A stretch of 64,000 nt of DNA from Candidatus Peribacteria bacterium. GTDB lineage: Bacteria > Patescibacteriota > Gracilibacteria > Peribacterales > Peribacteraceae. Both the position numbers and the translations under genes were made by a program. Below the pieces are notes generated by a model that saw nothing but the letters and a program-made list of their open reading frames with translations, had not been told where the DNA came from and ran no database searches. Below, in pieces: positions 1 to 64,000 of the stretch (position 1 is the first letter of the stretch; every line of letters starts with the position of its first letter). The stretch is taken from assembly GCA_023038255.1 (NCBI GenBank), contig CP082927.1, forward strand, positions 1,006,146 to 1,070,145. Reading direction: 5' to 3'.

Positions 1-80
1 GCAAACACGAGGGCGATAACTCCCGAGAGGGCAACAATACCGAGTGAGTTGGATAAGGATACAGACAGAAGGTACGTCAT
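1..80 (-). CDS. N-terminal fragment of a probable membrane protein
   Basis: Reading leftwards from an ATG at 80 gives 26 codons without a stop before the window edge, starting MTYLLSVSLSNSLGIVALSG and continuing hydrophobic. An in-frame stop (TAG) lies at 108-110, so the ATG at 80 is the only sensible start. The hydrophobic run fits a first membrane segment. There is no Shine-Dalgarno sequence, as for most genes here. Too little is visible to name a family, and it could be chance. Confidence 0.35.
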   Translation of the reverse strand, partial: MTYLLSVSLSNSLGIVALSGVIALVF

Positions 81-129
81 GGAAAAAATGGGAAACGGCT
101 CAAAAAACTATTCGCCATACATCATGAAG

Positions 130-162
130 GCGCACGCACCCCGAGACAAGGGGAACGTGCGC
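130..162 (-). terminator. Hairpin between two minus-strand genes
   Basis: GCGCACG at 130-136 pairs with CGTGCGC at 156-162, and CCCC/GGGG pair inside. It lies just downstream of the 180-557 minus gene. The T-run is not directly adjacent, so a terminator role is inferred from position and stem strength. Confidence 0.45.
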
Positions 163-179
163 CAACTGTATAAAAATGC

Positions 180-557
180 TTATTTGCTTGTTTTTGCCTT
201 TTTTGTGGCCTTCTTTGCAGCTGTTTTCTTCGGTTTTGCAGCTTTTGCAGCCTTCGGCGCAGCCTTTTTCTTGGTGCCGGACACCATGGACTTGAGATCG
301 CCCTGCAGCTTCTTGGCGTTCTTGGTCACGTAGGTCTGTGCCTTCTTCATGTTCTTCTGGACAACATCACTTTCGACAAACGACTTCACTTCCTTACCGA
401 TCTGCTTTCCGTCGGTGGAAAGATGCTTGGCCAGAATGCGTCCAGCCTCTTCGGCATCTTTTGCAGTGGCGAGTTCATCGCGGAGTTTGGTGTTACTAAA
501 AACATATCCGGCCATGGCACCACCAAGAGTGCCGAGGAGGAGAGAAAGTTTTTTCAT
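180..557 (-). CDS. YtxH-like protein with a histone H1-like Lys/Ala tail
   Basis: A 125-residue protein. Residues 1-25 form one hydrophobic segment containing GTLGGAMAGYVFS, typical of YtxH-type small membrane-anchored proteins. The middle (about 30-90) is amphipathic and helical. The last 30 residues are almost only Lys, Ala, Pro and Thr (KKAAPKAAKAAKPKK), like bacterial histone H1-like tails that bind DNA or other polyanions. Function is unknown; a membrane-anchored nucleic-acid or polyanion contact is inference. The start codon at 557 follows no Shine-Dalgarno sequence. Confidence 0.75.
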   Translation of the reverse strand: MKKLSLLLGTLGGAMAGYVFSNTKLRDELATAKDAEEAGRILAKHLSTDGKQIGKEVKSFVESDVVQKNMKKAQTYVTKNAKKLQGDLKSMVSGTKKKAAPKAAKAAKPKKTAAKKATKKAKTSK

Positions 558-692
558 AGAATCGAAGGGGAAAGAATGTCTGAGATACTACAACGATCAA
601 AAGATGAACGCGAGAAAAAAACAGAGCAAACGGAAAGACAGACACAGAAAAAAGGAAGTGTAGAATGCACATAACTTTCCACACACTCTCCC

Positions 693-1280
693 ATGTCTGC
701 ACACTCTTCTGTCGTATCGCACAAAGGGTACTATCTTTTTTTGATGGCAGTCCTTCTGCTCACCGTCAGTCAGACAGCATCTGCGACACTCTGCAGCAAA
801 AAGGTAAGTGTGATGAGCGAGTATCTGTCGGCAGACATTGTGTTCATCGGACATGTCACGCGCACGAAACAGCTGAAGGAGCCTGCATCGAGTAGTATGT
901 ACACTCTGAAAACAGACGCGCTCTTGAAAGGGTGGGCCATGGGAGAGGTGCAGATTGAGAACAATGGATTCGGTCTTTTTTTAGAGGCGGGACACACCTA
1001 TATCCTCGCAGTACATGAAAGCAGCAGGAATGTCGGAATGTACCGTGTGGATGATTGTATCAATAACAAGCCGATCGACAGCAGGATCGCTGCACTTCTG
1101 CGTTTTCTGCCTGTTTTCGGGCTCATTCTTATCACCCTCTGCGGCTATGGACTGCTGAAAGTCCGGTCATCGGGCATGAAAAAGTGGAACAGGATTCTGG
1201 CGCAGACAGGACTCGGTATTGTCATGCTCCTGGTTGCCTACTCGTCGGTCCTCCCGCTCATCGGTCTGCTGTTTTTATAG
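693..1280 (+). CDS. Exported protein with an NTR/TIMP-like domain and two C-terminal membrane helices
   Basis: 195 residues. An N-terminal signal (hydrophobic 15-29, ending in TASA) is followed by a mature start with a cysteine and the pattern C-x(12)-SADIVFIGHV. This resembles the netrin/TIMP-like (NTR) OB-fold, where an early cysteine and an aDxVFxGxV strand are characteristic. A second cysteine lies near residue 126. Two hydrophobic helices at the C-terminus (about 137-155 and 170-194) anchor it. Its 3' end overlaps the end of convergent uvrC by 6 bases. The fold assignment is by motif only; substrate or partner is unknown. Confidence 0.7.
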   Translation: MSAHSSVVSHKGYYLFLMAVLLLTVSQTASATLCSKKVSVMSEYLSADIVFIGHVTRTKQLKEPASSSMYTLKTDALLKGWAMGEVQIENNGFGLFLEAGHTYILAVHESSRNVGMYRVDDCINNKPIDSRIAALLRFLPVFGLILITLCGYGLLKVRSSGMKKWNRILAQTGLGIVMLLVAYSSVLPLIGLLFL

Positions 1281-3623
1281 TACCTGCCGCAGCCCCGCGA
1301 TCTGCTCTTCACTAATCACCTCCAGCAGCGTCTCATCTGTCTGCTTCCGGATGGTATCGACGTCGCCGAATGTCAGGAGCAGTTTGCGCTTCCCCTCTTC
1401 GCCCAGTCCCGGCACACGATCGAGCTGTGATTCGAATGCATGTTTCGAGACACGCTTTTTGCGGTGGCGGTTTGCAAAGCGGTGTGCCTCGTCACGCAGG
1501 CGCATCAGCATGAATTTGGCCTGGCTGTCTTTCGGGAAAATAATCGGATCGGATTTTCCGGGCACAAAGACTTCCTCTTCGCGCTTCGCGAGACCGATCA
1601 CAGGAATCTGGATATCAAACTGCTTGAGCACGTCGTGCACCGTACTGAGCTGCCCCTTGCCGCCGTCGATCACAAGCAGATCCGGAGGTGTGCCAAGCGA
1701 GCTGTCTGTTTTTTGCGATGCCGAGTCATAGACCATCACCATTTTCTCGCCACACTCTTCCAGGCCTTTCGGATTTTTGAGCACATGCCGGAACCCGAGC
1801 GACGCATATTCCTGCTCCAGTGATGGATCGATACACACATACACTTTCCCTTTTTTCACCGTCCGCAGAATAGCTCTGATAAGAAACTGTCCGAGCTTCG
1901 TGTGCTGGAACTGCTCATCAATCCAGAGCGAAGAAAGCTCGACCGTTTTACTCTCATGCTGATGCAGTCTCACAAATCCCATCAACTCACTTTCATGTCG
2001 CGCAACAAAAAACTCGTCATAGGGAAAAACCTTCTTCTCATCATCAGCCTCCGCCTCAGTCCCCAATAACCCATTACCAATAACCAATAACCTATCTTCG
2101 ATAAGCGGCCCCTCAATCTTCTTCGCCTTGCCCACTGTGATGCCGTTCTTCTCCCACTCCCCCTCCTCCATCTTCCACCCTCCCGCAATGTGCCGCAGAC
2201 GACGCGTGAGCACTTCTTTGAGCGAACGGTAATCGTCGATGACACCGCTTGCGAGTGTATGAATCGTGAAGGACCGGTATTGATCGTTTTTGGGTTTTCC
2301 ATGACAGAACACCACCATGCTGCCAACCGTCTCGGTGCCACCTGAATGAGAGATGTCATACCCTTCAATACGCACCGGATCTTTCTCAAGTCCGAGATAC
2401 GACACAAGCTCACTGATAGCAGTATCAAGGTTCCGCTGTTCCGCTTCCCAACTGGCTTCCGCCTGCTTCGCTTTTTCGTGGGCGTTGGTTTCGGCCAGCT
2501 GCAGAAGCTGTGATTTTGTGCCGCGTTCAGGGATGCGGATTTTCACTTTCTTCCCGCGCTTCTGGGTGAGGAATTGTTCGAGTGCATCAACCCCTTCGAA
2601 TGTTTCGCCAATCAGCACACTCTCGGGAAGATCCACCACATCCTGGTAATACTGCGGCAGGAATTGTTCGAGGACATCGCCGACAGATTCCGCTTTTCCC
2701 ATCAAGGAGAGGTGATGTTCCCCGATCAGTTTTCCCATACGTTTCTGCATGACTTCCACGTGTGCCTTCCCAGAGAGAAGCGCCACACCGACCACGTCGA
2801 CATCGTCACCGGAGGTGTCTGAAACCAGCTGGCGTTCCTTCATATGTTCCACCATCTGCAACGTATCACGCACTTCAGCAGCGCGCTCGAATTTCTTTTG
2901 GGATGCGTACACAACCATCAGCTCACGGCCACGCATGAGGATCGGGTCGTAGTCACCTTTGAAAAAGCGGATAACTTCATCAATACGGCGCTTGTATTCC
3001 TCTTTGGAAACAATGCCGGCACAGAGCCCGTTGCACTGCCCGATCTGTGAATCCAGACACGGCTTCAGTTTGCCTGTATTGAACACCGCCTCCCGGTCAC
3101 CCGACGCACGATTCAGTGCATCCAGTGCAGATTTGCATGCACGCCACTGGAAAAAATTATGAAGCATGTTCAGTGTATGACGCACTTCAAACGGACTGAG
3201 GAAGGGCCCAAAATATTTGGCACCGTCTTTCAGCAATTGCCGCGTCACTTCAACCGAGGGATACGGATCATCAAGTGACACGCGGACGTAGACGTAATTC
3301 TTATCATCCTTCATGAGGACGTTGTATTTGGGGCGATGTTCTTTAATCAGATTTGTCTCGAGGATCAGTGCCTCCAGCTCCGAGTTTGTGACCGTCACAT
3401 CAAAATCCACGAGCTGCTGGTACATCGATTGCTTCCACGGACCCTGATCTTTCGCTGCGTTCGTCATCACATAACTCTTGAGCCGGTTGCGCAGGTTTTT
3501 GGCTTTCCCCACATACATAATCGTCCCGTCTTTATCCAGCCAGCGGTACACACCGGGCTTGGTGGACGCTCGAGCGACGCGCTTGCGGAGATTTGCCAGT
3601 GTCTGATCCAGAGCCGAAGCCAT
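1275..3623 (-). CDS. uvrC: UvrABC excinuclease subunit C with an inserted GNAT acetyltransferase-like domain
   Basis: UvrC makes both incisions in nucleotide excision repair. Visible in order: GIY-YIG nuclease (about 22-105), cysteines 163, 189, 197 and 201 of the iron-sulfur region, UVR motif (231-253), RNase H-like nuclease with D423 (GYDISHSGG), D653 (VIDGGKGQL) and H714 (DEAHRFA), and C-terminal helix-hairpin-helix (730-782). The protein is 782 residues against about 600 usually. The excess (about 482-642) lies between VLTRR and the VIDGGKGQ strand and reads as a GNAT fold: FFVARHESELMGFVRL, then ELSSLWID, then KLGQFLIRAI, then a terminal YASLGFRHV. The first glycine of the usual acetyl-CoA loop is replaced, so activity is uncertain. 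No frameshift is needed. Confidence 0.96.
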   Translation of the reverse strand: MASALDQTLANLRKRVARASTKPGVYRWLDKDGTIMYVGKAKNLRNRLKSYVMTNAAKDQGPWKQSMYQQLVDFDVTVTNSELEALILETNLIKEHRPKYNVLMKDDKNYVYVRVSLDDPYPSVEVTRQLLKDGAKYFGPFLSPFEVRHTLNMLHNFFQWRACKSALDALNRASGDREAVFNTGKLKPCLDSQIGQCNGLCAGIVSKEEYKRRIDEVIRFFKGDYDPILMRGRELMVVYASQKKFERAAEVRDTLQMVEHMKERQLVSDTSGDDVDVVGVALLSGKAHVEVMQKRMGKLIGEHHLSLMGKAESVGDVLEQFLPQYYQDVVDLPESVLIGETFEGVDALEQFLTQKRGKKVKIRIPERGTKSQLLQLAETNAHEKAKQAEASWEAEQRNLDTAISELVSYLGLEKDPVRIEGYDISHSGGTETVGSMVVFCHGKPKNDQYRSFTIHTLASGVIDDYRSLKEVLTRRLRHIAGGWKMEEGEWEKNGITVGKAKKIEGPLIEDRLLVIGNGLLGTEAEADDEKKVFPYDEFFVARHESELMGFVRLHQHESKTVELSSLWIDEQFQHTKLGQFLIRAILRTVKKGKVYVCIDPSLEQEYASLGFRHVLKNPKGLEECGEKMVMVYDSASQKTDSSLGTPPDLLVIDGGKGQLSTVHDVLKQFDIQIPVIGLAKREEEVFVPGKSDPIIFPKDSQAKFMLMRLRDEAHRFANRHRKKRVSKHAFESQLDRVPGLGEEGKRKLLLTFGDVDTIRKQTDETLLEVISEEQIAGLRQVL
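2062..2092. repeat. Heptamer-type repeat inside uvrC
   Basis: On the minus strand this reads as GTTATTG words (GTTATTG, GTTATTG, GTAATGG, GTTATTG), in frame in the linker just before the acetyltransferase-like insert, encoding part of RLLVIGNGLLG. The same words occur in intergenic repeats in this window, for example after rlmH. Confidence 0.7.
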
Positions 3624-3639
3624 AGAACTATTTTAGCTG

Positions 3640-3723
3640 AATTATGATTTATGAATCAGGAATTATGGATAAAGAAACTCCCCTTCTTAATTCATACCTC
3701 ATCACTCATAATTCCAATAACTC
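3640..3723. repeat. Intergenic heptamer repeat, two facing arms
   Basis: The left arm reads ATTATGA, TTTATGA, ATCAGGA, ATTATGG. The right arm read on the other strand gives ATTATGA, GTGATGA, GGTATGA, ATTAAGA. The arms face each other across about 15 bases, and GGAATTATG/CATAATTCC can pair. It fills the gap between the divergently oriented uvrC and glycosyltransferase starts, so it may affect both promoters. Confidence 0.6.
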
Positions 3724-3756
3724 CTTAACTGTCACCCTATTACAAACCCTCCTCTC

Positions 3757-4533
3757 ATAACGGCGATTGTCCTCAACTACAAAACCCCGAAAAACACGGT
3801 GGCCTGCGTGCGCGCCCTGAAGAACCAGACAATCGCGGACAAGGTGGAGATTCTGGTCATTGATAACCATTCTGATGATGACTCCATTGGCATCATCCGC
3901 AATCGCCTCAGTGATATGCCGGGCGTGCGCATTCTCGAATCCGCAGAAAATATCGGCTACGGCAACGGCAATGCGATTGGCCTGAAGCAGGCAACGAGTC
4001 CGTACGTCCTTATTATCAACCCCGATAACGAACTCCAGCCCGATGCCCTGGAGATCATGTTCAAAGAGATGGAAGCACACCCGGATATCGGCATTGTGGC
4101 GCCAAAACTGGTCCACGAGGACGGCACTATCCGCGATTCCGCCCGCGCGTTCCCCACACTTTCGGATACCGTCATCAAACGGACATTCCTCGCCAGACAC
4201 TTTCATAATCGCATGGATCGCTATCTGCAGCGGAAAAATGACCCAAATACCGCCCGCGATGTCGACTGGGTGGTGGGCGCCTGCATGCTCATCAGACACG
4301 ATCTTTTGGCGCAAATCGGTGGATTTGACCCGCGTTTCTTCCTCTTTTTTGAGGATATGGACCTCTGCCGCCGGTGCTGGAATGCGGGCTTCCGCGTGCA
4401 TTATCTGCCCAAGGCTATTGCCGGAGACAGGAAGCGCAGACTCAGTGAAGGGAATGCTTTGTCTGTTTTACTTAAAAAAACAGGCCGTATTCATGCCATA
4501 AGTGCCATACAGTATTTCTGGAAATGGCGGTAA
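3757..4533 (+). CDS. Family 2 (GT-A) glycosyltransferase, WbbL/rhamnosyltransferase-like
   Basis: Transfers a sugar from a nucleotide donor, probably to a cell-surface glycan or lipid carrier. Visible: first GT-A strand TAIVLNYK, VIDNHSDD, the nucleotide-binding NPDNELQPDALE region, and the acceptor-side GGFDPRFFLFFEDMDLCRR typical of WbbL-like enzymes. The first canonical start is GTG at 3799, which would remove the conserved first strand. The frame is open back to a stop at 3718 and contains no ATG, GTG or TTG before 3799. I place the start at ATA 3757 because it gives the expected N-terminus (ITAIVLNYK). About 258 residues, shorter at the C-terminus than WbbL. Confidence 0.85.
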   Translation: MTAIVLNYKTPKNTVACVRALKNQTIADKVEILVIDNHSDDDSIGIIRNRLSDMPGVRILESAENIGYGNGNAIGLKQATSPYVLIINPDNELQPDALEIMFKEMEAHPDIGIVAPKLVHEDGTIRDSARAFPTLSDTVIKRTFLARHFHNRMDRYLQRKNDPNTARDVDWVVGACMLIRHDLLAQIGGFDPRFFLFFEDMDLCRRCWNAGFRVHYLPKAIAGDRKRRLSEGNALSVLLKKTGRIHAISAIQYFWKWR

Positions 4534-4571
4534 ATCCCTCCCATTTCCTCAATCTGCACCTCAAACAAAGC

Positions 4572-4600
4572 TTGCATTCAAACACTCCCTGACCTATCCT
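4572..4600 (+). promoter_or_regulatory. Promoter of the L25 gene
   Basis: TTGCAT at 4572-4577, a 17-base spacer, and TATCCT at 4595-4600. Transcription would start near 4607, leaving a leader of about 27 bases before the ATG at 4634. Confidence 0.55.
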
Positions 4601-4633
4601 AGCGCCCCGTTAAGGGAATTACCCACTTTTTCT

Positions 4634-5290
4634 ATGTCCAACTCCGTCGCCCTCAAAGCATCCGCCCGCGTCCACGGCGCCAACGTGAAAGATCTCCGCA
4701 AGGCAGGTCAGATTCCCGTTGTGGTCTACGGAAACAAAGTGGAGAACACCCTGCTCCAGGTTGAAGAAATGCTTTTGAAGAAAGCGCACATGAAGGCAGG
4801 TGAAAGCACACTCGTGGAGCTTGATGTAGAAGGAAAGAAGATCCCTGTACTCTTCCATTCCGTTGATCTTGATCCGGTCTCCGACCGTATGATCCACGTC
4901 GACTTCTACGCGGTCGACATGAAGAAGGAAGTGGAAGCTGAAGTGCAGATCCGTTTCGAAAACGAATCCCCTGCTGTAAAGGACGGCGCTATCCTCGTGA
5001 CCGCTTCCCACACAGTGATGGTGCAGGCTCTTCCTGCCAAACTCCCGCACGATCTCGCAATCGATTTGAGCAAGCTCGCAGACATGGGTGGAACACTCAC
5101 CGCTGCCGATCTTATCATCCCGGATGGTGTGACCCTCATTTCCGATCCAGAAACAGTGATCGTCATCGCTCAGGAACCGCGCGCTGAAGTAGTGGAAGAA
5201 GTGGCTCCAGCCGCTGATGCCGCTGCCGCAGGTGCAACACCGGCTGCTGAAGGTGCTGCTGCTCCTGCTGAAGGCGAAAAGAAGGAATAA
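4634..5290 (+). CDS. rplY: 50S ribosomal protein L25 (Ctc/TL5 form)
   Basis: Binds 5S rRNA in the large subunit. The 218-residue protein has the N-terminal L25 barrel (about 1-92, with RKAGQIPVVVYG) and the TL5-type C-terminal domain (about 95-185), followed by an Ala/Pro/Glu tail. The open frame extends back to 4502, but the conserved N-terminus and a promoter at 4572-4600 fix the start at ATG 4634. It stands alone between a glycosyltransferase and a repeat-filled gap. No Shine-Dalgarno sequence; the leader ends in a pyrimidine run. Confidence 0.94.
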   Translation: MSNSVALKASARVHGANVKDLRKAGQIPVVVYGNKVENTLLQVEEMLLKKAHMKAGESTLVELDVEGKKIPVLFHSVDLDPVSDRMIHVDFYAVDMKKEVEAEVQIRFENESPAVKDGAILVTASHTVMVQALPAKLPHDLAIDLSKLADMGGTLTAADLIIPDGVTLISDPETVIVIAQEPRAEVVEEVAPAADAAAAGATPAAEGAAAPAEGEKKE

Positions 5291-5385
5291 CCTGACCGGT
5301 TATGAGTGACCGGTTATGGGTTATGGGATCTTTAAATGTCGGTTTTTCAAAAAAAGAAATCCCATAACCCATTACCCATAACTTA
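5291..5385. repeat. Heptamer repeat with facing GTTATGG arms
   Basis: The arm at 5312-5329 (GTTATGG words) is complementary to the arm at 5359-5382 (CCATAAC words), with a 29-base loop containing A and T runs. A transcript from either strand would form a long stem. It separates convergent rplY and the 5383-7791 gene and may also terminate transcription. Confidence 0.7.
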
Positions 5386-7791
5386 GGCTTTCTTCGTCCT
5401 CTTCTTTTTCCCAATCTCCTGTACATCCTCCCGCAGGAATTCCGGAAGGATGAGAGGCTCTTTCATGCCGGGAATATCTTTAAGGAGATCCAGATCTTCG
5501 AGAGCGATTTTGCCGACGTACAGTCGGCGCAGATCCCCTCCTGCTGCAATGAAATGTTCAATGGCACGCAGACCGCGGAAATAGACAATGCCACGTGTGA
5601 AACCGCCGGGTTCGGCTGTATGCACAATACCGCGCTTCATGTCGATCGCCTTGGTCAGCGCCTTGTCTGCGTCGTACCCGAGTTCTTCCTGCAGGTACCG
5701 GCGGGTATCGGCGAAGGAATGTTCAAGAGCGAATGCCGTCCCCAGAATATTGCGGGCCGGGCCGTAGCGCTTTTCGTGATGCGGAGAGAGGAAACGGTTC
5801 TGGTTATAGACCGCGAGACCTTCCTGCGTATCCATGTACTGCGCAAAACCGCGACGGAAGAGTTCAAAAGGCTGATGGCTGCCGTTTTCAGACGTAAGTG
5901 CATGTGTCTCAATTTCATGGGCGATGAGCCCCTGAATGTCTTCTTTCGGGAACATGGCATCGCGGCGCAGGTACACAGACTGACTGCCGACCGTTATGCG
6001 CGCAACGACACTGTCACGGATGTCCACGCGCCAGTCATGCAATCCGTACTTGCTGAGCACCTCTTCGAGCATGGGTACCACCTGTTCGGCCGTGAGCATG
6101 TTTTCCGGACGGGGCAAATCACACGCCTGCTGGCTTCTGAGGACCGATGTCGCCGCAGACAGCAGAACCGACGTCGGCTGGCCGTACATTGCGCTGCAGG
6201 CATCTGTGAAGGCTCTGGCATTCCCTCTTGATCGCAGGACAGTAATGCGCTGCAGAAGTTCGCGGCGCTTTTTGCGGAGCAGTAATCCCAGTGCGGAATC
6301 ATCCGGAGAGAGTGCAATCAGACGGCCTTCAATATCATTCATATCCACCTGAACAGGTGCGTACTGGAAGATCGGGTTATAGCGTCTATCTTCGACTGCA
6401 CGTGCACGCTCCTCAAACAAGTTCTCGGGTTTCACATATTTGAGCAGCAATAGATCGTGATCCACGCTTGCCAGAAACCGGTCGATGGCACGCAGATCTT
6501 CCTTCACGCCGCCGGAGGCAACGGGAGACTGGGTCTTCACGGGATCAATCAGGAAACCGGACAAATCACGTCGTCCGACAATGGCACGAACGTCTGACGG
6601 CACATCTCCAATGCGTGCAATAGTCTGGATTTTGCGGCCGCCCAATGCGAATTTCACACGGTAGCCCTCTTCTTCTGTTTCCAGCTTGATGGCACCATCA
6701 ATGCTCTGGAGTTCGGTTAAGAGGCTGGATGAAAATACAGTGCGTTCATGCTCTGCAGAGAGCAATGCCGGCACATCGACGGTCGCGCCGATACCGGCAA
6801 TCGAAATCATTTCATGGGTGCCAAGCACGGGCCTGTCGTCCTCGGATAATTCCTGATGTGACGCACGCTTCTTCTGTCCAAAAAGATCCTGCGCAAGACG
6901 CACGCCTTTTTCAGGAGTATTCACATCAATACCGGCAACACGCTCCAGGCGCGCGCGCAGTGGCGCAAGATTCGCAATCTGCACCATGAGACCGGCACGG
7001 GCATTCACTTCGAGCAAAGCAGGTCCCATATCGGCATCAATAGTGAGGTCAACCGCCAGATAGCCGATGTTCGTGTTGTACTGGATGCGTGACGCAATGA
7101 GGAGAATCTCCTCCCATCCCGGAATCGCAATCCCCGACGGACTGCCTCCGTGCGGCAACCGGTGAATGATCTTGTTGTACTGCGTTGCGTAGGTGGTGGT
7201 GCCTTTGGACAGATCGATGCCAATACCGATTCCACCCTGATGCACGTTTGCCTTACCACCGCTCTCCACTGTCGGGATGCGAAGCATCGCCATCACCGGG
7301 ACAAGGTTGAAGACCACAATGCGGATATCCGGAAGTCCTGCCGGGTGGAACGGCGCAAAGCAGCGGTCTGTCACAAGGATTTTTTCGAAAAAAGCTGTGT
7401 CCTCACGTCCATTGATAGAAAACTTTCCGTCCAGAATATCTTCAATATGCTCCCGTAGTTTCTCATCGCTGATGGGCTGTTTCCCCTGCTCCAGAAACTG
7501 ACCGTTTTTACGGCCTTTCAGGATAATAATTCCTTCTCCACCAAACCCGTTATTCGGCTTCAGTACACACTCATCGGGCAGACTTTTAAAATCAAATGCA
7601 CGGAGCTGATCACGGCTTTCAATGCGTGCATAAATCTTCGCAACCGGCACACCGCGCGCTGCAAGGAACGCTTTTGTTTTGAGCTTGTCATCCGCAAGCG
7701 CCACCGCTTTTCGCGGATTATATGGCTTGATGTAGAGCAGGTTGCGGGCGTTCAAACCAAGGATGCCTTTGTTGGAAACGAAGGGGAACAT
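5383..7791 (-). CDS. Three-domain fusion: RimK-like ATP-grasp, RimB-like domain, DUF1704 (QEGLA) metallopeptidase
   Basis: 802 residues. Residues 1-310 are an ATP-grasp of the alpha-L-glutamate-ligase-like group (LKPNNGFGGEGIII, then VDLTIDADMGPALLEVNARAG). Residues about 320-420 match the RimB/retropepsin-like 'ATP-dependent zinc protease' family (VLGTHEMISI to IVGRRDLSGFLIDP), but the DTGA active-site stretch is replaced by RTVFSSS, so it is probably inactive. Residues about 430-790 are DUF1704, with the zinc-binding HEIETH (625-630) and QEGLA (656-660). These families are normally separate neighbouring genes. The 7TM partner gene lies immediately upstream. A peptide-tagging and hydrolysis role is inference from the families. 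Confidence 0.88.
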   Translation of the reverse strand: MFPFVSNKGILGLNARNLLYIKPYNPRKAVALADDKLKTKAFLAARGVPVAKIYARIESRDQLRAFDFKSLPDECVLKPNNGFGGEGIIILKGRKNGQFLEQGKQPISDEKLREHIEDILDGKFSINGREDTAFFEKILVTDRCFAPFHPAGLPDIRIVVFNLVPVMAMLRIPTVESGGKANVHQGGIGIGIDLSKGTTTYATQYNKIIHRLPHGGSPSGIAIPGWEEILLIASRIQYNTNIGYLAVDLTIDADMGPALLEVNARAGLMVQIANLAPLRARLERVAGIDVNTPEKGVRLAQDLFGQKKRASHQELSEDDRPVLGTHEMISIAGIGATVDVPALLSAEHERTVFSSSLLTELQSIDGAIKLETEEEGYRVKFALGGRKIQTIARIGDVPSDVRAIVGRRDLSGFLIDPVKTQSPVASGGVKEDLRAIDRFLASVDHDLLLLKYVKPENLFEERARAVEDRRYNPIFQYAPVQVDMNDIEGRLIALSPDDSALGLLLRKKRRELLQRITVLRSRGNARAFTDACSAMYGQPTSVLLSAATSVLRSQQACDLPRPENMLTAEQVVPMLEEVLSKYGLHDWRVDIRDSVVARITVGSQSVYLRRDAMFPKEDIQGLIAHEIETHALTSENGSHQPFELFRRGFAQYMDTQEGLAVYNQNRFLSPHHEKRYGPARNILGTAFALEHSFADTRRYLQEELGYDADKALTKAIDMKRGIVHTAEPGGFTRGIVYFRGLRAIEHFIAAGGDLRRLYVGKIALEDLDLLKDIPGMKEPLILPEFLREDVQEIGKKKRTKKA

Positions 7792-7890
7792 TACGAGTTA
7801 CGAGTTACGAGTTATGGGGAGAGATCACGGACAGATGGAGAACCGGTTTACAAGCATCCCATAACTCATAACCGGTAACCCATAACCAAT
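7791..7890. repeat. Heptamer repeat between two genes of one operon
   Basis: GTTACGA is repeated in tandem, followed by GTTATGG, at 7791-7820. The facing arm at 7856-7890 (CCATAAC, TCATAAC, CGGTAAC, CCATAAC words) is partly complementary. It fills the whole gap between the 7TM gene and the ATP-grasp fusion on the minus strand. Confidence 0.7.
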
Positions 7891-9423
7891 TCATTCTTCC
7901 TGAAGGTGCTTAAAGACTTCTCTGAAACGGATATATTCAAGCAGGCGCAATCCTGTCCATCGTCCCAGAATCACATCGAAGACAACGGTCAGGAGCACGA
8001 TTTCCGGATACGCCAGGATGAGCGACTGGAAGACATCCCACTGTACAATGAAGACACAAATAAGAGACGCGGCAATGGTTTCAAGCACACCGATAATCGC
8101 AGACTTCCATCCCTCTTCTGTCTTGAGCGCGAGGAAACTTTCGGTGAGTGTACTCATGATGAGCAGAATGAAAATCGTCTCACGCGAGAACGTGATGCCG
8201 TATGCAGCACTGACACCCATCAGGATCAGGAGAGTGAAACTGACCACTGTCAGAATGACTGCCACTTTCGGAATGTAGAGAAGTCTCCAGCGCTTCATGG
8301 CAGCACGTGTTGCATAGCCGGTAAAGAGAATGAAGAGCAGGAAAAACACACCGAGTTGCCAACCAAGTGCAAGGAAACTGAGGGCGATGATTGATGGCGT
8401 GTACAAGCCAAAAGTAGTGATTCCAACCACCTGCTTCAGGAACGCAAGAATGAGCGCAATAAAGGGCAGAACAAGGAGCAGGATAACGGTCTGGCTGGGG
8501 ACACCTTTAATGAGCATGGTATTCACAAGTGACGACAGGATATTCCACGGACGCAGTCCCGCACTTGATGCATTGATGATGACATTTTCCATGTCACGCG
8601 TCTGGAGTTCCTGCAAAAACTGATCGACAGACGGTGCCTGCAGGAGCGGATCAATCGCCTCCTTTCTGGTGAGCACAATCTGCTGCGGATGGAGCACGGA
8701 ATATTGTCCGCGCGCCGTACGTGCGAGTGTCTGCAGACTGCCATCCGTCAGGAGGACAATCGTCTGATTATTCATACCCGCGAGCAGCTCTGCATTGCCT
8801 GCAACCGCACGCTGCAATGACTGCAGTCCGGAGATGCCACCGGTCCACAGCACAATCGCATTCGCACCCGCAAGTGAATCCGCCTGTTCGGTCAGAAGAA
8901 GGCTCAGCGCCTCTTCATCCCCCAGAGGAGATGTAGACGAATTTGGCCGAAGGATGCGCAAAAACACTCCTGCTTCGGATGCGATTTTCTGATGAATAAC
9001 GAGCTTTTCCGGCGGAACCGATGCCGCGGCCACAAGAACGATTTTGCGGTTATAGACGTTCACGACGTGGGTGATCTCCGATGTCTCCACCTGACCCGCT
9101 GTCGTGCGGACCGTTACCACCAAACGGAAGAGCAGACTGCCGGCGGACTCCGGCGTGTACACCGCCTCCACTGTCTCGCTGATGGGTTGCGACCTCCCTG
9201 CCACGAACCACCGGTACGTCACCGTACTTCCGGAACTTCTGTTTACCGTTGCATCCAGCACAATCGTGCGGCCGATCGCTACATCATCCGGACCGGTAAT
9301 GACGCCGATCAGCGCTGCAGAAGACGATGATGATTCTGCTTCCTGTGCTATGGCAACAGATGTGGTGGCAAGAAAAAACACACAGAAACCGGCGGCACCG
9401 ATGCGGGACAGAAGGTTCATCAT
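7891..9423 (-). CDS. 7TM protein of the inactive-transglutaminase/7TM family
   Basis: 510 residues. A signal peptide (1-26, ending AIAQ) is followed by a PKD/Ig-like domain (about 38-125, ending in a YNRKIVLVA strand), a second extracytoplasmic domain (about 125-290), then a run of membrane helices (about 300-490) with TFGLYTPSIIALSFLALGW and GRWTGLRLLEYIRF. This matches the '7 transmembrane helices usually fused to an inactive transglutaminase' family, but a different extracellular module replaces the transglutaminase domain. It is transcribed just ahead of the ATP-grasp/RimB/DUF1704 fusion, the expected partner set, so the two probably act together at the membrane. Confidence 0.8.
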   Translation of the reverse strand: MMNLLSRIGAAGFCVFFLATTSVAIAQEAESSSSSAALIGVITGPDDVAIGRTIVLDATVNRSSGSTVTYRWFVAGRSQPISETVEAVYTPESAGSLLFRLVVTVRTTAGQVETSEITHVVNVYNRKIVLVAAASVPPEKLVIHQKIASEAGVFLRILRPNSSTSPLGDEEALSLLLTEQADSLAGANAIVLWTGGISGLQSLQRAVAGNAELLAGMNNQTIVLLTDGSLQTLARTARGQYSVLHPQQIVLTRKEAIDPLLQAPSVDQFLQELQTRDMENVIINASSAGLRPWNILSSLVNTMLIKGVPSQTVILLLVLPFIALILAFLKQVVGITTFGLYTPSIIALSFLALGWQLGVFFLLFILFTGYATRAAMKRWRLLYIPKVAVILTVVSFTLLILMGVSAAYGITFSRETIFILLIMSTLTESFLALKTEEGWKSAIIGVLETIAASLICVFIVQWDVFQSLILAYPEIVLLTVVFDVILGRWTGLRLLEYIRFREVFKHLQEE

Positions 9424-9428
9424 ACTGT

Positions 9429-9791
9429 TTAAGCGGCAAGGGAACGATTGCGCTCAGTGCGTGCTTTACGGACACGACCTTTCTGACTGCGCATTTCTTT
9501 GTATCGGATAAGCTGCGGCTCAATTTTTTCCGCCGCACGGTCAAACGCCTCCACCACTCCTTTTTTGCGGGATTCTGCACGGAACTGCTTTTTCGGCAGT
9601 TCAATGGTGATCATGACTTTAATCATGTCATTTTCCTTCTTTGTATCCCGCCGCTCCGCTTCCACGCGGATAACGGACGATTCATCCTTTAAACGGCTGC
9701 AATATGTAGCCAATTTGCCGATTTTTCTGGCAACAGCCAGTAATTCCTTATCCGTATACGTAAGCCCTTTTTCAAAGTGTTCGATCTGCAT
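9429..9791 (-). CDS. hpf: Ribosome hibernation promoting factor, short form
   Basis: A 120-residue HPF/RaiA-family protein that binds the small-subunit decoding centre in dormant ribosomes. The N-terminus (MQIEHFEKGLTYTDKELL) and the strand pair SSVIRVEAER and MIKVMITIELP show the beta-alpha-beta-beta-beta-alpha fold. The basic C-terminal tail is KGRVRKARTERNRS. It lacks the dimerisation domain of long HPF. The open frame reaches back to 9926, but the family N-terminus sets ATG 9791. It lies 5 bases upstream of the 7TM gene and is divergent from the unknown cassette. Confidence 0.85.
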   Translation of the reverse strand: MQIEHFEKGLTYTDKELLAVARKIGKLATYCSRLKDESSVIRVEAERRDTKKENDMIKVMITIELPKKQFRAESRKKGVVEAFDRAAEKIEPQLIRYKEMRSQKGRVRKARTERNRSLAA

Positions 9792-9851
9792 GGAATAAGG
9801 GGGAAAAGAACACCGCGGATGATAGCACAAATACACTAAAAAAGCCGGATA

Positions 9852-9880
9852 TTGTCCAAAAAACCGATTTATGCTATAAT
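9852..9880 (+). promoter_or_regulatory. Promoter of the unknown-gene cassette
   Basis: TTGTCC at 9852-9857, a 17-base spacer, and TATAAT at 9875-9880 preceded by TGC (extended -10). Start codon ATG at 9904. This is one of the best sigma-70-type promoters in the window. Confidence 0.7.
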
Positions 9881-9903
9881 TTCTGGAAACATTCACGCAT
9901 TCT

Positions 9904-11058
9904 ATGCCTCCAAAAACTACAAACACCCCAAAGCCAAATCCTCAGGCTGGGCCACAAGCATCAGCGGGTGCGGAAAAACAGCAGGAGAAATTGGATGTGA
10001 TGCAAAAATTGCAGAATCTGAAACAGGTTCTTGAAAAACGTATCAGCGAAGGCGACAAATCTGCGGAGCTCCCGCAGCAATTGGAAAATCTGAAAAAGCT
10101 GGAGGCAAAGACACAAAAGGAAAAACTGACAGCTGCAGAAGAACAGGAAATTTCAGAGAAATATGAAAAACTTGATGCGCTCGAAAAGCAGATTGCCGAG
10201 TCGGATGATGTCAAAAAAGACGTGACACCTGTGCCGGAAAAACCGAAAGATTTCATGAGCAAAATCGGCACAATGATCGAGCACTACAAGAACTTTTTTG
10301 CGTATCAGCTGGCACCACTGCTCGCATCCCTGAAAGGCATCCCCTTCTTCGGTGGTGACTCGACTGTCACCATGATTGAAACATTTTTGGGCATGGAAAA
10401 AACAATGCTCTTCAGTGCGCTTCGCGAAAAGCAGATCGATCCTGTGTTTCATCCGGATAATCCCGGACAGGATACAAAGGCGATTGATGAGATGATTTCA
10501 ATGGCTAAAGATGTTTGTAAAGAAAACAGTGCATACACACTCAGGGGGTTCTTTGATTCTGCCGCTATGAGCTTTGCCGATCATCTGGAAAAAACAACAA
10601 GCAGAAAAACATTTACTCTCCAGGAACTTGCCGATTTCACTCAGAAAAATGTATTCGGGAAGGAATTAGATCAGGCAAAAAAAGACAAGGCCGCGGAAGG
10701 ACCTTCTTTGCCTGTTACATTGGAATCAAAGGGGGTGAATATGGTTAGTGCAACACGCGATAACAAAACGGTGAACGCCAAATTAGACAATGGCAAAATA
10801 AATATTGATGGAAATCCATGGCAACTCTCTTATAGAAACAAAAATGATGTAGTACCTGTCACAGAACTGAAGATCGAAAATGGAAAACTCATGATAACCG
10901 TTGATACCGGACAAAAGAATATTCTCAATGGAACGGCAGTCACCATGCCATACATCTTTGAAAGCAATAGGGACTTGGAAAATTTGTTAAAAAAGATAGA
11001 GCAAAAAACACCCTACCCGATTGAAGTGTACGGCGTGGAATTCAGACCCTCTGTCTAA
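9904..11058 (+). CDS. Unknown protein with an N-terminal coiled coil
   Basis: 384 residues, no signal peptide or clear membrane helix. Residues about 25-105 are highly charged and form a likely coiled coil (KLQNLKQVLEKRISEGD, then EEQEISEKYEKLDALEKQ). The centre (about 115-250) is mixed helical and includes AYTLRGFFDSAAMSFADHLE. The C-terminus (about 265-384) is beta-rich (VNAKLDNGKINIDGNPWQL). I do not recognise the family. It is the first gene of a four-gene run with its own strong promoter, so its role is probably shared with the 1482-codon gene downstream. Confidence 0.75.
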   Translation: MPPKTTNTPKPNPQAGPQASAGAEKQQEKLDVMQKLQNLKQVLEKRISEGDKSAELPQQLENLKKLEAKTQKEKLTAAEEQEISEKYEKLDALEKQIAESDDVKKDVTPVPEKPKDFMSKIGTMIEHYKNFFAYQLAPLLASLKGIPFFGGDSTVTMIETFLGMEKTMLFSALREKQIDPVFHPDNPGQDTKAIDEMISMAKDVCKENSAYTLRGFFDSAAMSFADHLEKTTSRKTFTLQELADFTQKNVFGKELDQAKKDKAAEGPSLPVTLESKGVNMVSATRDNKTVNAKLDNGKINIDGNPWQLSYRNKNDVVPVTELKIENGKLMITVDTGQKNILNGTAVTMPYIFESNRDLENLLKKIEQKTPYPIEVYGVEFRPSV

Positions 11059-11063
11059 ACCTT

Positions 11064-11315
11064 ATGAATACCCCCGACTCCCCCTCCGGCATTGAAACCC
11101 AGGATGAAGACGTTGTAGTCGAAAAGGCACAGCGCCGTATTCATGCAAAAATAGGTGATATTCTGACCGGAACCGTTGAAATAGGTGCAGATGCAGCAAT
11201 CGGGACAGCCAAAGTACTGGCATACGGCACCGGAAGAGCTGTTCGCGGTGTTTTTGACATTGGAAGAGCCATAAAGGGAGGTCTCGAAAATAAGAGCTAT
11301 CACCAGTCTGCGTAA
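11064..11315 (+). CDS. Small unknown protein of the cassette
   Basis: 83 residues starting 5 bases after the previous stop, so translationally linked to it. An acidic start (PSGIETQDEDVVVEKAQ) is followed by a small-residue stretch (TGTVEIGADAAIGTAKVLAYG) that could be a weak amphipathic or membrane-associating helix. No family recognised. A terminator-like hairpin follows directly. Confidence 0.65.
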   Translation: MNTPDSPSGIETQDEDVVVEKAQRRIHAKIGDILTGTVEIGADAAIGTAKVLAYGTGRAVRGVFDIGRAIKGGLENKSYHQSA

Positions 11316-11320
11316 GGCTG

Positions 11321-11356
11321 AAAACGGTCTTTCTATAGGAGAAAGGGCTGTTTTGT
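11321..11356 (+). terminator. Terminator hairpin before the 1482-codon gene
   Basis: 11321-11333 pairs with 11341-11354 through 13 pairs including two G-U pairs and one bulge, then a T-rich end. The G-U pairs form only in the plus transcript. It ends right at the extended -10 of the next gene, so the cassette has at least two transcription units. Confidence 0.55.
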
Positions 11357-11364
11357 GCTATACT
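11356..11364 (+). promoter_or_regulatory. Extended -10 promoter of the 1482-codon gene
   Basis: TGCTATACT, a perfect extended -10 element (TGN before TATACT). No good -35 box is seen because that region is occupied by the terminator stem. The ATG is 33 bases downstream. Confidence 0.5.
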
Positions 11365-11396
11365 GGGAAGATTTATTCATGCTGAACCTGTGACGT

Positions 11397-14300
11397 ATGG
11401 CAGACACGCTCAAACAAACAGCGCCCTCTCTGAAAGTCTCAGAGATCATGAAAAATGCGGAAGCGCAGGTGCCCGTTGATGAAGTGACCGTGCGCCAGCT
11501 GACTGATCTCGAACTCGACGATTTGTCGGACGCGATTCAGTCGTCCACTGTCATCAAAGACCAGCAGAAAGAACATGCGAAACTCGTGATCCAGAATCAG
11601 CGGGAACTGTTGAAGTTGCAGCGTCAGTTGCCGATCATTCCGTCAGCTATTCAATCTTCCCCGCTTCTCTCTCCAAAACCTGTCGCAGACGCTGTCCCAG
11701 CAGCAATGATGACGCCCGCTCCTCAAGTGGATACTGCTGCACTTCCAAAAACATTCAGCGAAAACGTGCACGATTTTTCTGTAGGCGTCACAGATACAAT
11801 CCTCCCGGATGAATGGACGAAAAACTGGTCCGAGACACAGAAGCAGCGCGCTGGAATGGCTATCACTCTGGGTGGTGTGGCATTGGCTGCATGGGCCCTC
11901 TATTCGTGGAGCAGGGGCAAAGAAGCAGCGCAGAACACAGAAGGCAGTTCAACATGGAAATGGATCGTGGGACTCGGAGTGGCAGGACTCGCTGGAGTGG
12001 GTCTGTACCAGATCTGGAAGAAGTATCAGGGTATGCAGGAGACACTGGAAAACCTGAACAAGCAGCTGAAAGAAACCAAGGATGCAACCGCTGCACTGAC
12101 CGGGAAAGCGCGCGAGGCTGCGGATCGGAAAGTGGCGGAGCTGGAAAAGAAGATTGCAAAGAAGGAGACAGGAAAAACACTGACTGAAAAAGCATCGGAA
12201 ACGGCGGGGGTCATGGTGGCAAAAAAAGCATTCGGACTGCAGTACGATCTTGCAGAAAAACAGGGCGTTCGCGCATTGAACGGACGCAATACCACTCTCC
12301 TGTCCGATGCCCGGGAATTTTTGGATCTGGCAAAAGATGCCCGTCTGCAACTGGTGACTGATTGTATCAACACGGGAAAAGACAGCCGCGATAAGCCGTT
12401 CATTGACCTGATCAATGCCGCCTATCCGGCAACACCCTATGCAGAGCAGACACCGCTTGATCAGGAGCGGCATATGAAAGCAGCAAAGTTTATCGTGAGC
12501 TTCTTCAAGAAATATCAAAAGGAAATTGAGGCCGCAGGTAAAAGTTCCAAGCGCAATCTGCAGACATGCACGATTGCGGAAGGATTGGATTTTTACTCTC
12601 ATGCCATTGAGGGAACAATGGAATTGGCTGACGCCCTGAACGTCACAAGCGTTATGGGAGGATTCATGAAAGGCGGATTGCCGGCTTTCAAAGATCTCTC
12701 ACAGAAGCTCTTCCGCGATACGGTGGATCTGCAAAAACAGATGCGCATCCGTTTTATTCTGGAAGATCTGAAAGCATCCGTTCCATCTGTTCAGGAAAAA
12801 ACTGACGAAGAGTTTGATGAGATTGCGAAGCAGACATCGCTTTTCTTTGTATCCAACAGCAGCATTACACTGAACAACCTGGAAGAAGCACTCGCAAAAG
12901 ACACAACGTCTCTTCCGGAAACAAAAGACATGATCCATGCACTGGCAGAAATCCTGGTACAGTCGAGCACTATTGCCAGCTTGCAGTCCTCTGTCTTCAT
13001 TCCTGTCAACGATGGACAGAGAACGGAAAAAGACCGGGAAACTGCAGAAGCAATTGATGCATTGCTGACAAACGGTGACATCCCGCTTGGCGACGCATTC
13101 CAGTTATTCTATCTCCTCAAAAACAAAAACGTCTCGCTGCTCCTGACCTACAAGGTCATTGATATCCTTCATGACAGCAAGCAATACAACGCACTCGCTG
13201 TGGACAGGTACCACAATATTTCCGGAAAACTGATGGGAGAAATTTTGAGCAGCGGGCTCTCGATTGATGAGTTGGCCATCAAAATGAATCTGACAGAAGA
13301 GCAGAAAATAGAGCTGAATAACATGCTGCTCTACATTCAGGAAAAAACGGGCGGATTGGTGGAAGACACCATGACCAATGCATCCGCTCTTGTTTCCAAT
13401 AATAAATTACTCTTCACCGCGCTCATGGGTCCGAGATTGGTTGCAGCAACCGCAGGTGTAGTTGGCACTGCCACAAACTTTATATTGCCCGTTTTCAAGT
13501 ACGATCAGTGGGCTCAAATACGAGAACTTTCGAATTTGCAGAATGATCACACCGCGGTGCAGGCATACATTAAAAAATATAAAATCGTGCAACGACTGCA
13601 ACAGCGCGGTATGACCGCAGCGGCTGCAACACTTGAAGCAGAGAAATTGGTCATCAGTGGCCGCGTGAATGCGATGGCTGCTGTGGGAGATCATCAAACC
13701 GAACACCTCGGAAAATGGGCATTCTGGAAAGTACGGGATAGATGGAAGGACTGGTGGAGATATGAATGGGAGCCACGCATGAACGGTATGGAAGCTGTGC
13801 GTGATGCAAAGGGAGTCCTGCCAAAAACTGCTCTGCAGAAAGTTGGAACCGGCGTACGCGTCGGGCTCGGCACTGCCACGGTAGCGCTGACCGCCTATGA
13901 ATACGTCGACTATATCTATGAACGTCAGCGTATTTCTCAGGAGATGTCTCTGGAAACAGACGCAACCAAGAGAGATATGCTCTGGCACGAATTGCGCGCA
14001 AAGGAATACAGCCTTGCTGCAGACACGATTGGAGGAGGTATGCTGCTCACTGGTGTCGGTACCATTCCGGCAACAGCGCTGCTCCTGGCAAACATGGGAG
14101 GACAGATGCTGAAATCCGGCATTGATGAGGGTGTGAATTACACGCTGTTGCGTCAGAAAGATTTTGCCAATGTTGATCAGGCAACCATTCTGGAAACCAT
14201 TGATCGTTCCAGTCGGGGTTATACGTACATGTCCCGTTCGCAGGCACTGTCGGCCAATCTCGGCATGGTGGATGAATCAGTCAAAACAGCCAACCAGTTC

Positions 14301-15845
14301 GTCCGTGGCGAAGCCTACCGCGCCTATTTTGAGCACCTCTCTCACGAACTGCCGGACATGGGTGAGGAATATCTGACCGATGAAGAGCATCACGAAGACC
14401 GCGCCAAGCAAATGGCACGCCTCGGAAGCATCAATGCAGATCAGCGTGGAAAATACATCAGTGCAGCAGAGGAATATATCCGCTCGCACACAGAAGGAAA
14501 GTACACAACCGTTACACCCGACATGCTGAGAAATGCGGAAATGTACGCACGCATCGTGGCAGGTGAGTGGAGAGCCTGCATCCTGAAGGGAATTGATCCA
14601 ACCTTCCAATCCCTGAAATGGTCAGACACGGAACAGGCAGACGGCACGATCATAAAAGGAAAGGGAAGCATTGTAGCCGAGATGATAACAAAGCTGGATG
14701 AGATCAATGCAGAATCTCTGCAGCAGATGAAAGACAAACGTCCGTCCCACTTCATTAGAGATACAAAAACCATGCTGCTCGTACAGCTGACACATGAGCT
14801 GTCGGACATGGAAATGCGCATTCGCACAGCAGACTTTGACGGGCTGGAAATGACCGGTGGCGAAGGATACAGCGAGAATGTCGCACGCCTGACAACGGCA
14901 TACTTCCTGCAAAAGGCACTGGCGGAACAGGTCGATGCACTACAGCAAAAGACAAGTCCTATCACAGCATCCGACGTACAGGACAGCATGGCGGCACTGC
15001 GTCAGATTCTTTCTCAGGAGCCGCTCTACTATCAGCGTATCGGGCGCACACAGCTCCAGTGGAAAGAATTCGGTGACCCGTCGAAATATGAACATATTTC
15101 CTCACTCCTCTCCCCTGGAGGCATGGTCCGACACATCGAAGAGCGGGGCGGCAAAAGCACCAATACGCAGGAATCACAATCTCCCGAGCAGTTAGGCGCA
15201 GTCACGATGACAGACCTGATGAATCCGGGCGAAGACACAGTGCGCATCAGAGGGACAGCAGTGGTCGTAAAAGGAGCAAAAGGTTATAAGTTCCTTCCCT
15301 CCAAAGGCGGCTACCTGCTGGACTACACTCAGGCAATCGAACCGAAAACAGATGATCCCATTACCCTGCCTTTCGGAACCTATGCCATTTATCTCCCGGG
15401 AGAAAAGATCCCGACAAAAACACTCACCAATGAAACAACGGGCCCTGGTCAGCGCGGGCTCGTCACTCTGGAAAAAAGACAAAACCAAAGGGAATTAGAC
15501 GAAAGCCGCGTCTTGCGTATCCGCGAGATACGCAGAAATCGGGGCGAAGAAATCCTGCGCAATGCTTCGGCCAGCGCTGATACCAGTCTGACCCATGACT
15601 GCGGATCTATCTGGAGAGTGCGTTACAGCGTCTTCGACAATCCTCTCTATGCGTATTTTGATGCGGACATCAATAAGTGGAAGGTGAAGAGCGGCCAATG
15701 GATCACAACAGATGTGGGGGAACGCCGTCTCGCACTGCAGGGAACAGAGGCAGAGGATGTACGCCTGACAGGAAAGCGCTGGGCACAGCAAAAATATGAA
15801 TACGTCCTGCAGCAACTTGCCTCCGTCAATAGCCAAACCGAATAA
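11397..15845 (+). CDS. Giant unknown membrane-associated protein
   Basis: 1482 residues. A Pro/Ala/Gln-rich N-terminal region is followed by two membrane helices (about 152-171 and 187-205, with a short loop) and a coiled coil (about 207-260, KELEKKIAKKETGK-like). The rest is a long, mainly helical body with hydrophobic patches near 655-700 and around 810-890 (GGGMLLTGVGTIPATALLLAN), then a C-terminal beta-rich part (about 1270-1480). I see no enzyme motif. It could be a large scaffold or toxin-like surface protein; that is a guess. Its stop overlaps the start of the next gene (TAATG). Confidence 0.8.
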   Translation: MADTLKQTAPSLKVSEIMKNAEAQVPVDEVTVRQLTDLELDDLSDAIQSSTVIKDQQKEHAKLVIQNQRELLKLQRQLPIIPSAIQSSPLLSPKPVADAVPAAMMTPAPQVDTAALPKTFSENVHDFSVGVTDTILPDEWTKNWSETQKQRAGMAITLGGVALAAWALYSWSRGKEAAQNTEGSSTWKWIVGLGVAGLAGVGLYQIWKKYQGMQETLENLNKQLKETKDATAALTGKAREAADRKVAELEKKIAKKETGKTLTEKASETAGVMVAKKAFGLQYDLAEKQGVRALNGRNTTLLSDAREFLDLAKDARLQLVTDCINTGKDSRDKPFIDLINAAYPATPYAEQTPLDQERHMKAAKFIVSFFKKYQKEIEAAGKSSKRNLQTCTIAEGLDFYSHAIEGTMELADALNVTSVMGGFMKGGLPAFKDLSQKLFRDTVDLQKQMRIRFILEDLKASVPSVQEKTDEEFDEIAKQTSLFFVSNSSITLNNLEEALAKDTTSLPETKDMIHALAEILVQSSTIASLQSSVFIPVNDGQRTEKDRETAEAIDALLTNGDIPLGDAFQLFYLLKNKNVSLLLTYKVIDILHDSKQYNALAVDRYHNISGKLMGEILSSGLSIDELAIKMNLTEEQKIELNNMLLYIQEKTGGLVEDTMTNASALVSNNKLLFTALMGPRLVAATAGVVGTATNFILPVFKYDQWAQIRELSNLQNDHTAVQAYIKKYKIVQRLQQRGMTAAAATLEAEKLVISGRVNAMAAVGDHQTEHLGKWAFWKVRDRWKDWWRYEWEPRMNGMEAVRDAKGVLPKTALQKVGTGVRVGLGTATVALTAYEYVDYIYERQRISQEMSLETDATKRDMLWHELRAKEYSLAADTIGGGMLLTGVGTIPATALLLANMGGQMLKSGIDEGVNYTLLRQKDFANVDQATILETIDRSSRGYTYMSRSQALSANLGMVDESVKTANQFVRGEAYRAYFEHLSHELPDMGEEYLTDEEHHEDRAKQMARLGSINADQRGKYISAAEEYIRSHTEGKYTTVTPDMLRNAEMYARIVAGEWRACILKGIDPTFQSLKWSDTEQADGTIIKGKGSIVAEMITKLDEINAESLQQMKDKRPSHFIRDTKTMLLVQLTHELSDMEMRIRTADFDGLEMTGGEGYSENVARLTTAYFLQKALAEQVDALQQKTSPITASDVQDSMAALRQILSQEPLYYQRIGRTQLQWKEFGDPSKYEHISSLLSPGGMVRHIEERGGKSTNTQESQSPEQLGAVTMTDLMNPGEDTVRIRGTAVVVKGAKGYKFLPSKGGYLLDYTQAIEPKTDDPITLPFGTYAIYLPGEKIPTKTLTNETTGPGQRGLVTLEKRQNQRELDESRVLRIREIRRNRGEEILRNASASADTSLTHDCGSIWRVRYSVFDNPLYAYFDADINKWKVKSGQWITTDVGERRLALQGTEAEDVRLTGKRWAQQKYEYVLQQLASVNSQTE

Positions 15846-16531
15846 TGACCAAACAGAACTCCTCCATCGGCCGCAGCCTCAGGTCGCTCACCACGCAGCT
15901 GACACGGTGGATGAGACCGAGAAAAAAAGTAACAGAGGTTGCAGAAGTGACCAATGAAACCGAAGGAGTTGCGAAGGTAAAACCTGTGACAGAGGTAAAG
16001 CCCAAGCCAAAAGTAATCCGCTCACGACCTGCTCCCAAGCCAAAAATAGAACCCATCGTCAAAGAAGAGCCGATCATTATAGCCGAATCCTTCGTTCCTC
16101 AGGACAAGCCCGACTTGCCCGCCGAAGCCGCAGCGGAGGAGGGACCCGATCTCCGATCTCCGATCTCGGATCTCCTCCAATCTTTCCCCGAGAATAAAAA
16201 CCTCGTCGGCCAGACCGAGGTAATATTTACACTGGACGATAAAAAACACTCACTGATGATCCGCACAGATTGTATGTACCTCGACGCACAGAAGTACCTG
16301 GTCTCCGCAAACGGCGGCGCACTGGGAGGAGATGTGGAGCTTGATATACTGGAATGCAAGCGCGCAGGTCATACCCTGATGCTGAAGGTTGGCGCGTTTG
16401 GAAAAGATGTCACGATCAGCCTGAACAGTGATGAGACAGCGGCAATGTTCGAACTGCTTCTGAAAGGAAAAACCAGTAGACACACCGCCGACCGTGGCCA
16501 GGTGATCGAAATCACCCGCAACAACTACTGA
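15845..16531 (+). CDS. Unknown protein with a Lys/Pro/Glu-rich arm and a beta-rich C-terminal domain
   Basis: 228 residues. The start codon shares a base with the stop of the 1482-codon gene, so the two are translationally coupled. Residues 20-85 are a basic, then Pro/Lys/Glu-rich, probably disordered arm (VKPVTEVKPKPKVI). Residues about 115-228 form a compact domain (QTEVIFTLDDKKHSLMIR, then LDAQKYLVSANGG, then AAMFELLLKG). The arm is partly encoded by four tandem heptamers (16148-16175). No family recognised; probably a partner of the giant protein. Confidence 0.7.
   Translation: MTKQNSSIGRSLRSLTTQLTRWMRPRKKVTEVAEVTNETEGVAKVKPVTEVKPKPKVIRSRPAPKPKIEPIVKEEPIIIAESFVPQDKPDLPAEAAAEEGPDLRSPISDLLQSFPENKNLVGQTEVIFTLDDKKHSLMIRTDCMYLDAQKYLVSANGGALGGDVELDILECKRAGHTLMLKVGAFGKDVTISLNSDETAAMFELLLKGKTSRHTADRGQVIEITRNNY
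16148..16175. repeat. Four tandem heptamers in a coding region
   Basis: GATCTCC, GATCTCC, GATCTCG, GATCTCC. The 7-base period is out of step with codons, so the peptide changes register (DLRSPISDLLQ) while the frame stays open. Confidence 0.7.
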
Positions 16532-16567
16532 AAAACTGCTACCATAGGATCACCGAACCCCAACCCC

Positions 16568-16978
16568 ATGTCCCTTCTCCGTCAGTACATCTTCCTCACG
16601 CCGCTCATCGTCATGGTGCTGTCGGATTTTCTGAAAGTGACCATTGAATACATTCTCACAGGTGACTGGCGTTCCGGTATTTTCCGGTCGGGCGGTATGC
16701 CAAGCAGCCACTCTGCATTCGTGACATCACTCCTGATGGTTGTCGGACACAAAACGGGGTACGACTCCGTGCCGTTTGCCATCAGCTTCGTCTTTGCCTG
16801 TGTCGTCTGGTACGACGCCATGAGCGTCCGCCGCGAGGTGGGGCTGCAGGCAGAAATGCTGAACAGACTCCAGAAATGGACAAAGTTTTCCGAGCGCGTT
16901 GGGCATTCGTTTCTGCAGGTGATTGCGGGTATCGCGTTTGGCGCGATTGTCACGCAAATAGGGATTTGGCTGAGCTGA
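16568..16978 (+). CDS. Divergent PAP2-family (DUF212, YuiD-like) membrane protein
   Basis: 136 residues with about four membrane helices. It shows the acid-phosphatase-superfamily signatures of the divergent PAP2 group: GGMPSSHSA (about 39-47), RREVGLQAEMLN, and GHSFLQVIAG, plus the conserved YDAMSVRR. Probably a lipid-phosphate phosphatase or regulator at the membrane; substrate unknown. The leader is C-rich (CCAACCCC before ATG), with no Shine-Dalgarno. Its last 29 bases overlap the 3' end of convergent proS. Confidence 0.88.
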   Translation: MSLLRQYIFLTPLIVMVLSDFLKVTIEYILTGDWRSGIFRSGGMPSSHSAFVTSLLMVVGHKTGYDSVPFAISFVFACVVWYDAMSVRREVGLQAEMLNRLQKWTKFSERVGHSFLQVIAGIAFGAIVTQIGIWLS

Positions 16979-18221
16979 GAGGCACCATCTTCGTCTCTCC
17001 GGTGGTGCGGTCATGGACTTCCATGTTCTGCTCCGCAAGCGTTTTCGGTGAGACAAGGATGCGAACGGGCACCCCGATCAGATCGGCATCAGCAAGTTTG
17101 AATCCGACAGATGCATCAATACGGTCATCGAAGAGGACCTGCTTCCCCGCTTTCTCAAGCTGAGCAACGAGATCGGCTGCAATTTTGAATGCTTCATCGT
17201 CTTCGGTCTTTGCAACCGGGATAATGTGCACCACGGCTGGAGCAATATTCTGCGGCCACATGAGGCCTTTATCATCGGACATTGCCTCAGCAACAATGCC
17301 CATCAGGCGCGAGATACCGATGCCGTAACAGCCCATGATGGCAAGATTTTTGGAACCGTCCTGTGCACTAAATGAGAGATCGAACGCGGATGAAAACTTG
17401 GTCCCGAGTTTGAAAATGTTTGCTGCTTCGGACGCTTTTTCCTCACGGAATTCTGTGCCTCCTGTCACCGGACACACCGTCACACCTGCTTCGTAAATCT
17501 CTTTGTTCACTGCAATCCTCTTCCCCTGCTTTTCCGCGTCCACGCTGATGTAAATTACATCCTCACCGCTCGGCAATACCACCTGATATTCATGTGAATA
17601 CTTGGAAAATGTCCCACCGGACGCATAGGTCAGATACGTCACATCACTCAAGCCCAGACGCTCAAATACCTTGTCGTACGCACCCTGCACAATCTCGTAA
17701 TAGCGATCCAGATCTTCCTGCGACGTGTGGAAGGAATACAGATCTTTCATCAGGAATTCGCGGCCGCGGAGAATGCCGGACTTGGCACGCAGTTCGTTCC
17801 GGAATTTGGTCTGGATCTGATACGCAGCAAACGGCAGATCGCGGTAGGAATGCACGTACTGTGCGGCAATCGGCGTCACCAGTTCTTCATGTGTAGGATT
17901 CAGGGCATATTCGGAATCGTTGGCGGCAGGAACGTGGAACAGGACTTCAAACACCGCATGGTCCCAGCGGTTGGTCTTTTCCCAGTTCTCCTTTGGCGAC
18001 AGTGCGGACATCAGAATTTCCTGTCCGCCGATTGCGTCCATCTCCTCGCGCACAATCTGTTCGATGTGACGAAGCACTTTCAACCCGAGCGGCAGATACG
18101 AATAGGTACCAGCCATGGTCTTGTGGATGAAGCCACCGCGGACGAGCAGGTCCGCATTTTTGCTGGAGGCGTCACCGCGGGAATCCTTCGATGTTTTTGT
18201 GAAAAGCTGAGAGAGGCGCAT
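16950..18221 (-). CDS. proS: Prolyl-tRNA synthetase, short form without editing insert
   Basis: Charges tRNA-Pro. The class II core is clear: motif 2 region (FRNELRAKSG, GREFLMKDLYSFH), motif 3 (GCYGIGISRLMG), and an anticodon-binding domain (about 330-423). At 423 residues it lacks the roughly 180-residue INS editing domain found between motifs 2 and 3 in E. coli ProS. In that place only a short segment (about 205-265) remains. Loss of cis-editing is known for some bacteria; no trans-editing YbaK-type gene is visible in this window. A CATACT box lies 6 bases before the ATG. Confidence 0.96.
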   Translation of the reverse strand: MRLSQLFTKTSKDSRGDASSKNADLLVRGGFIHKTMAGTYSYLPLGLKVLRHIEQIVREEMDAIGGQEILMSALSPKENWEKTNRWDHAVFEVLFHVPAANDSEYALNPTHEELVTPIAAQYVHSYRDLPFAAYQIQTKFRNELRAKSGILRGREFLMKDLYSFHTSQEDLDRYYEIVQGAYDKVFERLGLSDVTYLTYASGGTFSKYSHEYQVVLPSGEDVIYISVDAEKQGKRIAVNKEIYEAGVTVCPVTGGTEFREEKASEAANIFKLGTKFSSAFDLSFSAQDGSKNLAIMGCYGIGISRLMGIVAEAMSDDKGLMWPQNIAPAVVHIIPVAKTEDDEAFKIAADLVAQLEKAGKQVLFDDRIDASVGFKLADADLIGVPVRILVSPKTLAEQNMEVHDRTTGETKMVPLSSAKSLFA

Positions 18222-18255
18222 AGGCAGAGTATGAATGAAGAATGGCGGATTGAGA

Positions 18256-18292
18256 ATAGGGGTTTAACGGTTTAAAAGTTGCAGGTTTAAAC
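18256..18292. repeat. Octamer-type repeat (GTTTAAAN words)
   Basis: GTTTAACG, GTTTAAAA, GTTGCAG, GTTTAAAC, GTTC in series. A related complementary series (AACTTTTAAACCTTCAAACC) lies at about 19188-19207, so the pair brackets the ABC ATPase gene. Confidence 0.5.
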
Positions 18293-18372
18293 GTTCTAAC
18301 ATGCAAACCTCCAAAGCATAAAACTCCGCAATTTTCGTGATCAAAGACCGCTCCCCTGCTATCGTGACTCTC

Positions 18373-19170
18373 ATGTCACCTATTATAGAAGCCAAAAACG
18401 TCACGAAGACCTTTAAGGATTTTACAGCCGTGAACGATATCTCCTTCTCCGTGGAAAAAGGGGAAATATTCGCATTTCTGGGTCCAAACGGTGCCGGCAA
18501 AACCACGACTATCAAAATGCTAACGACCCTGCTTCGACCAACAAAAGGGGAAGTGATGATTGACGGGCATAATCCCGTGCATGACCAAAGTGCAGCAAGA
18601 CGAGCATTCGGCATTGTATTTCAGGACCCGAGCCTGGATGGCGAGCTGACGGCCAAGGAGAACATGGAACTCCATGCAGCACTCTACAGCGTTCCACGCG
18701 CAGGCCGGGCAGCCCACATCCAGGAACTCCTCACATTCGTGGAGCTCTGGGATCGCAAAGACAGCCTCGTGAAAGAATTCTCCGGGGGAATGAAACGCCG
18801 TCTGGAGATTGCCCGCAGTTTACTGCATCACCCGAAAGTCTTATTCCTCGATGAGCCGACTATCGGACTCGATCCGCAGACCAGAAATCACCTGTGGGAC
18901 TATGTGCAGAAACTCAACAAAGAAGAAGGCATCACGGTATTTTTGACCACGCACTACATGGAAGAAGCAGCCAAAGTCGCCACCCGGATTGCGATTATCG
19001 ACCACGGAACAATCATTGCCGTTGGTTCCTCAGCAGATCTGCAAAAGCAGACCGAAACCACCAACCTCGAAGACGCATTCCTGAAGCTCACCGGCAACGC
19101 CATCCGTGACGAAGCGGCCAGTTCCGCCCAGAATATGCGCGACATGCGCCGCGCCTGGGGCCGTCATTAA
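18373..19170 (+). CDS. ABC transporter ATP-binding protein (DrrA-like exporter type)
   Basis: 265 residues. Walker A GPNGAGKTTT, Q-loop VFQDPSLD, signature FSGGMKRRLEIARS, Walker B LFLDEPTIGLDPQTR and H-loop LTTHYMEEA are all intact. The sequence is typical of the daunorubicin-resistance/ABC-2 export group. The open frame begins at 18337, but the family N-terminus (MSPIIEAKNVTKTF) starts at 18373. The permease gene follows 44 bases downstream, so the pair forms an exporter of unknown substrate. Confidence 0.93.
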   Translation: MSPIIEAKNVTKTFKDFTAVNDISFSVEKGEIFAFLGPNGAGKTTTIKMLTTLLRPTKGEVMIDGHNPVHDQSAARRAFGIVFQDPSLDGELTAKENMELHAALYSVPRAGRAAHIQELLTFVELWDRKDSLVKEFSGGMKRRLEIARSLLHHPKVLFLDEPTIGLDPQTRNHLWDYVQKLNKEEGITVFLTTHYMEEAAKVATRIAIIDHGTIIAVGSSADLQKQTETTNLEDAFLKLTGNAIRDEAASSAQNMRDMRRAWGRH

Positions 19171-19214
19171 TTTCCTACAGTAACCTTTCAACTTTTAAAC
19201 CTTCAAACCTCGTC

Positions 19215-19961
19215 ATGGGTACCATCTACATCCTCTGGCTCCGGCAACTCAAACGCTACGTCCGCTCGAAGTCGCGCATTATAGGATCTCTCGGTCAGCC
19301 GCTCCTCTTCCTGCTCGCACTCGGCTACGGCTTGGGCCCTGTCTTTGAGCAAGCTGGTCAGGGAAGTTACGTGCAGTTCATCGCCCCGGGCGTGATTTCC
19401 ATGAGCGTTCTTTTTATGGCGGTCTTTGGAGGAATTGAGATTATCTGGGATAGACAATTCGGGTTTCTGAAAGAGACGCTTGTCGCTCCGGTACCACGCT
19501 GGCAGATCATGCTTGGCCGCACACTCGGTGGCGCAACGGTCGCGGTCATACAGGGATTGATTATTTTTGTTATTACCATCATTGCAGGATTCCGCCCGGA
19601 AAGCTGGGCACTGCTGCCGCTGGCATTCCTGTTTATTACACTGCTCGCACTTCTTTTCACTGCCATGGGAACCGCGATTGCCTGTCTACTCGAAGACATG
19701 CAGGCCTTCCCGATCATCATGAACTTCCTCGTCATGCCGATCTTCTTCCTGAGTGGTGCCATCTTCCCGCTCAGTAACCTCCCCGGCCCCATCGCCATCC
19801 TCACCAAAATCAATCCGCTCAGTTACGGCGTCGACGGCCTGCGCGGCGCATTAACGGGTGCCCTGGAATTCAGTTACAGCTTAGATATTACGGTCCTGGT
19901 GGTTGTGACGGCCATTATCCTGGCTATCGGAACCTGGTTGTTCTCCAGAATCCAGGTCTAA
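19215..19961 (+). CDS. ABC-2 type transporter permease (DrrB-like)
   Basis: 248 residues with six predicted membrane helices and the family signature IMNFLVMPIFFLSGAIFPLSNLP split over helices 5-6; the N-terminus (WLRQLKRYVRSKSRI) is cytoplasmic. It pairs with the ATPase just upstream to export a drug, lipid or glycan. The gene starts right after a TTTAAACC-type repeat. Confidence 0.93.
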   Translation: MGTIYILWLRQLKRYVRSKSRIIGSLGQPLLFLLALGYGLGPVFEQAGQGSYVQFIAPGVISMSVLFMAVFGGIEIIWDRQFGFLKETLVAPVPRWQIMLGRTLGGATVAVIQGLIIFVITIIAGFRPESWALLPLAFLFITLLALLFTAMGTAIACLLEDMQAFPIIMNFLVMPIFFLSGAIFPLSNLPGPIAILTKINPLSYGVDGLRGALTGALEFSYSLDITVLVVVTAIILAIGTWLFSRIQV

Positions 19962-20105
19962 ATCAAGGAGAGACGACACAGCAGTATGGGCTCCATGACG
20001 AATGCCTTGAGTGGAGGACAGATCTAATAACGCATATTCGCGACATGCGGCTTCCAATTGCAGCATAGCATCGTATATTCCATCAGCTGCAGACGATTCA
20101 ACCAT
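19881..20105 (-). CDS. Possible small antisense-overlapping protein
   Basis: A 74-codon frame whose first 48 codons lie in the gap after the permease gene and whose last part runs antisense through the permease 3' end. The N-terminal part (MVESSAADGIYDAMLQLEAA) has plausible composition, the rest less so. It may be a real small gene or a remnant. No promoter stands out. Confidence 0.25.
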   Translation of the reverse strand: MVESSAADGIYDAMLQLEAACREYALLDLSSTQGIRHGAHTAVSSLLDLDLDSGEQPGSDSQDNGRHNHQDRNI

Positions 20106-20148
20106 AATATCGAATGGGAAACAGTATGATAAAGACTATACAATTTTT

Positions 20149-20952
20149 CTAAAAAAGAAGAGTCCAGAACACCAGCGCGATCACAATCCTATACACCCCA
20201 AACGCCACAAACGTATGCTTCTTCACGTACCCGAGCAACCACTTGATGCTGATGAGTGCGACGATGAATGATGTGACAAACCCAATTGCCAGTAATCCCG
20301 ACTGATCAAACGACATCTCATCGCTGTGCTTCACCATCGACAGAACCGTCGCCGCAAGCATGGTCGGGACAGCAAGCACGAACGAGAAATCAACGATAGC
20401 TTTGCGGCTGATACCAAAGAGCATACCGCCAACAATCGTGGCGCCGCTCCGGGAGACACCCGGGACTACGGCAAGCGCCTGACAGAGTCCGACAAGGAAC
20501 GCTTGTTTGTAACTCATGGTGCTCATATCGGCGACATCTTTCGGTGATGGTTTACTTGTCGGGCGTAGCTCAGAGAGCGAAGACTGATGAAGCTTTTCAA
20601 AGGCGATGAGAATCAATCCACCAATGAACAGCGACCAGAGAATGGTTGGGATATTTTCAAAGAGAACATTGCGGATAATGCGCTCCAGCAAAAAGCCGAT
20701 GATGGCGGTTGGAATAAATGCGACGATGATTCTGAGCATCACATCTTTGCGGATAAGCAGTGATCGCCAGTAGACAACAACTACGGAAAGGATGGCACCG
20801 AGCTGAATCACCACTTCAAAGGTTTTCAAAAACTCCGTCTGCTCCAGTTTTAAAAGAGCGGATGTGAGAATGAGATGCGCGGTGGAACTGATCGGCAAAA
20901 ATTCCGAAAAACCTTCGACAATTCCGAGAAGCAAAGCGTGGAGTACAGTCAT
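20149..20952 (-). CDS. uppP: Undecaprenyl-diphosphatase
   Basis: Recycles the undecaprenyl carrier for peptidoglycan and glycan synthesis by removing a phosphate. 267 residues with about eight helices. The family motifs are intact: EGFSEFLPISSTAHL near the N-terminus and GVSRSGATIVGG in the middle. It follows the LCP gene on the same strand, which fits a wall-assembly group. The ATG is 6 bases after a TATGAT -10 box whose -35 (TTGCAG) is formed by the last codons of the LCP gene, so its own transcript is probably leaderless. Confidence 0.95.
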   Translation of the reverse strand: MTVLHALLLGIVEGFSEFLPISSTAHLILTSALLKLEQTEFLKTFEVVIQLGAILSVVVVYWRSLLIRKDVMLRIIVAFIPTAIIGFLLERIIRNVLFENIPTILWSLFIGGLILIAFEKLHQSSLSELRPTSKPSPKDVADMSTMSYKQAFLVGLCQALAVVPGVSRSGATIVGGMLFGISRKAIVDFSFVLAVPTMLAATVLSMVKHSDEMSFDQSGLLAIGFVTSFIVALISIKWLLGYVKKHTFVAFGVYRIVIALVFWTLLF

Positions 20953-20958
20953 GCAGCG

Positions 20959-20988
20959 ATCATACGCTTCGAAGAAGACTTACTGCAA
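20959..20988 (-). promoter_or_regulatory. Leaderless-type promoter of uppP
   Basis: On the minus strand TTGCAG (20983-20988), an 18-base spacer, then TATGAT (20959-20964), then 6 bases to the ATG. The predicted start of transcription coincides with the start codon. Confidence 0.5.
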
Positions 20989-22425
20989 AGCGGCGCCTGT
21001 TCCAACCAATGTCTGGAACGGCTGATATTTGAAATCTTTTCCAAGCACAATCCGCACAATGCTGCCGGTCGCGGTCGCATCAGTCGGGCTCTGCTGGGAG
21101 ACATCCATGTTGAGGAGTCCGCCAAAGAACCCTGCCATCTGCTTGTCGACGCTGTTCGTGAAGATGATAAATGATGCAGGCACATTGACGGTCTGTGTTT
21201 TGCCGGTTGTTTTCGGCGGCTTCGGTGCCTCACCAACCCTAAAGCCGTAGCGACGGAGCTCGTTCTCCAGGCGGTTTGCTGCAAGGGCAGTGGCAGAAAC
21301 ATTCACCACCTGCACTTCTGCTTTGCTGAGGTAAAGGGCGCGCTGGTAGACAAGGAATCCGGCAAACGTGCGCATCTGCCCCCAACCGGTTTTGTCAGTC
21401 GGAAGCACCGTCGGCACCAGCACACTCGCGCCTTCATACAGCGCAGGATCCGGGGCATACACAAATCCTCCGGCCTGTGCCGGAATGTAGTCACCACCGG
21501 CATTGTAATTCACCTGCATGCGTATCAGATTCTCCATGGAAAGCTCAGACCCGATCTGCGTGATGCCAAGCAGTTCCTGTGTAGTAAACGTTGTGTCGAG
21601 ATGATTCACGACATTCTTCAAAAGAGCAGAAACAGAACTGATCTGCTCAAGGCGACTCATCGTCTGCACCTTTGCGGAGAGTGCCTGCAACAACTGCTGC
21701 TGGCGTGCGGAACGGTCGAAGTCTGTACTACCGTGACGGCTACGGGCAAAACGGAGAGCGGTCTCACCATCCAGGTGCTGCAGTCCGGCATCAAGCTCAA
21801 ACAGTCCCACTTCGTTTTCCCCGACGGGATACGAGTAGTCCATAATCTTTTTCGCCACGTCCACATCAACTCCGCCAAGCGCATCAACGGTATTCACAAA
21901 TGCCGTGAAGTCCGCCTTCACCACACCGTGCACCTCTACTCCAAGCTTCTCCCCCATCTCCTCTCCCACAGCCTGCAATGCCAGGCGAGAGAGATCTTTG
22001 TCGCTCAATGTTTTGTCTTTTCTCTTGAGTGCCTGTTTCGCAAAAAAGTAGAGCGTATTGATACGACCGTCTGGAGTATTTTTATTGCCGGTGAGGTAGA
22101 GGTCACGCGGAATACTGAGCAGGACCGCACTCCGTGTTCCGGGATCAATGCTCGCAATCATCATCGTATCTGTCAGGTCGGCACCGTCATGATTTTTGTC
22201 TCCGACTCCAAGCAGAAGAATGTTTGTAAATCCGTATGAATCCTGAGGAGGTGCCGCTCCGGCTACCATCAACACGCCGCGCATGGCGGCGACTCTCAGG
22301 GGGCTAATGGTCACTATCAGTGTCAGTAGGAACAGAAAGATGGCAAACGCGGCAAGCGTCAGCGCAACGATCCGGCCAAGAAGCGGAAACACAGTAAACG
22401 ATGCGGAATCCTGGGGTGTCGTCAT
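20980..22425 (-). CDS. LytR-CpsA-Psr (LCP) family protein with C-terminal LytR_C domain
   Basis: LCP enzymes ligate undecaprenyl-linked glycopolymers to peptidoglycan outside the membrane. About 481 residues: one N-terminal membrane helix (about 18-42), LCP catalytic domain (about 65-250, with TDTMMIASIDP, SIPRDLYL, ALRFARSRHGSTDFDRSARQ), then a LytR_C domain (about 365-470, VQVVNVSATALAANRLENEL). The open frame reaches 22494, but MTTPQDSASF at 22425 gives a normal short cytoplasmic N-terminus. It is divergent from the sigma-factor gene. Its neighbour uppP also serves the carrier-lipid cycle. Confidence 0.93.
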   Translation of the reverse strand: MTTPQDSASFTVFPLLGRIVALTLAAFAIFLFLLTLIVTISPLRVAAMRGVLMVAGAAPPQDSYGFTNILLLGVGDKNHDGADLTDTMMIASIDPGTRSAVLLSIPRDLYLTGNKNTPDGRINTLYFFAKQALKRKDKTLSDKDLSRLALQAVGEEMGEKLGVEVHGVVKADFTAFVNTVDALGGVDVDVAKKIMDYSYPVGENEVGLFELDAGLQHLDGETALRFARSRHGSTDFDRSARQQQLLQALSAKVQTMSRLEQISSVSALLKNVVNHLDTTFTTQELLGITQIGSELSMENLIRMQVNYNAGGDYIPAQAGGFVYAPDPALYEGASVLVPTVLPTDKTGWGQMRTFAGFLVYQRALYLSKAEVQVVNVSATALAANRLENELRRYGFRVGEAPKPPKTTGKTQTVNVPASFIIFTNSVDKQMAGFFGGLLNMDVSQQSPTDATATGSIVRIVLGKDFKYQPFQTLVGTGAALQ

Positions 22426-22504
22426 GGGAGTGGTCACTCTAGCAGAAACAAGGAAAAATCGCAGCAGAAAGCCCGAAAAACACATCAAAAACAATAAGGA
22501 ATTG

Positions 22505-22513
22505 TGCTACAAT
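22505..22513 (+). promoter_or_regulatory. Extended -10 promoter of the first ECF sigma gene
   Basis: TGCTACAAT, extended -10. The upstream ATG at 22512 overlaps this box, so the functional start codon is more likely ATG 22533. Confidence 0.5.
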
Positions 22514-22532
22514 GCCCGCTCCAGCCTTCCTT

Positions 22533-23045
22533 ATGATTATCCGCGCTACCAGTAACGCAGAAGAAGACTTCGCCAAGGCATTCGCGGAGTACCATGATGA
22601 GATTTTCCGTCATTGCCATTTTATTGTGTTTAATCGCGAATTGGCGCTGGAAATCATGCAGGACGCCTTCATGAAGACGTGGGAATACATCGCGAAAGGC
22701 AATGATATCGACAATGTCCGGGCCTTTTTATACCGCACCGCATCCAACCTTTGCTTCAATTATAAGCGCAAGAAAACCGAAGCCTCGCTCGAAGCATTGC
22801 AGGAAGAAGGCTACGATCCCCCGTCGGAAGATGAGCGCCTGAAACGTGATGTAGTAGCGGAAGAAGAGGTTATGACAGTCCTGAAGAGGATAGAAGAGCC
22901 CTACCGCACCGCAGTCAGCATGCGCTATATCCAGGGCCTGTCCCCGGCGGAAATCGCAGAAATCCTTGATGAATCGGCCAATACGGTCTCTGTACGCATT
23001 ACCAGAGGCGTGAAACAGCTGCGTACCCTCATGCCCCATGGATAA
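22533..23045 (+). CDS. ECF-type RNA polymerase sigma factor
   Basis: 170 residues. Region 2 (about 12-80: FAEYHDEIFRHCHFIV, then EIMQDAFMKTWEYI) and region 4 (about 112-165: YRTAVSMRYIQGLSPAEIAEILDESANTVSVRITRGVK split by the helix-turn-helix) are intact; region 3 is absent, as in ECF factors. The end overlaps the start of the DUF5667 gene by 8 bases, the usual arrangement for a sigma factor and its membrane regulator. Confidence 0.93.
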   Translation: MIIRATSNAEEDFAKAFAEYHDEIFRHCHFIVFNRELALEIMQDAFMKTWEYIAKGNDIDNVRAFLYRTASNLCFNYKRKKTEASLEALQEEGYDPPSEDERLKRDVVAEEEVMTVLKRIEEPYRTAVSMRYIQGLSPAEIAEILDESANTVSVRITRGVKQLRTLMPHG

Positions 23046-24312
23046 GCTGGATGCATTTTTTGATCCGGCAAAAAAGGTCTGCCTGAGCGAAGCAGAGCTG
23101 TCCGCGTGCCGGGTACAGCTGATGCAGAAAATTGAAGAAAACCCTGTAAGAGATGCACAGAAGGCGTGTCCTACAGAGCATATGACAGACTTCGATCCCT
23201 CCCTTGTGCGCTCCGCGCAGACCGTCCGCCTCAGCACTGAGGAATCGAGCCGTGTCGAAAAAACCCTGTTCGCCTTCATGAAAGACCACCCGGTGGATAT
23301 GGCAGCAGCTGTAAAAAAACGCGAACGGGCGGAGGCATCTACGGGGCTCTTCTCGCTGTTCTCCTTCCGCTATAGCTCGGCACTGGCAGCAGTGCTGATC
23401 CTGGTTCTCGGAACGGGAAGTTTGTCCTATGCCGCAGAATCCGCTCTGCCTGGAGAAGCCCTCTACTCTGTCAAAATCCACGTGAACGAAAAAGTGCAGA
23501 CCGCACTCGCCATCACACCGGAAGCAAAGGCGTACTGGGAAGCAAAGCGTGCGGAGCGCCGTGTGAAAGAGGCAAAGCGTCTTGCAGAGACGGGACGCCT
23601 CACACCGGAAAAGAATGACACGCTGATTGTCGCCTTCAACACGCATATCGCGAACAGCCATACGAACATTCAGAAAGTCGCCGATGAGGGAAACCGCGAA
23701 CGCGCGGAGGAGATCGGCAGAAAAACGGAGAGAGTCCTGCGCGAGCAGGTCACCGTCCTCCTGCACGATGACGCCATTGCGATGATGGCGGAAAACGTCC
23801 AGCGTGCTGCAGACAAAACCGTCATGCTCGATTCATCCATCCGCAATGCGATTGCTATGAATGCGTCGTCATCCGATCCTATGGCTACCGGTATGATGAT
23901 GGCATCTTCTCATACGGCCATCGGTACGAGCTCATCATCTTCATCCAAGCATGCACAGATTGCAGTCAATCTCACAGTCGGTGCCGAGCAGCTCCGCCAG
24001 AAGACCGCACATGAACTGACAAAAATGCATATCGACGGCGGCGCTCAGGTCAGTGTCGGCCCTGATGCATCTGTCACACTCATGCAGACAAGCGCACTGA
24101 CAAAGAGGGCTGCATCGTCCAGCATTACCTCCGGTAGCGGTAGTTCGTCCCCGAAGAATACCTCATCCCTGACCGTCCAGAGTGCTGCATCTGCGGGTAT
24201 CGATATTCATGTGTCATCATCCCAGGGCACCCCGATCCGCGTCGACATTCAGACTGACGGCAGTATTGATGTAGAGATTGTCAGCCCGAAAAAAGAAGAT
24301 CCTATCCAGTAA
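23038..24312 (+). CDS. DUF5667 membrane protein, probable anti-sigma factor
   Basis: 424 residues. A cytoplasmic N-terminal part (1-110), one membrane helix (about 112-132), then an external DUF5667 domain (about 133-235: LPGEALYSVKIHVNEKVQ, YWEAKRAERRVKEA) and a Ser/Ala-rich C-terminal region with few charges (about 285-424). Overlap with the sigma gene supports a regulator that holds the sigma factor at the membrane. The tail (SSSSSKH, SSSITSGSGSSS) looks like an exported low-complexity linker with a short beta-rich end. Confidence 0.85.
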   Translation: MDKLDAFFDPAKKVCLSEAELSACRVQLMQKIEENPVRDAQKACPTEHMTDFDPSLVRSAQTVRLSTEESSRVEKTLFAFMKDHPVDMAAAVKKRERAEASTGLFSLFSFRYSSALAAVLILVLGTGSLSYAAESALPGEALYSVKIHVNEKVQTALAITPEAKAYWEAKRAERRVKEAKRLAETGRLTPEKNDTLIVAFNTHIANSHTNIQKVADEGNRERAEEIGRKTERVLREQVTVLLHDDAIAMMAENVQRAADKTVMLDSSIRNAIAMNASSSDPMATGMMMASSHTAIGTSSSSSSKHAQIAVNLTVGAEQLRQKTAHELTKMHIDGGAQVSVGPDASVTLMQTSALTKRAASSSITSGSGSSSPKNTSSLTVQSAASAGIDIHVSSSQGTPIRVDIQTDGSIDVEIVSPKKEDPIQ

Positions 24313-24377
24313 ATCTGGTAGGGAAAGGCCAACACTGTGATAGACTGCATTGTTGTACCTTCTTTCCCTTTCTCAAC

Positions 24378-24758
24378 ATGCAGGCATTTGATGCATTCTT
24401 CCTCTCGTACGGAAGCTACGGCGTACTGGCTCTTCGCCTCGCAATCGCTGTAATTTTTCTGTACCACGGTTCCAAGAAGCTCGGGAACATTACATCGTTT
24501 ATGGGCTTCATCGGCATTTGTGAAATGCTCGGCGGCCTCGCGCTGCTCTTCGGATTTTTGACCCAGCTTGCGAGCCTGGGACTCGGCATCATCATGATCG
24601 GCGCTATCTACAAGAAGACACAGGAATGGCATGTCCCCTTCTCCGCCATGGATAAAATGGGCTGGGAGTTTGATGTTGCCCTGCTCGGTGGCTGTCTGGC
24701 ACTCCTTACGCTGGGCGCAGGCACTATCAGTGTCGATTCCATGTTCCTCGGTCTATAA
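24378..24758 (+). CDS. DoxX family membrane protein
   Basis: 126 residues, four membrane helices. DoxX features are visible: LALRLAIAVIFLYHGSKKL at the first helix, GICEMLGGLALLFGFLTQ at the second, and a final AGTISVDS. Family members are small quinone-pool or redox-linked membrane proteins; the exact reaction here is unknown. The next small gene starts 18 bases downstream and is probably co-transcribed. Confidence 0.9.
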   Translation: MQAFDAFFLSYGSYGVLALRLAIAVIFLYHGSKKLGNITSFMGFIGICEMLGGLALLFGFLTQLASLGLGIIMIGAIYKKTQEWHVPFSAMDKMGWEFDVALLGGCLALLTLGAGTISVDSMFLGL

Positions 24759-24776
24759 TCCTTTCTTTGTTGATCC

Positions 24777-24977
24777 ATGCCCAAAGACCAGACCATCGAA
24801 CTGCTGACCGAGATCCGCGATATCCTGAAAGCCAATCAGGAGTCATTGATGCATAGCAAAAAAGCGCAGCAGCGGTCTCTTGTCCTGAAGATTGTGTTCA
24901 ATACCGCCATTGTGATCTTCGTCGGCTTTGCGACGTATTATTACTATCACACGCTGGTCTCACAGTTTGGCGGATAA
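24777..24977 (+). CDS. Small single-pass membrane protein
   Basis: 66 residues: an amphipathic helix (TIELLTEIRDILKANQESL) followed by one membrane helix (about 38-60, FNTAIVIFVGFATYYYYH). No family recognised. It follows doxX closely and ends before a strong terminator. Confidence 0.7.
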   Translation: MPKDQTIELLTEIRDILKANQESLMHSKKAQQRSLVLKIVFNTAIVIFVGFATYYYYHTLVSQFGG

Positions 24978-24993
24978 CCACCCATGTACTTCA

Positions 24994-25027
24994 AAAAAAC
25001 GGACGCCCTGACCTGACGTCCGTTTTT
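24994..25027. terminator. Bidirectional terminator
   Basis: AAAAACGGACG pairs with CGTCCGTTTTT around a short loop, with A and T runs on both sides. It separates the plus-strand small membrane gene from the convergent cupredoxin gene. Confidence 0.85.
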
Positions 25028-25041
25028 GATGATTGTACGTA

Positions 25042-25542
25042 TTATTCCTCGACGATGATTGTTCCCGTCATATCGCGGTGACCCGATCCGCATGGAACGC
25101 TGCACTTGAAGGTAAAGGTTCCGGCACGATCTGTCGGGATGACAATATCTTTGGTCTCTCCCGGTTCAATACGCACATTGAGTCCGAGGTCAGTGGATCC
25201 GAATCCGTGTGTACCGGATTTGGCTGTGAGACGGACTACCACTTTCTCCCCTTTCTTCACAGTGATGGTATTCGGGGAAAAGACGAAATCTTCAACCGAC
25301 ATGGTAATAATGCGGGCACCTGCTGTCACAGCGGCGGATGCGGCGGCAGAACTGGCAGCCTCTTCTTCCGAAGACGTCGCAGCGGCACTGCTATCATGTG
25401 AGGAGTCTGAGTGATTCGTATCCATTATGGAATGATCCGTGGATGAGATGGCAGACGAATCCGATGTACCGTTACTGGCAGCGGGGGCACAGGCACTGAG
25501 AAGCACCAGTGCAACAACAGACAGGGGCGTGATTTTCTTCAT
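25042..25542 (-). CDS. Lipoprotein with a CuA-type cupredoxin domain
   Basis: 166 residues. A lipoprotein signal (LVLLSAC lipobox at about 12-18) is followed by a Ser/Asp/His/Ala linker (20-75) and a cupredoxin domain (about 78-166). The C-terminal copper loop reads C-S-V-P-C-G-S-G-H-R-D-M, matching the CuA pattern CxxxCxxxHxxM of cytochrome oxidase subunit II and nitrous oxide reductase; an upstream histidine in SGTHGFG would be the remaining ligand. No oxidase genes are nearby. Divergent and adjacent to the CopC-CopD fusion, it may carry copper or electrons; that role is inference. ATG 25542 is chosen over an upstream in-frame ATG to give a proper signal. Confidence 0.85.
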   Translation of the reverse strand: MKKITPLSVVALVLLSACAPAASNGTSDSSAISSTDHSIMDTNHSDSSHDSSAAATSSEEEAASSAAASAAVTAGARIITMSVEDFVFSPNTITVKKGEKVVVRLTAKSGTHGFGSTDLGLNVRIEPGETKDIVIPTDRAGTFTFKCSVPCGSGHRDMTGTIIVEE

Positions 25543-25651
25543 ACAGATGGGGAAAATACTAGGAACCCATTTTATCATGTCGCCACAAGATGCTCTACGA
25601 AAAGATGCGCGATTTTTCTGTGGAACATCCTGTATGATCGGTCACACTCCC

Positions 25652-27253
25652 ATGTCACTCTTTGCTCGTACAGGCCTCTTCCTGATACTGCTGTCGGCGA
25701 CCGTGCATGTGCATGCACATGCTATCCCGCTGGGTACAGAATCTGCAGCTCCATCTGCCGACGTCCTGACACCGCTCATCATCGACCTGCATTTCAATGA
25801 GCGTGTTGATCCGGCTGCAAGCAGCATCCGGGTCTTTGCACCAGACGGAACAGCGGCCGATACCGGAATCTCTACAGTCGATCCCGCAGACCCAAGACAT
25901 CTGTTCGCACACATCTCCGGCACTGCCACAGGAACCTACACCGTGCTGTGGCAGGTCGTATCGAGAGATGATGGCCACTTCACGAAAGGAAGCTATCTCT
26001 TTTCGGTTGGCAAAGACGCACAGATGACTCCGGGACAGGAAACACTACCTGAAGTGGAGCACTGCTCCAGCTGGGCGCTTGCCATCATGATCTGGCTGGA
26101 ACTGTTGGGCGGTGCGATGATGATAGGAGTCCTCGCTCTCCTTGCGACCGTCTGGGAACGCCCGCAGAGAATCAATCATCTTCGGGCAATGGTGACCGCT
26201 GCCGCACTATTGATAGCAACGGGCTGCATCGGCTACCTCTGTATGGGAAGTCTGGATCTTGCTGTAGATCGTGACGTTCCATTCGGCAATGCGCTCTGGA
26301 CCTTTTTCCAGACCGTCGTCGGCCGGTTTACACTGTACCGGATGGTACTTGGGATAGCGGCATGCGCACTCTTCCTCCCTTTCCTGCCATCCATTCTGCA
26401 ATCAAAAAAAGTGACCAAAACAGAGTGGGCTCTCTGGGCGGTGATGATCGCGATGGTCATCCTGCGTGCCAGAGTCAGTCATGCTGCGGCGTCCCTGTTT
26501 CTGCCCACATTCTCTATCGGCATGAACGCTGTCCACCTGCTCTTCAAGGATGTGTGGATCGGGGGACTTGTGGTGTTTTTCCTGGCAACACCAAAAACCC
26601 TCTCCTCACTGAGGCGCTTCTCGCGGCTCCTGATGGTCTCCCTGGCAATAGGCGGTGCGAGCGGCATGTACATTGTCTGGCTGCATCTGAAAGATCCTCT
26701 GAATCTCTTCACAACGCACTGGGGCGGCCACGCCATTGCACTTGGAAGCTTCGCGCTCCTTCTCCTGACGCTCCGGCTGTATCAGCATCACGTCACCTAT
26801 CGTTCTCTGCTGAAAGTGGAGAATGAAACTGCTACCGCCACGCACCAAGAAGAAGCGGCCATGTTTCCTGCGGTCCTTTTAAGTGAGATGCTGACGGGTC
26901 TGGCAGTGCTCCTGTTTTCCAGCATGCTGATTATCACCACACCACCGCTGCCGCGTGTAACACCCATCAGTGTCGGCGCCTTTGAAGGAGTCCTTCTGCT
27001 GACAGCATTAACCCTGATTATTCTTGCCGTTGTGGAATCACGCCGTCAGAAAAAAACGGGCGCTGCAGCAACACTGCCGGTTCCGCTACCACCTGCTTCC
27101 CGCCAGTCACTGCTGTTTGTAGCCCTCATTGATATCTGCATCCTGGCGATGGTCGGGTTTTTGCTTGGGAGTCACATGCATGCTGCGCCGTCGTATCTGA
27201 CATTCATTGATCAGCTAGTTGCGTCTGAAAAAACGCCGCCGACTGCTTCATAA
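25652..27253 (+). CDS. CopC-CopD fusion copper-resistance/transport protein
   Basis: 533 residues. A signal peptide (ending HVHAHA) is followed by a CopC domain (about 20-135) with the start HAIPL, DLHFNERVDP, TYTVLWQVVSRDDGHFTKG and a final FSVG. A CopD-type membrane domain with about eight helices fills the rest. The N-terminal histidine and the SRDDGH histidine match CopC copper-binding positions. CopC binds copper outside the membrane and CopD is its membrane partner. ATG 25652 fits the signal peptide; the frame is open much further upstream. Its last 50 bases overlap the convergent esterase gene. Confidence 0.9.
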   Translation: MSLFARTGLFLILLSATVHVHAHAIPLGTESAAPSADVLTPLIIDLHFNERVDPAASSIRVFAPDGTAADTGISTVDPADPRHLFAHISGTATGTYTVLWQVVSRDDGHFTKGSYLFSVGKDAQMTPGQETLPEVEHCSSWALAIMIWLELLGGAMMIGVLALLATVWERPQRINHLRAMVTAAALLIATGCIGYLCMGSLDLAVDRDVPFGNALWTFFQTVVGRFTLYRMVLGIAACALFLPFLPSILQSKKVTKTEWALWAVMIAMVILRARVSHAAASLFLPTFSIGMNAVHLLFKDVWIGGLVVFFLATPKTLSSLRRFSRLLMVSLAIGGASGMYIVWLHLKDPLNLFTTHWGGHAIALGSFALLLLTLRLYQHHVTYRSLLKVENETATATHQEEAAMFPAVLLSEMLTGLAVLLFSSMLIITTPPLPRVTPISVGAFEGVLLLTALTLIILAVVESRRQKKTGAAATLPVPLPPASRQSLLFVALIDICILAMVGFLLGSHMHAAPSYLTFIDQLVASEKTPPTAS

Positions 27254-28220
27254 AGTCCCCCCACTGCGTGGCAAACTCATGACCTTCGTTCGGGTACTCG
27301 ACGTACGTCAGCTCTTTGCCTGCAGCCCGCAGATTGTCTGCAAGGGTGTCGGACCACTCTGCAGGCACATCTTTGTCTTTGTCGCCCTGAAACAGCATGA
27401 TGGGCGTCTGTATGGCGCTGAGATAGGTCTGTGGCGAGAGCGCATCCCAGGATGCAGGATTCTCGTCACGCGTTTTCATCACTTCGATGGTGCGATCCCC
27501 CTCCGGCCGCTCGCGCCTCCAGCGCACAAAGTTCTCCCACACATCGGCATGAACCGGTGCATAGAGTACGGCTGCACTCACAAGTTCCGGATACGCTGTG
27601 AGGATGGCCAGTGTGACTCCGCCTCCCATCGAATGTCCGAGCATGCCGACTTTGGTCGCGTCGATACTGGGAAGATTGGCAGCACGCACAGCGTTGATGG
27701 CATTGACGCTATCCATCGCATACTCCAGGTTCCCGTCATAGCGGTCATCGTCCTCCGGCATAGGACTCTTGTCCGATCCCGCATGGCCACGGTAATCGGT
27801 GTGGAGCACAGCAAATCCCTGCCGGGCCATGTAATCCTGCTCGCGTTTGAGTCCGCGGCCCTGCGTGTAGATAGACGGCTCGATGTAGCCGTGATTGAAA
27901 ATCAGAAGCGGAAACGGACCGTCGCCAAGGGGAATATTCAGAATGCCGGTAATGCGCAGCCCGTTACTGAAGTAACTGATCCTGTGACGCGTGTAGACGC
28001 TGTTTTTAGATTCGACACTATCCAGCGTGAGCCCGGTCCCGCTCAGGCGCATATTTGCGAAATGTTCGATAGTCCATGCGGAAGGCAACTGTTCCAGAGG
28101 AGCCTCTGATGATGTCTGAGAGGATGATGCGACAGATGACAGTGTTTCCTGTGATGCAGAATCGCCAGACACGCAGGCTACAAGAAGAAGTGCGAGAAAC
28201 GGGAACACGCGGGACAGCAT
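27204..28220 (-). CDS. Alpha/beta hydrolase lipoprotein (S9/dienelactone hydrolase-like)
   Basis: 338 residues. A lipobox (LLLVAC) anchors it, followed by a Ser/Gln/Glu linker and an alpha/beta-hydrolase core: oxyanion region FNHGYIEPS, nucleophile elbow GHSMGG with S197, an acidic residue after FQGDKDKDVP, and histidine in NEGHEF. It resembles exported esterases and prolyl-oligopeptidase-like hydrolases; substrate unknown. It overlaps the 3' end of the CopC-CopD gene by 50 bases in convergent orientation. Confidence 0.88.
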   Translation of the reverse strand: MLSRVFPFLALLLVACVSGDSASQETLSSVASSSQTSSEAPLEQLPSAWTIEHFANMRLSGTGLTLDSVESKNSVYTRHRISYFSNGLRITGILNIPLGDGPFPLLIFNHGYIEPSIYTQGRGLKREQDYMARQGFAVLHTDYRGHAGSDKSPMPEDDDRYDGNLEYAMDSVNAINAVRAANLPSIDATKVGMLGHSMGGGVTLAILTAYPELVSAAVLYAPVHADVWENFVRWRRERPEGDRTIEVMKTRDENPASWDALSPQTYLSAIQTPIMLFQGDKDKDVPAEWSDTLADNLRAAGKELTYVEYPNEGHEFATQWGDFMKQSAAFFQTQLADQ

Positions 28221-28427
28221 GGGGTTAGACGAAAGGAAACAACACGAAAAACTATAAGATGCCCGCTTGCTGCTGTCGATGAAAATGCCTGTAAAATGCA
28301 GGATTATCTACAGTCCATGTGCCAATCCTTATTTTTCAATCTCGTCCAAAAAGACACACGCCATTGCCCCCCTAAGACATTGCCAATACAATCAATAGTT
28401 GCATTTACTATTTTCCTCCCCACCCGC

Positions 28428-28670
28428 ATGGAAGAAGTTGTCAAAACCGCCTGTCTGATAAAAGACTGTAAAGGCGCCACTGGAGGAGAAAGCTACTGCA
28501 AAAAACACATCAAAGGAAAAAAGCCTCCGACAGTTATTACCGCGGAAGCCCGGCTCTTCATGAAATCACAGTGCTGCAAAGCGGGATGTGTGCACGGAAA
28601 GAGACATGAATACGGGGAACAGTATTGCACGAAATGCGGACAGCCATGCGAGTGGCGCGTCGGTGCATGA
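28428..28670 (+). CDS. Small cysteine-rich (zinc-ribbon-like) protein
   Basis: 80 residues with cysteines spaced as several potential metal sites (CLIKDC, then YCKKH, then CCKAGC, then YCTKCGQPC), plus histidines. The last block, YCTKCGQPCEW, resembles a zinc knuckle. No family recognised; metal or nucleic acid binding is inference. The open frame extends upstream to 28296, but that part has no protein-like character, so ATG 28428 is preferred. Confidence 0.7.
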   Translation: MEEVVKTACLIKDCKGATGGESYCKKHIKGKKPPTVITAEARLFMKSQCCKAGCVHGKRHEYGEQYCTKCGQPCEWRVGA

Positions 28671-28698
28671 TGTTCTGAGAAACTCCTACAGACGTTAG

Positions 28699-28773
28699 TG
28701 GCAGCCCCAAGGAGAATCGAACTCCTATTTCATGGATGAGAACCAGGTGTCCTAACCGTTAGACGATGGGGCC
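28699..28773 (-). tRNA. tRNA-Glu (anticodon CUC)
   Basis: Read on the minus strand it folds into a full cloverleaf of 75 bases with an encoded CCA end. The acceptor stem pairs GGCCCCA with TGGGGCT (first pair G-U), the D arm is TCGTCTAACGGTTAGGA, the T arm AGGAG/CTCCT closes TTCGATT. The anticodon loop TTCTCAT gives CUC, reading GAG. The anticodon stem has one C-U mismatch at its second pair. It is the only tRNA gene I can find in the window. Confidence 0.9.
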
Positions 28774-28883
28774 GTGGAAAGAAAGAACTGGCCCGGTTTT
28801 GCTGTGAAAGCAAGCCGGACAAGGCCGAAAGTATAACTACATTGTCCGACAATTCAAACACTGAAAGGCAGGTTTGGGCACAC

Positions 28884-30263
28884 TTATTCATCTCCGCCCT
28901 CATCCTCATTATCCCCGTTGGATTTGCCTTTCTTGGCTGATGGACGGCGCATACTGCCCATTCTTCCCTGGTACTGCCCATTGGCTGCCAGAGGTTGAAT
29001 GTTCAGGGCAGTATCGCCATGAGGAAGATTGGACTGTGCCATATCAGTACCCTGTCCGTTGAACCCGTTCTGGAACGAAAGGAGTGGCAAAGCGGAGAGC
29101 GCTATAAATGTCTCATCCTGCAAAACGCGCAGACGCGCCCGCTCTTTCGCCTCCATTTCCAGCAGTTCCCAGAGTGGAATAGGGTTTTCGTGCGACCTGT
29201 GCGCCTCTCCTCCATGGCCATGGCCGTGGCCGTGGCCGTGTCCATGACCTTCGTGCGCTTCATCATGTGCAGCATGGGCGTGACCTCCGTGGAAGGCAGA
29301 ATGGGCGTGGATATGATCCTCATGCGCGTGCTGATGTTCGTGGTAATGATCATGCTTATGCTCGTGCTCGTGCTCATGTTCGCTGTGAGGATGATCATCA
29401 TGCTTCTTGTGATCCTCATGTTCATGCTCGTGCTCGTGCTCATGTTTGTCGTGCTCCTCGTGGTCATGTTCATGTTCATGCTCATGCTCCACTTCTCCCA
29501 CCTCCACCCCCTGCACCTTCACGTTGATGATAACCGTTGCCACAACCCTATGCTCCTTATCTTTAAAGACGAGTGTGTACGTTCCATGCTCGCGGGGAGC
29601 TGCAATATGAACCTCGCCATGATGCTCGAAGCTTCCAATCGCCAACTCTGAGCCGTCCTTATGGTGAATAGCAGCACGACCTCCGTGCAGTGTTGCACTG
29701 CGGATCACAAGAACTCCATGGTGCTCATGCACCTTCACATCATGATGCACATGATGTTCGTGATGCTCCAAAGCCTCTTCATGTGTTGTGTCATGCTCCG
29801 CTGTGTCTGATGCGCGATGATCGGATGACGCCTCTTTTGCAGGAACCTCTCCATGTGTCGAATCGTTGAGAAGCGCAATATCCAGGGCTTTGGCATGTGC
29901 ATCATCGTTGATACTCCGTACATGCGCCTGAACGAGAGACAGATTGCTCAGGACAAGGCGTCGCTCCAGATCTTCAATGTCCGGGCTCGTTCCTCCTGGG
30001 GACACAGAATACTGTATGACCCCTTCCGTCCGGGGGCGGGAAGAAGCCATATATGTTCCAGTCGGAACACTTTCCATACTGCCTGCCGTAAGTGCTGCCC
30101 AATCAGCAAGTGCGCCAAGCTCCGCATTCATCTTTGTAAAAACCTGATCAAAAGAATCACCAGGCGTAAACACCTGATCAGTATCGACACTGTGTATAGC
30201 CCAGGACTGGGTTTCTGCTGGATCCTGTATATCCTGGCCGGCAACGCGTTCTTGCAGTTTCAT
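28884..30263 (-). CDS. Histidine-rich protein, probable metal-binding
   Basis: 459 residues with about 65 histidines. The N-terminal third is ordinary acidic sequence without a signal peptide. At about 150-185 His clusters begin (EHHEHHVHH); a beta-rich segment (about 185-250, TYTLVFKDKEHRVVATVIINV) follows; then a long run alternating His with Glu or Asp (about 255-325), and a GHGHGHGHGHG stretch near 345. The C-terminus is Asn/Gly/Lys-rich. The composition suggests buffering of Ni, Zn, Cu or Co. Proximity to CopC-CopD and the CuA lipoprotein makes copper attractive but unproven. Plus-strand frames across it are artefacts of CAT/ATG codons. Confidence 0.8.
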   Translation of the reverse strand: MKLQERVAGQDIQDPAETQSWAIHSVDTDQVFTPGDSFDQVFTKMNAELGALADWAALTAGSMESVPTGTYMASSRPRTEGVIQYSVSPGGTSPDIEDLERRLVLSNLSLVQAHVRSINDDAHAKALDIALLNDSTHGEVPAKEASSDHRASDTAEHDTTHEEALEHHEHHVHHDVKVHEHHGVLVIRSATLHGGRAAIHHKDGSELAIGSFEHHGEVHIAAPREHGTYTLVFKDKEHRVVATVIINVKVQGVEVGEVEHEHEHEHDHEEHDKHEHEHEHEHEDHKKHDDHPHSEHEHEHEHKHDHYHEHQHAHEDHIHAHSAFHGGHAHAAHDEAHEGHGHGHGHGHGHGGEAHRSHENPIPLWELLEMEAKERARLRVLQDETFIALSALPLLSFQNGFNGQGTDMAQSNLPHGDTALNIQPLAANGQYQGRMGSMRRPSAKKGKSNGDNEDEGGDE

Positions 30264-30430
30264 ACGCAGTATGGAGGATGGGTTAGAGCGCTATCTACTC
30301 CATACGTATAAATATTTCAAGGGGTATAGAGGCCACTTTGCCAAAGGAAAAGGGCATCAAAAACGGAGGAATGATGCACATGCTGCAATCAGCATGACGC
30401 AGCATCGAAGGACATGTAGGCTCCTTTTAC

Positions 30431-31453
30431 ATGCACCCCCCATCCTTCAATAGCATCCGCGCTTTCTTGAGAGCACATTCTTCTGTGTATCTGGCATTCG
30501 GATTGGGGATCTTTTCTATGCTTATTGTGCAAAGTCTGTGGAGCCGCCTGGCCTTCTGCCACACGGAGTATGACCTGCTGAGCCCTGCGCGGCGCTGCAA
30601 CAATACACTGCCGCAGGGTGAGTGGAACTATGAACATCTGCGCGACACGCTGTCTGCTGCAAAAGAGAAGCTGAAAGCTGCAGGAAAGGTGGATCATCTC
30701 TCCATCTACTTCCAGGATCTCGACCACGGACCGCGCTTCGGAATCGGAGAGTACGACAAATTCGAGCCGGCAAGTTTGCTCAAAGTTCCGCTCGCTATTT
30801 TCTTTCTCCACGCTGCCGATCTGGATCCTGAGATTTTGGATAAGCAGTTGTCTTTTACCGGACAACTCAAAATTGATGACAACCTCCTTTCCCCCGCAGA
30901 AACCATCCAACCAGACACACTCTACACCATCCGCGAACTGCTGGAGAAAATGATTATCTACTCGGATAACCGCTCCTACTCATTGCTGCTCCGCGAGATG
31001 CATTCGCTTTCTGAATCCGTAGCGTACTACACCTTCCGTGATTTGGATGTGCTGCAGATCATGCTGGAAACCGAAGACACCTATGTCTCCATTTCTTCGT
31101 ACGCAAAACTCTTTGGCGTGCTCTACAACACAGGCTACCTGTCCAAAGACATGTCCCAGTACGCACTCGATCTCCTCTCCCGCTCCACTTTCCGCGAGGG
31201 GATTGTCAGCGGCCTTCCGGAAGACCTGCGCGTTGCACACAAGTTCGGCTTCCGCTTTGCAGAAGGCCAGGGGCAACTGCATGACTGCGGCATCGTCTAC
31301 CACCCGAAAATGGCCTACATCCTGTGCGTGATGACGAGTGGAAAAGATGTTAATAATGCAAACGCCGCCATCAGTGCTATCTCGACGATAGTCTATGAAT
31401 CTGTGTCTTCACTGGATATCAGTAAACTGGAGGAGGGGGCTGCTCTTCCGTGA
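30431..31453 (+). CDS. Membrane-anchored class A beta-lactamase-like serine hydrolase
   Basis: 340 residues. One N-terminal membrane helix (about 19-40) is followed by a beta-lactamase-2 type domain (about 70-320). S115-L-L-K118 matches the SxxK motif and S178-D-N180 matches SDN. The third motif, normally KTG, is K271-F-G273. The fold belongs to penicillin-interacting serine enzymes, but the unusual third motif makes beta-lactam hydrolysis uncertain; a wall-related esterase or peptidase role is possible. The end overlaps the convergent DUF6624 gene by 35 bases. Confidence 0.85.
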   Translation: MHPPSFNSIRAFLRAHSSVYLAFGLGIFSMLIVQSLWSRLAFCHTEYDLLSPARRCNNTLPQGEWNYEHLRDTLSAAKEKLKAAGKVDHLSIYFQDLDHGPRFGIGEYDKFEPASLLKVPLAIFFLHAADLDPEILDKQLSFTGQLKIDDNLLSPAETIQPDTLYTIRELLEKMIIYSDNRSYSLLLREMHSLSESVAYYTFRDLDVLQIMLETEDTYVSISSYAKLFGVLYNTGYLSKDMSQYALDLLSRSTFREGIVSGLPEDLRVAHKFGFRFAEGQGQLHDCGIVYHPKMAYILCVMTSGKDVNNANAAISAISTIVYESVSSLDISKLEEGAALP

Positions 31454-32228
31454 TGACGGTATCAGCATTTTCAGGCGCATGTTCAAAGACAATTCTTGCT
31501 GCCTGCTCAGCAGTTTCCACTCTTATTTGACGGAGGAATGTTTGCTGCTCCCAGGGAGCAAGATTCCAAAGCGCAGTCACCCTCTCCCCTTCCTTGCGCC
31601 GCTTCTGTATCTGTTGATTCACAAATATTTCAAAATCCCCCAATCCAAGCTCTGCCCTTCTTTTATTCAGTCTCTCAAGATTAATATTTTCAAATTTATG
31701 CGCCCGCCACAGTCGGGGTTTTTGGTTCTTTGCAGCTGTATTTCTAATAATAATAGGAGGAAAGGTGAAGATAAGACGACTCTGCCTGCTCTCCCAATCC
31801 GGGATAAATTCTACCTGTGTTCCATAATTCTGTAGCCCCAATGGCTCCTCTTCACCTCTTATAGAATTAATCAGCCAACGATCCAGCATATACGCAATAG
31901 CAGGCTGTTCCACGTCTTCGGGGGTTTCTTTCTGCATCAGCTCTGCAGCTCGCGACTGAAGATGCGGATATGTATCAGCATGCACCAAAATGCGCCATGC
32001 AGCGTGTGCCGCTTCTGCACCCACGCGCGAAATGGAAGGCCACGCAACTGTGACCCCTTCCAGACGCCCTATCTCTTTGCATATCTCCGTCAGTTGAGTG
32101 ATCTGTTCAAGGGTTGGTGCAATGGACGGATTCGTCTCATGCGGGCTGACATCCTTGGTCGATATCCCAAGGCTAATCAGAGAAGCCGCAAGCTCGGGAT
32201 AACGCCCGTTTGGAGATTCAGAAGTCAT
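31419..32228 (-). CDS. DUF6624-family protein
   Basis: About 269 residues, cytoplasmic. The conserved stretch AAWRILVHADTYPHLQ, then IAYMLDRWLIN and LGLQNYGTQVEF, matches the DUF6624 pattern (AAW-HADxxPxFQ, LTDRVxVxxG, QxYGTQ). The C-terminal part (FENINLERLNKRRAELGL) also fits the family, which usually ends in a helix around RR-x-LGL. Function unknown. ATG 32228 is used rather than a GTG 12 bases upstream. Confidence 0.75.
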   Translation of the reverse strand: MTSESPNGRYPELAASLISLGISTKDVSPHETNPSIAPTLEQITQLTEICKEIGRLEGVTVAWPSISRVGAEAAHAAWRILVHADTYPHLQSRAAELMQKETPEDVEQPAIAYMLDRWLINSIRGEEEPLGLQNYGTQVEFIPDWESRQSRLIFTFPPIIIRNTAAKNQKPRLWRAHKFENINLERLNKRRAELGLGDFEIFVNQQIQKRRKEGERVTALWNLAPWEQQTFLRQIRVETAEQAARIVFEHAPENADTVITEEQPPPPVY

Positions 32229-32307
32229 AGAGCATGGCACTATACCGAAAAATCCCGATCCTCAAAAACTGCGCCAGACGCCACCGAAAGCATCAAAGGG
32301 GGCGATT

Positions 32308-33633
32308 TTAAAACCCGACACGAAACGTCGTCCCCTTCCCGACGTCGCTCTGGACGCGGATCGTCCATCCTTCTTCATCGCAGATGTCTTTGCAGATCGC
32401 AAGCCCGAGTCCCGTTCCTTCCGTTCTGCGTGAGGTATCGCCGCGGTAGAAGCGTTCAAAAATATGCGGGATGTCTTTTTCGGCAATGCCGATGCCGGTG
32501 TCGGAAATGGTGATGATATTGCCCGTTACATCCACGGTGATGCCGCCTGCATCGGAAAAACGGATCGCGTTTTTGAGCAGGTTCCCGATCACTTTTTCCA
32601 GTGCGATGCGGTGTGCACTGATCGTTGCGACATGCTTCGCGATATTCACAGTCAGATTCAACCCCTTCTCTTCCGCCATCGCGCGGTAACCGGTTTCAAT
32701 CTCACGGATATAGTCCCCAAGAGGAATATTTTCGCGGGTGCCGCTCTGCATCCCGCGCGAAAGTTCGAGGAGTTCTGTCACGAGTGTTTCCATACGTTTG
32801 ACCGCACCCTGCATGAGGGCGAGCTTCTCTTTCTGGGGATCTGTCAGAGAGCGATTGACCGCCAGAAGTTCGAGAGAGCTTTTGATGACCATCAGCGGCG
32901 TGCGCAGTTCATGCGATGCATCCTGCGTGAACTGGCGCTCGCGCTTGAAAGCCTGTTCCAGTCTGCGAAGGAAGTCGTCGAAGGTGCGGGCAAGCTGACC
33001 GATTTCGTCGTTCGGCATTTTGCCGACAAGGGCCGGAACCGGCAGATGGCGCGGGTCAATGTCGCGGACACGTCTGCTGAACCGGGTGAGAGGTTTCAGG
33101 GCGCGACCGGCGAACATGGCGCTCAAACCGGCGGTCAGTCCGAGGGTACAGAGAAGTGTCAGAAGAAGAACCGAGACAAGAGCATTCTGCGCGGCAATAA
33201 GGGAATCAAGTGTGCGACCAATGGTGATCACGTACGGGCCGTAGATATCTTTGTAGAGACGATAATCATTGGGTCCGGCATCCACAGATGAAAAGCCGAT
33301 CTGCTTCGGAAGTGGTGCCAGAAACGGAGAGGAGTGATCCATCACACTGCCACTGCCGTCCGTGATGATGACCACAAACCCGAGGCTCTTCACGGCCTCG
33401 ATCTTTTTGAACATCTGTTCACGCCAGTCGGGCGCGCCGATGTCGTCAATGGTAATAGGAAGGCTTGTGCGGACAGCGGCATTCTGCACGTAGAGCAGCG
33501 TATCAATGTCCTGCTGCATTTTGCTCACGAACAGAAAAAAGACCGCGCTTCCCGCAATCATTAACATCAGTCCGACAACCAGTGTGAACTGGAGCGCAAG
33601 ACGCCACTTGATAGACAAAAAATTCGATCTCAT
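32308..33633 (-). CDS. Sensor histidine kinase
   Basis: 441 residues. Membrane helices at about 11-35 and 152-175 bracket an external sensor region (about 36-150). HAMP (about 176-230), dimerisation/phosphoacceptor domain with H241 in QDASHELRTP, and HATPase_c with NLLKNAIRFS, DTGIGIAEKD and GTGLGLAICKDI follow. It autophosphorylates H241 and passes phosphate to the adjacent OmpR-type regulator, with which it overlaps by 4 bases (ATGA). The signal is unknown; the external domain has no recognised motif. Confidence 0.95.
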   Translation of the reverse strand: MRSNFLSIKWRLALQFTLVVGLMLMIAGSAVFFLFVSKMQQDIDTLLYVQNAAVRTSLPITIDDIGAPDWREQMFKKIEAVKSLGFVVIITDGSGSVMDHSSPFLAPLPKQIGFSSVDAGPNDYRLYKDIYGPYVITIGRTLDSLIAAQNALVSVLLLTLLCTLGLTAGLSAMFAGRALKPLTRFSRRVRDIDPRHLPVPALVGKMPNDEIGQLARTFDDFLRRLEQAFKRERQFTQDASHELRTPLMVIKSSLELLAVNRSLTDPQKEKLALMQGAVKRMETLVTELLELSRGMQSGTRENIPLGDYIREIETGYRAMAEEKGLNLTVNIAKHVATISAHRIALEKVIGNLLKNAIRFSDAGGITVDVTGNIITISDTGIGIAEKDIPHIFERFYRGDTSRRTEGTGLGLAICKDICDEEGWTIRVQSDVGKGTTFRVGF

Positions 33634-34310
33634 GGTTCCGCGGAGATCCGGTACCCGGTTCCGTGTACGGTGCGGATCAGTTGCTGCGGGAATCCTTTGT
33701 CGACTTTCTCCCGGAGTTTTTGCATGTGGGACCGGACCACATCACTCCACAGCTCTGCGGACGCATCCCAAATATGCGCTTCAATCTCCGCCTTCGAGAC
33801 CACTCTGTTTTCGTTGCGCATCAGGAGTTCCAGAATCTGGAACAATTTTCTGGTGAGCTTGATAGTCTGTCCGCCACGCTCCGCCTGCTGACTGGAAAGA
33901 TCCAGCACCAGGTCTCCCACCACCAGTTTATTCTCTTCCGTCTGCGACCGGTAATTCCGGCGAAGCAGCGCCTGAATACGGGCCATGAGCTCCTTGAGCG
34001 CGAAGGGTTTGATGATGTAATCATCGGCTCCGGTATCAAGCCCAGACACGCGATCGTCAACGGTATCTTTGGCAGTAAGCATAATAATGCCGAGCTGCGG
34101 AAATTCTTTACGGAGTGTCCTGCACACCGTCAGTCCATCAGTCCCAGGAAGCATCCAGTCGAGCAGCACAATGTCGTAGGGATGCGCCCTCGCCATCTTC
34201 AATCCGTCATCTCCGTTGTACGCCGTATCCACCGCAAATGAATACTGACGGAGATACTCCGCAATATTATCCGCAATGCCGCGTTCGTCTTCGACAACTA
34301 AGATTCTCAT
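33630..34310 (-). CDS. OmpR-family response regulator
   Basis: 226 residues. Receiver domain with the acidic pair E7/D8, phosphoacceptor D51 (VLLDWMLPG) and K101-type lysine in LTAKDT; the C-terminal winged helix (about 130-226) carries RKLFQILELLMRN, VVRSHMQKLREKV and TVHGTGYRI. The open frame extends to 34517, but the receiver N-terminus MRILVVEDE sets ATG 34310. That ATG is only 8 bases after a TGCTATACT box, so the operon mRNA appears leaderless. Confidence 0.95.
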   Translation of the reverse strand: MRILVVEDERGIADNIAEYLRQYSFAVDTAYNGDDGLKMARAHPYDIVLLDWMLPGTDGLTVCRTLRKEFPQLGIIMLTAKDTVDDRVSGLDTGADDYIIKPFALKELMARIQALLRRNYRSQTEENKLVVGDLVLDLSSQQAERGGQTIKLTRKLFQILELLMRNENRVVSKAEIEAHIWDASAELWSDVVRSHMQKLREKVDKGFPQQLIRTVHGTGYRISAEP

Positions 34311-34318
34311 AGAGATAC

Positions 34319-34327
34319 AGTATAGCA
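34319..34327 (-). promoter_or_regulatory. Extended -10 promoter of the two-component operon
   Basis: TGCTATACT on the minus strand, identical to the box before the 1482-codon gene. The predicted start of transcription is within 2 or 3 bases of the ATG at 34310. Confidence 0.55.
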
Positions 34328-34386
34328 GATTGAAACATGTACAGGCCTGGCATGCCAAGCCCCCCCCTAGACCTAAAAACGGTGAT

Positions 34387-34419
34387 ACCGGGGAAGGGAC
34401 CTTCCAACCCTCCCCCGGT
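34387..34419 (-). terminator. Strong GC hairpin in a 317-base gap
   Basis: 34387-34398 (ACCGGGGAAGGG) pairs with 34408-34419 (CCCTCCCCCGGT). On the minus strand the stem is followed by ATCACCGTTTTT, compatible with termination downstream of rlmH. The rest of the gap (34328-34386 and 34420-34590) shows no convincing gene. Confidence 0.5.
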
Positions 34420-34589
34420 TGTTCTCCTATGTCCCGCCACGCAGATTCATCTGACAGTGGCACTCTGATTCGGATTGTTGAGGTTCCGTAGCCGCCGTAT
34501 GAACGGCCGGGAAACACGACAAATACTACTCAGAAGATGTCGCGGAAACGTCAAAGCAGGCGCAAAATTCTATGAATTTTCCGGCAGTT

Positions 34590-34630
34590 TCTGGTTTGTT
34601 AAAAATAAACCAATAACCAATAGCCCATCA
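34590..34630. repeat. Heptamer repeat abutting the rlmH stop codon
   Basis: On the minus strand: GGGCTATTG, GTTATTG, GTTTATT, then a facing GGTTT/AAACC pair around a T-rich loop. Words match those inside uvrC at 2062-2092. Confidence 0.6.
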
Positions 34631-35089
34631 ATGATGGTATCCCGACCCCTTATTAATCTCCGTCGCCCTATAGAGCTGTTCCAAAAACACCACGCGACAC
34701 AGTTCATGCGGCAACACCATGTCACTGAGTTTGAGCATGCGTCCCGCAGCGCGCACGTCATCATTCAGGCCGTACGATCCCCCGAGCACAAATGCCATAG
34801 AGCGACCGCCATCGCGGCAGGCTGCTACTTCTTTGGCAAACGATGGCGACTTCAATCCCTTTCCGTGTTCATCCAGAATCCAGATGTCCGCATCGTATCC
34901 ATGCAAAAATTTCACAAGTCTGCGCGACTCATCCTCCACCTGCCGTTTGCTATCCACCTCACGGCTCGCAGGTAATTCAATGACATCAAATTTGATCGCA
35001 TGCTTCAGACGCTCCGTATAAAACGCACAGGCATCTTTCGCCCAGGGTTCGCGTAACCGGCCGATGCATATTAAAACAATCCTCTGCAT
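34628..35089 (-). CDS. rlmH: 23S rRNA (pseudouridine1915-N3)-methyltransferase
   Basis: 153-residue SPOUT methyltransferase that modifies helix 69 of 23S rRNA. Conserved features: start MQRIVLICIGRL, LDEHGKGLKSPSFA, the SAM-binding knot FVLGGSYGLND, and the C-terminal LSDMVLPHELCRVVFLEQLYRA ending GSGYHH. ATG 35089 is chosen by alignment to the family N-terminus. It lies 65 bases downstream of the RlmD-type gene; both are rRNA methyltransferases and may be one unit. Confidence 0.95.
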   Translation of the reverse strand: MQRIVLICIGRLREPWAKDACAFYTERLKHAIKFDVIELPASREVDSKRQVEDESRRLVKFLHGYDADIWILDEHGKGLKSPSFAKEVAACRDGGRSMAFVLGGSYGLNDDVRAAGRMLKLSDMVLPHELCRVVFLEQLYRATEINKGSGYHH

Positions 35090-35154
35090 GTGTGGCCCCA
35101 ATCCTAGTCGAAGACATCACGCATGTCATGGTGAGCGATGCCGAACCATGACTC

Positions 35155-36603
35155 TTACCGTTTCTGCAAAACGCTGACCGTCTCAATGTGCGCCGTGTGC
35201 GGGAACATATCGACCGGCTGCACGGTGCGCAATTCGTATCCTGCCTTCAGAAATTCACCAAGATCGCGTGCGAAGGTTGCGGTGTTGCAACTGACGTAGA
35301 CCACTTTTTTCGGATTGTGGGCAATGACGGCTTTCGTGGCATCCGGATGAAGACCGGCACGGGGCGGATCGACAACGATGACATCAAAATGATACTTCCC
35401 TCCTGCCTTCACCTGATCCGACAGAATCTGTTCCGTGCGTCCTTTGTAGAAACTGATATTCCCGATGCGGTTTTTGCCGGCTGATTTCAGGGCATCTTCA
35501 ATTGCGGAAGGATGACTCTCAATTCCAACCACTTTCTGACAGAAGCGCGAAAGATACTGACCAATGGTTCCCATGCCGCAGTACGCATCGAGCACGGTGT
35601 CGCGCATGTTCAGATCCGCAGCAACGGAAATTGCCTGATACAACTTTTCCGCGCCGAGGGTGTTGGTCTGGAAAAACGAGAACGGGGAAATTTCAAATTC
35701 GAGATCGAAGAGGCGTTCGGTAATAAACGGTTTGCCGATGAGCGTGTGGATGACTGGCTGTTCCGGTTTGTCGTTGAGTGTCGTGTTTTCAATCACCATG
35801 AGAGACGCAAGCCCCGGGCGGCCGCCGAAACGCATGAAGTACTGGAAGAGCGGCTCGAGCTCTTTCTTCCGCGCATTCACCGTAAAGGCAATCATGTGCT
35901 GATCGGTGTGAATACCACGGCGCAGCAGCATGGTGCGGAGCAATCCTTTGTGCGTCTTTGGATTATGCACCGGCAATTTCGTGTCCTGCATGAAGCGGCG
36001 GACATCCGCGAGCAGTGTGCCGATCTGCTCGTCGTACAGATGGCATTCAGTGATAGGCAACACGGTCGACCACTGGTTCGGCTGATGGAAGCCGATAGTC
36101 GGGTTTTCATCAAAGTGGATTTTTTTGCCATTCTTCTCTTCCGTGCGCATCTCGCCGTACCCGAAGCTCATTTCCAGTTTATTGCGGTAGTGAAAGACTT
36201 GCGGGCTCGGGATGATTTTCAGTACACGGCCCGGAAGCTGCTTACGGACCGCATCGTCACCCGGCGTGAGATGTTCGAGGGTTTCGCGGACAATGTCCTC
36301 TTTGTAGGATAACTGCTTGTCGTACGGCAGATTCTGCCAGGTACAGCCACCACATTCGTGGAAATGCTGGCAGCGGGGCATAATCTCCTCTTTGGCACGA
36401 CGGAGTACTTTGACCACTTTCGCCTCCGCAAAACGAGGTGTGAGCTTGGTAATAACCACCTCCAGCTGCTGACCAGGGATACTGGACGGCACAAACACCG
36501 GAAAACCGTCGATCTTGGCCAATCCAGAGCCTCCATGGGTCACTTTCTCAATGCTGACGGTGTATTGCTGTCCGCTGTGGACAGGGGGCTCAGTAGTTGA
36601 CAT
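35155..36603 (-). CDS. rlmD: RlmD/TrmA-type RNA (uracil-5-)-methyltransferase
   Basis: 482 residues. An N-terminal TRAM domain (about 11-66) binds RNA. C78, C84 and C87 (CQHFHECGGC) with a later cysteine should hold a 4Fe-4S cluster. The SAM domain shows DAYCGMGTIGQYL, VVDPPRAGLH and the catalytic nucleophile in YVSCNTATFARDL, with the catalytic base in HIETVSVLQK. The exact target uridine (for example 1939 in 23S rRNA) cannot be fixed from sequence alone. Confidence 0.92.
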   Translation of the reverse strand: MSTTEPPVHSGQQYTVSIEKVTHGGSGLAKIDGFPVFVPSSIPGQQLEVVITKLTPRFAEAKVVKVLRRAKEEIMPRCQHFHECGGCTWQNLPYDKQLSYKEDIVRETLEHLTPGDDAVRKQLPGRVLKIIPSPQVFHYRNKLEMSFGYGEMRTEEKNGKKIHFDENPTIGFHQPNQWSTVLPITECHLYDEQIGTLLADVRRFMQDTKLPVHNPKTHKGLLRTMLLRRGIHTDQHMIAFTVNARKKELEPLFQYFMRFGGRPGLASLMVIENTTLNDKPEQPVIHTLIGKPFITERLFDLEFEISPFSFFQTNTLGAEKLYQAISVAADLNMRDTVLDAYCGMGTIGQYLSRFCQKVVGIESHPSAIEDALKSAGKNRIGNISFYKGRTEQILSDQVKAGGKYHFDVIVVDPPRAGLHPDATKAVIAHNPKKVVYVSCNTATFARDLGEFLKAGYELRTVQPVDMFPHTAHIETVSVLQKR

Positions 36604-36651
36604 TGCGTTGATAATATTATATAAATACTCCCTTATTTTTCTGATGCAGAT

Positions 36652-37512
36652 ATGTCAGTACGCGCAGTCACGAAAGCGTCCATAGGTTCCATCGGTGCTG
36701 TCGGCGTCTCTGTCGTTCTTGCGCTGATTGTAACACAGTCGCAGTCGACCGCAAGGGACACGGATCATGAAGCATCACAGAAAATCCGGCTTCAGCCCAT
36801 CACCAGCTCTGTCGCTGTCCGCAAGGAAACACGTCTGCTGGCCCAGACCATAGAAGTACAGGCAATCACCGAAAAAGCGGCGTTGCTCCCCGTCGTGAAT
36901 CAGGAAGGAATCCGCGAAGAGCACCGCATTATTGCTGATGCCGTTCTCCGCCGTCTCCCCGCCCTCTGTCGCGATCATCTCAAAAACTTCTACGTGCTCT
37001 ATGCAAATCCAAAGCAGCGCGGACTGGGCGGAAAGAGCACCATCATTCTGGATGGCACGGTCTCTGACACAGAATTTGCAGGACTGCTCGTCCACGAATG
37101 CGGTCACGTAATGCACGGCAACATGCTCGGCAACGCACGCAGCGGTGAGAGCGCCTTCAAAGACGGCAAAGACACCTTCGCCGCTGATTCCCCCGCCGCA
37201 GCCTTCTTCGCTCTCTCCTGGATGGAAACAGACATTATGCAGGCAGGCCAGACTGATGCTGATTTTGTCACCGGCTACGCTGCCCACGATCCGTTCGAAG
37301 ACTTTGCAGAAACATTCGCAACCTATGTCCTACAGCGCCCGTCGATGGTGGAACGCGCGCAGACGAATGATGTCATCGCCGCCAAGCTGCAGTGGATGGA
37401 CACATATCTGCCTGTTGCAGAAAATGTGCTGGGAACCGCTGAATACAGTTGGGACAAAAAGGTTCCGTGGGACGCAACGAAGTTATCGTATGATTGGAAT
37501 CCGATTCCGTGA
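36652..37512 (+). CDS. Putative exported zinc metalloprotease (HExxH)
   Basis: 286 residues with an N-terminal membrane anchor or signal (about 9-30). H148-E-C-G-H152 (LLVHECGHVMHGN) fits the zinc-binding helix of gluzincins, and the later DPFEDFAETFATYV supplies a likely glutamate ligand. The domain resembles peptidases that act on wall or surface proteins, but I cannot assign a family. The next gene starts 4 bases after its stop. Confidence 0.75.
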   Translation: MSVRAVTKASIGSIGAVGVSVVLALIVTQSQSTARDTDHEASQKIRLQPITSSVAVRKETRLLAQTIEVQAITEKAALLPVVNQEGIREEHRIIADAVLRRLPALCRDHLKNFYVLYANPKQRGLGGKSTIILDGTVSDTEFAGLLVHECGHVMHGNMLGNARSGESAFKDGKDTFAADSPAAAFFALSWMETDIMQAGQTDADFVTGYAAHDPFEDFAETFATYVLQRPSMVERAQTNDVIAAKLQWMDTYLPVAENVLGTAEYSWDKKVPWDATKLSYDWNPIP

Positions 37513-37516
37513 ACAC

Positions 37517-38131
37517 ATGTTTTTACACGAATCATCCAAAGAAGATCTTGAAGCGCTGCTGACAATGTGCGAGAGACCTTTGCTGTGTCCCGGAAAACCT
37601 CTGGGCCATGAAGACGTCCCACGCACAAAAGACGGCATGCCTATTGGAGATACTTCTATTGTCAGAGGAGGTTTGACCGTTTTGTATCCCAGTGCATTCG
37701 AACCTGAGTGCAAAAGTGAGAAAACTCACTTGGGTTGTCCTCACTTTTTACAGCATATCAATCCAGCTATCGATCTTGCTGCCACAGAATGGCCAAAGCC
37801 TCCAGCAATGGACACTCCGTACCGACGGGCAATCATCACATTGCTCAAAAATATGCCCGACAAAGCAAAACCGATGATCATACAGTTAAGAAGAGCGTTG
37901 CAGACATCGGAAGGATTAGACAAAGATATGCGTCTGGCACGAACAGGGGCAGAGACTGTAAAGGACTTACCAACGGCGAGAATTCCGGATGGCTCCACAG
38001 CCGAAGCAGATGCAGAGCCTATTGCAGAAGCATTCGCACTGCATAATCAAAACAAGATAGAGCCGCTTCGCCAGGTATTGATCGCACTCATCCGGGAAGC
38101 ACTTCAAGAGAAGAAAGCTGCGACAAACTAA
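37517..38131 (+). CDS. Unknown soluble protein
   Basis: 204 residues, no signal or membrane helix. Acidic/helical N-terminus (ESSKEDLEALLTMCERP), then a segment with proline and cysteine (SAFEPECKSEKTHLGCPHF) and a helical C-terminus (IEPLRQVLIALIREALQE). No family recognised. It follows the HExxH protease closely, so co-expression is likely. The frame is open upstream to 37145 inside the protease gene; ATG 37517 avoids that overlap. Confidence 0.6.
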   Translation: MFLHESSKEDLEALLTMCERPLLCPGKPLGHEDVPRTKDGMPIGDTSIVRGGLTVLYPSAFEPECKSEKTHLGCPHFLQHINPAIDLAATEWPKPPAMDTPYRRAIITLLKNMPDKAKPMIIQLRRALQTSEGLDKDMRLARTGAETVKDLPTARIPDGSTAEADAEPIAEAFALHNQNKIEPLRQVLIALIREALQEKKAATN

Positions 38132-38154
38132 CAGTTCTCAATTACACTTCCTCC

Positions 38155-38958
38155 ATGCGCCGCGCTGCCCTCCTCATCCTCTGGCTCGTCACCGATGTTC
38201 TTATTTTCGTCGGCGCCTACGTCCTTGCGTACTTTCTGCGCGTGGGATGGATTGTCTCCACAGATTTCCCGCTGAACCTTTTTCTGCAGACTGTCTTCAT
38301 GATCGCGCCGCTCACGATTGCGGTTCTGGCACAACTGGGCGTCTTCCGTCTGATGCGTACACAGGGTGACAAACGCAATATCGCACACATCATTTTTGCG
38401 TGTGTGATGGGGCTGTCATTCTTCACGCTGGCCTACTACTTCCTCTATGTCACGTTCTTCAGCCGCCTGCTGCTCGTCTATGCATTCGTCCTGAGCACCG
38501 GATTCCTGACAGTCTGGCACATCGGGTTTGAACAGGTCATGCGGAAATTCCTCCGGACCGGCAGACCGCTCTACCCGACGCTCATTGTCGGCATGACACG
38601 CGAAGCCGCAGCGCTCATCAAAACACTCAACGATCAGCGCAGCCCGCTCACCCCTGTTGCCATTCTTGATGCAAAAGGATTGAAAGAACCAGATGTCCAC
38701 GGCGTGCCGGTCGAGGGAAAACTGAACAAGCTGGAAGAGACCATCACCAAATACCGCATCACGCATCTTATTCAATGCAGCGATCTTGAGCAGTCCATCA
38801 ATCTCCTCTCTGCCTGCAACAACCGGAACATCACCTACATTCTCCTGCCGTCTGTGCTGGGCATGGTGAACAACAACGAATCGATCGAATCGATTGAAGG
38901 ACGTCAGGTCGCGATGGTACGACCGGTGAAAAAATGGTGGCATTGGTTTTTCGGCTGA
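38155..38958 (+). CDS. Membrane/CoA-binding half of a polyprenyl sugar-phosphate transferase
   Basis: 267 residues. Four membrane helices (about 5-25, 43-62, 80-100, 105-122) and a Rossmann-like CoA_binding_3 domain (about 140-250: LIVGMTREAAALIKTL, VAILDAKGLKEPDVHGVPVEGKL) match the N-terminal half of WbaP/WcaJ-type phosphoglycosyltransferases. The catalytic C-terminal sugar-transferase domain is missing: the protein stops at VRPVKKWWHWFFG where it would begin. It is either a stand-alone regulator or a truncated enzyme. A nucleotidyltransferase gene for the sugar donor lies downstream. Confidence 0.8.
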   Translation: MRRAALLILWLVTDVLIFVGAYVLAYFLRVGWIVSTDFPLNLFLQTVFMIAPLTIAVLAQLGVFRLMRTQGDKRNIAHIIFACVMGLSFFTLAYYFLYVTFFSRLLLVYAFVLSTGFLTVWHIGFEQVMRKFLRTGRPLYPTLIVGMTREAAALIKTLNDQRSPLTPVAILDAKGLKEPDVHGVPVEGKLNKLEETITKYRITHLIQCSDLEQSINLLSACNNRNITYILLPSVLGMVNNNESIESIEGRQVAMVRPVKKWWHWFFG

Positions 38959-38962
38959 AGCC

Positions 38963-39072
38963 GAAGAACGGTTATGGGTAATTGGTTATGGGTTATGGGA
39001 TACTTTTACGAAGATTGATAAAAAATGATTCCTTATCCCCTCATATCCCATAACTCGTAACTCATAACCCGC
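38963..39072. repeat. Heptamer repeat with facing arms
   Basis: 38970-39002 (GTTATGG, GTAATTG, GTTATGG, GTTATGG words) faces 39044-39070 (CCATAAC, TCGTAAC, TCATAAC words). The terminal GGGATA/TATCCC pair closes a 41-base loop. Confidence 0.7.
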
Positions 39073-39116
39073 AAAGTATCTAGAAGCACCTGCCTAAAAC
39101 AGATAAGCTCACTGTA

Positions 39117-40076
39117 ATGAAAGCCTTTATATTAGCCGGCGGTTTCGCCACCCGTCTCTGGCCGCTCACGGAACACCGGGCAAAACCGTTGTTACCGCTT
39201 GCGGGCAAGCCACTGCTCTCACATATCGTGTCGATGATTCCTGCGGAGATTCCGGTGACTGTCAGTACGAATGCCGCCTTTGGTGCGAGTTTTGAAGAAT
39301 GGAAGAAAACAATCAACCGGCCGAATCTGCAGATCCGCATAGAACAGACAAAGAGTGACGATGAAAAGCTCGGTACACTCGGTGCCACTGCACAGTGGAT
39401 CACGCAGGAGCAGATCAGTGATGACATTCTGCTGCTCACCGGTGACAACTATTTCGGCTTCACGATGCAGACATTTTTGCAGGCGTTTCATGGTACAGCT
39501 GCACTGGTCGCTGCGTTTGATATTGGCGACATCAGCAAAGCGAGTGCATTCGGCACCATTCTTGTTGATAGTGACGGAAAGACGATTACAGGATTTGAGG
39601 AAAAGCCGGCTGAACCAAAAACCAGTCTGGTGAGTACCGGCTGTTCGATTCTCCCGAAAGGCGTGATTCCCGATCTCCTCGCTTTTGCAAAAGTGAAACC
39701 CGATAACGTCGGCGGGATTTTTGAGGAACTGCTGCGCCTCGGGAAAAGAGTGGAGTGCTTCCGGTTTGAGGAGCAGTGGTTCGACATCGGCTCATTCGAG
39801 ACCTACCTGGAAGCAACCCAGGCACTGGTAGGAGATGCAGTGCTCTTGGGAGAGGGATCAACAATGACAGACTCGACATCCGAAGGAAGCGTCGTGGCAG
39901 GAGTCAAAAACAGCATTACGAAGAGCAAACTGCAGAATACAGTCCTGTTTGATAACTGCATTATTGATGATTGTGTACTGGAGCGCTGCGTGATTGATGA
40001 CGGGTGTGAGCTCCGGGGGGTGGATTTGACCGGAAAAATGATCCGGCGGAACACCCGTCTGATCCGCAAAGATTGA
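39117..40076 (+). CDS. Sugar nucleotidyltransferase
   Basis: 319 residues of the NDP-sugar pyrophosphorylase family, which joins a sugar 1-phosphate to an NTP. The start MKAFILAGGFATRLWPLTEHRAKPL contains the signature GGxxTRxxPLT and the lysine after it; DDILLLTGDNYFG holds the metal-binding aspartate; FEEKP and FDIGS are also present. A C-terminal left-handed helix-like tail follows (NTVLFDNCIIDDCVLERCV). Base specificity cannot be told. Together with the upstream WbaP-half it supports a surface glycan pathway. Confidence 0.92.
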   Translation: MKAFILAGGFATRLWPLTEHRAKPLLPLAGKPLLSHIVSMIPAEIPVTVSTNAAFGASFEEWKKTINRPNLQIRIEQTKSDDEKLGTLGATAQWITQEQISDDILLLTGDNYFGFTMQTFLQAFHGTAALVAAFDIGDISKASAFGTILVDSDGKTITGFEEKPAEPKTSLVSTGCSILPKGVIPDLLAFAKVKPDNVGGIFEELLRLGKRVECFRFEEQWFDIGSFETYLEATQALVGDAVLLGEGSTMTDSTSEGSVVAGVKNSITKSKLQNTVLFDNCIIDDCVLERCVIDDGCELRGVDLTGKMIRRNTRLIRKD

Positions 40077-40129
40077 TAGCCACCTCAATTGCGTCTTTCG
40101 CAAGTCTGGCCTACACTCCTCACCACCCT

Positions 40130-40795
40130 ATGAAGCGAATCAGCCTTTCTCTGGCAACCATCCTTTTACTGGCCGCATGCTCCACGGAGCAGACCGCACG
40201 GTACCGCCTGACATTTGACGTCACGGACGTGTCAGACCAGCAGGCATTGACCACAGCCAGCATGGACGTGATTGATCGCCGTCTGGCGCATTTGGGCGTA
40301 CAGATGACCGGAAAAGATACGCAGGTGCAGAACAATGAGACGGTGCTCGTCGTCCGGCTGCCAAACCAGGAAGCTGCCGATGCACTCACTGCCGAACTCG
40401 TGCAGCCGTTTGATCTGTCTATTATGAGTGAAACCGGTCCGAATGAGACGGTGGATCTTACCATTGAAGGCCGGGGCAACTTTACGAAAACCGATATCAC
40501 ACAGGAAGATTTCACATGGGTTGCTGCCCGCAAAGATCCGAAAAACGGTCGTGGCGAAGTGCGCCTGCAACTGACCGAAGAGGGCCGCACAAAAATCCAG
40601 GCACTCTTCAAGAAAATGCAGGGAAAAAGCATCGGTATTTTCGTCCGTGGCAGACTCGTGAGTCTGCTCACCGTCCAGTCTGATGAGGTCCCCAATGATC
40701 TGATTATCCGCGATGTTCCGAATGCCGATATTGCCACTATTTTCGCCGACGATATGAACGTCGGTTTACATGTCACCTTTACACCGGTTCCGTAA
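40130..40795 (+). CDS. SecD-like periplasmic-domain lipoprotein
   Basis: 221 residues. A lipobox (LLLAAC) is followed by a domain resembling the extracytoplasmic P1 part of SecD: ASMDVIDRRLAHLGV, VLVVRLPNQEAADAL, and a second half GEVRLQLTEEGRTKIQALFKKM with GIFVRGRLVSLLTVQ. There is no SecD membrane bundle. It ends 10 bases before the start of the SecD gene, so it is likely a dedicated extra component of the SecD complex. This arrangement is unusual. Confidence 0.8.
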   Translation: MKRISLSLATILLLAACSTEQTARYRLTFDVTDVSDQQALTTASMDVIDRRLAHLGVQMTGKDTQVQNNETVLVVRLPNQEAADALTAELVQPFDLSIMSETGPNETVDLTIEGRGNFTKTDITQEDFTWVAARKDPKNGRGEVRLQLTEEGRTKIQALFKKMQGKSIGIFVRGRLVSLLTVQSDEVPNDLIIRDVPNADIATIFADDMNVGLHVTFTPVP

Positions 40796-40805
40796 CCTTC
40801 TTTTT

Positions 40806-43241
40806 ATGGCTTCCCGTTCATCCTCCATCTGGCCGATCGTCTACGCGGCGATTGCAGTTATCGTCATCGTGATCGCACTTCCGTCTTCCTTAAAGGCAGG
40901 ATGGGCACCGTCGTTCCTCAACCCTGATTTTCACTTCGGTCTCGACCTCGCAGGAGGCACGCAGCTCGACTTCCGCATTTCCGAAAATGAAATCGAGGAT
41001 CAGGTGAAGCAGCTCGACACCCGCATTAATGAACTGCAGGCACAGGGAGGCGCCGGCAGCACCGAATTGCTCCAGCTCCAGAACGAGCGCGCAGCCATCC
41101 GTGAGCAGCAGACAAACCTTGTGGAAGCTATCCGCACCGTTCTCGAGCGCCGCATCAACGCCCTCGGTGTGAGTGAAGCAGTCATCACTCCGTCCTATGT
41201 CGGAAACGAAAAGCACCTTCTGGTGGAATGTCCGGGTGTGGTCGACGTGCAGCAGTGTATTGATACCGTCGGAAAAACCATCCAGCTCGAATTCAAAGAA
41301 GAGTTCACAGAAGCTGACGCAGCCTACGAAACAACCGTCCGTAACAACGTGACCGCAGCCGTCGCCCGCATGACAAAGAGCGGAGCCACGCTCGCAACAC
41401 TGGGGCAGGATCTTGGTTCCCAGCTCGGCATGGGCTACGAGGCATCACACGTCTACTTCCAGGATGAGCTTCCGAAGGGGCTGGAAAAAGTATGGTCCAT
41501 GACAGCCGCAAACGGCGTGCAGCGTATTGAAGGCTCTGTCAGCGTGCAGAACACTGACGCGCAGGGCGCTCTTGTGACGGATGAAGTCCCGGGCATCTTC
41601 CTTGTTGAAGTGCTCGCTCCGCGCACCATGACCGGCCGCGTGATCAACGAAGCTCCGAAGGCTTTCGGCGTCCTCGCAAAGTCCGAAGCAACCACCACAC
41701 AGCGTTTGGAACAGGATATTTCTCTCGATGACAAAGTCCCCACCCGCCTCATCTCCACCATCAAAGAGATGAAGTCCGGTGAGCTGAAAGTGGCCACCAT
41801 GGACGACGGATCTGCCCAGCTGATTTTCCTGCGCAGCTATGTTCCGGGTGCACAGCAGGTGGATGTCAGTCACATCCTCGTTGCCTACAAGGGAGCTAAC
41901 TCAGCTCCGGCAAACGTTACCCGCACAAAAGAAGAAGCACTCGCCCGCGCGCAGCAGCTGAAAGCACAGCTGACGGCAGGAGCGAACTTCGCAGATATCG
42001 CCCGTACACAGAGTGACGGTCCATCCGCACAGAACGCCGGTAACCTTGGGCCTATTACCCACGGTTCCCTGGTGCCTAGCTTTGAAAACGTTGCCTTCTC
42101 ACAGGCAGTCGGCGTCCTGAGCGATCCTGTCGAGACACCGTTTGGTTACCACATCATCCGCGTCGACAAAGCACCGTACATGCCTGCAGACAAGGCGACC
42201 TTCGATGCTCTCACGATTACCGGTGCAGACGCTGTGACCCGTGCCAACGCGATGCTCACCCGCCTCCAGAGCGGTCAGGTCCGCAGCACAGAAGATGCTA
42301 TTACACTCCGCACCCTCTTCTTCTCCCTCCGCCCGACAGGCTGGAAGGACACCGAACTCGATGGCAAGCACTTCCGCTCCGCAACAGTCACGCTTGAACC
42401 GAATACCAGCCTCCCGGTTGTGCAGATTGTCTTCAATGCAGAAGGTGCCCGCCTGTTCCAGGAACTCACCAAGGCAAACATCGGCAAGCGCATCGCGATC
42501 TTTGTGGGTGGCGAACTCGTCTCCGCTCCGACCGTGCAGACAGAAATCACCGGAGGCAGCGCGGTCATTACCGGTAGCCAGAACTACGAAGAGGCACGCA
42601 TCCTCGCTCAGGACCTGAACACCGGAGCAATCCCCGCCCCAATCCACCTCAATGGTCAGCAGACAGTGGAAGCAACACTTGGCGCACAGGCACTCAGTAT
42701 GTCTGTCTTCGCAGGCTTCATCGGCATGATTATCGTCATGCTCTACATGCTCTTCATGTACCGCTTCCTCGGTGTCCTCGCGAACCTTGCGCTCCTTATT
42801 TACGCCGTCATCTTCATTGCCATCCTGAAGCTCCCGCTCTTCCTTTTTTCCGACAGCTACATCGTCCTCACGCTCGCCGGTGCCGCCGGTATGATCCTGA
42901 GTATCGGTATGGCGGTGGACTGTAACGTGCTCGTGTTCGAGCGTGTGAAGGAAGAACTCAAGCGCGGCAAAATGCTCAAGACCGCCATTGAGGTCGGCTT
43001 CGACCGCGCCTGGCCGTCAATCCGCGACAGTAACATCACGACCATCATCACCTGCGTCCTGCTCTTCATGGTAGGAACCTCCCTCGTCCGCGGCTTTGCC
43101 GTCACGCTCGGTCTGGGTGTCATCATCTCCATGTTCACCGGCATGATCATCACCCGCTGGATGGCACGCAAGGTCGCCGTCTCTCCCCTCGCCAATAACA
43201 GGAAGCTCTTCCCGGGTGCGAAGACGGAGCTGCAGCAATAA
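40806..43241 (+). CDS. secD: SecD protein-export subunit with an inserted parvulin PPIase domain
   Basis: SecD helps the Sec translocon by pulling exported proteins out with proton-motive force. 811 residues against about 400-620 usually. One N-terminal helix (10-27), DFHFGLDLAGGTQLDF (41-56), P1-type segments (about 105-165 and 525-615), and the C-terminal membrane bundle (about 628-790) with AGMILSIGMAVDCNVLVFER are all normal. Between the P1 halves lies an extra 180 residues or more that includes a complete parvulin rotamase domain at about 349-457 (VSHILVAY, AQQLKAQLTAGANFADIA, GGNLGPI-type loop, ETPFGYHIIRVD). ATG 40806 is chosen on the conserved start. No secF follows; a terminator does. 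Confidence 0.94.
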   Translation: MASRSSSIWPIVYAAIAVIVIVIALPSSLKAGWAPSFLNPDFHFGLDLAGGTQLDFRISENEIEDQVKQLDTRINELQAQGGAGSTELLQLQNERAAIREQQTNLVEAIRTVLERRINALGVSEAVITPSYVGNEKHLLVECPGVVDVQQCIDTVGKTIQLEFKEEFTEADAAYETTVRNNVTAAVARMTKSGATLATLGQDLGSQLGMGYEASHVYFQDELPKGLEKVWSMTAANGVQRIEGSVSVQNTDAQGALVTDEVPGIFLVEVLAPRTMTGRVINEAPKAFGVLAKSEATTTQRLEQDISLDDKVPTRLISTIKEMKSGELKVATMDDGSAQLIFLRSYVPGAQQVDVSHILVAYKGANSAPANVTRTKEEALARAQQLKAQLTAGANFADIARTQSDGPSAQNAGNLGPITHGSLVPSFENVAFSQAVGVLSDPVETPFGYHIIRVDKAPYMPADKATFDALTITGADAVTRANAMLTRLQSGQVRSTEDAITLRTLFFSLRPTGWKDTELDGKHFRSATVTLEPNTSLPVVQIVFNAEGARLFQELTKANIGKRIAIFVGGELVSAPTVQTEITGGSAVITGSQNYEEARILAQDLNTGAIPAPIHLNGQQTVEATLGAQALSMSVFAGFIGMIIVMLYMLFMYRFLGVLANLALLIYAVIFIAILKLPLFLFSDSYIVLTLAGAAGMILSIGMAVDCNVLVFERVKEELKRGKMLKTAIEVGFDRAWPSIRDSNITTIITCVLLFMVGTSLVRGFAVTLGLGVIISMFTGMIITRWMARKVAVSPLANNRKLFPGAKTELQQ

Positions 43242-43257
43242 TCATTTTCTCCGCAAT

Positions 43258-43290
43258 CAAAAGAGCCTCTCCACGAGGCTCTTTTTTGTT
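43258..43290 (+). terminator. Rho-independent terminator after secD
   Basis: AAGAGCCTC pairs with GAGGCTCTT around TCCAC, followed by TTTTTTG. It lies directly between convergent secD and the 43294-44061 gene and can act for both. Confidence 0.9.
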
Positions 43291-43293
43291 GCC

Positions 43294-44061
43294 TTACTGT
43301 CCTGCTCCGACCATCTGCACATGTGTGCTCAGAACCTCTGCCGCCTTGTCTGTGTATCCTGTTTTTTCTGCCTGGACAATAAGTTCATCCATCGTGAGTG
43401 ACCCGTCCTTCAGCCCCGCTTCCCATACATGTCCCTGCAGCGTCGAGAGATCCCCTGTCACATTAAGCGTGGTCGTGAGCGCCTCCGCATGGTCCGCATG
43501 AATCTCTTCCGCCATATCATGTGCAGTCTCATAAAGTTCAGGCTGGTCGTCTCTGCGCCCGAAGACATCGGCCGTTGCCATCTCTGCACCGCCTTCGTAG
43601 AAGAGAGTCGGGTCAGTGATGGCCTCCTGCGATGCGGTGTAGAAAATGGTTTCCTGTCCGCCGGTCTTCAGCTCTTTCTGATCGTTATGCTCCTTCTCAT
43701 GAATGACCGTCTGCTCCAGCTCCTGCGTCGTATCGTAGGCGTACAGCAGCTCAGCGTTCAGCGTAATGTCGCTATCGGTTCCGCCCACATAGGTGAAGCC
43801 ATTGAGTCCGGGTTCGAGTGTGGCATCGACCTGAATATTCATGGACCCATCCACCGCATGTTCCACGTTATCCGCATTTTTCTGCATTATCTCTCCGGCA
43901 TCCGCCAGAGCGCCTCCTGCCTGCAGAAGAGTGGAAGACATGGTGCGGACATTCGATATGAAATCATCCACCGTCTGCGCGTCCGTTGTTGCAATGGTTT
44001 CTTGGAAATTCTGAGCCAGAAGCTCTGCATCCAATGCCGGTGATGTTGTAGGGGTTTCCAT
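43294..44061 (-). CDS. Putative HExxH metallopeptidase-like protein
   Basis: 255 residues, acidic, no signal peptide seen. H111-E-K-E-H115 (TVIHEKEHND) is a candidate zinc helix, and a glutamate in FYEGGAEMATAD could be the third ligand. The N-terminal 60 residues are helical (TVDDFISNVRTMSSTLLQ). Family not recognised, so protease activity is a guess from the motif. ATG 44061 is preferred over an in-frame TTG at 44070. Its leader is unrelated to a Shine-Dalgarno sequence. Confidence 0.65.
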   Translation of the reverse strand: METPTTSPALDAELLAQNFQETIATTDAQTVDDFISNVRTMSSTLLQAGGALADAGEIMQKNADNVEHAVDGSMNIQVDATLEPGLNGFTYVGGTDSDITLNAELLYAYDTTQELEQTVIHEKEHNDQKELKTGGQETIFYTASQEAITDPTLFYEGGAEMATADVFGRRDDQPELYETAHDMAEEIHADHAEALTTTLNVTGDLSTLQGHVWEAGLKDGSLTMDELIVQAEKTGYTDKAAEVLSTHVQMVGAGQ

Positions 44062-44214
44062 ATGCGCCAATCATCCCCCCGCTTTTGCATACAACAAGCA
44101 TCGGGGCAGACCAAGCGACCATGTTGCACATAAATCGCTTATCACTGCGGAAAAGACGATCATGGCAAAGCGACCGTTTTCAGCGTACCTTAACCTAAAC
44201 CTTTACTCTGACCT

Positions 44215-44220
44215 TATAGT
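44215..44220 (+). promoter_or_regulatory. -10 box of a leaderless transcript
   Basis: TATAGT ends 4 bases before the ATG at 44225. A TTAACC lies 19 bases upstream as a possible -35. Confidence 0.4.
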
Positions 44221-44224
44221 GACA

Positions 44225-44869
44225 ATGAAAAAACTCGACCTCCTGATAGCCCTCTACATCTTCTGCATCCTCACATCCGAACTGATGGGCGCAAAGACGT
44301 TCCCGCTCGTGCAGTGGGGCTGGCTCAATCTGAATACCAGCGTCAGTATTTTCACCGTCCCGCTCGTCTTCACCATCAACGATGTTATTACAGAAGTCTA
44401 CGGCAAAGAGCGCACCCGCAGCATCATCCGCGCAGGACTAGCCATGGTCGTCTGTGTCTTCCTGTTCTCCCTCCTCGCAACCGCCCTCCCGCCCTCCGCC
44501 CGTTTCGCACCCACCGAACCCGCCTACCAGACAATCTTTGGCCTCTCCGCCCGCTTCTCGTTTGCCAGCCTCCTCGCCTTCACAGTCGCCGAATTTACCG
44601 ACCTCTACATCTTCGCAAAAATCCGCGCGATGATGGGCACAAAAGCCCTCTGGTTCCGGAACAACGTCAGTAACTTTCTCTCTCAATTTTTAGACACAGT
44701 CATCTTCATGTTCGCCGCCTTCTACGCCTTCGACCAGACAGTCGGCAGCAACGTCACCTTCATTGTCAGCCTCCTGATTCCCTACTGGCTGATCAAATGT
44801 GCAATGAGCGTGATTGAGACGCCGTTTGTGTACTGGGGCGTAAAGTGGTTGAGGACGGAGAAGGAATAA
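44225..44869 (+). CDS. VUT-family (YhhQ-like) queuosine-precursor transporter
   Basis: 214 residues, about six membrane helices. The family pattern is clear: an early helix with CILTSELMGAKTF, the diagnostic FTINDVITEVYGKERTRSIIRAG, and SFASLLAFTVAEFTDLYIFAKI followed by RNNVSNFLSQFLDTVIFM. Characterised members import queuosine precursors for tRNA modification. The frame opens at 44162, but ATG 44225 is preferred because it follows a -10 box and matches the family N-terminus. Confidence 0.88.
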   Translation: MKKLDLLIALYIFCILTSELMGAKTFPLVQWGWLNLNTSVSIFTVPLVFTINDVITEVYGKERTRSIIRAGLAMVVCVFLFSLLATALPPSARFAPTEPAYQTIFGLSARFSFASLLAFTVAEFTDLYIFAKIRAMMGTKALWFRNNVSNFLSQFLDTVIFMFAAFYAFDQTVGSNVTFIVSLLIPYWLIKCAMSVIETPFVYWGVKWLRTEKE

Positions 44870-44870
44870 T

Positions 44871-44930
44871 GTTACTAGTTACTAGTTTCTGGTTTGGTTA
44901 CCAATAACTAAAAACCAGGAACCAGGAACC
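44871..44930. repeat. Heptamer repeat with facing arms
   Basis: GTTACTA, GTTACTA, GTTTCTG, GTTTGG at 44871-44897 faces 44901-44930 (complement gives GTTCCTG, GTTCCTG, GTTTTTA, GTTATTG). It separates convergent vut-type and folA genes. Confidence 0.7.
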
Positions 44931-44935
44931 ACGTC

Positions 44936-45430
44936 TTACACCCTCTCGTACACCAGCATCGTATACGGAATCGCATTCTCCGCATCAGCCGGATGTTCCA
45001 CGCGCGATACCTCTTTCCATTCATCCATCGAAATTTCCGGGAAAAACGCCTCTCCCCCTTCAATCGTCGTATGAATCCGGGACAGGTTGATCTGCGTCGC
45101 ATAATCCATCGCAAGTCTGTAAATCTGCTCCCCGCCAATCACACAAACCTCCGGCAGGTCATCCTCCCGCGCCAGATCGATCGCGTCTTCAATGGACGGC
45201 ACAACATCCACGCCCGGAATCTCCAGCCCCTCCTGACGCGATACAACGATGTTATGACGGTTGGGCATCGGCCGTCCGACGCTATCGTAGGTCTTCCGCC
45301 CCATGATCACCGTTTTGCCCCGCGTATACGCCCGAAAATGCTCTAATTCAGCCGGCAAATCCCACGGCATCCAGTTATCTTTGCCAATGACATTGTTATC
45401 CGATGCGGCGGCGACAAGGCTGATAATCAT
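44936..45430 (-). CDS. folA: Dihydrofolate reductase
   Basis: Reduces dihydrofolate to tetrahydrofolate with NADPH, restoring the cofactor used by thymidylate synthase. 164 residues with typical landmarks: ISLVAAASDNNVIG, MPWDLPAEL with the catalytic aspartate, GKTVIMGRKTYDSVGRP and CVIGGEQIYRLA. thyA lies about 0.8 kb away on the same strand, separated by a plus-strand gene. Confidence 0.96.
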   Translation of the reverse strand: MIISLVAAASDNNVIGKDNWMPWDLPAELEHFRAYTRGKTVIMGRKTYDSVGRPMPNRHNIVVSRQEGLEIPGVDVVPSIEDAIDLAREDDLPEVCVIGGEQIYRLAMDYATQINLSRIHTTIEGGEAFFPEISMDEWKEVSRVEHPADAENAIPYTMLVYERV

Positions 45431-45549
45431 GGTTTTAGCTTACCTGTTTTCTTCCCGGAAAGAAGGTATAGAGTGAAGTCCTCAGCAGTGTTTGTTGGGG
45501 ATTGCCCTTTAGGCACCTTCGGCTCATTTTTTGAAGGAGTGGAGACAAC

Positions 45550-46206
45550 ATGGTCCAGCTATTGTTGATGTTTGTCGCATGCGGGCTTGCGCAAGTGCCT
45601 GCTCCGACACCGGCCCTGAAGGAAATCAGCAGCGTCAAGATTGAAGAGAAGAGTGAAACGGTGGAAGTTATCTTCCATCCAGGGAAAGGATCTCCAGCGA
45701 AGGCCGCCGCCTACGCGCTGGGATTCAGTGCATTGCGCGGCAAAGAAGACCCGACGAAAGATCCGAAAAAGTTCCGCTATTGGGAGAGAGGACCCACCCA
45801 TCCGGAAGTGAAATCGGGCAAAGACAAGGATTCATTCCTCGTCGTAATCGACAGCATTGAAGGAACGACTGCATTTGCAGGAATCTTCATCAAGAAGATC
45901 GGCCCTCTCACGTACGACAATGACGATCTGCTGATGCCTATTGAACTCATTACGCCCGTTCCAAACGATGCATCGTTTGATGCATCTGCTGTCTCAGCTC
46001 AGCTATGGTACGGTTCAGCCGTCACACATTTTGAGGAAGAATGGATCGCATTTCACAAAGAACGTCCCCTGGAATCTCCCTTTAAAAAAGGAAGAACGCC
46101 GGTCGACAAAAAGAGTTTCTCGCAGCGTACGTTCAGAATTCCGCGGAATCTCACTGTCCCATACGATCTTCCGCAAAAGATTCCAGAAAGCGTGACCAAG
46201 AAATGA
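45550..46206 (+). CDS. Unknown exported protein with a strong Shine-Dalgarno site
   Basis: 218 residues. A short signal-like start (LLLMFVACGLAQVPAP) includes a possible lipobox-like cysteine. The rest is soluble and basic at the C-terminus; the segment SPAKAAAYALGFSALRGKEDP looks structured. No family recognised. Unlike nearly all neighbours it has a purine-rich GAAGGAGTGGAG sequence before the ATG, and a TATAGAGT box further upstream. The different start context suggests a different origin or special translation. Confidence 0.6.
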   Translation: MVQLLLMFVACGLAQVPAPTPALKEISSVKIEEKSETVEVIFHPGKGSPAKAAAYALGFSALRGKEDPTKDPKKFRYWERGPTHPEVKSGKDKDSFLVVIDSIEGTTAFAGIFIKKIGPLTYDNDDLLMPIELITPVPNDASFDASAVSAQLWYGSAVTHFEEEWIAFHKERPLESPFKKGRTPVDKKSFSQRTFRIPRNLTVPYDLPQKIPESVTKK

Positions 46207-46266
46207 GTCACATGCCCGAAGAGCACCACCCGTTACAGGATGTAGCGGGTTTTGCCATGCAAATAT

Positions 46267-47187
46267 TTACACAGCAATCGGCGCTTTGATGGCCGGATGC
46301 GGATCGTAGTTTTCAAAACTGATGTCCTCGAAGGTGAAATCACTGATGTTTGTTACAGCGGGATTCAGCTTCAGTGTCGGCAGCGCTTTGGGCTCGCGAC
46401 TGAGCTGTTCATTCGCCTGCTCCAGGTGATTGCTGTACAAATGCAGATCGCCAAACGTGTGAATGAATTCCCCCACCTGCAATCCACACACCTGCGCAAT
46501 CATATGGGTCAGCAGTGAATACGATGCAATATTGAACGGCACTCCCAGGAACGAATCCGCACTGCGCTGATAGAGCTGGCAGCTCAGTTTCCCATCGGCC
46601 ACATAGAACTGGAATAGCGTGTGACACAACGGCGGCGCTGTTTTTGTGTGACCGTACACATCAGACACATTCCATGCAGATACGAGAATACGGCGGGAAT
46701 CCGGGTTCTTCTTGATCTGCTCAATGGCATGGCCGATCTGGTCATACGTCTTGCCGTCCGCCCCCTCCCACCTGCGCCACTGCTTTCCGTACACAGGTCC
46801 CAGGTCGCCCCACTGCGCGGCAAACGCAGCATCGGTTTTGATCTTCTCAATAAAGTTTTTCTTCTCCGCCATCCACCCTTCCGAATACATAGGCAACTGT
46901 CCCGTGAGCTTGTTGGCAATCACATAATCCTGAAACGGCCATTCATCCCAAATATGCACATCATGATCCGCCAGATACTTGATATTCGTATCCCCTTTCA
47001 GAAACCAGATCAGTTCATGCACAATCGACTTCACCGCCATTTTTTTGGTCGTAAGCAGGGGGAATCCCTCAGCAAGATTGATACGCATCTGATAGCCAAA
47101 AACGCTGATTGTGCCCACGCCCGTCCGATCTGTCCGGCGGTGGCCGTTGTCTAGAATATGCCGGAGGAGATCGTGATATTGCTTCAT
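46267..47187 (-). CDS. thyA: Thymidylate synthase
   Basis: Methylates dUMP to dTMP using methylene-tetrahydrofolate. 306 residues. Folate/phosphate region [18 protein letters not shown], catalytic cysteine in [12 protein letters not shown], and the nucleotide-binding [20 protein letters not shown] stretch (overlapping windows) are intact; [11 protein letters not shown] near the end also fits. ATG 47187 is the family start; the open frame runs 16 codons further. It depends on folA, found nearby. Confidence 0.96.
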
Positions 47188-47261
47188 ACGTGTCACCCTG
47201 AGGACACTCGAAGGGTGAAGTCCTGGGAAAATCATCCTACCTTTCCATCAAAACCACGTCA

Positions 47262-47275
47262 CGGGCAATTGCCCG
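47262..47275. promoter_or_regulatory. Perfect palindrome overlapping a -35 box (candidate operator)
   Basis: CGGGCAATTGCCCG, a 14-base perfect palindrome. Its right half provides the TTGCCC -35 box of the promoter at 47269-47297, so a bound repressor would block transcription of the small gene and perhaps mscL. Confidence 0.45.
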
Positions 47276-47297
47276 GATCGTTCACTTTTGGTATACT
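47269..47297 (+). promoter_or_regulatory. Promoter of the 51-codon gene and mscL
   Basis: TTGCCC, a 17-base spacer, then TATACT preceded by TGG (extended -10). The next ATG is at 47325. Confidence 0.65.
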
Positions 47298-47324
47298 GAT
47301 GAGAAACATTTCCCACACAAACCT

Positions 47325-47480
47325 ATGCTGAATAAACAGGAACTCGAAGAAGAACTGGAATCACTCAATGATGATAAAATTCCAAAAGCAATTTTCAACG
47401 GCCAGCTCCGCCTGGAAGCACAGCTGGAAAACCGCCGTAGGGAAATAGAGGGATTGCTCGGAAACGATCTGTTTGCCTGA
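47325..47480 (+). CDS. Small acidic helical protein
   Basis: 51 residues: MLNKQELEEELESLNDDKIP, then a charged helix (QLRLEAQLENRRREIEGLLG). It is short but sits 27 bases after an excellent promoter and 26 bases before mscL, so it is probably translated. No family recognised; the helical, charged composition suggests a small coiled-coil regulator. Confidence 0.6.
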   Translation: MLNKQELEEELESLNDDKIPKAIFNGQLRLEAQLENRRREIEGLLGNDLFA

Positions 47481-47506
47481 AAACAAGAACATGAGATAAT
47501 GACCGC

Positions 47507-47875
47507 ATGAAATTCTTCGCAGAATTCCGCGAATTCGCGGTCAAAGGCAATGCCATGGATCTCGCAATCGGTGTCGTGATTGGTGCTGCGTTTCAGAAGA
47601 TTGTCGACTCACTCGTCAACGACATCATCATGCCTCCAATCGGCGCCATTACCGGGCAGGTCGATTTCAGGGACATGTTCCTCAATCTATCCTCCACTCC
47701 CGTTGCATCACTCGTGGATGCCAAAGCGAAAGGAATCCCCACCTGGAACTACGGACTGTTCGTCAACCAGATTGTGAATTTCATGATTGTCGCATTCGCT
47801 CTCTTTTTGATGGTGAAGGTGATGAACAAACTCCGCAGGCAGCAGGAAAAAACCGATGCGGCGAAAGCGGCGTAA
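47507..47875 (+). CDS. mscL: Large-conductance mechanosensitive channel
   Basis: 122 residues. It opens under membrane tension to release solutes on osmotic downshock. The N-terminal signature [23 protein letters not shown] and the second helix [19 protein letters not shown] are clear, with a charged C-terminal bundle. Probably co-transcribed with the 51-codon gene under a promoter with a possible operator. Confidence 0.96.
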
Positions 47876-47898
47876 GAAAAACAGGCATTCTAAAACAA

Positions 47899-47929
47899 GG
47901 GCCTGTGATGCAAAAGCAGTCACAGACCC
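47899..47929 (-). terminator. Terminator of the 47988-48329 gene
   Basis: On the minus strand GGGTCTGTGA pairs with TCACAGGCCC with one G-U pair, then TTGTTTTAG. On the plus strand the same position would be an A-C mismatch, which points to the minus direction. Confidence 0.65.
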
Positions 47930-47987
47930 TTCCCGTTTAAGGGCTTATGAGTTCGTGGGGAACTCATAGGTTAGGTGTCGACTTCGA

Positions 47988-48329
47988 CTAGGACGGCACC
48001 AGGAAGGTGCCGTTCACAGCCGTAATCACGACGGTTCGATTGACGATGCGGTGGATATTCGGCGGCGCGTTCGTGGCCGGCGTGGTATTCACAGCATTCT
48101 TGTCCGCAGCTCGAGTGATGATCGACGTACTGGCGACGGTATTGCCAGGGTCATTCGGCGCGTTCGCGAGATCGGGAGCCAGATTCGGATTCGCTGTGGC
48201 AATCTGCGTTGCTTCATTGTGAGCTACCGTATTGTTGCCGGCACCCGCGACGAAAGCCAAAGACGCGATCAAGGCCACACTGAGACATACCCACCGATTC
48301 GGAATCCAACTGCACAAGCGTTTCAACAT
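47988..48329 (-). CDS. Small exported low-complexity protein
   Basis: 113 residues. Signal-like N-terminus with a basic start and hydrophobic 14-30 (LSVALIASLAFVAGAG), then an Ala/Asn/Pro/Thr-rich mature part (NPNLAPDLANAPNDPGN). Ends in TVVITAVNGTFLVPS. Has a recognisable Shine-Dalgarno GGAGAAG 8 bases before ATG 48329, again unlike most genes here. Function unknown. Confidence 0.55.
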   Translation of the reverse strand: MLKRLCSWIPNRWVCLSVALIASLAFVAGAGNNTVAHNEATQIATANPNLAPDLANAPNDPGNTVASTSIITRAADKNAVNTTPATNAPPNIHRIVNRTVVITAVNGTFLVPS

Positions 48330-48368
48330 GATCACACTTCTCCAAAAGGTTTGAACACTCGACTCAAC

Positions 48369-48566
48369 ATGAGTCACGAAACGGAAACGAACTGCGGCAC
48401 AGCGATCTTCTCTAGAAAAAAATCGAACATGTGCCCTAACCTTCAGCTTACGCTACAGCTTGGAATAGCTGCTCGTATTCTGAAGAAAAGGCACAAAAAC
48501 GACGCTGTGAAAGAACAGATTGCAGGCAAATGTATACCTCCCACAGAGCAAATCAAAGGGAAATAG
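48369..48566 (+). CDS. Possible small basic protein
   Basis: 65 codons in the gap between the exported small protein and the Ser-rich lipoprotein: CPNLQLTLQLGIAARILKK and a basic end (IKGK). Divergent from 47988-48329. No promoter or family seen; coding is only plausible. A perfect 16-base palindrome (ATATCAGTACTGATAT) lies just after its stop, at 48568-48583. Confidence 0.25.
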   Translation: MSHETETNCGTAIFSRKKSNMCPNLQLTLQLGIAARILKKRHKNDAVKEQIAGKCIPPTEQIKGK

Positions 48567-48596
48567 CATATCAGTACTGATATCTTTCTGAACAAA

Positions 48597-48630
48597 AAAC
48601 GGTGGCCTCCTCTGCAGGAAGCCACCGTTT
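48597..48630 (-). terminator. Terminator after the Ser-rich lipoprotein
   Basis: AAACGGTGGC (48597-48606) pairs with GCCACCGTTT (48621-48630); on the minus strand it is followed by TTTTTTG. Strong stem of 10 pairs. Confidence 0.8.
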
Positions 48631-48647
48631 AGACGTAACAGACAATC

Positions 48648-48896
48648 TTAGTGAGCGGTTACTTCTGCAGAAACGGACATGGACACGCCCTCTGTGGAAG
48701 AAGAAGCGCTGGATACAGCATCTGTGCTTACAGAGCTGGCGCTGGACATATCTGTCATTGCAGAGCTGGTCTCCTCGATCATCATGGAGCTGCTGGATGA
48801 ACCGGTCTCAGTATCCGTTGTAACGGACGCTGTGCCGTTGCAAGCTGCGAGAGCAAGAAGGGAAACAGAAACAGCAGAGAAAAGAGCTTTCTTCAT
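48648..48896 (-). CDS. Small Ser/Thr/Met-rich lipoprotein
   Basis: 82 residues: signal with lipobox (LLALAAC) and a mature part of mostly Ser, Thr, Met, Ala, Glu and Asp (ETGSSSSSMMIEETSSAM). Resembles other short lipoproteins here, such as the 25042 CuA protein linker. No domain recognised; it may be a cell-surface linker or spacer. ATG 48896 is chosen to give a normal signal. Confidence 0.65.
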   Translation of the reverse strand: MKKALFSAVSVSLLALAACNGTASVTTDTETGSSSSSMMIEETSSAMTDMSSASSVSTDAVSSASSSTEGVSMSVSAEVTAH

Positions 48897-48969
48897 ACAA
48901 AAATAAGGAGAAAAGTAAAAAGAGACGACACTATAGCATGGGATATGAGTCTGAAAAGGGAAAATGGGC

Positions 48970-49743
48970 TTATCTTCGCCAGCCTTTTCCTGCACCAGCA
49001 TACCGCCATGCCATTTCAAAGATCTGACGCTGTGTTTCCGCCACCTCCTTACTCTCAATAATCACACCAAACATGTCGCTATTGCCACGGAGTCCCGAAT
49101 CAAACGAACAAATGGCAACCTTGTGATCGTACACGTTGATCTCATTGGTGAAATCGAACTCCTTGGCAGGAACCAGACGGATTTCACGGATTTTGGCTTT
49201 ATCCTCTCCATGTACCGCCTTGCCGGTCGCATCATCCGGGGCAATACCACGGAGATGAATACCGCGTTTCACGCGTTCATCTACATACTCAGCGTCATAC
49301 GCAGGCCAGAATTTTCGGACAACAGTGGAGTTGGCAAAATTCAGCAGCTCTCCCTTCGCAGTCAGAGTATCTTCATAGACCCGGCGCACACCTTCCCACC
49401 CTTCGAAAAACCGGACGCGCGGCTGACGGAATTTGGATCCCTGGAGTGACCGCAGTTCAGGCAGTGCTCTCTCCAGAGCTTGTGCATTTTTCTGCACTTC
49501 GAGAGACAGATATTCCGGAGCAACCGGTGCATACCATTTGCCGCGCACTTTCTTCACATGCGTAAATAATCCGCGATGCACGAGTGCTTCAAGAGAATTA
49601 TACGCAGTAATGCGATTGAGCGATGTTGCTTTTGCATAGTCCGATGCAGGTGCAGATCCTATCTGCAATCCAGCGAGATAGAGTTCCGATTCTTTGTCGT
49701 CGAGTCCGACAGCCTGCAGCACGGGAAGAAGATCTTTTGCCAT
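48970..49743 (-). CDS. TrmB-like transcriptional regulator
   Basis: 257 residues. N-terminal winged helix of the TrmB type (about 5-75: LQAVGLDDKESELYLAGLQIG, then RITAYNSLEALVHRGLF), then a coiled-coil region and a C-terminal effector-type domain (about 100-250: RVRFFEGWEGVRRVYEDTL, VAICSFDSG). Such proteins often sense sugars in archaea and some bacteria. It is divergent from glnA across an AT-rich gap with an inverted repeat, so control of glutamine synthetase, or self-control, is possible. Confidence 0.85.
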   Translation of the reverse strand: MAKDLLPVLQAVGLDDKESELYLAGLQIGSAPASDYAKATSLNRITAYNSLEALVHRGLFTHVKKVRGKWYAPVAPEYLSLEVQKNAQALERALPELRSLQGSKFRQPRVRFFEGWEGVRRVYEDTLTAKGELLNFANSTVVRKFWPAYDAEYVDERVKRGIHLRGIAPDDATGKAVHGEDKAKIREIRLVPAKEFDFTNEINVYDHKVAICSFDSGLRGNSDMFGVIIESKEVAETQRQIFEMAWRYAGAGKGWRR

Positions 49744-49790
49744 ATATTATGAGTGTATCAATATGTTACCAAAATGAACAACACAAAGAT

Positions 49791-49844
49791 TTTATCTATA
49801 AAATAAAAAATCATAATACGAAAAAACGTTTACATATAGATAAA
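49791..49844. promoter_or_regulatory. Inverted repeat in the trmB-like/glnA divergent gap
   Basis: TTTATCTATA (49791-49800) is exactly complementary to TATAGATAAA (49835-49844), with 34 bases between. The region is far more AT-rich than its surroundings. A candidate binding site for the adjacent regulator. Confidence 0.4.
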
Positions 49845-50006
49845 AAATGAATGTGTACTTATGTTGTAAAAATAATGAACTGATCAAAATTTCTCACACA
49901 ATAAAGATTGATGATCGGGTGATGTGCACGTACAACCTCGACAATTATTTTGATTGCCATCTCTCAATTTCATCCCTCATTCCTCCATCTTATTCCCCCC
50001 ACTTTT

Positions 50007-51419
50007 ATGACAGACAAAGATGTTATCGCTCTTGCGAAAAAACACAAAGCCACCGTGCTCGATCTCACATTTGTGGATGTACCCGGCACGCTGCAACACA
50101 CAAGTAAGCCGATCCACGAACTCGAAGATGTACTGCGTGACGGAGCAGGGTTTGACGGGTCGAGCATCCGCGGATTCCAGCAGATTGAAGAGTCTGACAT
50201 GCTCCTGATCCCCGATCCCAATACGGCAATTATGGACCCGTTTACAGTGGAACCGACTCTCTCGATTCTCTGCGATGTGCGCGAACCGGGTGCCAAAGAT
50301 TTTTATCTGCGCAGTCCGCGCACCATCGCACGGAAGGCGCTGGCATATCTGAAAAAGACGGGCATTGCGGATACGGCATACTTTGGACCCGAAGCGGAAT
50401 TTTTCATCTTCGATCATGTCAGTTACAACTGCGCGAACCACACCGCACACTACGAAGTGGATTCCGAAGAAGCCACCTGGAACTGCGGCAAAGGTGATTG
50501 TGAGAGTCCGAATCTTGGGTACTCCATCCGTCACAAAGAAGGATATTTCCCGGGCGCCCCCACAGACAAGCACCAGGACATCCGTGCCGCGATGGTGATG
50601 GAAATGGAAAAGGCCGGTATCCGCATCGAAACATTTCACCATGAAGTGGCAACGGGTGGGCAGGCAGAAATCGACATGCGGTTTGATGAACTCCTGGTGA
50701 TGGCCGATGCACTTATGCGTTACAAATATATTGCACGCAATGTTGCTGCAGAATTCGGGAAAAGTGTGACCTTTATGCCAAAGCCATTATTCGGTGATAA
50801 CGGCTCCGGAATGCACACGCATCAGAGTTTATGGAAGGCGGGAAAGCCGCTGTTTGCAGGGAAGGAATACGCGGGCCTGAGTCAGACAGCACTCTATTAC
50901 ATGGGCGGCATTCTCAAGCATGCACAGGCATTGTGCGCTCTCTGCAATCCAACGACCAACAGTTACAAGCGCCTCGTCCCGGGCTTCGAGGCTCCGGTGA
51001 ATTTCATCTACTCCGCCCGCAACAGATCTGCGGCTATCCGTATCCCCATGTACTCGCAGAGCCCGAAGGCCAAACGCATAGAGTTCCGCTCCCCCGATCC
51101 CGCAGCAAACCCCTACCTCGCATTCGCGGCTATGCTGCTGGCTGGACTCGATGGCATCAAGCACAAAATCAACCCCGGAAAACCGACGGATGAAAACCTG
51201 TATTCCATGGACCCTGCCAAGCTTGATAAAATTCCCCATGCCCCGGAAGACCTGAGCGCTGCACTCGATGCACTGGCAGCGGATCATAGCTTCTTGCTGG
51301 AAGGAGGTGTCTTCACCAAAGAATTCCTCATGGATTACATTGCAGGAAAACGAGCCGAGGTGAGCGCCGAACGCATGCGGCCAACCCCGCACGAGTTCTT
51401 CAGATATTACGATGTCTGA
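50007..51419 (+). CDS. glnA: Glutamine synthetase, type I
   Basis: Makes glutamine from glutamate, ammonia and ATP. 470 residues. Conserved: DGSSIRGFQ near the N-terminus, EAEFFIF with metal-binding glutamates, [23 protein letters not shown], the ATP/NAEF-type stretch [17 protein letters not shown], and [22 protein letters not shown] (about residue 397) sits where GlnE-type adenylylation occurs in other GSI enzymes, but whether it is modified is unknown. The start ATG 50007 follows a long pyrimidine leader. Divergent from a TrmB-like regulator. Confidence 0.96.
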
Positions 51420-51561
51420 TGGTTTGACAGATATATTAATGGTTCTATAGTTGAATAAGCTGAAAAGCGAGCTGTAGCGCTTCTTCAACCGCTCTTTGCC
51501 TTCGGGCAAAGTGAAGAAGCCAGTACAGCGGCCAGTGTTTACTCCTGAACACTGGCTTCTT

Positions 51562-52266
51562 TTATGAAGCACGCAGTCTCGATTTCATGCCGCCCTTCTT
51601 CGGCTTAGCCTTATCACTCCGCCCCATTACAAGTGACGACGGACAATCTTTCTTGAACACGCACGCTCCACACTGTCTCCCCCGTGCTGTACACACCGCC
51701 CGCCCGTGACTGATCAGAAGTGTTGTCACCTGCCGCCATTTTTTCTGCGGCGCCTGTTCCATCAGATCGAGTTCGATACGCTTCGGGTCATCGTATTTAC
51801 TTAAGCCGATTCTCTGGGCGAGGCGCTGCACATGTGTATCCACCGCAATGCCGAGATTTTTATCGAAGACAGCACTTAGAATGACCGACGCTGTCTTGCG
51901 ACCAACGCCCGGAAGTTCCAATAACTCTTCCATAGTATCCGGGACCTTGCCATCATGTTTCTCGATGATCATGGCACACATGCCACGGATCGATTTTGCT
52001 TTCATGCGGAATGTGCCACATGAATGAATGTCATCCTCCAGCTCCTCAACCGGAACCCGGAGATAATCTTCCGGCGTTTTGTATTTCGGATACAGAATGG
52101 TCTCGGTCACGATATTCACACGGGCATCCGTGCACTGCGCACTGAGAATAACCGCGACCAGCAGATCCACCGGCGTGCGGTAATGCAGAAAAGTTTTCGG
52201 AGGCGTATAGAGCTTTCCGAGCTTTGTAAGCACTGTGGCCATTGGAATGCCGTCAGGCCTTTTCAT
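51562..52266 (-). CDS. nth: Endonuclease III
   Basis: DNA glycosylase/AP-lyase that removes oxidised pyrimidines. 234 residues. Helix-hairpin-helix ELPGVGRKTASVIL with the catalytic lysine, VDTHVQRLAQRIGL with the catalytic aspartate, and the iron-sulfur cluster cysteines in CTARGRQCGACVFKKDC are intact. The ATG lies 6 bases after a TATACT box, so the message appears leaderless. A short extra basic tail follows the cluster. Confidence 0.95.
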   Translation of the reverse strand: MKRPDGIPMATVLTKLGKLYTPPKTFLHYRTPVDLLVAVILSAQCTDARVNIVTETILYPKYKTPEDYLRVPVEELEDDIHSCGTFRMKAKSIRGMCAMIIEKHDGKVPDTMEELLELPGVGRKTASVILSAVFDKNLGIAVDTHVQRLAQRIGLSKYDDPKRIELDLMEQAPQKKWRQVTTLLISHGRAVCTARGRQCGACVFKKDCPSSLVMGRSDKAKPKKGGMKSRLRAS

Positions 52267-52272
52267 GCAAAA

Positions 52273-52278
52273 AGTATA
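52273..52278 (-). promoter_or_regulatory. -10 box of nth
   Basis: TATACT on the minus strand, 6 bases before the start codon. No clear -35. Confidence 0.4.
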
Positions 52279-52333
52279 CCCCTGTCTTCTGGAAAATGTT
52301 GCAGGCACACGAAAGAGTTTTTAGAATCGGCAT

Positions 52334-52513
52334 ATGCGTTTTCTGATGCTCATAGGAATCGGCCTGATTATTGCCGGAGGAATCTATTATGTAGTCATCA
52401 AACAACAAGAAGGTGTGCAGCAGAACGTGGAAACCGCACAACAGGAAGCAATGAAGCAGGCAGATGCCTATAAAGAAAATCAGGCAAAAATGATGCGTGA
52501 ACTCGGACAGTAA
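52334..52513 (+). CDS. Small single-pass membrane protein
   Basis: 59 residues, too short for a standard gene finder cut-off: membrane helix MRFLMLIGIGLIIAGGIYYV, then a charged helical tail (QQNVETAQQEAMKQADAYKE). Divergent from nth. Composition and length fit a real small protein, but no family is recognised. Confidence 0.6.
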   Translation: MRFLMLIGIGLIIAGGIYYVVIKQQEGVQQNVETAQQEAMKQADAYKENQAKMMRELGQ

Positions 52514-52563
52514 GTCCCCGCACAATGTCTATAAAACTGTCTGTCGCATCATGCTCATTTGAG

Positions 52564-52569
52564 TATAAT
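52564..52569 (+). promoter_or_regulatory. -10 box of the DnaQ-like gene
   Basis: TATAAT, perfect match, ending 8 bases before ATG 52578. Confidence 0.5.
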
Positions 52570-52577
52570 CAGCTCCC

Positions 52578-53153
52578 ATGCTTCCCCCGCTGACAGTTTT
52601 CGACACGGAGACAACTGGTCTGGACCCGAAAAAAGGTCACAGAATTGTTGAAATTGCCGGTGTGCGGATTGAGAACGGCATCATAACGGAACAGACATTC
52701 AGCAGCTTCGTGAATCCTGAGCGCGAGATTCCGCTGGAAGCGCAGCGCATCAATCATATTTCCAATGACGACGTGATCAATGCACCGAGCATCATGACCG
52801 TCCTGCCGGAATTTCTGGAATTCAGCAAAGGCTCTATCCTCTTTGCGCACAACGCCGCATTCGACAAAGGCTTCCTCGAAAACGAAAAGGACTTCTGTTG
52901 GGGATACGTCGAGCTTCCGGAAATTCTCTGCACCATGCGCCTCAGCCAGAGCCTGTTCCCCACACAATTCCGTCACAACCTCGATATTCTGAGCCAGCGC
53001 TTTGAACTGCCGTTCGAAGGCGGCCGCCATCGCGCGTTGCCGGATGTGATCCAGACCGCGAAGATTCTGATAAAAATGCTGAATCACGGAAAAATTTCCT
53101 CGATGGATGAGCTCCGCAAAAGGGCGGGGATGGTACAGATGGCAGCACGCTAA
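52578..53153 (+). CDS. DnaQ-like 3'-5' exonuclease (DEDDh)
   Basis: 191 residues. ExoI VFDTETTGLDP, ExoII FAHNAAFDKGFL and ExoIII HRALPDV give all catalytic acidic residues and the histidine. The domain corresponds to the proofreading epsilon subunit or related exonucleases; without a polymerase context it could be epsilon (dnaQ) or a stand-alone nuclease, so no symbol is given. The ATG follows a TATAAT box by 8 bases. Confidence 0.9.
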   Translation: MLPPLTVFDTETTGLDPKKGHRIVEIAGVRIENGIITEQTFSSFVNPEREIPLEAQRINHISNDDVINAPSIMTVLPEFLEFSKGSILFAHNAAFDKGFLENEKDFCWGYVELPEILCTMRLSQSLFPTQFRHNLDILSQRFELPFEGGRHRALPDVIQTAKILIKMLNHGKISSMDELRKRAGMVQMAAR

Positions 53154-53180
53154 GTATAGACTCCGAGCAGACTGTCGTCG

Positions 53181-53186
53181 TACAAT
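53181..53186 (+). promoter_or_regulatory. -10 box of the 121-codon gene
   Basis: TACAAT ends 6 bases before ATG 53193. Confidence 0.4.
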
Positions 53187-53192
53187 ATTGCT

Positions 53193-53558
53193 ATGCCTGA
53201 AGTGGCCGATACAACAGCGAATGAAGGCAATCACCCTTTTGATCCCGCAACAGAGACATGGGAATCCCTCTGCAAGAATCCAGAGCGGTTTTATCAATTG
53301 TATCTTGCTAATGAAGAAAAGGGGGCGCAAGCGATGCGCGCGGTATCTATGACAGCAGCCAGCATTGCGACAATTGATAGCTTACATACTCTTTCATTTG
53401 AGGATTTTGTTCGTTGCTATGTGCACAATGAAGATATGGGGCGACATTTGTTCGGATCTTTGTCTGGAAACACGAAGCCAAGTCGACTGGTCGATTTTTT
53501 CCGAAAAAGTATAACCGGCATTGACGGCGATACAGATATCCTACGATATCAGTCCTAG
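53193..53558 (+). CDS. Unknown soluble protein
   Basis: 121 residues, acidic and helical (WESLCKNPERFYQLYLANEE), with SFEDFVRCYVHNEDMGRHL in the middle. No signal or membrane helix. No family recognised. It has its own leaderless-looking promoter and ends 46 bases before def. Confidence 0.6.
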   Translation: MPEVADTTANEGNHPFDPATETWESLCKNPERFYQLYLANEEKGAQAMRAVSMTAASIATIDSLHTLSFEDFVRCYVHNEDMGRHLFGSLSGNTKPSRLVDFFRKSITGIDGDTDILRYQS

Positions 53559-53604
53559 CTTCAAATCTCATCGCTTTTCCCGTACACTGCCACCATCTTT
53601 GATT

Positions 53605-54063
53605 ATGGCCAATTTACCAATTGTCACCGGCGCCGATACTCCTATTCTTCGCAGCAAAACGAAGAAAGTTCCGCAGGTCACAAAAGAACTTCTAAAGTTA
53701 CTCAAGGATATGGAGGACACAACGATTGCCGCTGATGGACTTGGCCTGGCCGCCCCGCAGATCAACCGCACGGAACGCGTCTGCATTGTCCGCATGGGGA
53801 AGAAGCTCACGCCGCTCATCAACCCCGATATCACCTTCCGCAGTACCGATACTGAACTTGCAGAAGAAGGCTGCCTGAGTCTGCCCGATGTCTGGCTGCA
53901 GATCCCCCGCTCCGTTTCTATTGTCGTCAGTTACCTGAATGCCAAGGGTGAACAGCAGGAGCGCATGCTCGAAGGAATTGATGCACGCGTGGTGCAGCAT
54001 GAGGTGGATCACCTGGAGGGAAAACTTATTGTGGATTACCCACAGAGCGGAAAGGCATTGTAA
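53605..54063 (+). CDS. def: Peptide deformylase
   Basis: Removes formyl groups from new proteins. 152 residues. Motif 1 GLGLAAPQI, motif 2 EEGCLSLPD and motif 3 QHEVDHLEGKL are intact, giving the Cys-His-His metal site and catalytic glutamate. The open frame begins at 53521; ATG 53605 matches the family N-terminus and is preceded by TACACT (53583-53588). Confidence 0.95.
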   Translation: MANLPIVTGADTPILRSKTKKVPQVTKELLKLLKDMEDTTIAADGLGLAAPQINRTERVCIVRMGKKLTPLINPDITFRSTDTELAEEGCLSLPDVWLQIPRSVSIVVSYLNAKGEQQERMLEGIDARVVQHEVDHLEGKLIVDYPQSGKAL

Positions 54064-54067
54064 ATTC

Positions 54068-54772
54068 TTATAGCTGCACAGGGACTGACCACCCCCGTCT
54101 GTGCAAAATACTGAGAAGTTTATGACGCACTCTTTCGCCGCGCCAACGTACAGTTGCCTCGTTGCGCCCTGTTTGTATTGCAAAGTCTTTGAAAGACTCA
54201 TTATGCATCATGGCAAAAGCTAGTTTACGGTCAGTCTCATCATGTATTTCAGACAGGCACTGTTGCACCTCTTCTTCCTGCAAATGTTCTTCAAGTGAAT
54301 CCTGGGCGATGGCAATCGCTCCAATGCTCAAATCAGTAGCGTTATCGGCTTCTCTGGAAATTGAGAATTTCTGCCTTTTTCTTTTCCGCAGAAGATCTAA
54401 TGAATAATTGGCAATAATGAATACAAACCACGGCATGAAACGCTTACTGAAATCGAAAGCTCCACTGTGCTCTAAGGCCCGTATCCAGCACTCTTGGACA
54501 ACATCCTGTGCCTGCTGCGGATCGGGCACCAATCGCAAGGCACGATACAAAGCGGCATCGCGGCATTCCCGTTCAAGAACATGAAAAGCCTGCTGATCAC
54601 CATAACGGACATAACGGAAAAATAACTTAGACTGTTCATCAGGGATGTTCTCCTCAAGAATTGGACCTACTAAAACCGTCATATCCTGAGAGACAGTGTG
54701 GGCATCCAGAGAGCCTTGCGGTTCTTCTGTAGTTTCTGGAGTGGCCACTTCCTGTTCCAGGAGTGATTCCAT
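54068..54772 (-). CDS. Sigma-70 family (ECF-like) factor
   Basis: 234 residues. Acidic N-terminal extension (1-50), then region 2 (about 55-120: FFRYVRYGDQQAFHVLERE, VVQECWIRALEHSGAFDF), region 2.4/3 (FMPWFVFIIANYSLDLLRKRKR) and region 4 (about 180-230: FAIQTGRNEATVRWRGERVRHKLL). A promoter with TTGATA and TTATAT lies just upstream; an upstream in-frame ATG overlaps the -10 box, so ATG 54772 is used. No anti-sigma gene is adjacent, unlike the other two ECF genes in the window. Its last bases lie 4 bases from def, convergent. Confidence 0.85.
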   Translation of the reverse strand: MESLLEQEVATPETTEEPQGSLDAHTVSQDMTVLVGPILEENIPDEQSKLFFRYVRYGDQQAFHVLERECRDAALYRALRLVPDPQQAQDVVQECWIRALEHSGAFDFSKRFMPWFVFIIANYSLDLLRKRKRQKFSISREADNATDLSIGAIAIAQDSLEEHLQEEEVQQCLSEIHDETDRKLAFAMMHNESFKDFAIQTGRNEATVRWRGERVRHKLLSILHRRGWSVPVQL

Positions 54773-54782
54773 ATTGGGGACC

Positions 54783-54811
54783 ATATAATCACTACACATG
54801 TCAAATATCAA
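54783..54811 (-). promoter_or_regulatory. Promoter of the second ECF sigma gene
   Basis: On the minus strand TTGATA (54806-54811), 17-base spacer, TTATAT (54783-54788). The ATG at 54772 is 10 bases after the -10. Confidence 0.6.
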
Positions 54812-54882
54812 GAGCATCGCTAAGACTAGACTAAAATAGGGTGAAAGTTCATTTTTGGAATGAAATACCCTCTTCCTTGTAG

Positions 54883-55299
54883 ATGGAATTGCAAACAGCT
54901 GGAAAACCGTCAAAATCCTCTGCTATGTCCGCTATTGAACATCAGACCGTAGAGGCTACAGGCGCTGAATCGACACAGCTGCTACGCAAAGATCAGGAGC
55001 TATCGCGCGTCAGAACGGCAATTCATACTGCCATCTGCACCAGGCTGGGGAAATCCTGGAAAGTAAGTAGCAGCAGTATTCAGGGAACGACACCCTTGCA
55101 CCGCGACGGGCAAGATATCAGCACGACACACCTCGATATTGTAGAAATTTTTGACGATGTTGCCCCCATTCTGGGACTCAATAATGCAGAGCCCAGCAGA
55201 GCGGAAGTGCGCATATTCCAACAGGCTACGGTAGCGGGTGCGACTCAGTATTTCACAAATCTCTATAGCACCCGTCTCCCGCGTACGGGAATGAGCTGA
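54883..55299 (+). CDS. Unknown protein
   Basis: 138 residues. Gln/Ser/Thr-rich N-terminus, then a mixed domain (RVRTAIHTAICTRLGKSWKV, THLDIVEIFDDVAPILGL) ending in basic residues. No family recognised. A TAAAAT box lies upstream at about 54832. It is divergent from the second sigma gene and precedes gatB by 61 bases. Confidence 0.55.
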   Translation: MELQTAGKPSKSSAMSAIEHQTVEATGAESTQLLRKDQELSRVRTAIHTAICTRLGKSWKVSSSSIQGTTPLHRDGQDISTTHLDIVEIFDDVAPILGLNNAEPSRAEVRIFQQATVAGATQYFTNLYSTRLPRTGMS

Positions 55300-55360
55300 A
55301 CAGAGCGATTTCCATTTGCCGATCCACGCCTTTTTCCGCTACTCTTTGCCAGAATTGCTT

Positions 55361-56806
55361 ATGGCAGAACTTGAAGTCATCATCGGCCTGGAAGTGCATG
55401 CGCAAATGAACACGAACACGAAGATGTTCTGCGGGTGTGATAACGATGCGTTTGGAAAAGAACCAAACACGACCGTATGTCCTGTGTGTATGGGACACCC
55501 GGGAACACTCCCGGTGCCGAATGCCGAAGCTGTCAGCAAAGCGGTGAAAGCATCTCTCGCGATCGGCTGCACTATTGCCCCTGATTGTCATTTTGATCGT
55601 AAGCACTACTTCTATCCGGACCTTCCGTTTGGGTACCAGATTTCGCAGTACGACTTCCCGCTCGGAAAAGGCGGCGCCGTCCACTACGACCTGCGCGATC
55701 CAAGCGGCAGAAAGCTTGCCGAGAAAGTCTGCGGCATCACGCGCCTGCACATGGAGAATGACGCCGGAAAGCTGAGTCACTATGGCGACACCACGCTCTG
55801 TGACTACAACCGTGCAGGAACTCCTCTCATGGAAATTGTGACCGAGCCGGATCTGCGAAACGCCGACGAAGCCGTCGCGTTCGCACAGGAACTCCGCCGC
55901 ATTCTCATTTCTGTGAATGCATCGGAAGCGGATATGTTCAAAGGCATGATGCGTTTCGACGCGTCGATTTCTCTGCGTGAAAAAGGAACAGAAAAACTGA
56001 ATCCCCGCAGCGAAATCAAAAACCTGAACTCCTTCAAGGCACTCGAAAAAGCGCTGCAGTACGAGGAAAAGAGACTGCGCGATCTATGGGAAGAAACCGG
56101 TGGCCCCCTGAAAGGAAACATCACCGTCGGTTGGGTGGATGATGCAGAAAAGACACGCATGCTCCGCGACAAAGAAGACGCACAGGATTACCGCTACTTC
56201 CCGGAACCGGACATTCCGCCATTGCATTTCGACGCCGCCGACGTTGCAGCGGTGAAAGCATCGCTCCCCGCCCTCCCCCGCGACCAGCGCGAGACGTATG
56301 TCCAGCTCGGACTGGAAGAGGCAGCGGCTCTGCAACTGACCGATGACAATGCACTGCGCACAATTTTCGATGCCGTGTTCCAGAAGACCAACGACATTAA
56401 ACGGACGTCCGGCTTGGTCCTGACACAACTGCTCGGATTTTTGAAAGCGGAGAACAAGACGATTACAGATGGACCGGATGCTGCACGCATTCTTGAACTT
56501 GTGGAAGCAATTGATGCCGGAACTATCAGCGGAAATGCCGGCAAAGACGTCCTCGCAACCATGATCAAAACCGGCAAAAATGCCTCCACGATTATTGAGG
56601 AAGGCGGCATGAAACAGATCTCCGATGACGGTGCGCTCGGTGCGATTGTTGATGCTGCGATCGCAGCGAATCAGTCGTCAGTTGAAGCATACAAAGGCGG
56701 AAAAGCTGCGGCACTCGGTGCAATTGTCGGATGGATTATGAAAGAGACCAAAGGCCAGGCGAACCCGGGAAAGGTAAATAGCCTTCTGCAGGAGAAGCTC
56801 CGGTGA
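55361..56806 (+). CDS. gatB: Aspartyl/glutamyl-tRNA(Asn/Gln) amidotransferase subunit B
   Basis: Part of GatCAB, which converts Glu-tRNA-Gln or Asp-tRNA-Asn to the amide form. 481 residues. EVIIGLEVHAQMNTNTKMFC start, C-x-C and C-V-C-M zinc cysteines (FCGCDNDAFG, VCPVCMGHPG), PDLPFGYQISQYD, and the C-terminal YqeY-like tail (about 400-480) are intact. gatA and gatC are not in this window. The open frame extends upstream to 55316, but MAELEV at 55361 matches the family. Confidence 0.95.
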   Translation: MAELEVIIGLEVHAQMNTNTKMFCGCDNDAFGKEPNTTVCPVCMGHPGTLPVPNAEAVSKAVKASLAIGCTIAPDCHFDRKHYFYPDLPFGYQISQYDFPLGKGGAVHYDLRDPSGRKLAEKVCGITRLHMENDAGKLSHYGDTTLCDYNRAGTPLMEIVTEPDLRNADEAVAFAQELRRILISVNASEADMFKGMMRFDASISLREKGTEKLNPRSEIKNLNSFKALEKALQYEEKRLRDLWEETGGPLKGNITVGWVDDAEKTRMLRDKEDAQDYRYFPEPDIPPLHFDAADVAAVKASLPALPRDQRETYVQLGLEEAAALQLTDDNALRTIFDAVFQKTNDIKRTSGLVLTQLLGFLKAENKTITDGPDAARILELVEAIDAGTISGNAGKDVLATMIKTGKNASTIIEEGGMKQISDDGALGAIVDAAIAANQSSVEAYKGGKAAALGAIVGWIMKETKGQANPGKVNSLLQEKLR

Positions 56807-56819
56807 TACGTTTATCTGT

Positions 56820-57125
56820 ATGAAGATAGAAGATCAAATAATGATCGAGAGTACAGATACCCCTTCGCAATCCCTCACACGATTGGGGAAAATATGGTAT
56901 GCACTCACCACAAGAAAACGCATACAGCAGCAAAAAATGATTATACGGGCGGAGGCACTGGAAACACTTCGTTTCCTCGGCGATTCTGTTGTTCTGGCCT
57001 TTTCGTCCCAATCTTCTATCATGGATACAGAAGATCTCCCCTCTCACGCATTACTTTTTTCTCCTCTCTCTCATGAAAAAATATCTGATGATTGCGGGCC
57101 TGGCTCTCACGCTGGCAGCATGTAA
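56820..57125 (+). CDS. Possible small protein after gatB
   Basis: 101 codons; the first 60 look protein-like (SLTRLGKIWYALTTRKRIQQQ) while the end overlaps the next lipoprotein gene by 53 bases in another frame. Probably either a real short protein with a C-terminal overlap or a chance frame. Confidence 0.25.
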   Translation: MKIEDQIMIESTDTPSQSLTRLGKIWYALTTRKRIQQQKMIIRAEALETLRFLGDSVVLAFSSQSSIMDTEDLPSHALLFSPLSHEKISDDCGPGSHAGSM

Positions 57126-57477
57126 CACGCAGACAACGACCGATACGGACACACCATCCATGGGCAAGCGCATGCCAGTAGAATGGGTAGCCGTAGACAC
57201 CGGTGAAAAGGTGGGCGAAGGCGATATGCCTGTCACCAAAATCACGCTGCAGGTAGCGGCAACCAAAGAAGAGATCTACAGCACCAGTTGTATGGGAACA
57301 GCGTCTACAGAGCTGCAGGACGTTGCAGGCAGCATTGCATCCATCCAGTGCTGGTGGGCAGGTGGAGGTGACCAGTATGGCGTCTTTATTGGCGAAGCCG
57401 AACAGCTGACTGTCCGTCACCGCACAGTGGACGAAGAGGCAGGATTCGGCGCATGGGAAGAGGTGGCGCAGCAGTAA
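57073..57477 (+). CDS. Small exported lipoprotein
   Basis: 134 residues: signal and lipobox (LALTLAAC), then a compact mature domain with two cysteines (TSCMGTAS, IQCWWAGGGDQY) that could form a disulfide. No family recognised. ATG 57073 fits the signal; the frame is open further upstream. It ends before a strong terminator. Confidence 0.7.
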   Translation: MKKYLMIAGLALTLAACNTQTTTDTDTPSMGKRMPVEWVAVDTGEKVGEGDMPVTKITLQVAATKEEIYSTSCMGTASTELQDVAGSIASIQCWWAGGGDQYGVFIGEAEQLTVRHRTVDEEAGFGAWEEVAQQ

Positions 57478-57495
57478 ATATCAGAGGATTATCAG

Positions 57496-57525
57496 AAAAA
57501 GCCCGGTCACAGGATCGGGCTTTTT
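57496..57525. terminator. Bidirectional terminator
   Basis: AAAAAGCCCG pairs with CGGGCTTTTT, T-rich on both sides. Separates the lipoprotein from convergent mscS. Confidence 0.9.
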
Positions 57526-57562
57526 TGTGTCCTGCCCCGCGAAGCCTTGAGGCGAAGTGGGG

Positions 57563-58582
57563 TTATCCAAGAGCGATCTCGACGCGTCTGAATTCCTCCA
57601 GCATCCGCAGATTGATCTCCTGCAGCAGGTTCATGTGCATGTCATGATCGTTGTTTTTTACCTCGTAGACGACGGTAAACGTGATGGCCGCTTTGGAGAT
57701 TTTCGTGAGCGTGACGCGGTTATAGTGCAGCGGCTCAAGCGAATCGATAATGCCGCGGATAATAGTCTGTACCAGGCGCAGCTTTTCGACAGAGGTATCC
57801 GGCGCAACGAGGATATCAAACTCCACATGGCGCTCATTCATACGGCGGTAATTCCGCACTCTGGCCTGTGTCAGCTCCTGGTTCGGGATAATCACCTCCT
57901 CTCCCTGTACAGCCTGGATACGCGTGGTCTTGAGGCCGATTTTCCGGACAAATCCGCTGTGATCGCCGGTCACAATATAATCCCCCTCCCGAAACGGCTT
58001 GTCGAAGTAGATGGAAAACGAGCTGAAAATATCCGCAAGAATTCTCTGCGATGCGAGCGCAAACGCCACCCCGCCGATTCCAAGTCCTGCAATAAGCGAG
58101 GTAACGTTCACACCGAGGTTCGAGAGAATCATCAAGGTGCCGAGAATCCAGAGAAGAATCGACAGCACATTTTGGAAAATCGCAGGCGGTTTCTGTTCGC
58201 TGCCTGTCACGTGCATGAAATGACTGAGCACATGCTCAAGAATTTTCTGGACGAGGAGCACACCCAAAATGACAACCAAAAAGAGTGAGACGGCCGCTAC
58301 CAGATATTCAATCCGGGGTGGCAGCATGAGCCAGCGCAAAGCAATGACAAGAGCGAGCGAACCCCACACCAAAGAAGGAATCTTCTGTACGAATGTAATA
58401 ACAGTACCCAGAACAGTCTGATCGGCCGTAAAAGTTGGTGACCGCAAACGCTTCAGGACAAACGGCAGGACCTGCAAAAAGACAAGATACAAAACCAGGA
58501 ATGTGAGGAGCGACAGAAGCAAACGCTCAGCGGAATTGCCGTATATGCCGGTTTCTAAGAGGGATTGGATAGTGTTTTGCAT
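57563..58582 (-). CDS. MscS-family mechanosensitive channel
   Basis: 339 residues. Membrane helices at about 25-50, 65-90, 92-115 and 140-165, with the pore-helix-like VTSLIAGLGIGGVAFALASQRI and the MscS beta domain (DKPFREGDYIVTGDHSGFVRKIGLKTTRI, split across the conserved turn) followed by a C-terminal alpha/beta domain. It gates under membrane tension like MscL. Symbol not given because several MscS paralogues are common. Confidence 0.9.
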   Translation of the reverse strand: MQNTIQSLLETGIYGNSAERLLLSLLTFLVLYLVFLQVLPFVLKRLRSPTFTADQTVLGTVITFVQKIPSLVWGSLALVIALRWLMLPPRIEYLVAAVSLFLVVILGVLLVQKILEHVLSHFMHVTGSEQKPPAIFQNVLSILLWILGTLMILSNLGVNVTSLIAGLGIGGVAFALASQRILADIFSSFSIYFDKPFREGDYIVTGDHSGFVRKIGLKTTRIQAVQGEEVIIPNQELTQARVRNYRRMNERHVEFDILVAPDTSVEKLRLVQTIIRGIIDSLEPLHYNRVTLTKISKAAITFTVVYEVKNNDHDMHMNLLQEINLRMLEEFRRVEIALG

Positions 58583-58635
58583 AGCAAAGAAGTATACCAG
58601 ACCATCACGGAAAGGGCGGAAAATCAGAAGAATAA

Positions 58636-59127
58636 TCAGTCCGAATCCGCCGGTTTTTCTTGGATGTCGGATGGGAGTAATCCCGAAATGTCATCAATGT
58701 AAAGGCGCCTTTCAGGAAACTGAGTGAGAATGCTATCGATTGCCTGTCGCACCCTGTGCCTGTTTGCTTCTGGAATGCCTCTGCGGATCATTACCTGTTG
58801 TACGGCGTAATCCAATGGAATAGTCATCGTATTCAGTGCATTGATCATACGGTGCTGAGGGGGAAATTTGACGCATTCTAGGACTGCTTTTTCTGCAATC
58901 AAGGGCACCGAGTGTTCAGAAAAATAACAATAGGCCATAAAACAATGGACTGTCTGTGCTACAACAGCGAAAACAGGATGGCCGAGAAAGTAAGAAAACA
59001 GGCTACTTTTTGAACACCAAATGTATTCAAAATATAGTTTCATATCTCCGTCCAGCACACTCAGTTGCGTATTTTCCCCATAAGCGTACGATGACGTGAT
59101 TTGTTCAGCACAGAGCGAACAGGTCAC
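58636..59127 (-). CDS. Unknown protein
   Basis: 163 residues. Cysteine-containing N-terminus (MTCSLCAEQI, FEYIWCSKSSLF), a hydrophobic patch (PVFAVVAQTVHCFMAYCYF), then a more ordinary charged C-terminal half (IRRGIPEANRHRVRQAIDSIL). No family recognised. It lies downstream of a long gene-free structured region on the minus strand. Confidence 0.6.
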   Translation of the reverse strand: MTCSLCAEQITSSYAYGENTQLSVLDGDMKLYFEYIWCSKSSLFSYFLGHPVFAVVAQTVHCFMAYCYFSEHSVPLIAEKAVLECVKFPPQHRMINALNTMTIPLDYAVQQVMIRRGIPEANRHRVRQAIDSILTQFPERRLYIDDISGLLPSDIQEKPADSD

Positions 59128-59164
59128 TCACCCACTCGGGGAATCAGGACACACACAACAAAGA

Positions 59165-59560
59165 CAAACACAGTTCTTTTGATCCCCATCGGATCACCCC
59201 GCGAAGCTCAAAGAGCGTAGTAGGGTAACTCCACCGCAAGCTAACAGAGAGAAGGATGATCGTGTGCTTTGGCACTCGTTCCTCCCGGCCACACACCTGC
59301 AACCCTTTGCATACATTCTGGGTCTAGGTACGTGATTGTTAAGTCCGCGCTCATCCTCCTCTCTGCTCTGTAACGTTCGTGCGGTCGATGTGAGGTCGCT
59401 CACCGTACGCAGCCCCTTCTCTCCCCAGTGTTCCCCTTGGCCCTGTGCCTTGTTCGTGGAACCGGTACGGGGACTTCGTCAGGTCACGAGGAGAAACAAG
59501 AGACCAGAGCAAGGCAGAGAATCGAGGACTCCTCTCCTCAGTCAACCTTCATGTATAGGT
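59165..59560. ncRNA. Candidate structured RNA, identity and strand unresolved
   Basis: No plausible gene lies between 59128 and 59737, but the sequence is rich in paired segments: 59245-59259 with 59351-59365 (15 positions, complete on the minus strand with one G-U), 59443-59452 with 59510-59519, GATCC/GGATC at 59181-59195, TGCAA/TTGCA near 59300, and GTGAG/CTCAC near 59390. Length (about 400) and isolation fit RNase P RNA, but I could not find its conserved blocks (GAGGAAAGTCC, ACAGAA-CGGCTTA) on either strand. tmRNA and SRP RNA signatures were also not found. Some pairings favour the plus strand and some the minus strand, so the direction is open. Confidence 0.45.
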
Positions 59561-59594
59561 AGCTCAATGTTATATTTATAACGTCGATAGCTAC
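59559..59594. repeat. Nested inverted repeat next to the structured region
   Basis: GTAGCT (59559-59564) pairs with AGCTAC (59589-59594), and inside lies GTTATATTTATAAC (59569-59582), a perfect palindrome. Possible operator or RNA hairpin; AT-rich core could also be promoter-like. Confidence 0.4.
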
Positions 59595-59615
59595 GAAGGA
59601 CGACAAAACAAAAAC

Positions 59616-59643
59616 AAAAAGGGCCCACGCAAGTGGCCTTTTT
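59616..59643 (-). terminator. Terminator downstream of efp
   Basis: AAAAAGGCCAC pairs with GTGGGCCCTTTTT on the minus strand, followed by TTTTTGTTTTTG. It can also act on the plus strand (TTTTTG). Confidence 0.8.
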
Positions 59644-59737
59644 GTTATAAGAAGAAAATTGTTTCCACTTCCTCTCTCTCCAGTGGGAGTGTGGGCGGCA
59701 AGGAGAGGGTGGCCCGAAGGGCCGGAAGAGGCAATCT

Positions 59738-60301
59738 CTACTTCGTGACTCTCGTCATATACAGCCCCGTCTCCGTATTCACCTTGATGATGTCCCCTTC
59801 ATTGATGAAGAGAGGCACGTTCACTTTAATGCCAGTTTCCAGCTTGGCAGGCTTGTTACCGCCAGTCGCTGTATCACCTTTCACACCCGGAATGGTTTCC
59901 ACCACTTTGAGGTCGACTGTTGCCTTAAGCGTAATACCAATGGGCTTTTCTTCAAACACCAGTGCGTCCACTTCATTGCCATCCACCAGGTATCCGGCTC
60001 CATCACCAATTATCTCGGCGGGGAGATCGAATTGATCGTAGTTCTCACTGTCCATGAAGGTGAACATGCCATCGTTGCTGTAGAGGAACTGCACGCGGCG
60101 GCGGCCGACGTCTGCTGGCTGAATCTTTTCACTTCCCTGGAAGTTACGGGCAATAATCGCACCGGTCTTCAGGTTCTTGAGTTTGCACTGCATGTTCGCC
60201 TTATCCTGGCTTTTGCGGCCGAAGACGGACGTGAGCACAACGAACGGTTCGCCATCAATCTGGATAGCGCGACCCGGCTTTAACTCTGTAATTTCGTACA
60301 T
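59738..60301 (-). CDS. efp: Translation elongation factor P
   Basis: Relieves ribosome stalling at polyproline. 187 residues with KOW-like domain I and two OB domains; the conserved end GDIIKVNTETGLYMTRV is present. In domain I the loop that normally carries a modified Lys or Arg reads G28-R-K-S-Q-D-K-A35; by simple alignment a glutamine rather than Lys/Arg sits at the tip, with basic residues beside it. Upstream lies the minus-strand anti-sigma gene; the leader before ATG 60301 has no Shine-Dalgarno. A strong terminator follows. Confidence 0.94.
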   Translation of the reverse strand: MYEITELKPGRAIQIDGEPFVVLTSVFGRKSQDKANMQCKLKNLKTGAIIARNFQGSEKIQPADVGRRRVQFLYSNDGMFTFMDSENYDQFDLPAEIIGDGAGYLVDGNEVDALVFEEKPIGITLKATVDLKVVETIPGVKGDTATGGNKPAKLETGIKVNVPLFINEGDIIKVNTETGLYMTRVTK

Positions 60302-60369
60302 AGGGATTTGGTGAAAAGGGCCAAAATTCTAGTCCGAGAAGCCTATTTGAGTCAATACACCCCATCAAA

Positions 60370-60412
60370 AGAACCCTAAAACCAGAAAGCAAGAAGCTAA
60401 AAGCTTTTTATT
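60370..60412. repeat. Word-repeat segment between efp and the anti-sigma gene
   Basis: On the minus strand: AGCTTTT, AGCTTCT, TGCTTTC, TGGTTTT, AGGGTTC, a short series of related 7-base words, with an AGCTTTT/AAAAGCT pair. It covers the stop of the anti-sigma gene. Confidence 0.4.
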
Positions 60413-62402
60413 GAGCTCCTGTACCACTTCCCGTCTCCACAGATTCGTCCTCAATAAACTGCTCCACTCTCAAATTCTGGATAGCCGTGCGGACAACCTG
60501 ACGGAAGACGTCATTATCAGGCATATCGCGGTAGAGGCGGCGCAGGAAACGGCCCTCGTCCGGGGAATCGGCGAATTTCTTGATTTCGACGCGCAGGGCG
60601 TTGAGGCGGCTGTTTGGCATGGTGTAGATATCAAACACACGACGCAGCGCTCCCTGGACTGCCGTTTCCAGCTGGGATTCGGTAAGCGGCGTGTAGGATG
60701 AAGAAATGACAATGCGTGGCGTGTCTGCATCTGCTGATGCTGCCGGCGTCGGGAGATAGTCGGCAATCTGACGGGCGATATCGTCTGTCAGAACGGTGCC
60801 GCTGCCGTTTGTTGTCTGCTTCAGTGCGGTTGCAACCTGTGTAAGCAGTGAGAGTGCTTCTTTGCGCGCATCCGGCTTCAGGAGGTCTCCGCTGCCACTC
60901 TGGAGCGATGGAAGATACGGTGAGAGCGTCTTCAGTGCGAGATGCATCTGATCGACATCGTTGTTCTGAATGGCTTGCTCGAGCATGTTGAGTGTATCGA
61001 CAAGGAGTGTGCCGCTCACATCGCGTTCGTCGAGTGTGTCGTTTGGCAAAGCAGCGCTTGCCTGGAGCACTGCCTTTTTCAGAATGTAGAGCTGATCATC
61101 CGGCAGAGCCGCGCTCAGCTGTGCTGCATTTTCCGCAACGGTGCGCTGGACCAGATACTGGACGAGCGTATCCCCTGTTCCGGATGCAACGTCGATGAGC
61201 GTCTGACGATATTCATCAAGCGGAATGCTGGCTCCGGAATCACCCTGGATGATAAGAGCAGCTGCTTCGTTCAGACGGATGCTTGCCTGCTGCAAACGCT
61301 TCTCCACTTTTGCGGCGGGGTCGAGCGTGAGGAGTACATCCACGGTTTCTGCAACGCGCTTCACGGTATAGAACGGTGACGTTGGCAGAATTCCCGCTTC
61401 TGCAGCGCGGCGCTCCTGCTGCAACTGCGCGAGTTCACGCTGGTGCACGCTGTCACGTCCGAGGTTCTGTGCCACCCATGTTCCTTTGTATGCATTGATA
61501 GGAAGATCTTGCACCACCAGTTTGCTGCCAGGTGTCAGTTCCACAAATTCACCGGCAACGAGTGATGCTGCCTGGCCTTCATGCACAACAACTGCATGTC
61601 TGTCCCAGACTTCTATGCGGACAGTAGTGCCCTCCACAGCCACGGACACACTCCCCCCGTGCATCGTGATGGTTCCTGCAGGAGTGGCAACAAGGAAGCC
61701 GCGGACCTGGTCCGGCAGAAGTGCCTGCAACCAGACGGTGCCGGATTCAACAGTGAATGTCGGGGCATCGAGCTGTGTCGACGGCTGGTCGGACACATCA
61801 TTGAGCGCAATAGTGGTGTGCGCATCGAGACGGACGTTTCCATCATCGTGCATCATCAGGGTTGCCTCTCCGTCTGCGGTGCGCAAATTCATGGCTTCAT
61901 GCAGTTCGACTTCCTGTGTCACCGGCTGCCAGAGTCCGTGGGATGACAGTTCTACGCCAGTCGGTGTGGGATCAAGAATAACCGCAGAGACTGCGTTCGA
62001 CTGTGGTGCCAGGAACAAAAACGGGCTGGCACGGAGCGCAAGCGCGACAATAACAAATGCTGCTCCCCACTTGGTGACACGCTGAAAGAACGGTACGGGT
62101 GTCGGCGGAATCAGGTGATCGAATACAGAGCGCTTGATGCGCGCCTGTACCGATGATGTTGGTGAGAGAAATGCATGGATGCGACCGAATACAGACGAGA
62201 CCCCCGGCATGGAAATACGATCGGAGATCTGTTCTCTCAGATGATTTTTCTGCTGCGCGTCGGGAGATGATTGTGTTTTTGCCTCGCTCAGAATGGCCGG
62301 CCCCTGGATGCGACGCTCGAGAATGGAGCGGACGCGTGCATGCTGCTCCGTGGTCGGAGCAAGTTCACTCGCCAGCTGCTGGATACGTTTTTCGAGGTCC
62401 AT
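60408..62402 (-). CDS. FecR/DUF5667 membrane protein, probable anti-sigma factor
   Basis: 664 residues. Cytoplasmic N-terminal part (1-108), one membrane helix (about 110-130), FecR-like beta domain (about 165-300: LRTADGEATLMMHDDGNVRL, VESGTVWLQAL), then a DUF5667 domain (about 342-390: FYTVKRVAETVDVLL, KRLQQASIRLNEA) and a long helical C-terminal part. It lies 33 bases downstream of an ECF sigma gene on the same strand. A sigma/anti-sigma pair is the natural reading; the FecR-DUF5667 combination suggests sensing at the cell surface. Confidence 0.88.
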   Translation of the reverse strand: MDLEKRIQQLASELAPTTEQHARVRSILERRIQGPAILSEAKTQSSPDAQQKNHLREQISDRISMPGVSSVFGRIHAFLSPTSSVQARIKRSVFDHLIPPTPVPFFQRVTKWGAAFVIVALALRASPFLFLAPQSNAVSAVILDPTPTGVELSSHGLWQPVTQEVELHEAMNLRTADGEATLMMHDDGNVRLDAHTTIALNDVSDQPSTQLDAPTFTVESGTVWLQALLPDQVRGFLVATPAGTITMHGGSVSVAVEGTTVRIEVWDRHAVVVHEGQAASLVAGEFVELTPGSKLVVQDLPINAYKGTWVAQNLGRDSVHQRELAQLQQERRAAEAGILPTSPFYTVKRVAETVDVLLTLDPAAKVEKRLQQASIRLNEAAALIIQGDSGASIPLDEYRQTLIDVASGTGDTLVQYLVQRTVAENAAQLSAALPDDQLYILKKAVLQASAALPNDTLDERDVSGTLLVDTLNMLEQAIQNNDVDQMHLALKTLSPYLPSLQSGSGDLLKPDARKEALSLLTQVATALKQTTNGSGTVLTDDIARQIADYLPTPAASADADTPRIVISSSYTPLTESQLETAVQGALRRVFDIYTMPNSRLNALRVEIKKFADSPDEGRFLRRLYRDMPDNDVFRQVVRTAIQNLRVEQFIEDESVETGSGTGAQ

Positions 62403-62435
62403 GTCGGTTATTAAAACGTGGGAAAAGGGCTTCTG

Positions 62436-63005
62436 TTACGAGTCTTTGACAATTTCCGGGGGGAGAAGGGATTCCAGTTTCCGCAGAGCCCTCAATTTGA
62501 GGATTCTCACCCCTCCAGCAGTCATATGAAGCACTCTGGCCACTTCGCTGTACGGCAAATCGCTCACATAGGTCAAAAGCAGGATTTCACGGTACCGGGT
62601 GGGCAATTGGTCCAATGCATGGCGGACAATGCGCAGGGTATCATTGCGCTCCGCTCGGCCTTCTGTACGGTTAAAATTGTCCAAATCAGGAATATCCTCA
62701 GGAACTTCATCAAATCCTCTCGCTGATCGATAGGTATCGATGACGCTGTAGCGGGCAATACGAAAAATCCAGGCAGCAAAGGGCACCCCCCGCTGCGCTT
62801 TATACGTATGAATCTTTTCCCAGGCTTTTACGAAAATATCCGCCGTCGTGTCCTCCGCCACTTCCACAGGCAGACGAAACGCACAGTACCGGTATACAGG
62901 TGTGAAGAAATGGTCATAGATACGCCCGAAAGCATCCGTATCACCATCCTGGGCCAGAGCGATAAGCTTTTGCAGCTCCGCTTCGTCGAGAAGTGGAGGA
63001 ATCAT
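62436..63005 (-). CDS. ECF-type sigma factor
   Basis: 189 residues. Region 2 (about 15-85: FGRIYDHFFTPVYRYC, TADIFVKAWEKI, AWIFRIARYSVIDTYR) and region 4 (about 125-180: LPTRYREILLLTYVSDLPYSEVARVL with the helix-turn-helix HMTAGGVRILKLRAL) are intact. Paired with the following FecR/DUF5667 gene. Third sigma factor of the window. Confidence 0.93.
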   Translation of the reverse strand: MIPPLLDEAELQKLIALAQDGDTDAFGRIYDHFFTPVYRYCAFRLPVEVAEDTTADIFVKAWEKIHTYKAQRGVPFAAWIFRIARYSVIDTYRSARGFDEVPEDIPDLDNFNRTEGRAERNDTLRIVRHALDQLPTRYREILLLTYVSDLPYSEVARVLHMTAGGVRILKLRALRKLESLLPPEIVKDS

Positions 63006-63099
63006 GAGGACATAAGTATAGAGCCCGGCCTTCGCTAAAGCTACGACCAGTCATGTATGTGCTCGATAAGACACACATTTTGAAAAACTCTGACAAAGA

Positions 63100-64000
63100 T
63101 TATTCCCACTCTATCGTAGCTGGTGGCTTGTTTGTTAGATCAAGGAACACACAATCAATGCCCGGAAGCTGCAGGATTTTTTCTGTCATGTTCTTGATGA
63201 CCTCATCCGGAAGGGCAACCGCATTGGCGGTCATGGCTTCCTGAGATTCAATGGGACGAAGGACGATCGACTGTCCCCCTTCACTCGTTCCAAAGGGAAG
63301 AAGCACGACCGGGAACTGCCAGATTTTTTCGTAGAGTCCGGCGCGATGCATTTCGTCGTAGACAATATCGTCGGCGTCGCGGAGGAGGTCTGCGCGCTGA
63401 CGCGTGATGTAACCGGGAGTGAAGACAAACTCCGGCGGTGTGTCGTGTGAGGTGCACTGAAGCACGCGGTTGAAGGCGCGGTTTGCATTGGGGATCGAGG
63501 TCGCGAGATCCATAAAATGCGGCTCGACGTGGAATGGTGTTTTTGAAAACAGCGCAACCGCATGACGGTAGGTTCGACCATCTCCCTGCACACCGACAGA
63601 ACGAACGGGCAATGCCTTATGCGGAATAGCGAGATCAAGATCGGCATCAGGATCGAATGCTTGTTCGGCACAGAGAATGCGGACACCGAGTCCCGGACCC
63701 GGGAACGGATGGCGCCAGACAAGGTCGTGTGACAGACCGATTTCTTCGCCAAGCTTGCGGACTTCGTCTTTGTACAGATCCTTGAGCGGCTCGATGACCT
63801 GTCCGGCATCAATCATTTTCTGCACGGCATCTACGCGGTTGTGGTGCGTCTTGATTTTGTCTGCATGCTGCGTGCCGCCGGTTTCGATTGTGTCCGGGTA
63901 AATAGTCCCCTGACCGAACATCCAGCCGTCTTCCATCCGCAGGTGCATTTCTTCGCTGACGCGCTTTTGCACCGTGAGGAATGTTTCGCCAATGATGCGA
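63100..64000 (-). CDS. guaA: GMP synthase, C-terminal part (runs out of the window)
   Basis: Converts XMP to GMP. The visible 300 residues hold the end of the ATP-pyrophosphatase domain (IETGGTQHADKIKTHHN, EVRKLGEEIGL) and the dimerisation domain (HPFPGPGLGVRIL, GRTYRHAVAL, ITRQRADLLRDADDIVYDEM) ending in the family tail KPPATIEWE. The frame continues to the window edge without a stop; upstream residues read IIGETFLTVQKRV, as expected. Minus strand, so the glutaminase half lies to the right of the window. Confidence 0.95.
   Translation of the reverse strand, partial: RIIGETFLTVQKRVSEEMHLRMEDGWMFGQGTIYPDTIETGGTQHADKIKTHHNRVDAVQKMIDAGQVIEPLKDLYKDEVRKLGEEIGLSHDLVWRHPFPGPGLGVRILCAEQAFDPDADLDLAIPHKALPVRSVGVQGDGRTYRHAVALFSKTPFHVEPHFMDLATSIPNANRAFNRVLQCTSHDTPPEFVFTPGYITRQRADLLRDADDIVYDEMHRAGLYEKIWQFPVVLLPFGTSEGGQSIVLRPIESQEAMTANAVALPDEVIKNMTEKILQLPGIDCVFLDLTNKPPATIEWE

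Follow-up and report, generated by a model that had tools for sequence, protein, structure and literature searches.

In SecDF, for which the motor function is established, movement of the P1 domain by SecD and SecF draws on the proton motive force and pulls the emerging chain; P1 binds the polypeptide and moves with the proton flow. How chains that leave SecYEG reach their folding helpers is still open in the field, and contacts of SurA and PpiD with the P1 domain of SecDF are believed to be transient. SurA, a separate, soluble parvulin chaperone of the periplasm with its own N/C chaperone domain and more than one parvulin-like unit (one of them active), binds the holotranslocon, and AlphaFold2 (AF2) places its P1 and P2 parvulin domains on the P1 head of SecDF (PMC9987972). 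PpiD, a separate single-TM protein with a parvulin domain, works at SecYEG as PpiD-YfgM, contacts the periplasmic domain of SecD and acts together with SecDF at a late stage of translocation; whether its parvulin domain matters functionally has been questioned (PMC9643414). The Peribacteria SecD encoded in our window (the whole stretch of 64,000 nucleotides that was analysed) also has more than one parvulin-like unit, but here these are covalently built into the translocase subunit. Its parvulin thus stands outside the stand-alone class of PrsA, SurA and PpiD (separate lipoproteins, soluble or single-TM proteins), as the domain lies within SecD. We found no report of SecD fusions with parvulin, PpiC or rotamase domains in the literature searched. 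Both domains are already known and the architecture would show automatically in Pfam; new here are the modular nature of the insert, its apparently permuted single-unit versions, and a detached SecD-P1-like lipoprotein encoded upstream.

The secD gene (40806..43241, + strand) starts with an ATG at 40806 and is one uninterrupted open frame of 811 residues that scores 332.6 bits against the NCBIfam secD model TIGR01129 (cut-off 244.4). A first transmembrane helix (residues 8-24, 40827..40877, AF2 model) is followed by Gly50-Gly51 of a candidate Sec_GG motif, a pair that is nearly invariant in the Peribacteria alignment although the profile itself (PF07549) stays under its cut-off (15.9 vs 20.3 bits). 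Five further Pfam matches each exceed their curated cut-offs: SecD_1st, the N-terminal part of P1 (PF21760, residues 107-165, 41124..41300, E 1.2e-12), Rotamase_3 (PF13616, residues 350-454, E 4.3e-26, 92 bits), Rotamase (PF00639, residues 356-454, E 1.6e-23, 84 bits), the SecDF P1 head (PF22599, residues 514-611, 42345..42638, E 2.1e-26) and SecD_SecF_C (PF02355, residues 616-784, E 1.4e-9, 38 bits vs a cut-off of 20.5), the latter covering most of the C-terminal membrane bundle (residues 616-792, 42651..43181, with helices in the AF2 model). The complete parvulin domain (residues 349-455, 41850..42170) sits between the first segment of P1 and the P1 head. A sequence-only reading of this locus had proposed just this, i.e. 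a full parvulin at about residues 349-457, lodged between the two parts of P1 of an otherwise intact, single-frame SecD, and all three elements are borne out by the profiles; a failure of the segment to match parvulin models, which that reading had named as grounds for abandoning it, did not occur. Compared with other SecD and SecDF proteins (TIGR01129; Thermus SecDF 3AQP, 5XAN, 5YHF), the first P1 segment, the P1 head, the membrane bundle and the conserved transmembrane Asp/Asn motif are shared, whereas the Peribacteria protein has about 345 extra residues at the junction of P1 base and head, including the full parvulin.

An artificial origin of this architecture, by an assembly join or a mis-called fusion of secD and prsA, had been raised as a possible objection and has a negligible probability. 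No supporting point was found, the genome is a single 1.24 Mb contig (99% complete), the frame is continuous and the base composition even along the gene. The gene is not an assembly join, since full-length orthologs with 50-69% identity exist in dozens of independent assemblies. Of 16 genomes sampled in the same family, 15 encode an ortholog of full length (50-61% identity among the others); the remaining genome gave no SecD match. A further 31 Peribacteria loci with an ortholog came from a GTDB-based collection, some of them from the same species as the family set, and 38 Peribacteria sequences align over their whole length. One Peribacteria secD locus lies in a record titled Kiritimatiellales bacterium (L052), whose contig looks mis-binned.

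The AF2 model, built with 63 sequences, has a mean pLDDT of 89.9 and mostly 93-98 over the insert, and its pTM is 0.57; thus the domains are well modelled, while their mutual placement, including the orientation of the parvulin towards P1, is unreliable. Foldseek matched the model to SecDF and Pin1. In VIA-align superpositions, residues 349-455 of the model fit residues 52-163 of human Pin1 with Z 19.4 and an rmsd of 1.2 A over 107 residues (34% identity), and the whole SecD model fits SecDF with Z 20.8 over 393 residues spanning 9-805, at an rmsd of 13 A as expected for a multi-domain chain. The domain sequence also matches structures of PrsA, PpiC, SurA and Pin1. With Pin1, PpiC and PrsA it shares the complete parvulin fold and the catalytic His pair: superposing the AF2 model on Pin1 equates His356 (41871..41873) with His59, His449 (42150..42152) with His157, Thr444 with Thr152, Phe426 with Phe134 and Leu414 with Leu122, and His356, Ser403, Phe426 and His449 are invariant in the unselected alignment of 38 Peribacteria sequences. 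It differs from these proteins by its location inside a membrane translocase subunit and by a Gly (Gly405, 42018..42020) at the position of Pin1 Cys113 and Par14 Asp74, and from Pin1 also by the phosphate-binding Arg pair, which is not seen in the 59-71 loop.

Active parvulins typically have Cys, Asp or Glu at the Pin1 113 position, and family membership is possible without it. Gly405 thus departs from the catalytically typical pattern; 34 of 39 Peribacteria have Gly here, with Asp404 as a neighbour. The position is Asp, Glu or Cys in 36/36 complete domains outside Peribacteria, in a comparison set selected on His motifs; how far the histidines are conserved is therefore to be read from the 38-sequence alignment. 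One may thus regard the insert as a non-enzymatic chaperone or docking scaffold that binds unfolded chains or partners on the P1 arm and has kept the parvulin fold for binding only. Gly405 itself speaks for such a role, as do the degenerate units of the insert (residues 172-279 and 283-346), which lack active-site residues, and the doubts about the parvulin domain of PpiD (PMC9643414). Likewise, three mutually close SecDF relatives (L074-L076) have lost both histidines (NGYN and VSRI/VSNI) and kept the insert, showing that catalysis is not always required of it. However, almost every sequence retains His356, Phe426, Thr444 and His449, beyond what binding would seem to demand, and among SecDs with a single parvulin-like unit both histidines (in the terminal strand and the FGYH motif) are present in 9/11 and both absent in 2/11. 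We therefore rate a purely binding role as rather unlikely, and judging from these residues, prolyl isomerase activity is likely, albeit not assured.

Across the lineages compared, the inserts come in three kinds with one, two or about three parvulin-like units. Single-unit inserts (122-150 aa) start at about position 19-28 of the parvulin model and end in a RHIL-type strand that corresponds to the first strand of a normal parvulin. When this strand was moved to the front, the parvulin score rose by 2-11 bits in 9/9 single-unit inserts (the permuted-looking ones being L020, L021, L025, L028, L030, L093, L094, L103 and L104) and in 7/9 was higher than in any of 30 shuffled controls. The AF2 model of L030, with an insert pLDDT of about 90, runs through helices, a strand, a helix and two strands; re-aligning the single-unit model by structure gave SecDF and RND-type proteins only, and the absence of parvulins from that list is no evidence either way on permutation. 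By their sequences and the modelled order of elements, the single-unit inserts point to circularly permuted parvulins. Two-unit inserts (226-256 aa) consist of a first body, a complete parvulin and then the terminal strand; in other classes the first body mostly still scores 27-52 bits as a parvulin, and its His is usually lost, as is that of the terminal strand.

The insert of Peribacteria (about 344-345 residues) is made up of two degenerate units, then the complete parvulin, then a strand-helix-strand that closes it. Body 1 (residues 172-279, 41319..41642) is modelled as helices followed by strands, mostly at pLDDT >90, and the second, partial unit (residues 283-346, 41652..41843) as helix-strand-helix-strand-strand, with weaker profile support. 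The closing element (residues 463-507, 42192..42326) ends in a strand that is the counterpart of the terminal strand of other inserts, and residues of about 456-515 alone gave no Pfam match. Degenerate parvulin copies had been suspected at residues 160-345. This stretch alone has no significant Pfam match, and comparing the profile of residues 160-350 directly with that of the complete parvulin gave no significant match; the copies are supported only through intermediate SecDs: the complete parvulin matches the first body of two-unit inserts (E 8e-20) and the first body in its own class (E 8e-8), and the latter leads to Peribacteria (E 1e-9), all of these being pairwise E-values without database correction.

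Directly upstream of secD lies a gene (40130..40795, + strand) for a lipoprotein (lipobox LLAAC) that resembles a detached P1 of SecD, lacking both the parvulin and the membrane bundle. Its similarity to SecD P1 is weak but consistent, with both TIGR01129 (22 bits) and the P1 head (26 bits) under their cut-offs; it is also similar to insert-less SecDs. Where a Peribacteria locus extends upstream of secD, such a gene almost always lies directly before it. Lipoproteins that combine P1 and parvulin without a membrane bundle are encoded in L079 (2232-3668, + strand) and L081, from another family of the class (open frames of 479 and 491 aa). Given the upstream lipoprotein and these P1-parvulin lipoproteins, P1 seems to serve as a module both in the motor and apart from it. 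We tentatively envisage, at somewhat less than even confidence, that the translocon motor of Patescibacteria took in the chaperone of its exit side as a modular device that goes on evolving: a parvulin in circularly permuted form, with its first strand and catalytic His at the end, would have been planted in the P1 domain of SecD, a second, normal parvulin would have been nested inside it in many lineages while the first decayed, and P1 plus parvulin would also occur as a free lipoprotein, with SecD both pulling and folding.

The distribution was surveyed by intersecting SecD matches with rotamase matches in 380 Patescibacteria genomes and then reading the loci; outside Patescibacteria it covered plasmid-borne SecDs. 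As the sequence-only reading had suggested looking for, the insert recurs in dozens of independent genomes: at least 66/380 genomes from at least 28 families carry a parvulin-bearing SecD or SecDF, namely at least 35/37 genomes of the same class (10 families) and, in other classes, at least 31 genomes from 18 families, among which L106 and L107 have decayed sites. Many members of the class outside Peribacteria have single-chain SecD-parvulin-SecF proteins of about 1010-1112 aa (L065-L076, L078, L080, L082), e.g. L065 with SecD_1st, parvulin, P1 head and two SecD_SecF_C stretches. A Vibrio SecD was considered because a tblastn match reached the parvulin region, and was rejected as it had no rotamase match. 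Parvulin-free SecDs are mostly 420-490 aa long and usually have a linker of 3-66 aa at the insert site; L114 has a 121-aa acidic low-complexity insert there, without a parvulin. Such variability might suggest that the P1 base/head junction simply tolerates insertions and that the parvulin is a lineage-specific decoration without strong function. This is very improbable, given that the insert is repeatedly a parvulin kept in at least 28 families with conserved active-site residues. In a SecD core tree of 83 rows, built without the insert, presence and absence of the parvulin need about five changes, which also speaks against decoration and does not distinguish gain from loss as the tree is unrooted.

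In the class of our genome, the listed parvulin matches outside SecD were all P1-parvulin lipoproteins of one family (f7), and thus the built-in parvulin may have replaced PrsA/SurA there. Such a replacement is not general, since most fusion-bearing genomes of other classes also retain a stand-alone parvulin.

On balance, we consider it reasonably probable that the SecD of the Peribacteria Sec translocon carries its own foldase or chaperone at the translocon exit. The parvulin module of about 345 residues, inserted at the junction of P1 base and P1 head on the membrane's outer side, would set a peptide-binding prolyl isomerase or chaperone on the moving P1 arm. We infer that it may bind the unfolded chain, preventing back-sliding or aggregation, and isomerise prolyl bonds while the chain still exits SecYEG, in a manner coupled to the P1 cycle. 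The chaperone that is recruited elsewhere as SurA, PpiD or PrsA would here be a covalent part of the motor. That clients are folded while emerging from the translocon is plausible and fits with SurA and PpiD working at SecDF. A covalent P1-parvulin fusion in so many families provides independent evolutionary evidence for parvulin chaperones working at the P1 arm. It also offers one polypeptide on which to study pulling and folding side by side, and an example of an extracytoplasmic folding solution in tiny, uncultured bacteria with reduced genomes.

The sequence-only reading had further remarked that no secF follows secD. This is true locally, but secF is present elsewhere in the genome, about 88 kb upstream (G000:C1:957511-958095). 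A trigger factor gene lies directly after secF (L128, G000:C1 about 957200-959500). The SecD parvulin is the sole parvulin match in this one-contig, 99% complete genome, a point in favour of a built-in foldase or chaperone; the two cyclophilins that the genome also encodes count against it. After secD, on the minus strand, there is an open frame of 258 aa (43294-44070) that is patchily conserved in Peribacteria (L040, L053, L058).

Follow-up and report, generated by a model that had tools for sequence, protein, structure and literature searches.

We identified a stand-alone gene for a predicted non-coding RNA of ~550 nt at 59098–59646 (+ strand) of the window, the 64,000-nucleotide stretch of a Candidatus Peribacteria bacterium genome analysed here. 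The RNA belongs to no catalogued family, and its family was undescribed before. The locus is almost certainly a real, conserved RNA gene. Our main reading, to which we assign a probability of about 0.8, is that it encodes a trans-acting structural RNA of a new family that is transcribed under rRNA-type antitermination. Near-universal in the sampled bacterial family (Peribacteraceae) and equipped with an rRNA-like start signal, it is probably a housekeeping RNA that has so far gone unrecognised.

The gene lies between a 163-aa open reading frame (ORF; 58636–59127, − strand) and a gene that, from its sequence, we take to be efp (59738–60301, − strand). An earlier note on this DNA had described the stretch as free of genes, and we observed only short ORFs (64–81 aa) within it. 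Across the core, relatives kept no reading frame open (each frame was open in 13 to 21 of 44 rows), and protein coding was therefore rejected. Folding of 59128–59650 was 4.0 SD below dinucleotide shuffles on the + strand and 2.8 SD below them on the − strand. The relatives' alignment contained 152 G-U cells compared to 37 A-C cells, an excess that supports the + strand. Elsewhere in the window, a tRNA-Glu (CTC) at 28699–28773 (− strand) is the sole tRNA. The features of the locus are as follows.

59065–59092, + strand: promoter, with −35 TTGCGT (59065–59070), a 16-nt spacer and −10 TACGAT (59087–59092); conserved in the relatives' alignment
59098–59646, + strand: predicted transcript, ~550 nt (546 by motif count)
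59098–59125, + strand: putative 5′ hairpin GATTTGTTC / GAACAGGTC; GATTTG start conserved, pairing read from sequence alone
59148–59172, + strand: A/C-rich unpaired linker of the ACAAANACA type, conserved in relatives
59173–59183, + strand: boxA-like element GTTCTTTTGAT, an atypical copy judged by eye (relatives G[AC]TC[CA]TTCACA)
59245–59269, + strand: long hairpin, 5′ arm, beginning CAGAGAG (stem search and covariation)
59341–59365, + strand: long hairpin, 3′ arm (stem search and covariation)
59362–59371, + strand: core helix 1, 5′ strand; pairing in 97.0% of cells, both-side changes at 5 pairs
59509–59518, + strand: core helix 1, 3′ strand (GCAAGGCAGA; covariation)
59378–59409, + strand: hairpin B (core helix 2), loop GAGG at 59392–59395
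59422–59473, + strand: helix C (core helices 3 and 4), 59422–59426 with 59469–59473 and 59430–59433 with 59459–59462
59474–59505, + strand: H-type pseudoknot (core helices 5 and 6), kept in other families; S1 59474–59479/59486–59491, S2 59482–59485/59502–59505, A-rich L3 59492–59501
59524–59539, + strand: hairpin D, loop CCUC at 59531–59534; consensus GAGGgctCCTCcCCTC in relatives
59559–59595, + strand: 3′ hairpin with a C / GAU internal loop, a nested palindrome (covariation, 33 rows)
59613–59646, + strand: intrinsic terminator, stem AACAAAAAGG/CCTTTTTGTT, with a ACAAANACA linker ahead

The earlier note had placed the element at 59128–59737. A folded RNA does lie there, with boundaries that we redraw at both ends: the transcript probably starts ~30 bases upstream of 59128, downstream of the promoter at 59065–59092, and probably ends near 59646, leaving 59650–59737 outside it. 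A pattern search found a promoter of the form TTGC..TACAATG ahead of a GATTT start in 28 of 46 rows; this part is missing from several rows. The terminator, also proposed in the earlier note, was recovered as the stem at 59613–59646, and 34 of 46 rows contained the form ACAAANACAAAAAGRCC..GGYCTTTTT. Both ends could be read in 25 of 46 copies, and in these the promoter-to-terminator distance had a median of 479 nt (range 346–563 nt).

The structure is confirmed by covariation in relatives, a check that the earlier note had named. The core contains six covarying helices, including the H-type pseudoknot (36 pairs). Overall, 92.6% of 1569 cells were paired, compared to 83.0% in shuffles and 39–49% with partners slid. 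Both-side changes were observed in 24 of the 36 pairs, and 0 of 500 shuffles attained any of the five measures used. The pseudoknot consensus comprises a stem CYUCGU/ACGAGG, a stem GGUY/RACC and the A-rich strand AGAAACAAG. The GGUY/RACC stem was paired in 96.6% of cells, with one pair being C-G in 22 rows and U-A in 16. Alignment A1 held 44 of 46 rows (L060 and L061 left out), alignment A2 held 61 of 70 scored loci, and L057, L058, L060 and L061 were left out of the RNAalifold run.

Outside the core, the 15-bp stem of the earlier reading corresponds to the long hairpin, in which 59245–59269 pairs with 59341–59365. This hairpin was paired in 85.7% of cells compared to 68.8% in shuffles (42 rows; L057, L058, L060 and L061 left out, and automatic register poor for L008, L020, L031, L046 and L049). 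The nested palindrome is likewise present, and as the 3′ hairpin it was paired in 87.6% of cells compared to 72.6% in shuffles, with a covariation score of 0.556 compared to 0.242 (33 rows). For the number of pairs changed on both sides, one of the five measures used, 64 of 500 shuffles reached its value. The GAGG loop of hairpin B probably contacts the CCUC loop of hairpin D. The two loops matched in 173 of 205 cells compared to 163.7 in shuffles, a level that 1 of 2000 shuffles attained (41 of 44 rows, the other 3 having no hairpin D). The partners vary, with GAAG facing CUUC in one row. At the same places in other families we observed AGACC/GGUCU, GACUAA/UUAGUC and UGACC/GGUCA.

The leader of the RNA carries a boxA-like element near its 5′ end, as rRNA leaders do. 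In the stretch separating the linker from the long hairpin, the family consensus is G[AC]TC[CA]TTCACA[CT]CA[CT]CG, followed by GTAGAGAG in many copies. The element, which we take to resemble the boxA of E. coli rRNA, is followed by GUAGAGAG in the RNA leader much as in 16S rRNA leaders of the same family. Recognised by a strict pattern, it was found in 22 of 44 copies (0.46 expected from mononucleotide shuffles) and was not found by this pattern in the remaining 22. A leader was obtained from 28 of 29 16S rRNA loci. The same boxA-like element plus TAGAGA was present in 24 of these 28, as G[CA]TC[CAT]TTCACA[GC]CATCG with TGTAGTAGAGA or a near variant (0.09 in shuffles). In 10 of 32 loci of distant homologues, a pattern search found TTTGAAAAC-type elements instead. 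The copy in the window is atypical and is followed by a short hairpin and a dispersed palindrome. The boxA-like leader is likely to be functional. Nus factors mediate antitermination of rRNA through boxA, according to PMC4807359, and the rRNA-type leader element suggests the same for this RNA.

The dispersed palindromic element (CCCCGCGAAGC..GCGTAGTRGGG) lies at 59197–59225 in the RNA leader and again near 57532–57560. Related copies were observed elsewhere in the genome, at C1:653235 and C1:366686, and in the 16S leader of G029. The idea that this palindrome splits the boxA of the window was dropped: GTTCTTTTGAT sits where a boxA is expected, and the palindrome has few copies elsewhere. The TAGAGA pattern was not found in leaders L235, L237, L238 and L250, and 16S rRNA matches came in several pieces near contig ends in G011, G016, G023, G031, G060 and G069. 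Both observations possibly reflect insertions or assembly breaks.

We assessed the distribution of the RNA by blastn and with two covariance models. The 610-base region matched 33 of 58 genomes by blastn, namely its own and 32 of 34 others of the family, and matched 0 of 23 genomes from other families of the class. Model R1 (168-nt core, window 59355–59522, 44 rows) matched 71 of 74 Peribacteraceae genomes at 109 places, with at least two places in 36 of the 71. It matched 56 of 57 family genomes that were at least 90% complete. The genomes missed were G075 and G090 (75% and 82% complete) and G027, the one miss among the more complete genomes, in which blastn found the core at two contig ends. 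Outside the family, R1 matched 11 of 279 class genomes (26–40 bits). The ten non-family alignments shown kept the GGCAG strand and mostly kept the pseudoknot.

Model R2 was built from 8 non-family rows and no family row. It matched 89 of 353 class genomes, some at two places: 32 belonged to the family and 57 to 13 other families (f4, f9, f16, f21, f22, f23, f25, f27, f28, f29, f31, f32 and f34). The matches in f4, f9, f16 and f25 were weak (22–34 bits). R2 recovered the same bases of the window gene at 22.7 bits, and because it holds only non-family rows, this independently confirms homology. Across the phylum, R2 matched 11 of 379 genomes drawn, all within this class. R1 and R2 together left the majority of class genomes outside the family unmatched, which could be due to limited model reach or true absence. 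From near-universal presence in the family, the RNA extends with falling scores into the 13 further families of the class, and the hosts have very small genomes. A bolder reading, which we hold tentatively and at somewhat below even odds, is that this is a core RNA of a whole Patescibacteria class, of housekeeping-like regularity and under rRNA antitermination, serving as a ribozyme, a ribonucleoprotein scaffold or a ribosome-associated RNA specific to reduced cells.

A known housekeeping RNA in diverged form (RNase P RNA, tmRNA, 6S or SRP RNA) would account for the size, the multi-helix fold and the presence in nearly all family genomes. The genome has its own copies of two of these elsewhere: an ordinary RNase P RNA (RF00010) at C1:46208–46585 (143.1 bits) and a tmRNA (RF00023) at C1:366106–366519 (84 bits). 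There was no RNase P RNA match in the window, and both ARAGORN and Rfam were negative for tmRNA there, refuting both candidates. The 6S RNA model (RF00013) was not matched at the locus, and 6S RNA was rejected; a weak 6S-like candidate at G000:C1:141287–141440 (35.7 bits) falls below the family cut-off. The search for SRP RNA covered these loci only. The Rfam comparison called for in the earlier note gave no gathering-score match in the window region and no family in 20 related loci or distant homologues. At E up to 10, only chance-level matches were found in the window region, and the weak ones (patAB leader, isrJ and others) were rejected as terminator-like or chance. A housekeeping-RNA copy is therefore extremely unlikely. 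Where the earlier note had suggested a very divergent or a new RNA, novelty stands, and a divergent RNase P RNA is excluded because an ordinary one lies elsewhere and Rfam is silent. Diverged RNase P RNAs have been reported in candidate-phyla genomes, and those described in PMC8172020 are not the window RNA. A literature search, with most subscription papers beyond reach, returned no description of an RNA of this kind from these bacteria.

The intergenic position and the intrinsic terminator would also suit a cis-acting leader, a riboswitch or attenuator of a neighbouring gene, yet the next gene in the window, efp, is on the opposite strand and the RNA has its own promoter. Downstream of the RNA, the nearest ORF of at least 150 aa lay on the opposite strand at 44 of 56 family loci and on the same strand at the other 12; outside the family it lay on the opposite strand at 6 of 11 loci. 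The upstream ORF was divergent at 35 of 56 family loci and 10 of 11 others (ORFs called mechanically; some genomes gave more than one locus). The neighbours also differ, being secF and TPR protein genes, glyA and a HerA/TraG-like ATPase gene, efp (in the window), DUF881 genes, or gmk and ssb. The RNA gene is independent of any fixed neighbouring gene and holds no fixed position upstream of a co-directional one, which makes a cis-acting leader very unlikely. A copy number of one to three per genome, in several contexts, might instead suggest a mobile or parasitic element, such as an intron or a ribozyme-bearing repeat. Against this, there is no conserved ORF, conserved neighbourhoods recur across genera, and the exact core pattern matched 0 viral contigs in IMG/VR, a result on which a viral origin was also rejected. 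We give a mobile element hardly any credence.

Under our main reading of a trans-acting structural RNA, RNA polymerase would start at the gene's own promoter, transcribe the leader with its rRNA-type boxA-like element and end at the intrinsic terminator. The boxA would let Nus factors shield the long untranslated transcript from Rho, as with rRNA. The RNA would fold into the long hairpin, a closed core around the A-rich pseudoknot and the 3′ hairpin, with the B/D loop-loop contact. It would then act in trans, with presumed binding partners, as a stable, probably abundant structural RNA; action in trans is itself very likely. Because the leader is common to rRNA, it offers a first handle on the role of the RNA and predicts abundance. 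Two narrower forms of this reading are specific ideas worth testing. Production may be tied to rRNA synthesis, with the RNA acting on or with ribosomes, as the leader element common to the same family's 16S rRNA leaders would suggest. No direct link was found, however, and boxA may serve only to keep Rho from terminating a long untranslated RNA, so we regard this form as unlikely though worth pursuing. Alternatively, the large, ornate fold, A-rich linkers and loop-loop contact recall self-assembling RNA-only particles like GOLLD, ROOL and OLE. The OLE, GOLLD, ROOL and raiA Rfam models gave no gathering-score match in the window or the 20 related loci, and the loop contact is read as intramolecular; a particle of this kind is rather improbable.

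It is rare to find a new large RNA family conserved across great evolutionary distances, and several known families of this kind are central to the cell. What is new here is the family, and the wider category of large structured bacterial RNAs is already known. Like OLE, GOLLD and ROOL as portrayed in PMC12286853, the window RNA is large, highly structured and non-coding, with function largely unknown. It differs from them in having no Rfam match, in being known so far from one candidate-phyla class and in its boxA-type leader. It shares conserved structure and pseudoknots with the raiA-motif RNA (ModT), but ModT spans 215–260 nt (PMC11706538), whereas the window RNA family spans 346–563 nt and has no Rfam match. 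A boxA-like element followed by TAGAGA is common to the family and to the 16S rRNA leader (boxA, PMC4807359), whereas the predicted transcript contains no rRNA and has no Rfam rRNA match. The size range and a pseudoknot are shared with tmRNA and RNase P RNA, both of which lie elsewhere in the genome. The covariance models and named loci make the RNA testable in existing metatranscriptomes.

The exact core pattern was found in 31 named contigs, labelled mostly Peribacteria, Peribacteraceae or Peregrinibacteria. One contig labelled Candidatus Uhrbacteria (L212, JACRJW010000048.1) carries the family's RNA core and is probably a misbinned Peribacteria contig. In some genomes, such as G013, G017, G019 and G028, one copy lies beside secF/TPR genes and another close to glyA or HerA-like genes. 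Resolution in a tree of 51 family core copies was too weak to establish two ancient lines of paralogues. The window's own genome has a second copy outside the window, at G000:C1:930886–931047 (L062). Together with L021 and L047, it represents a shorter RNA type without hairpin D and the 3′ hairpin, possibly a paralogue whose role is reduced.
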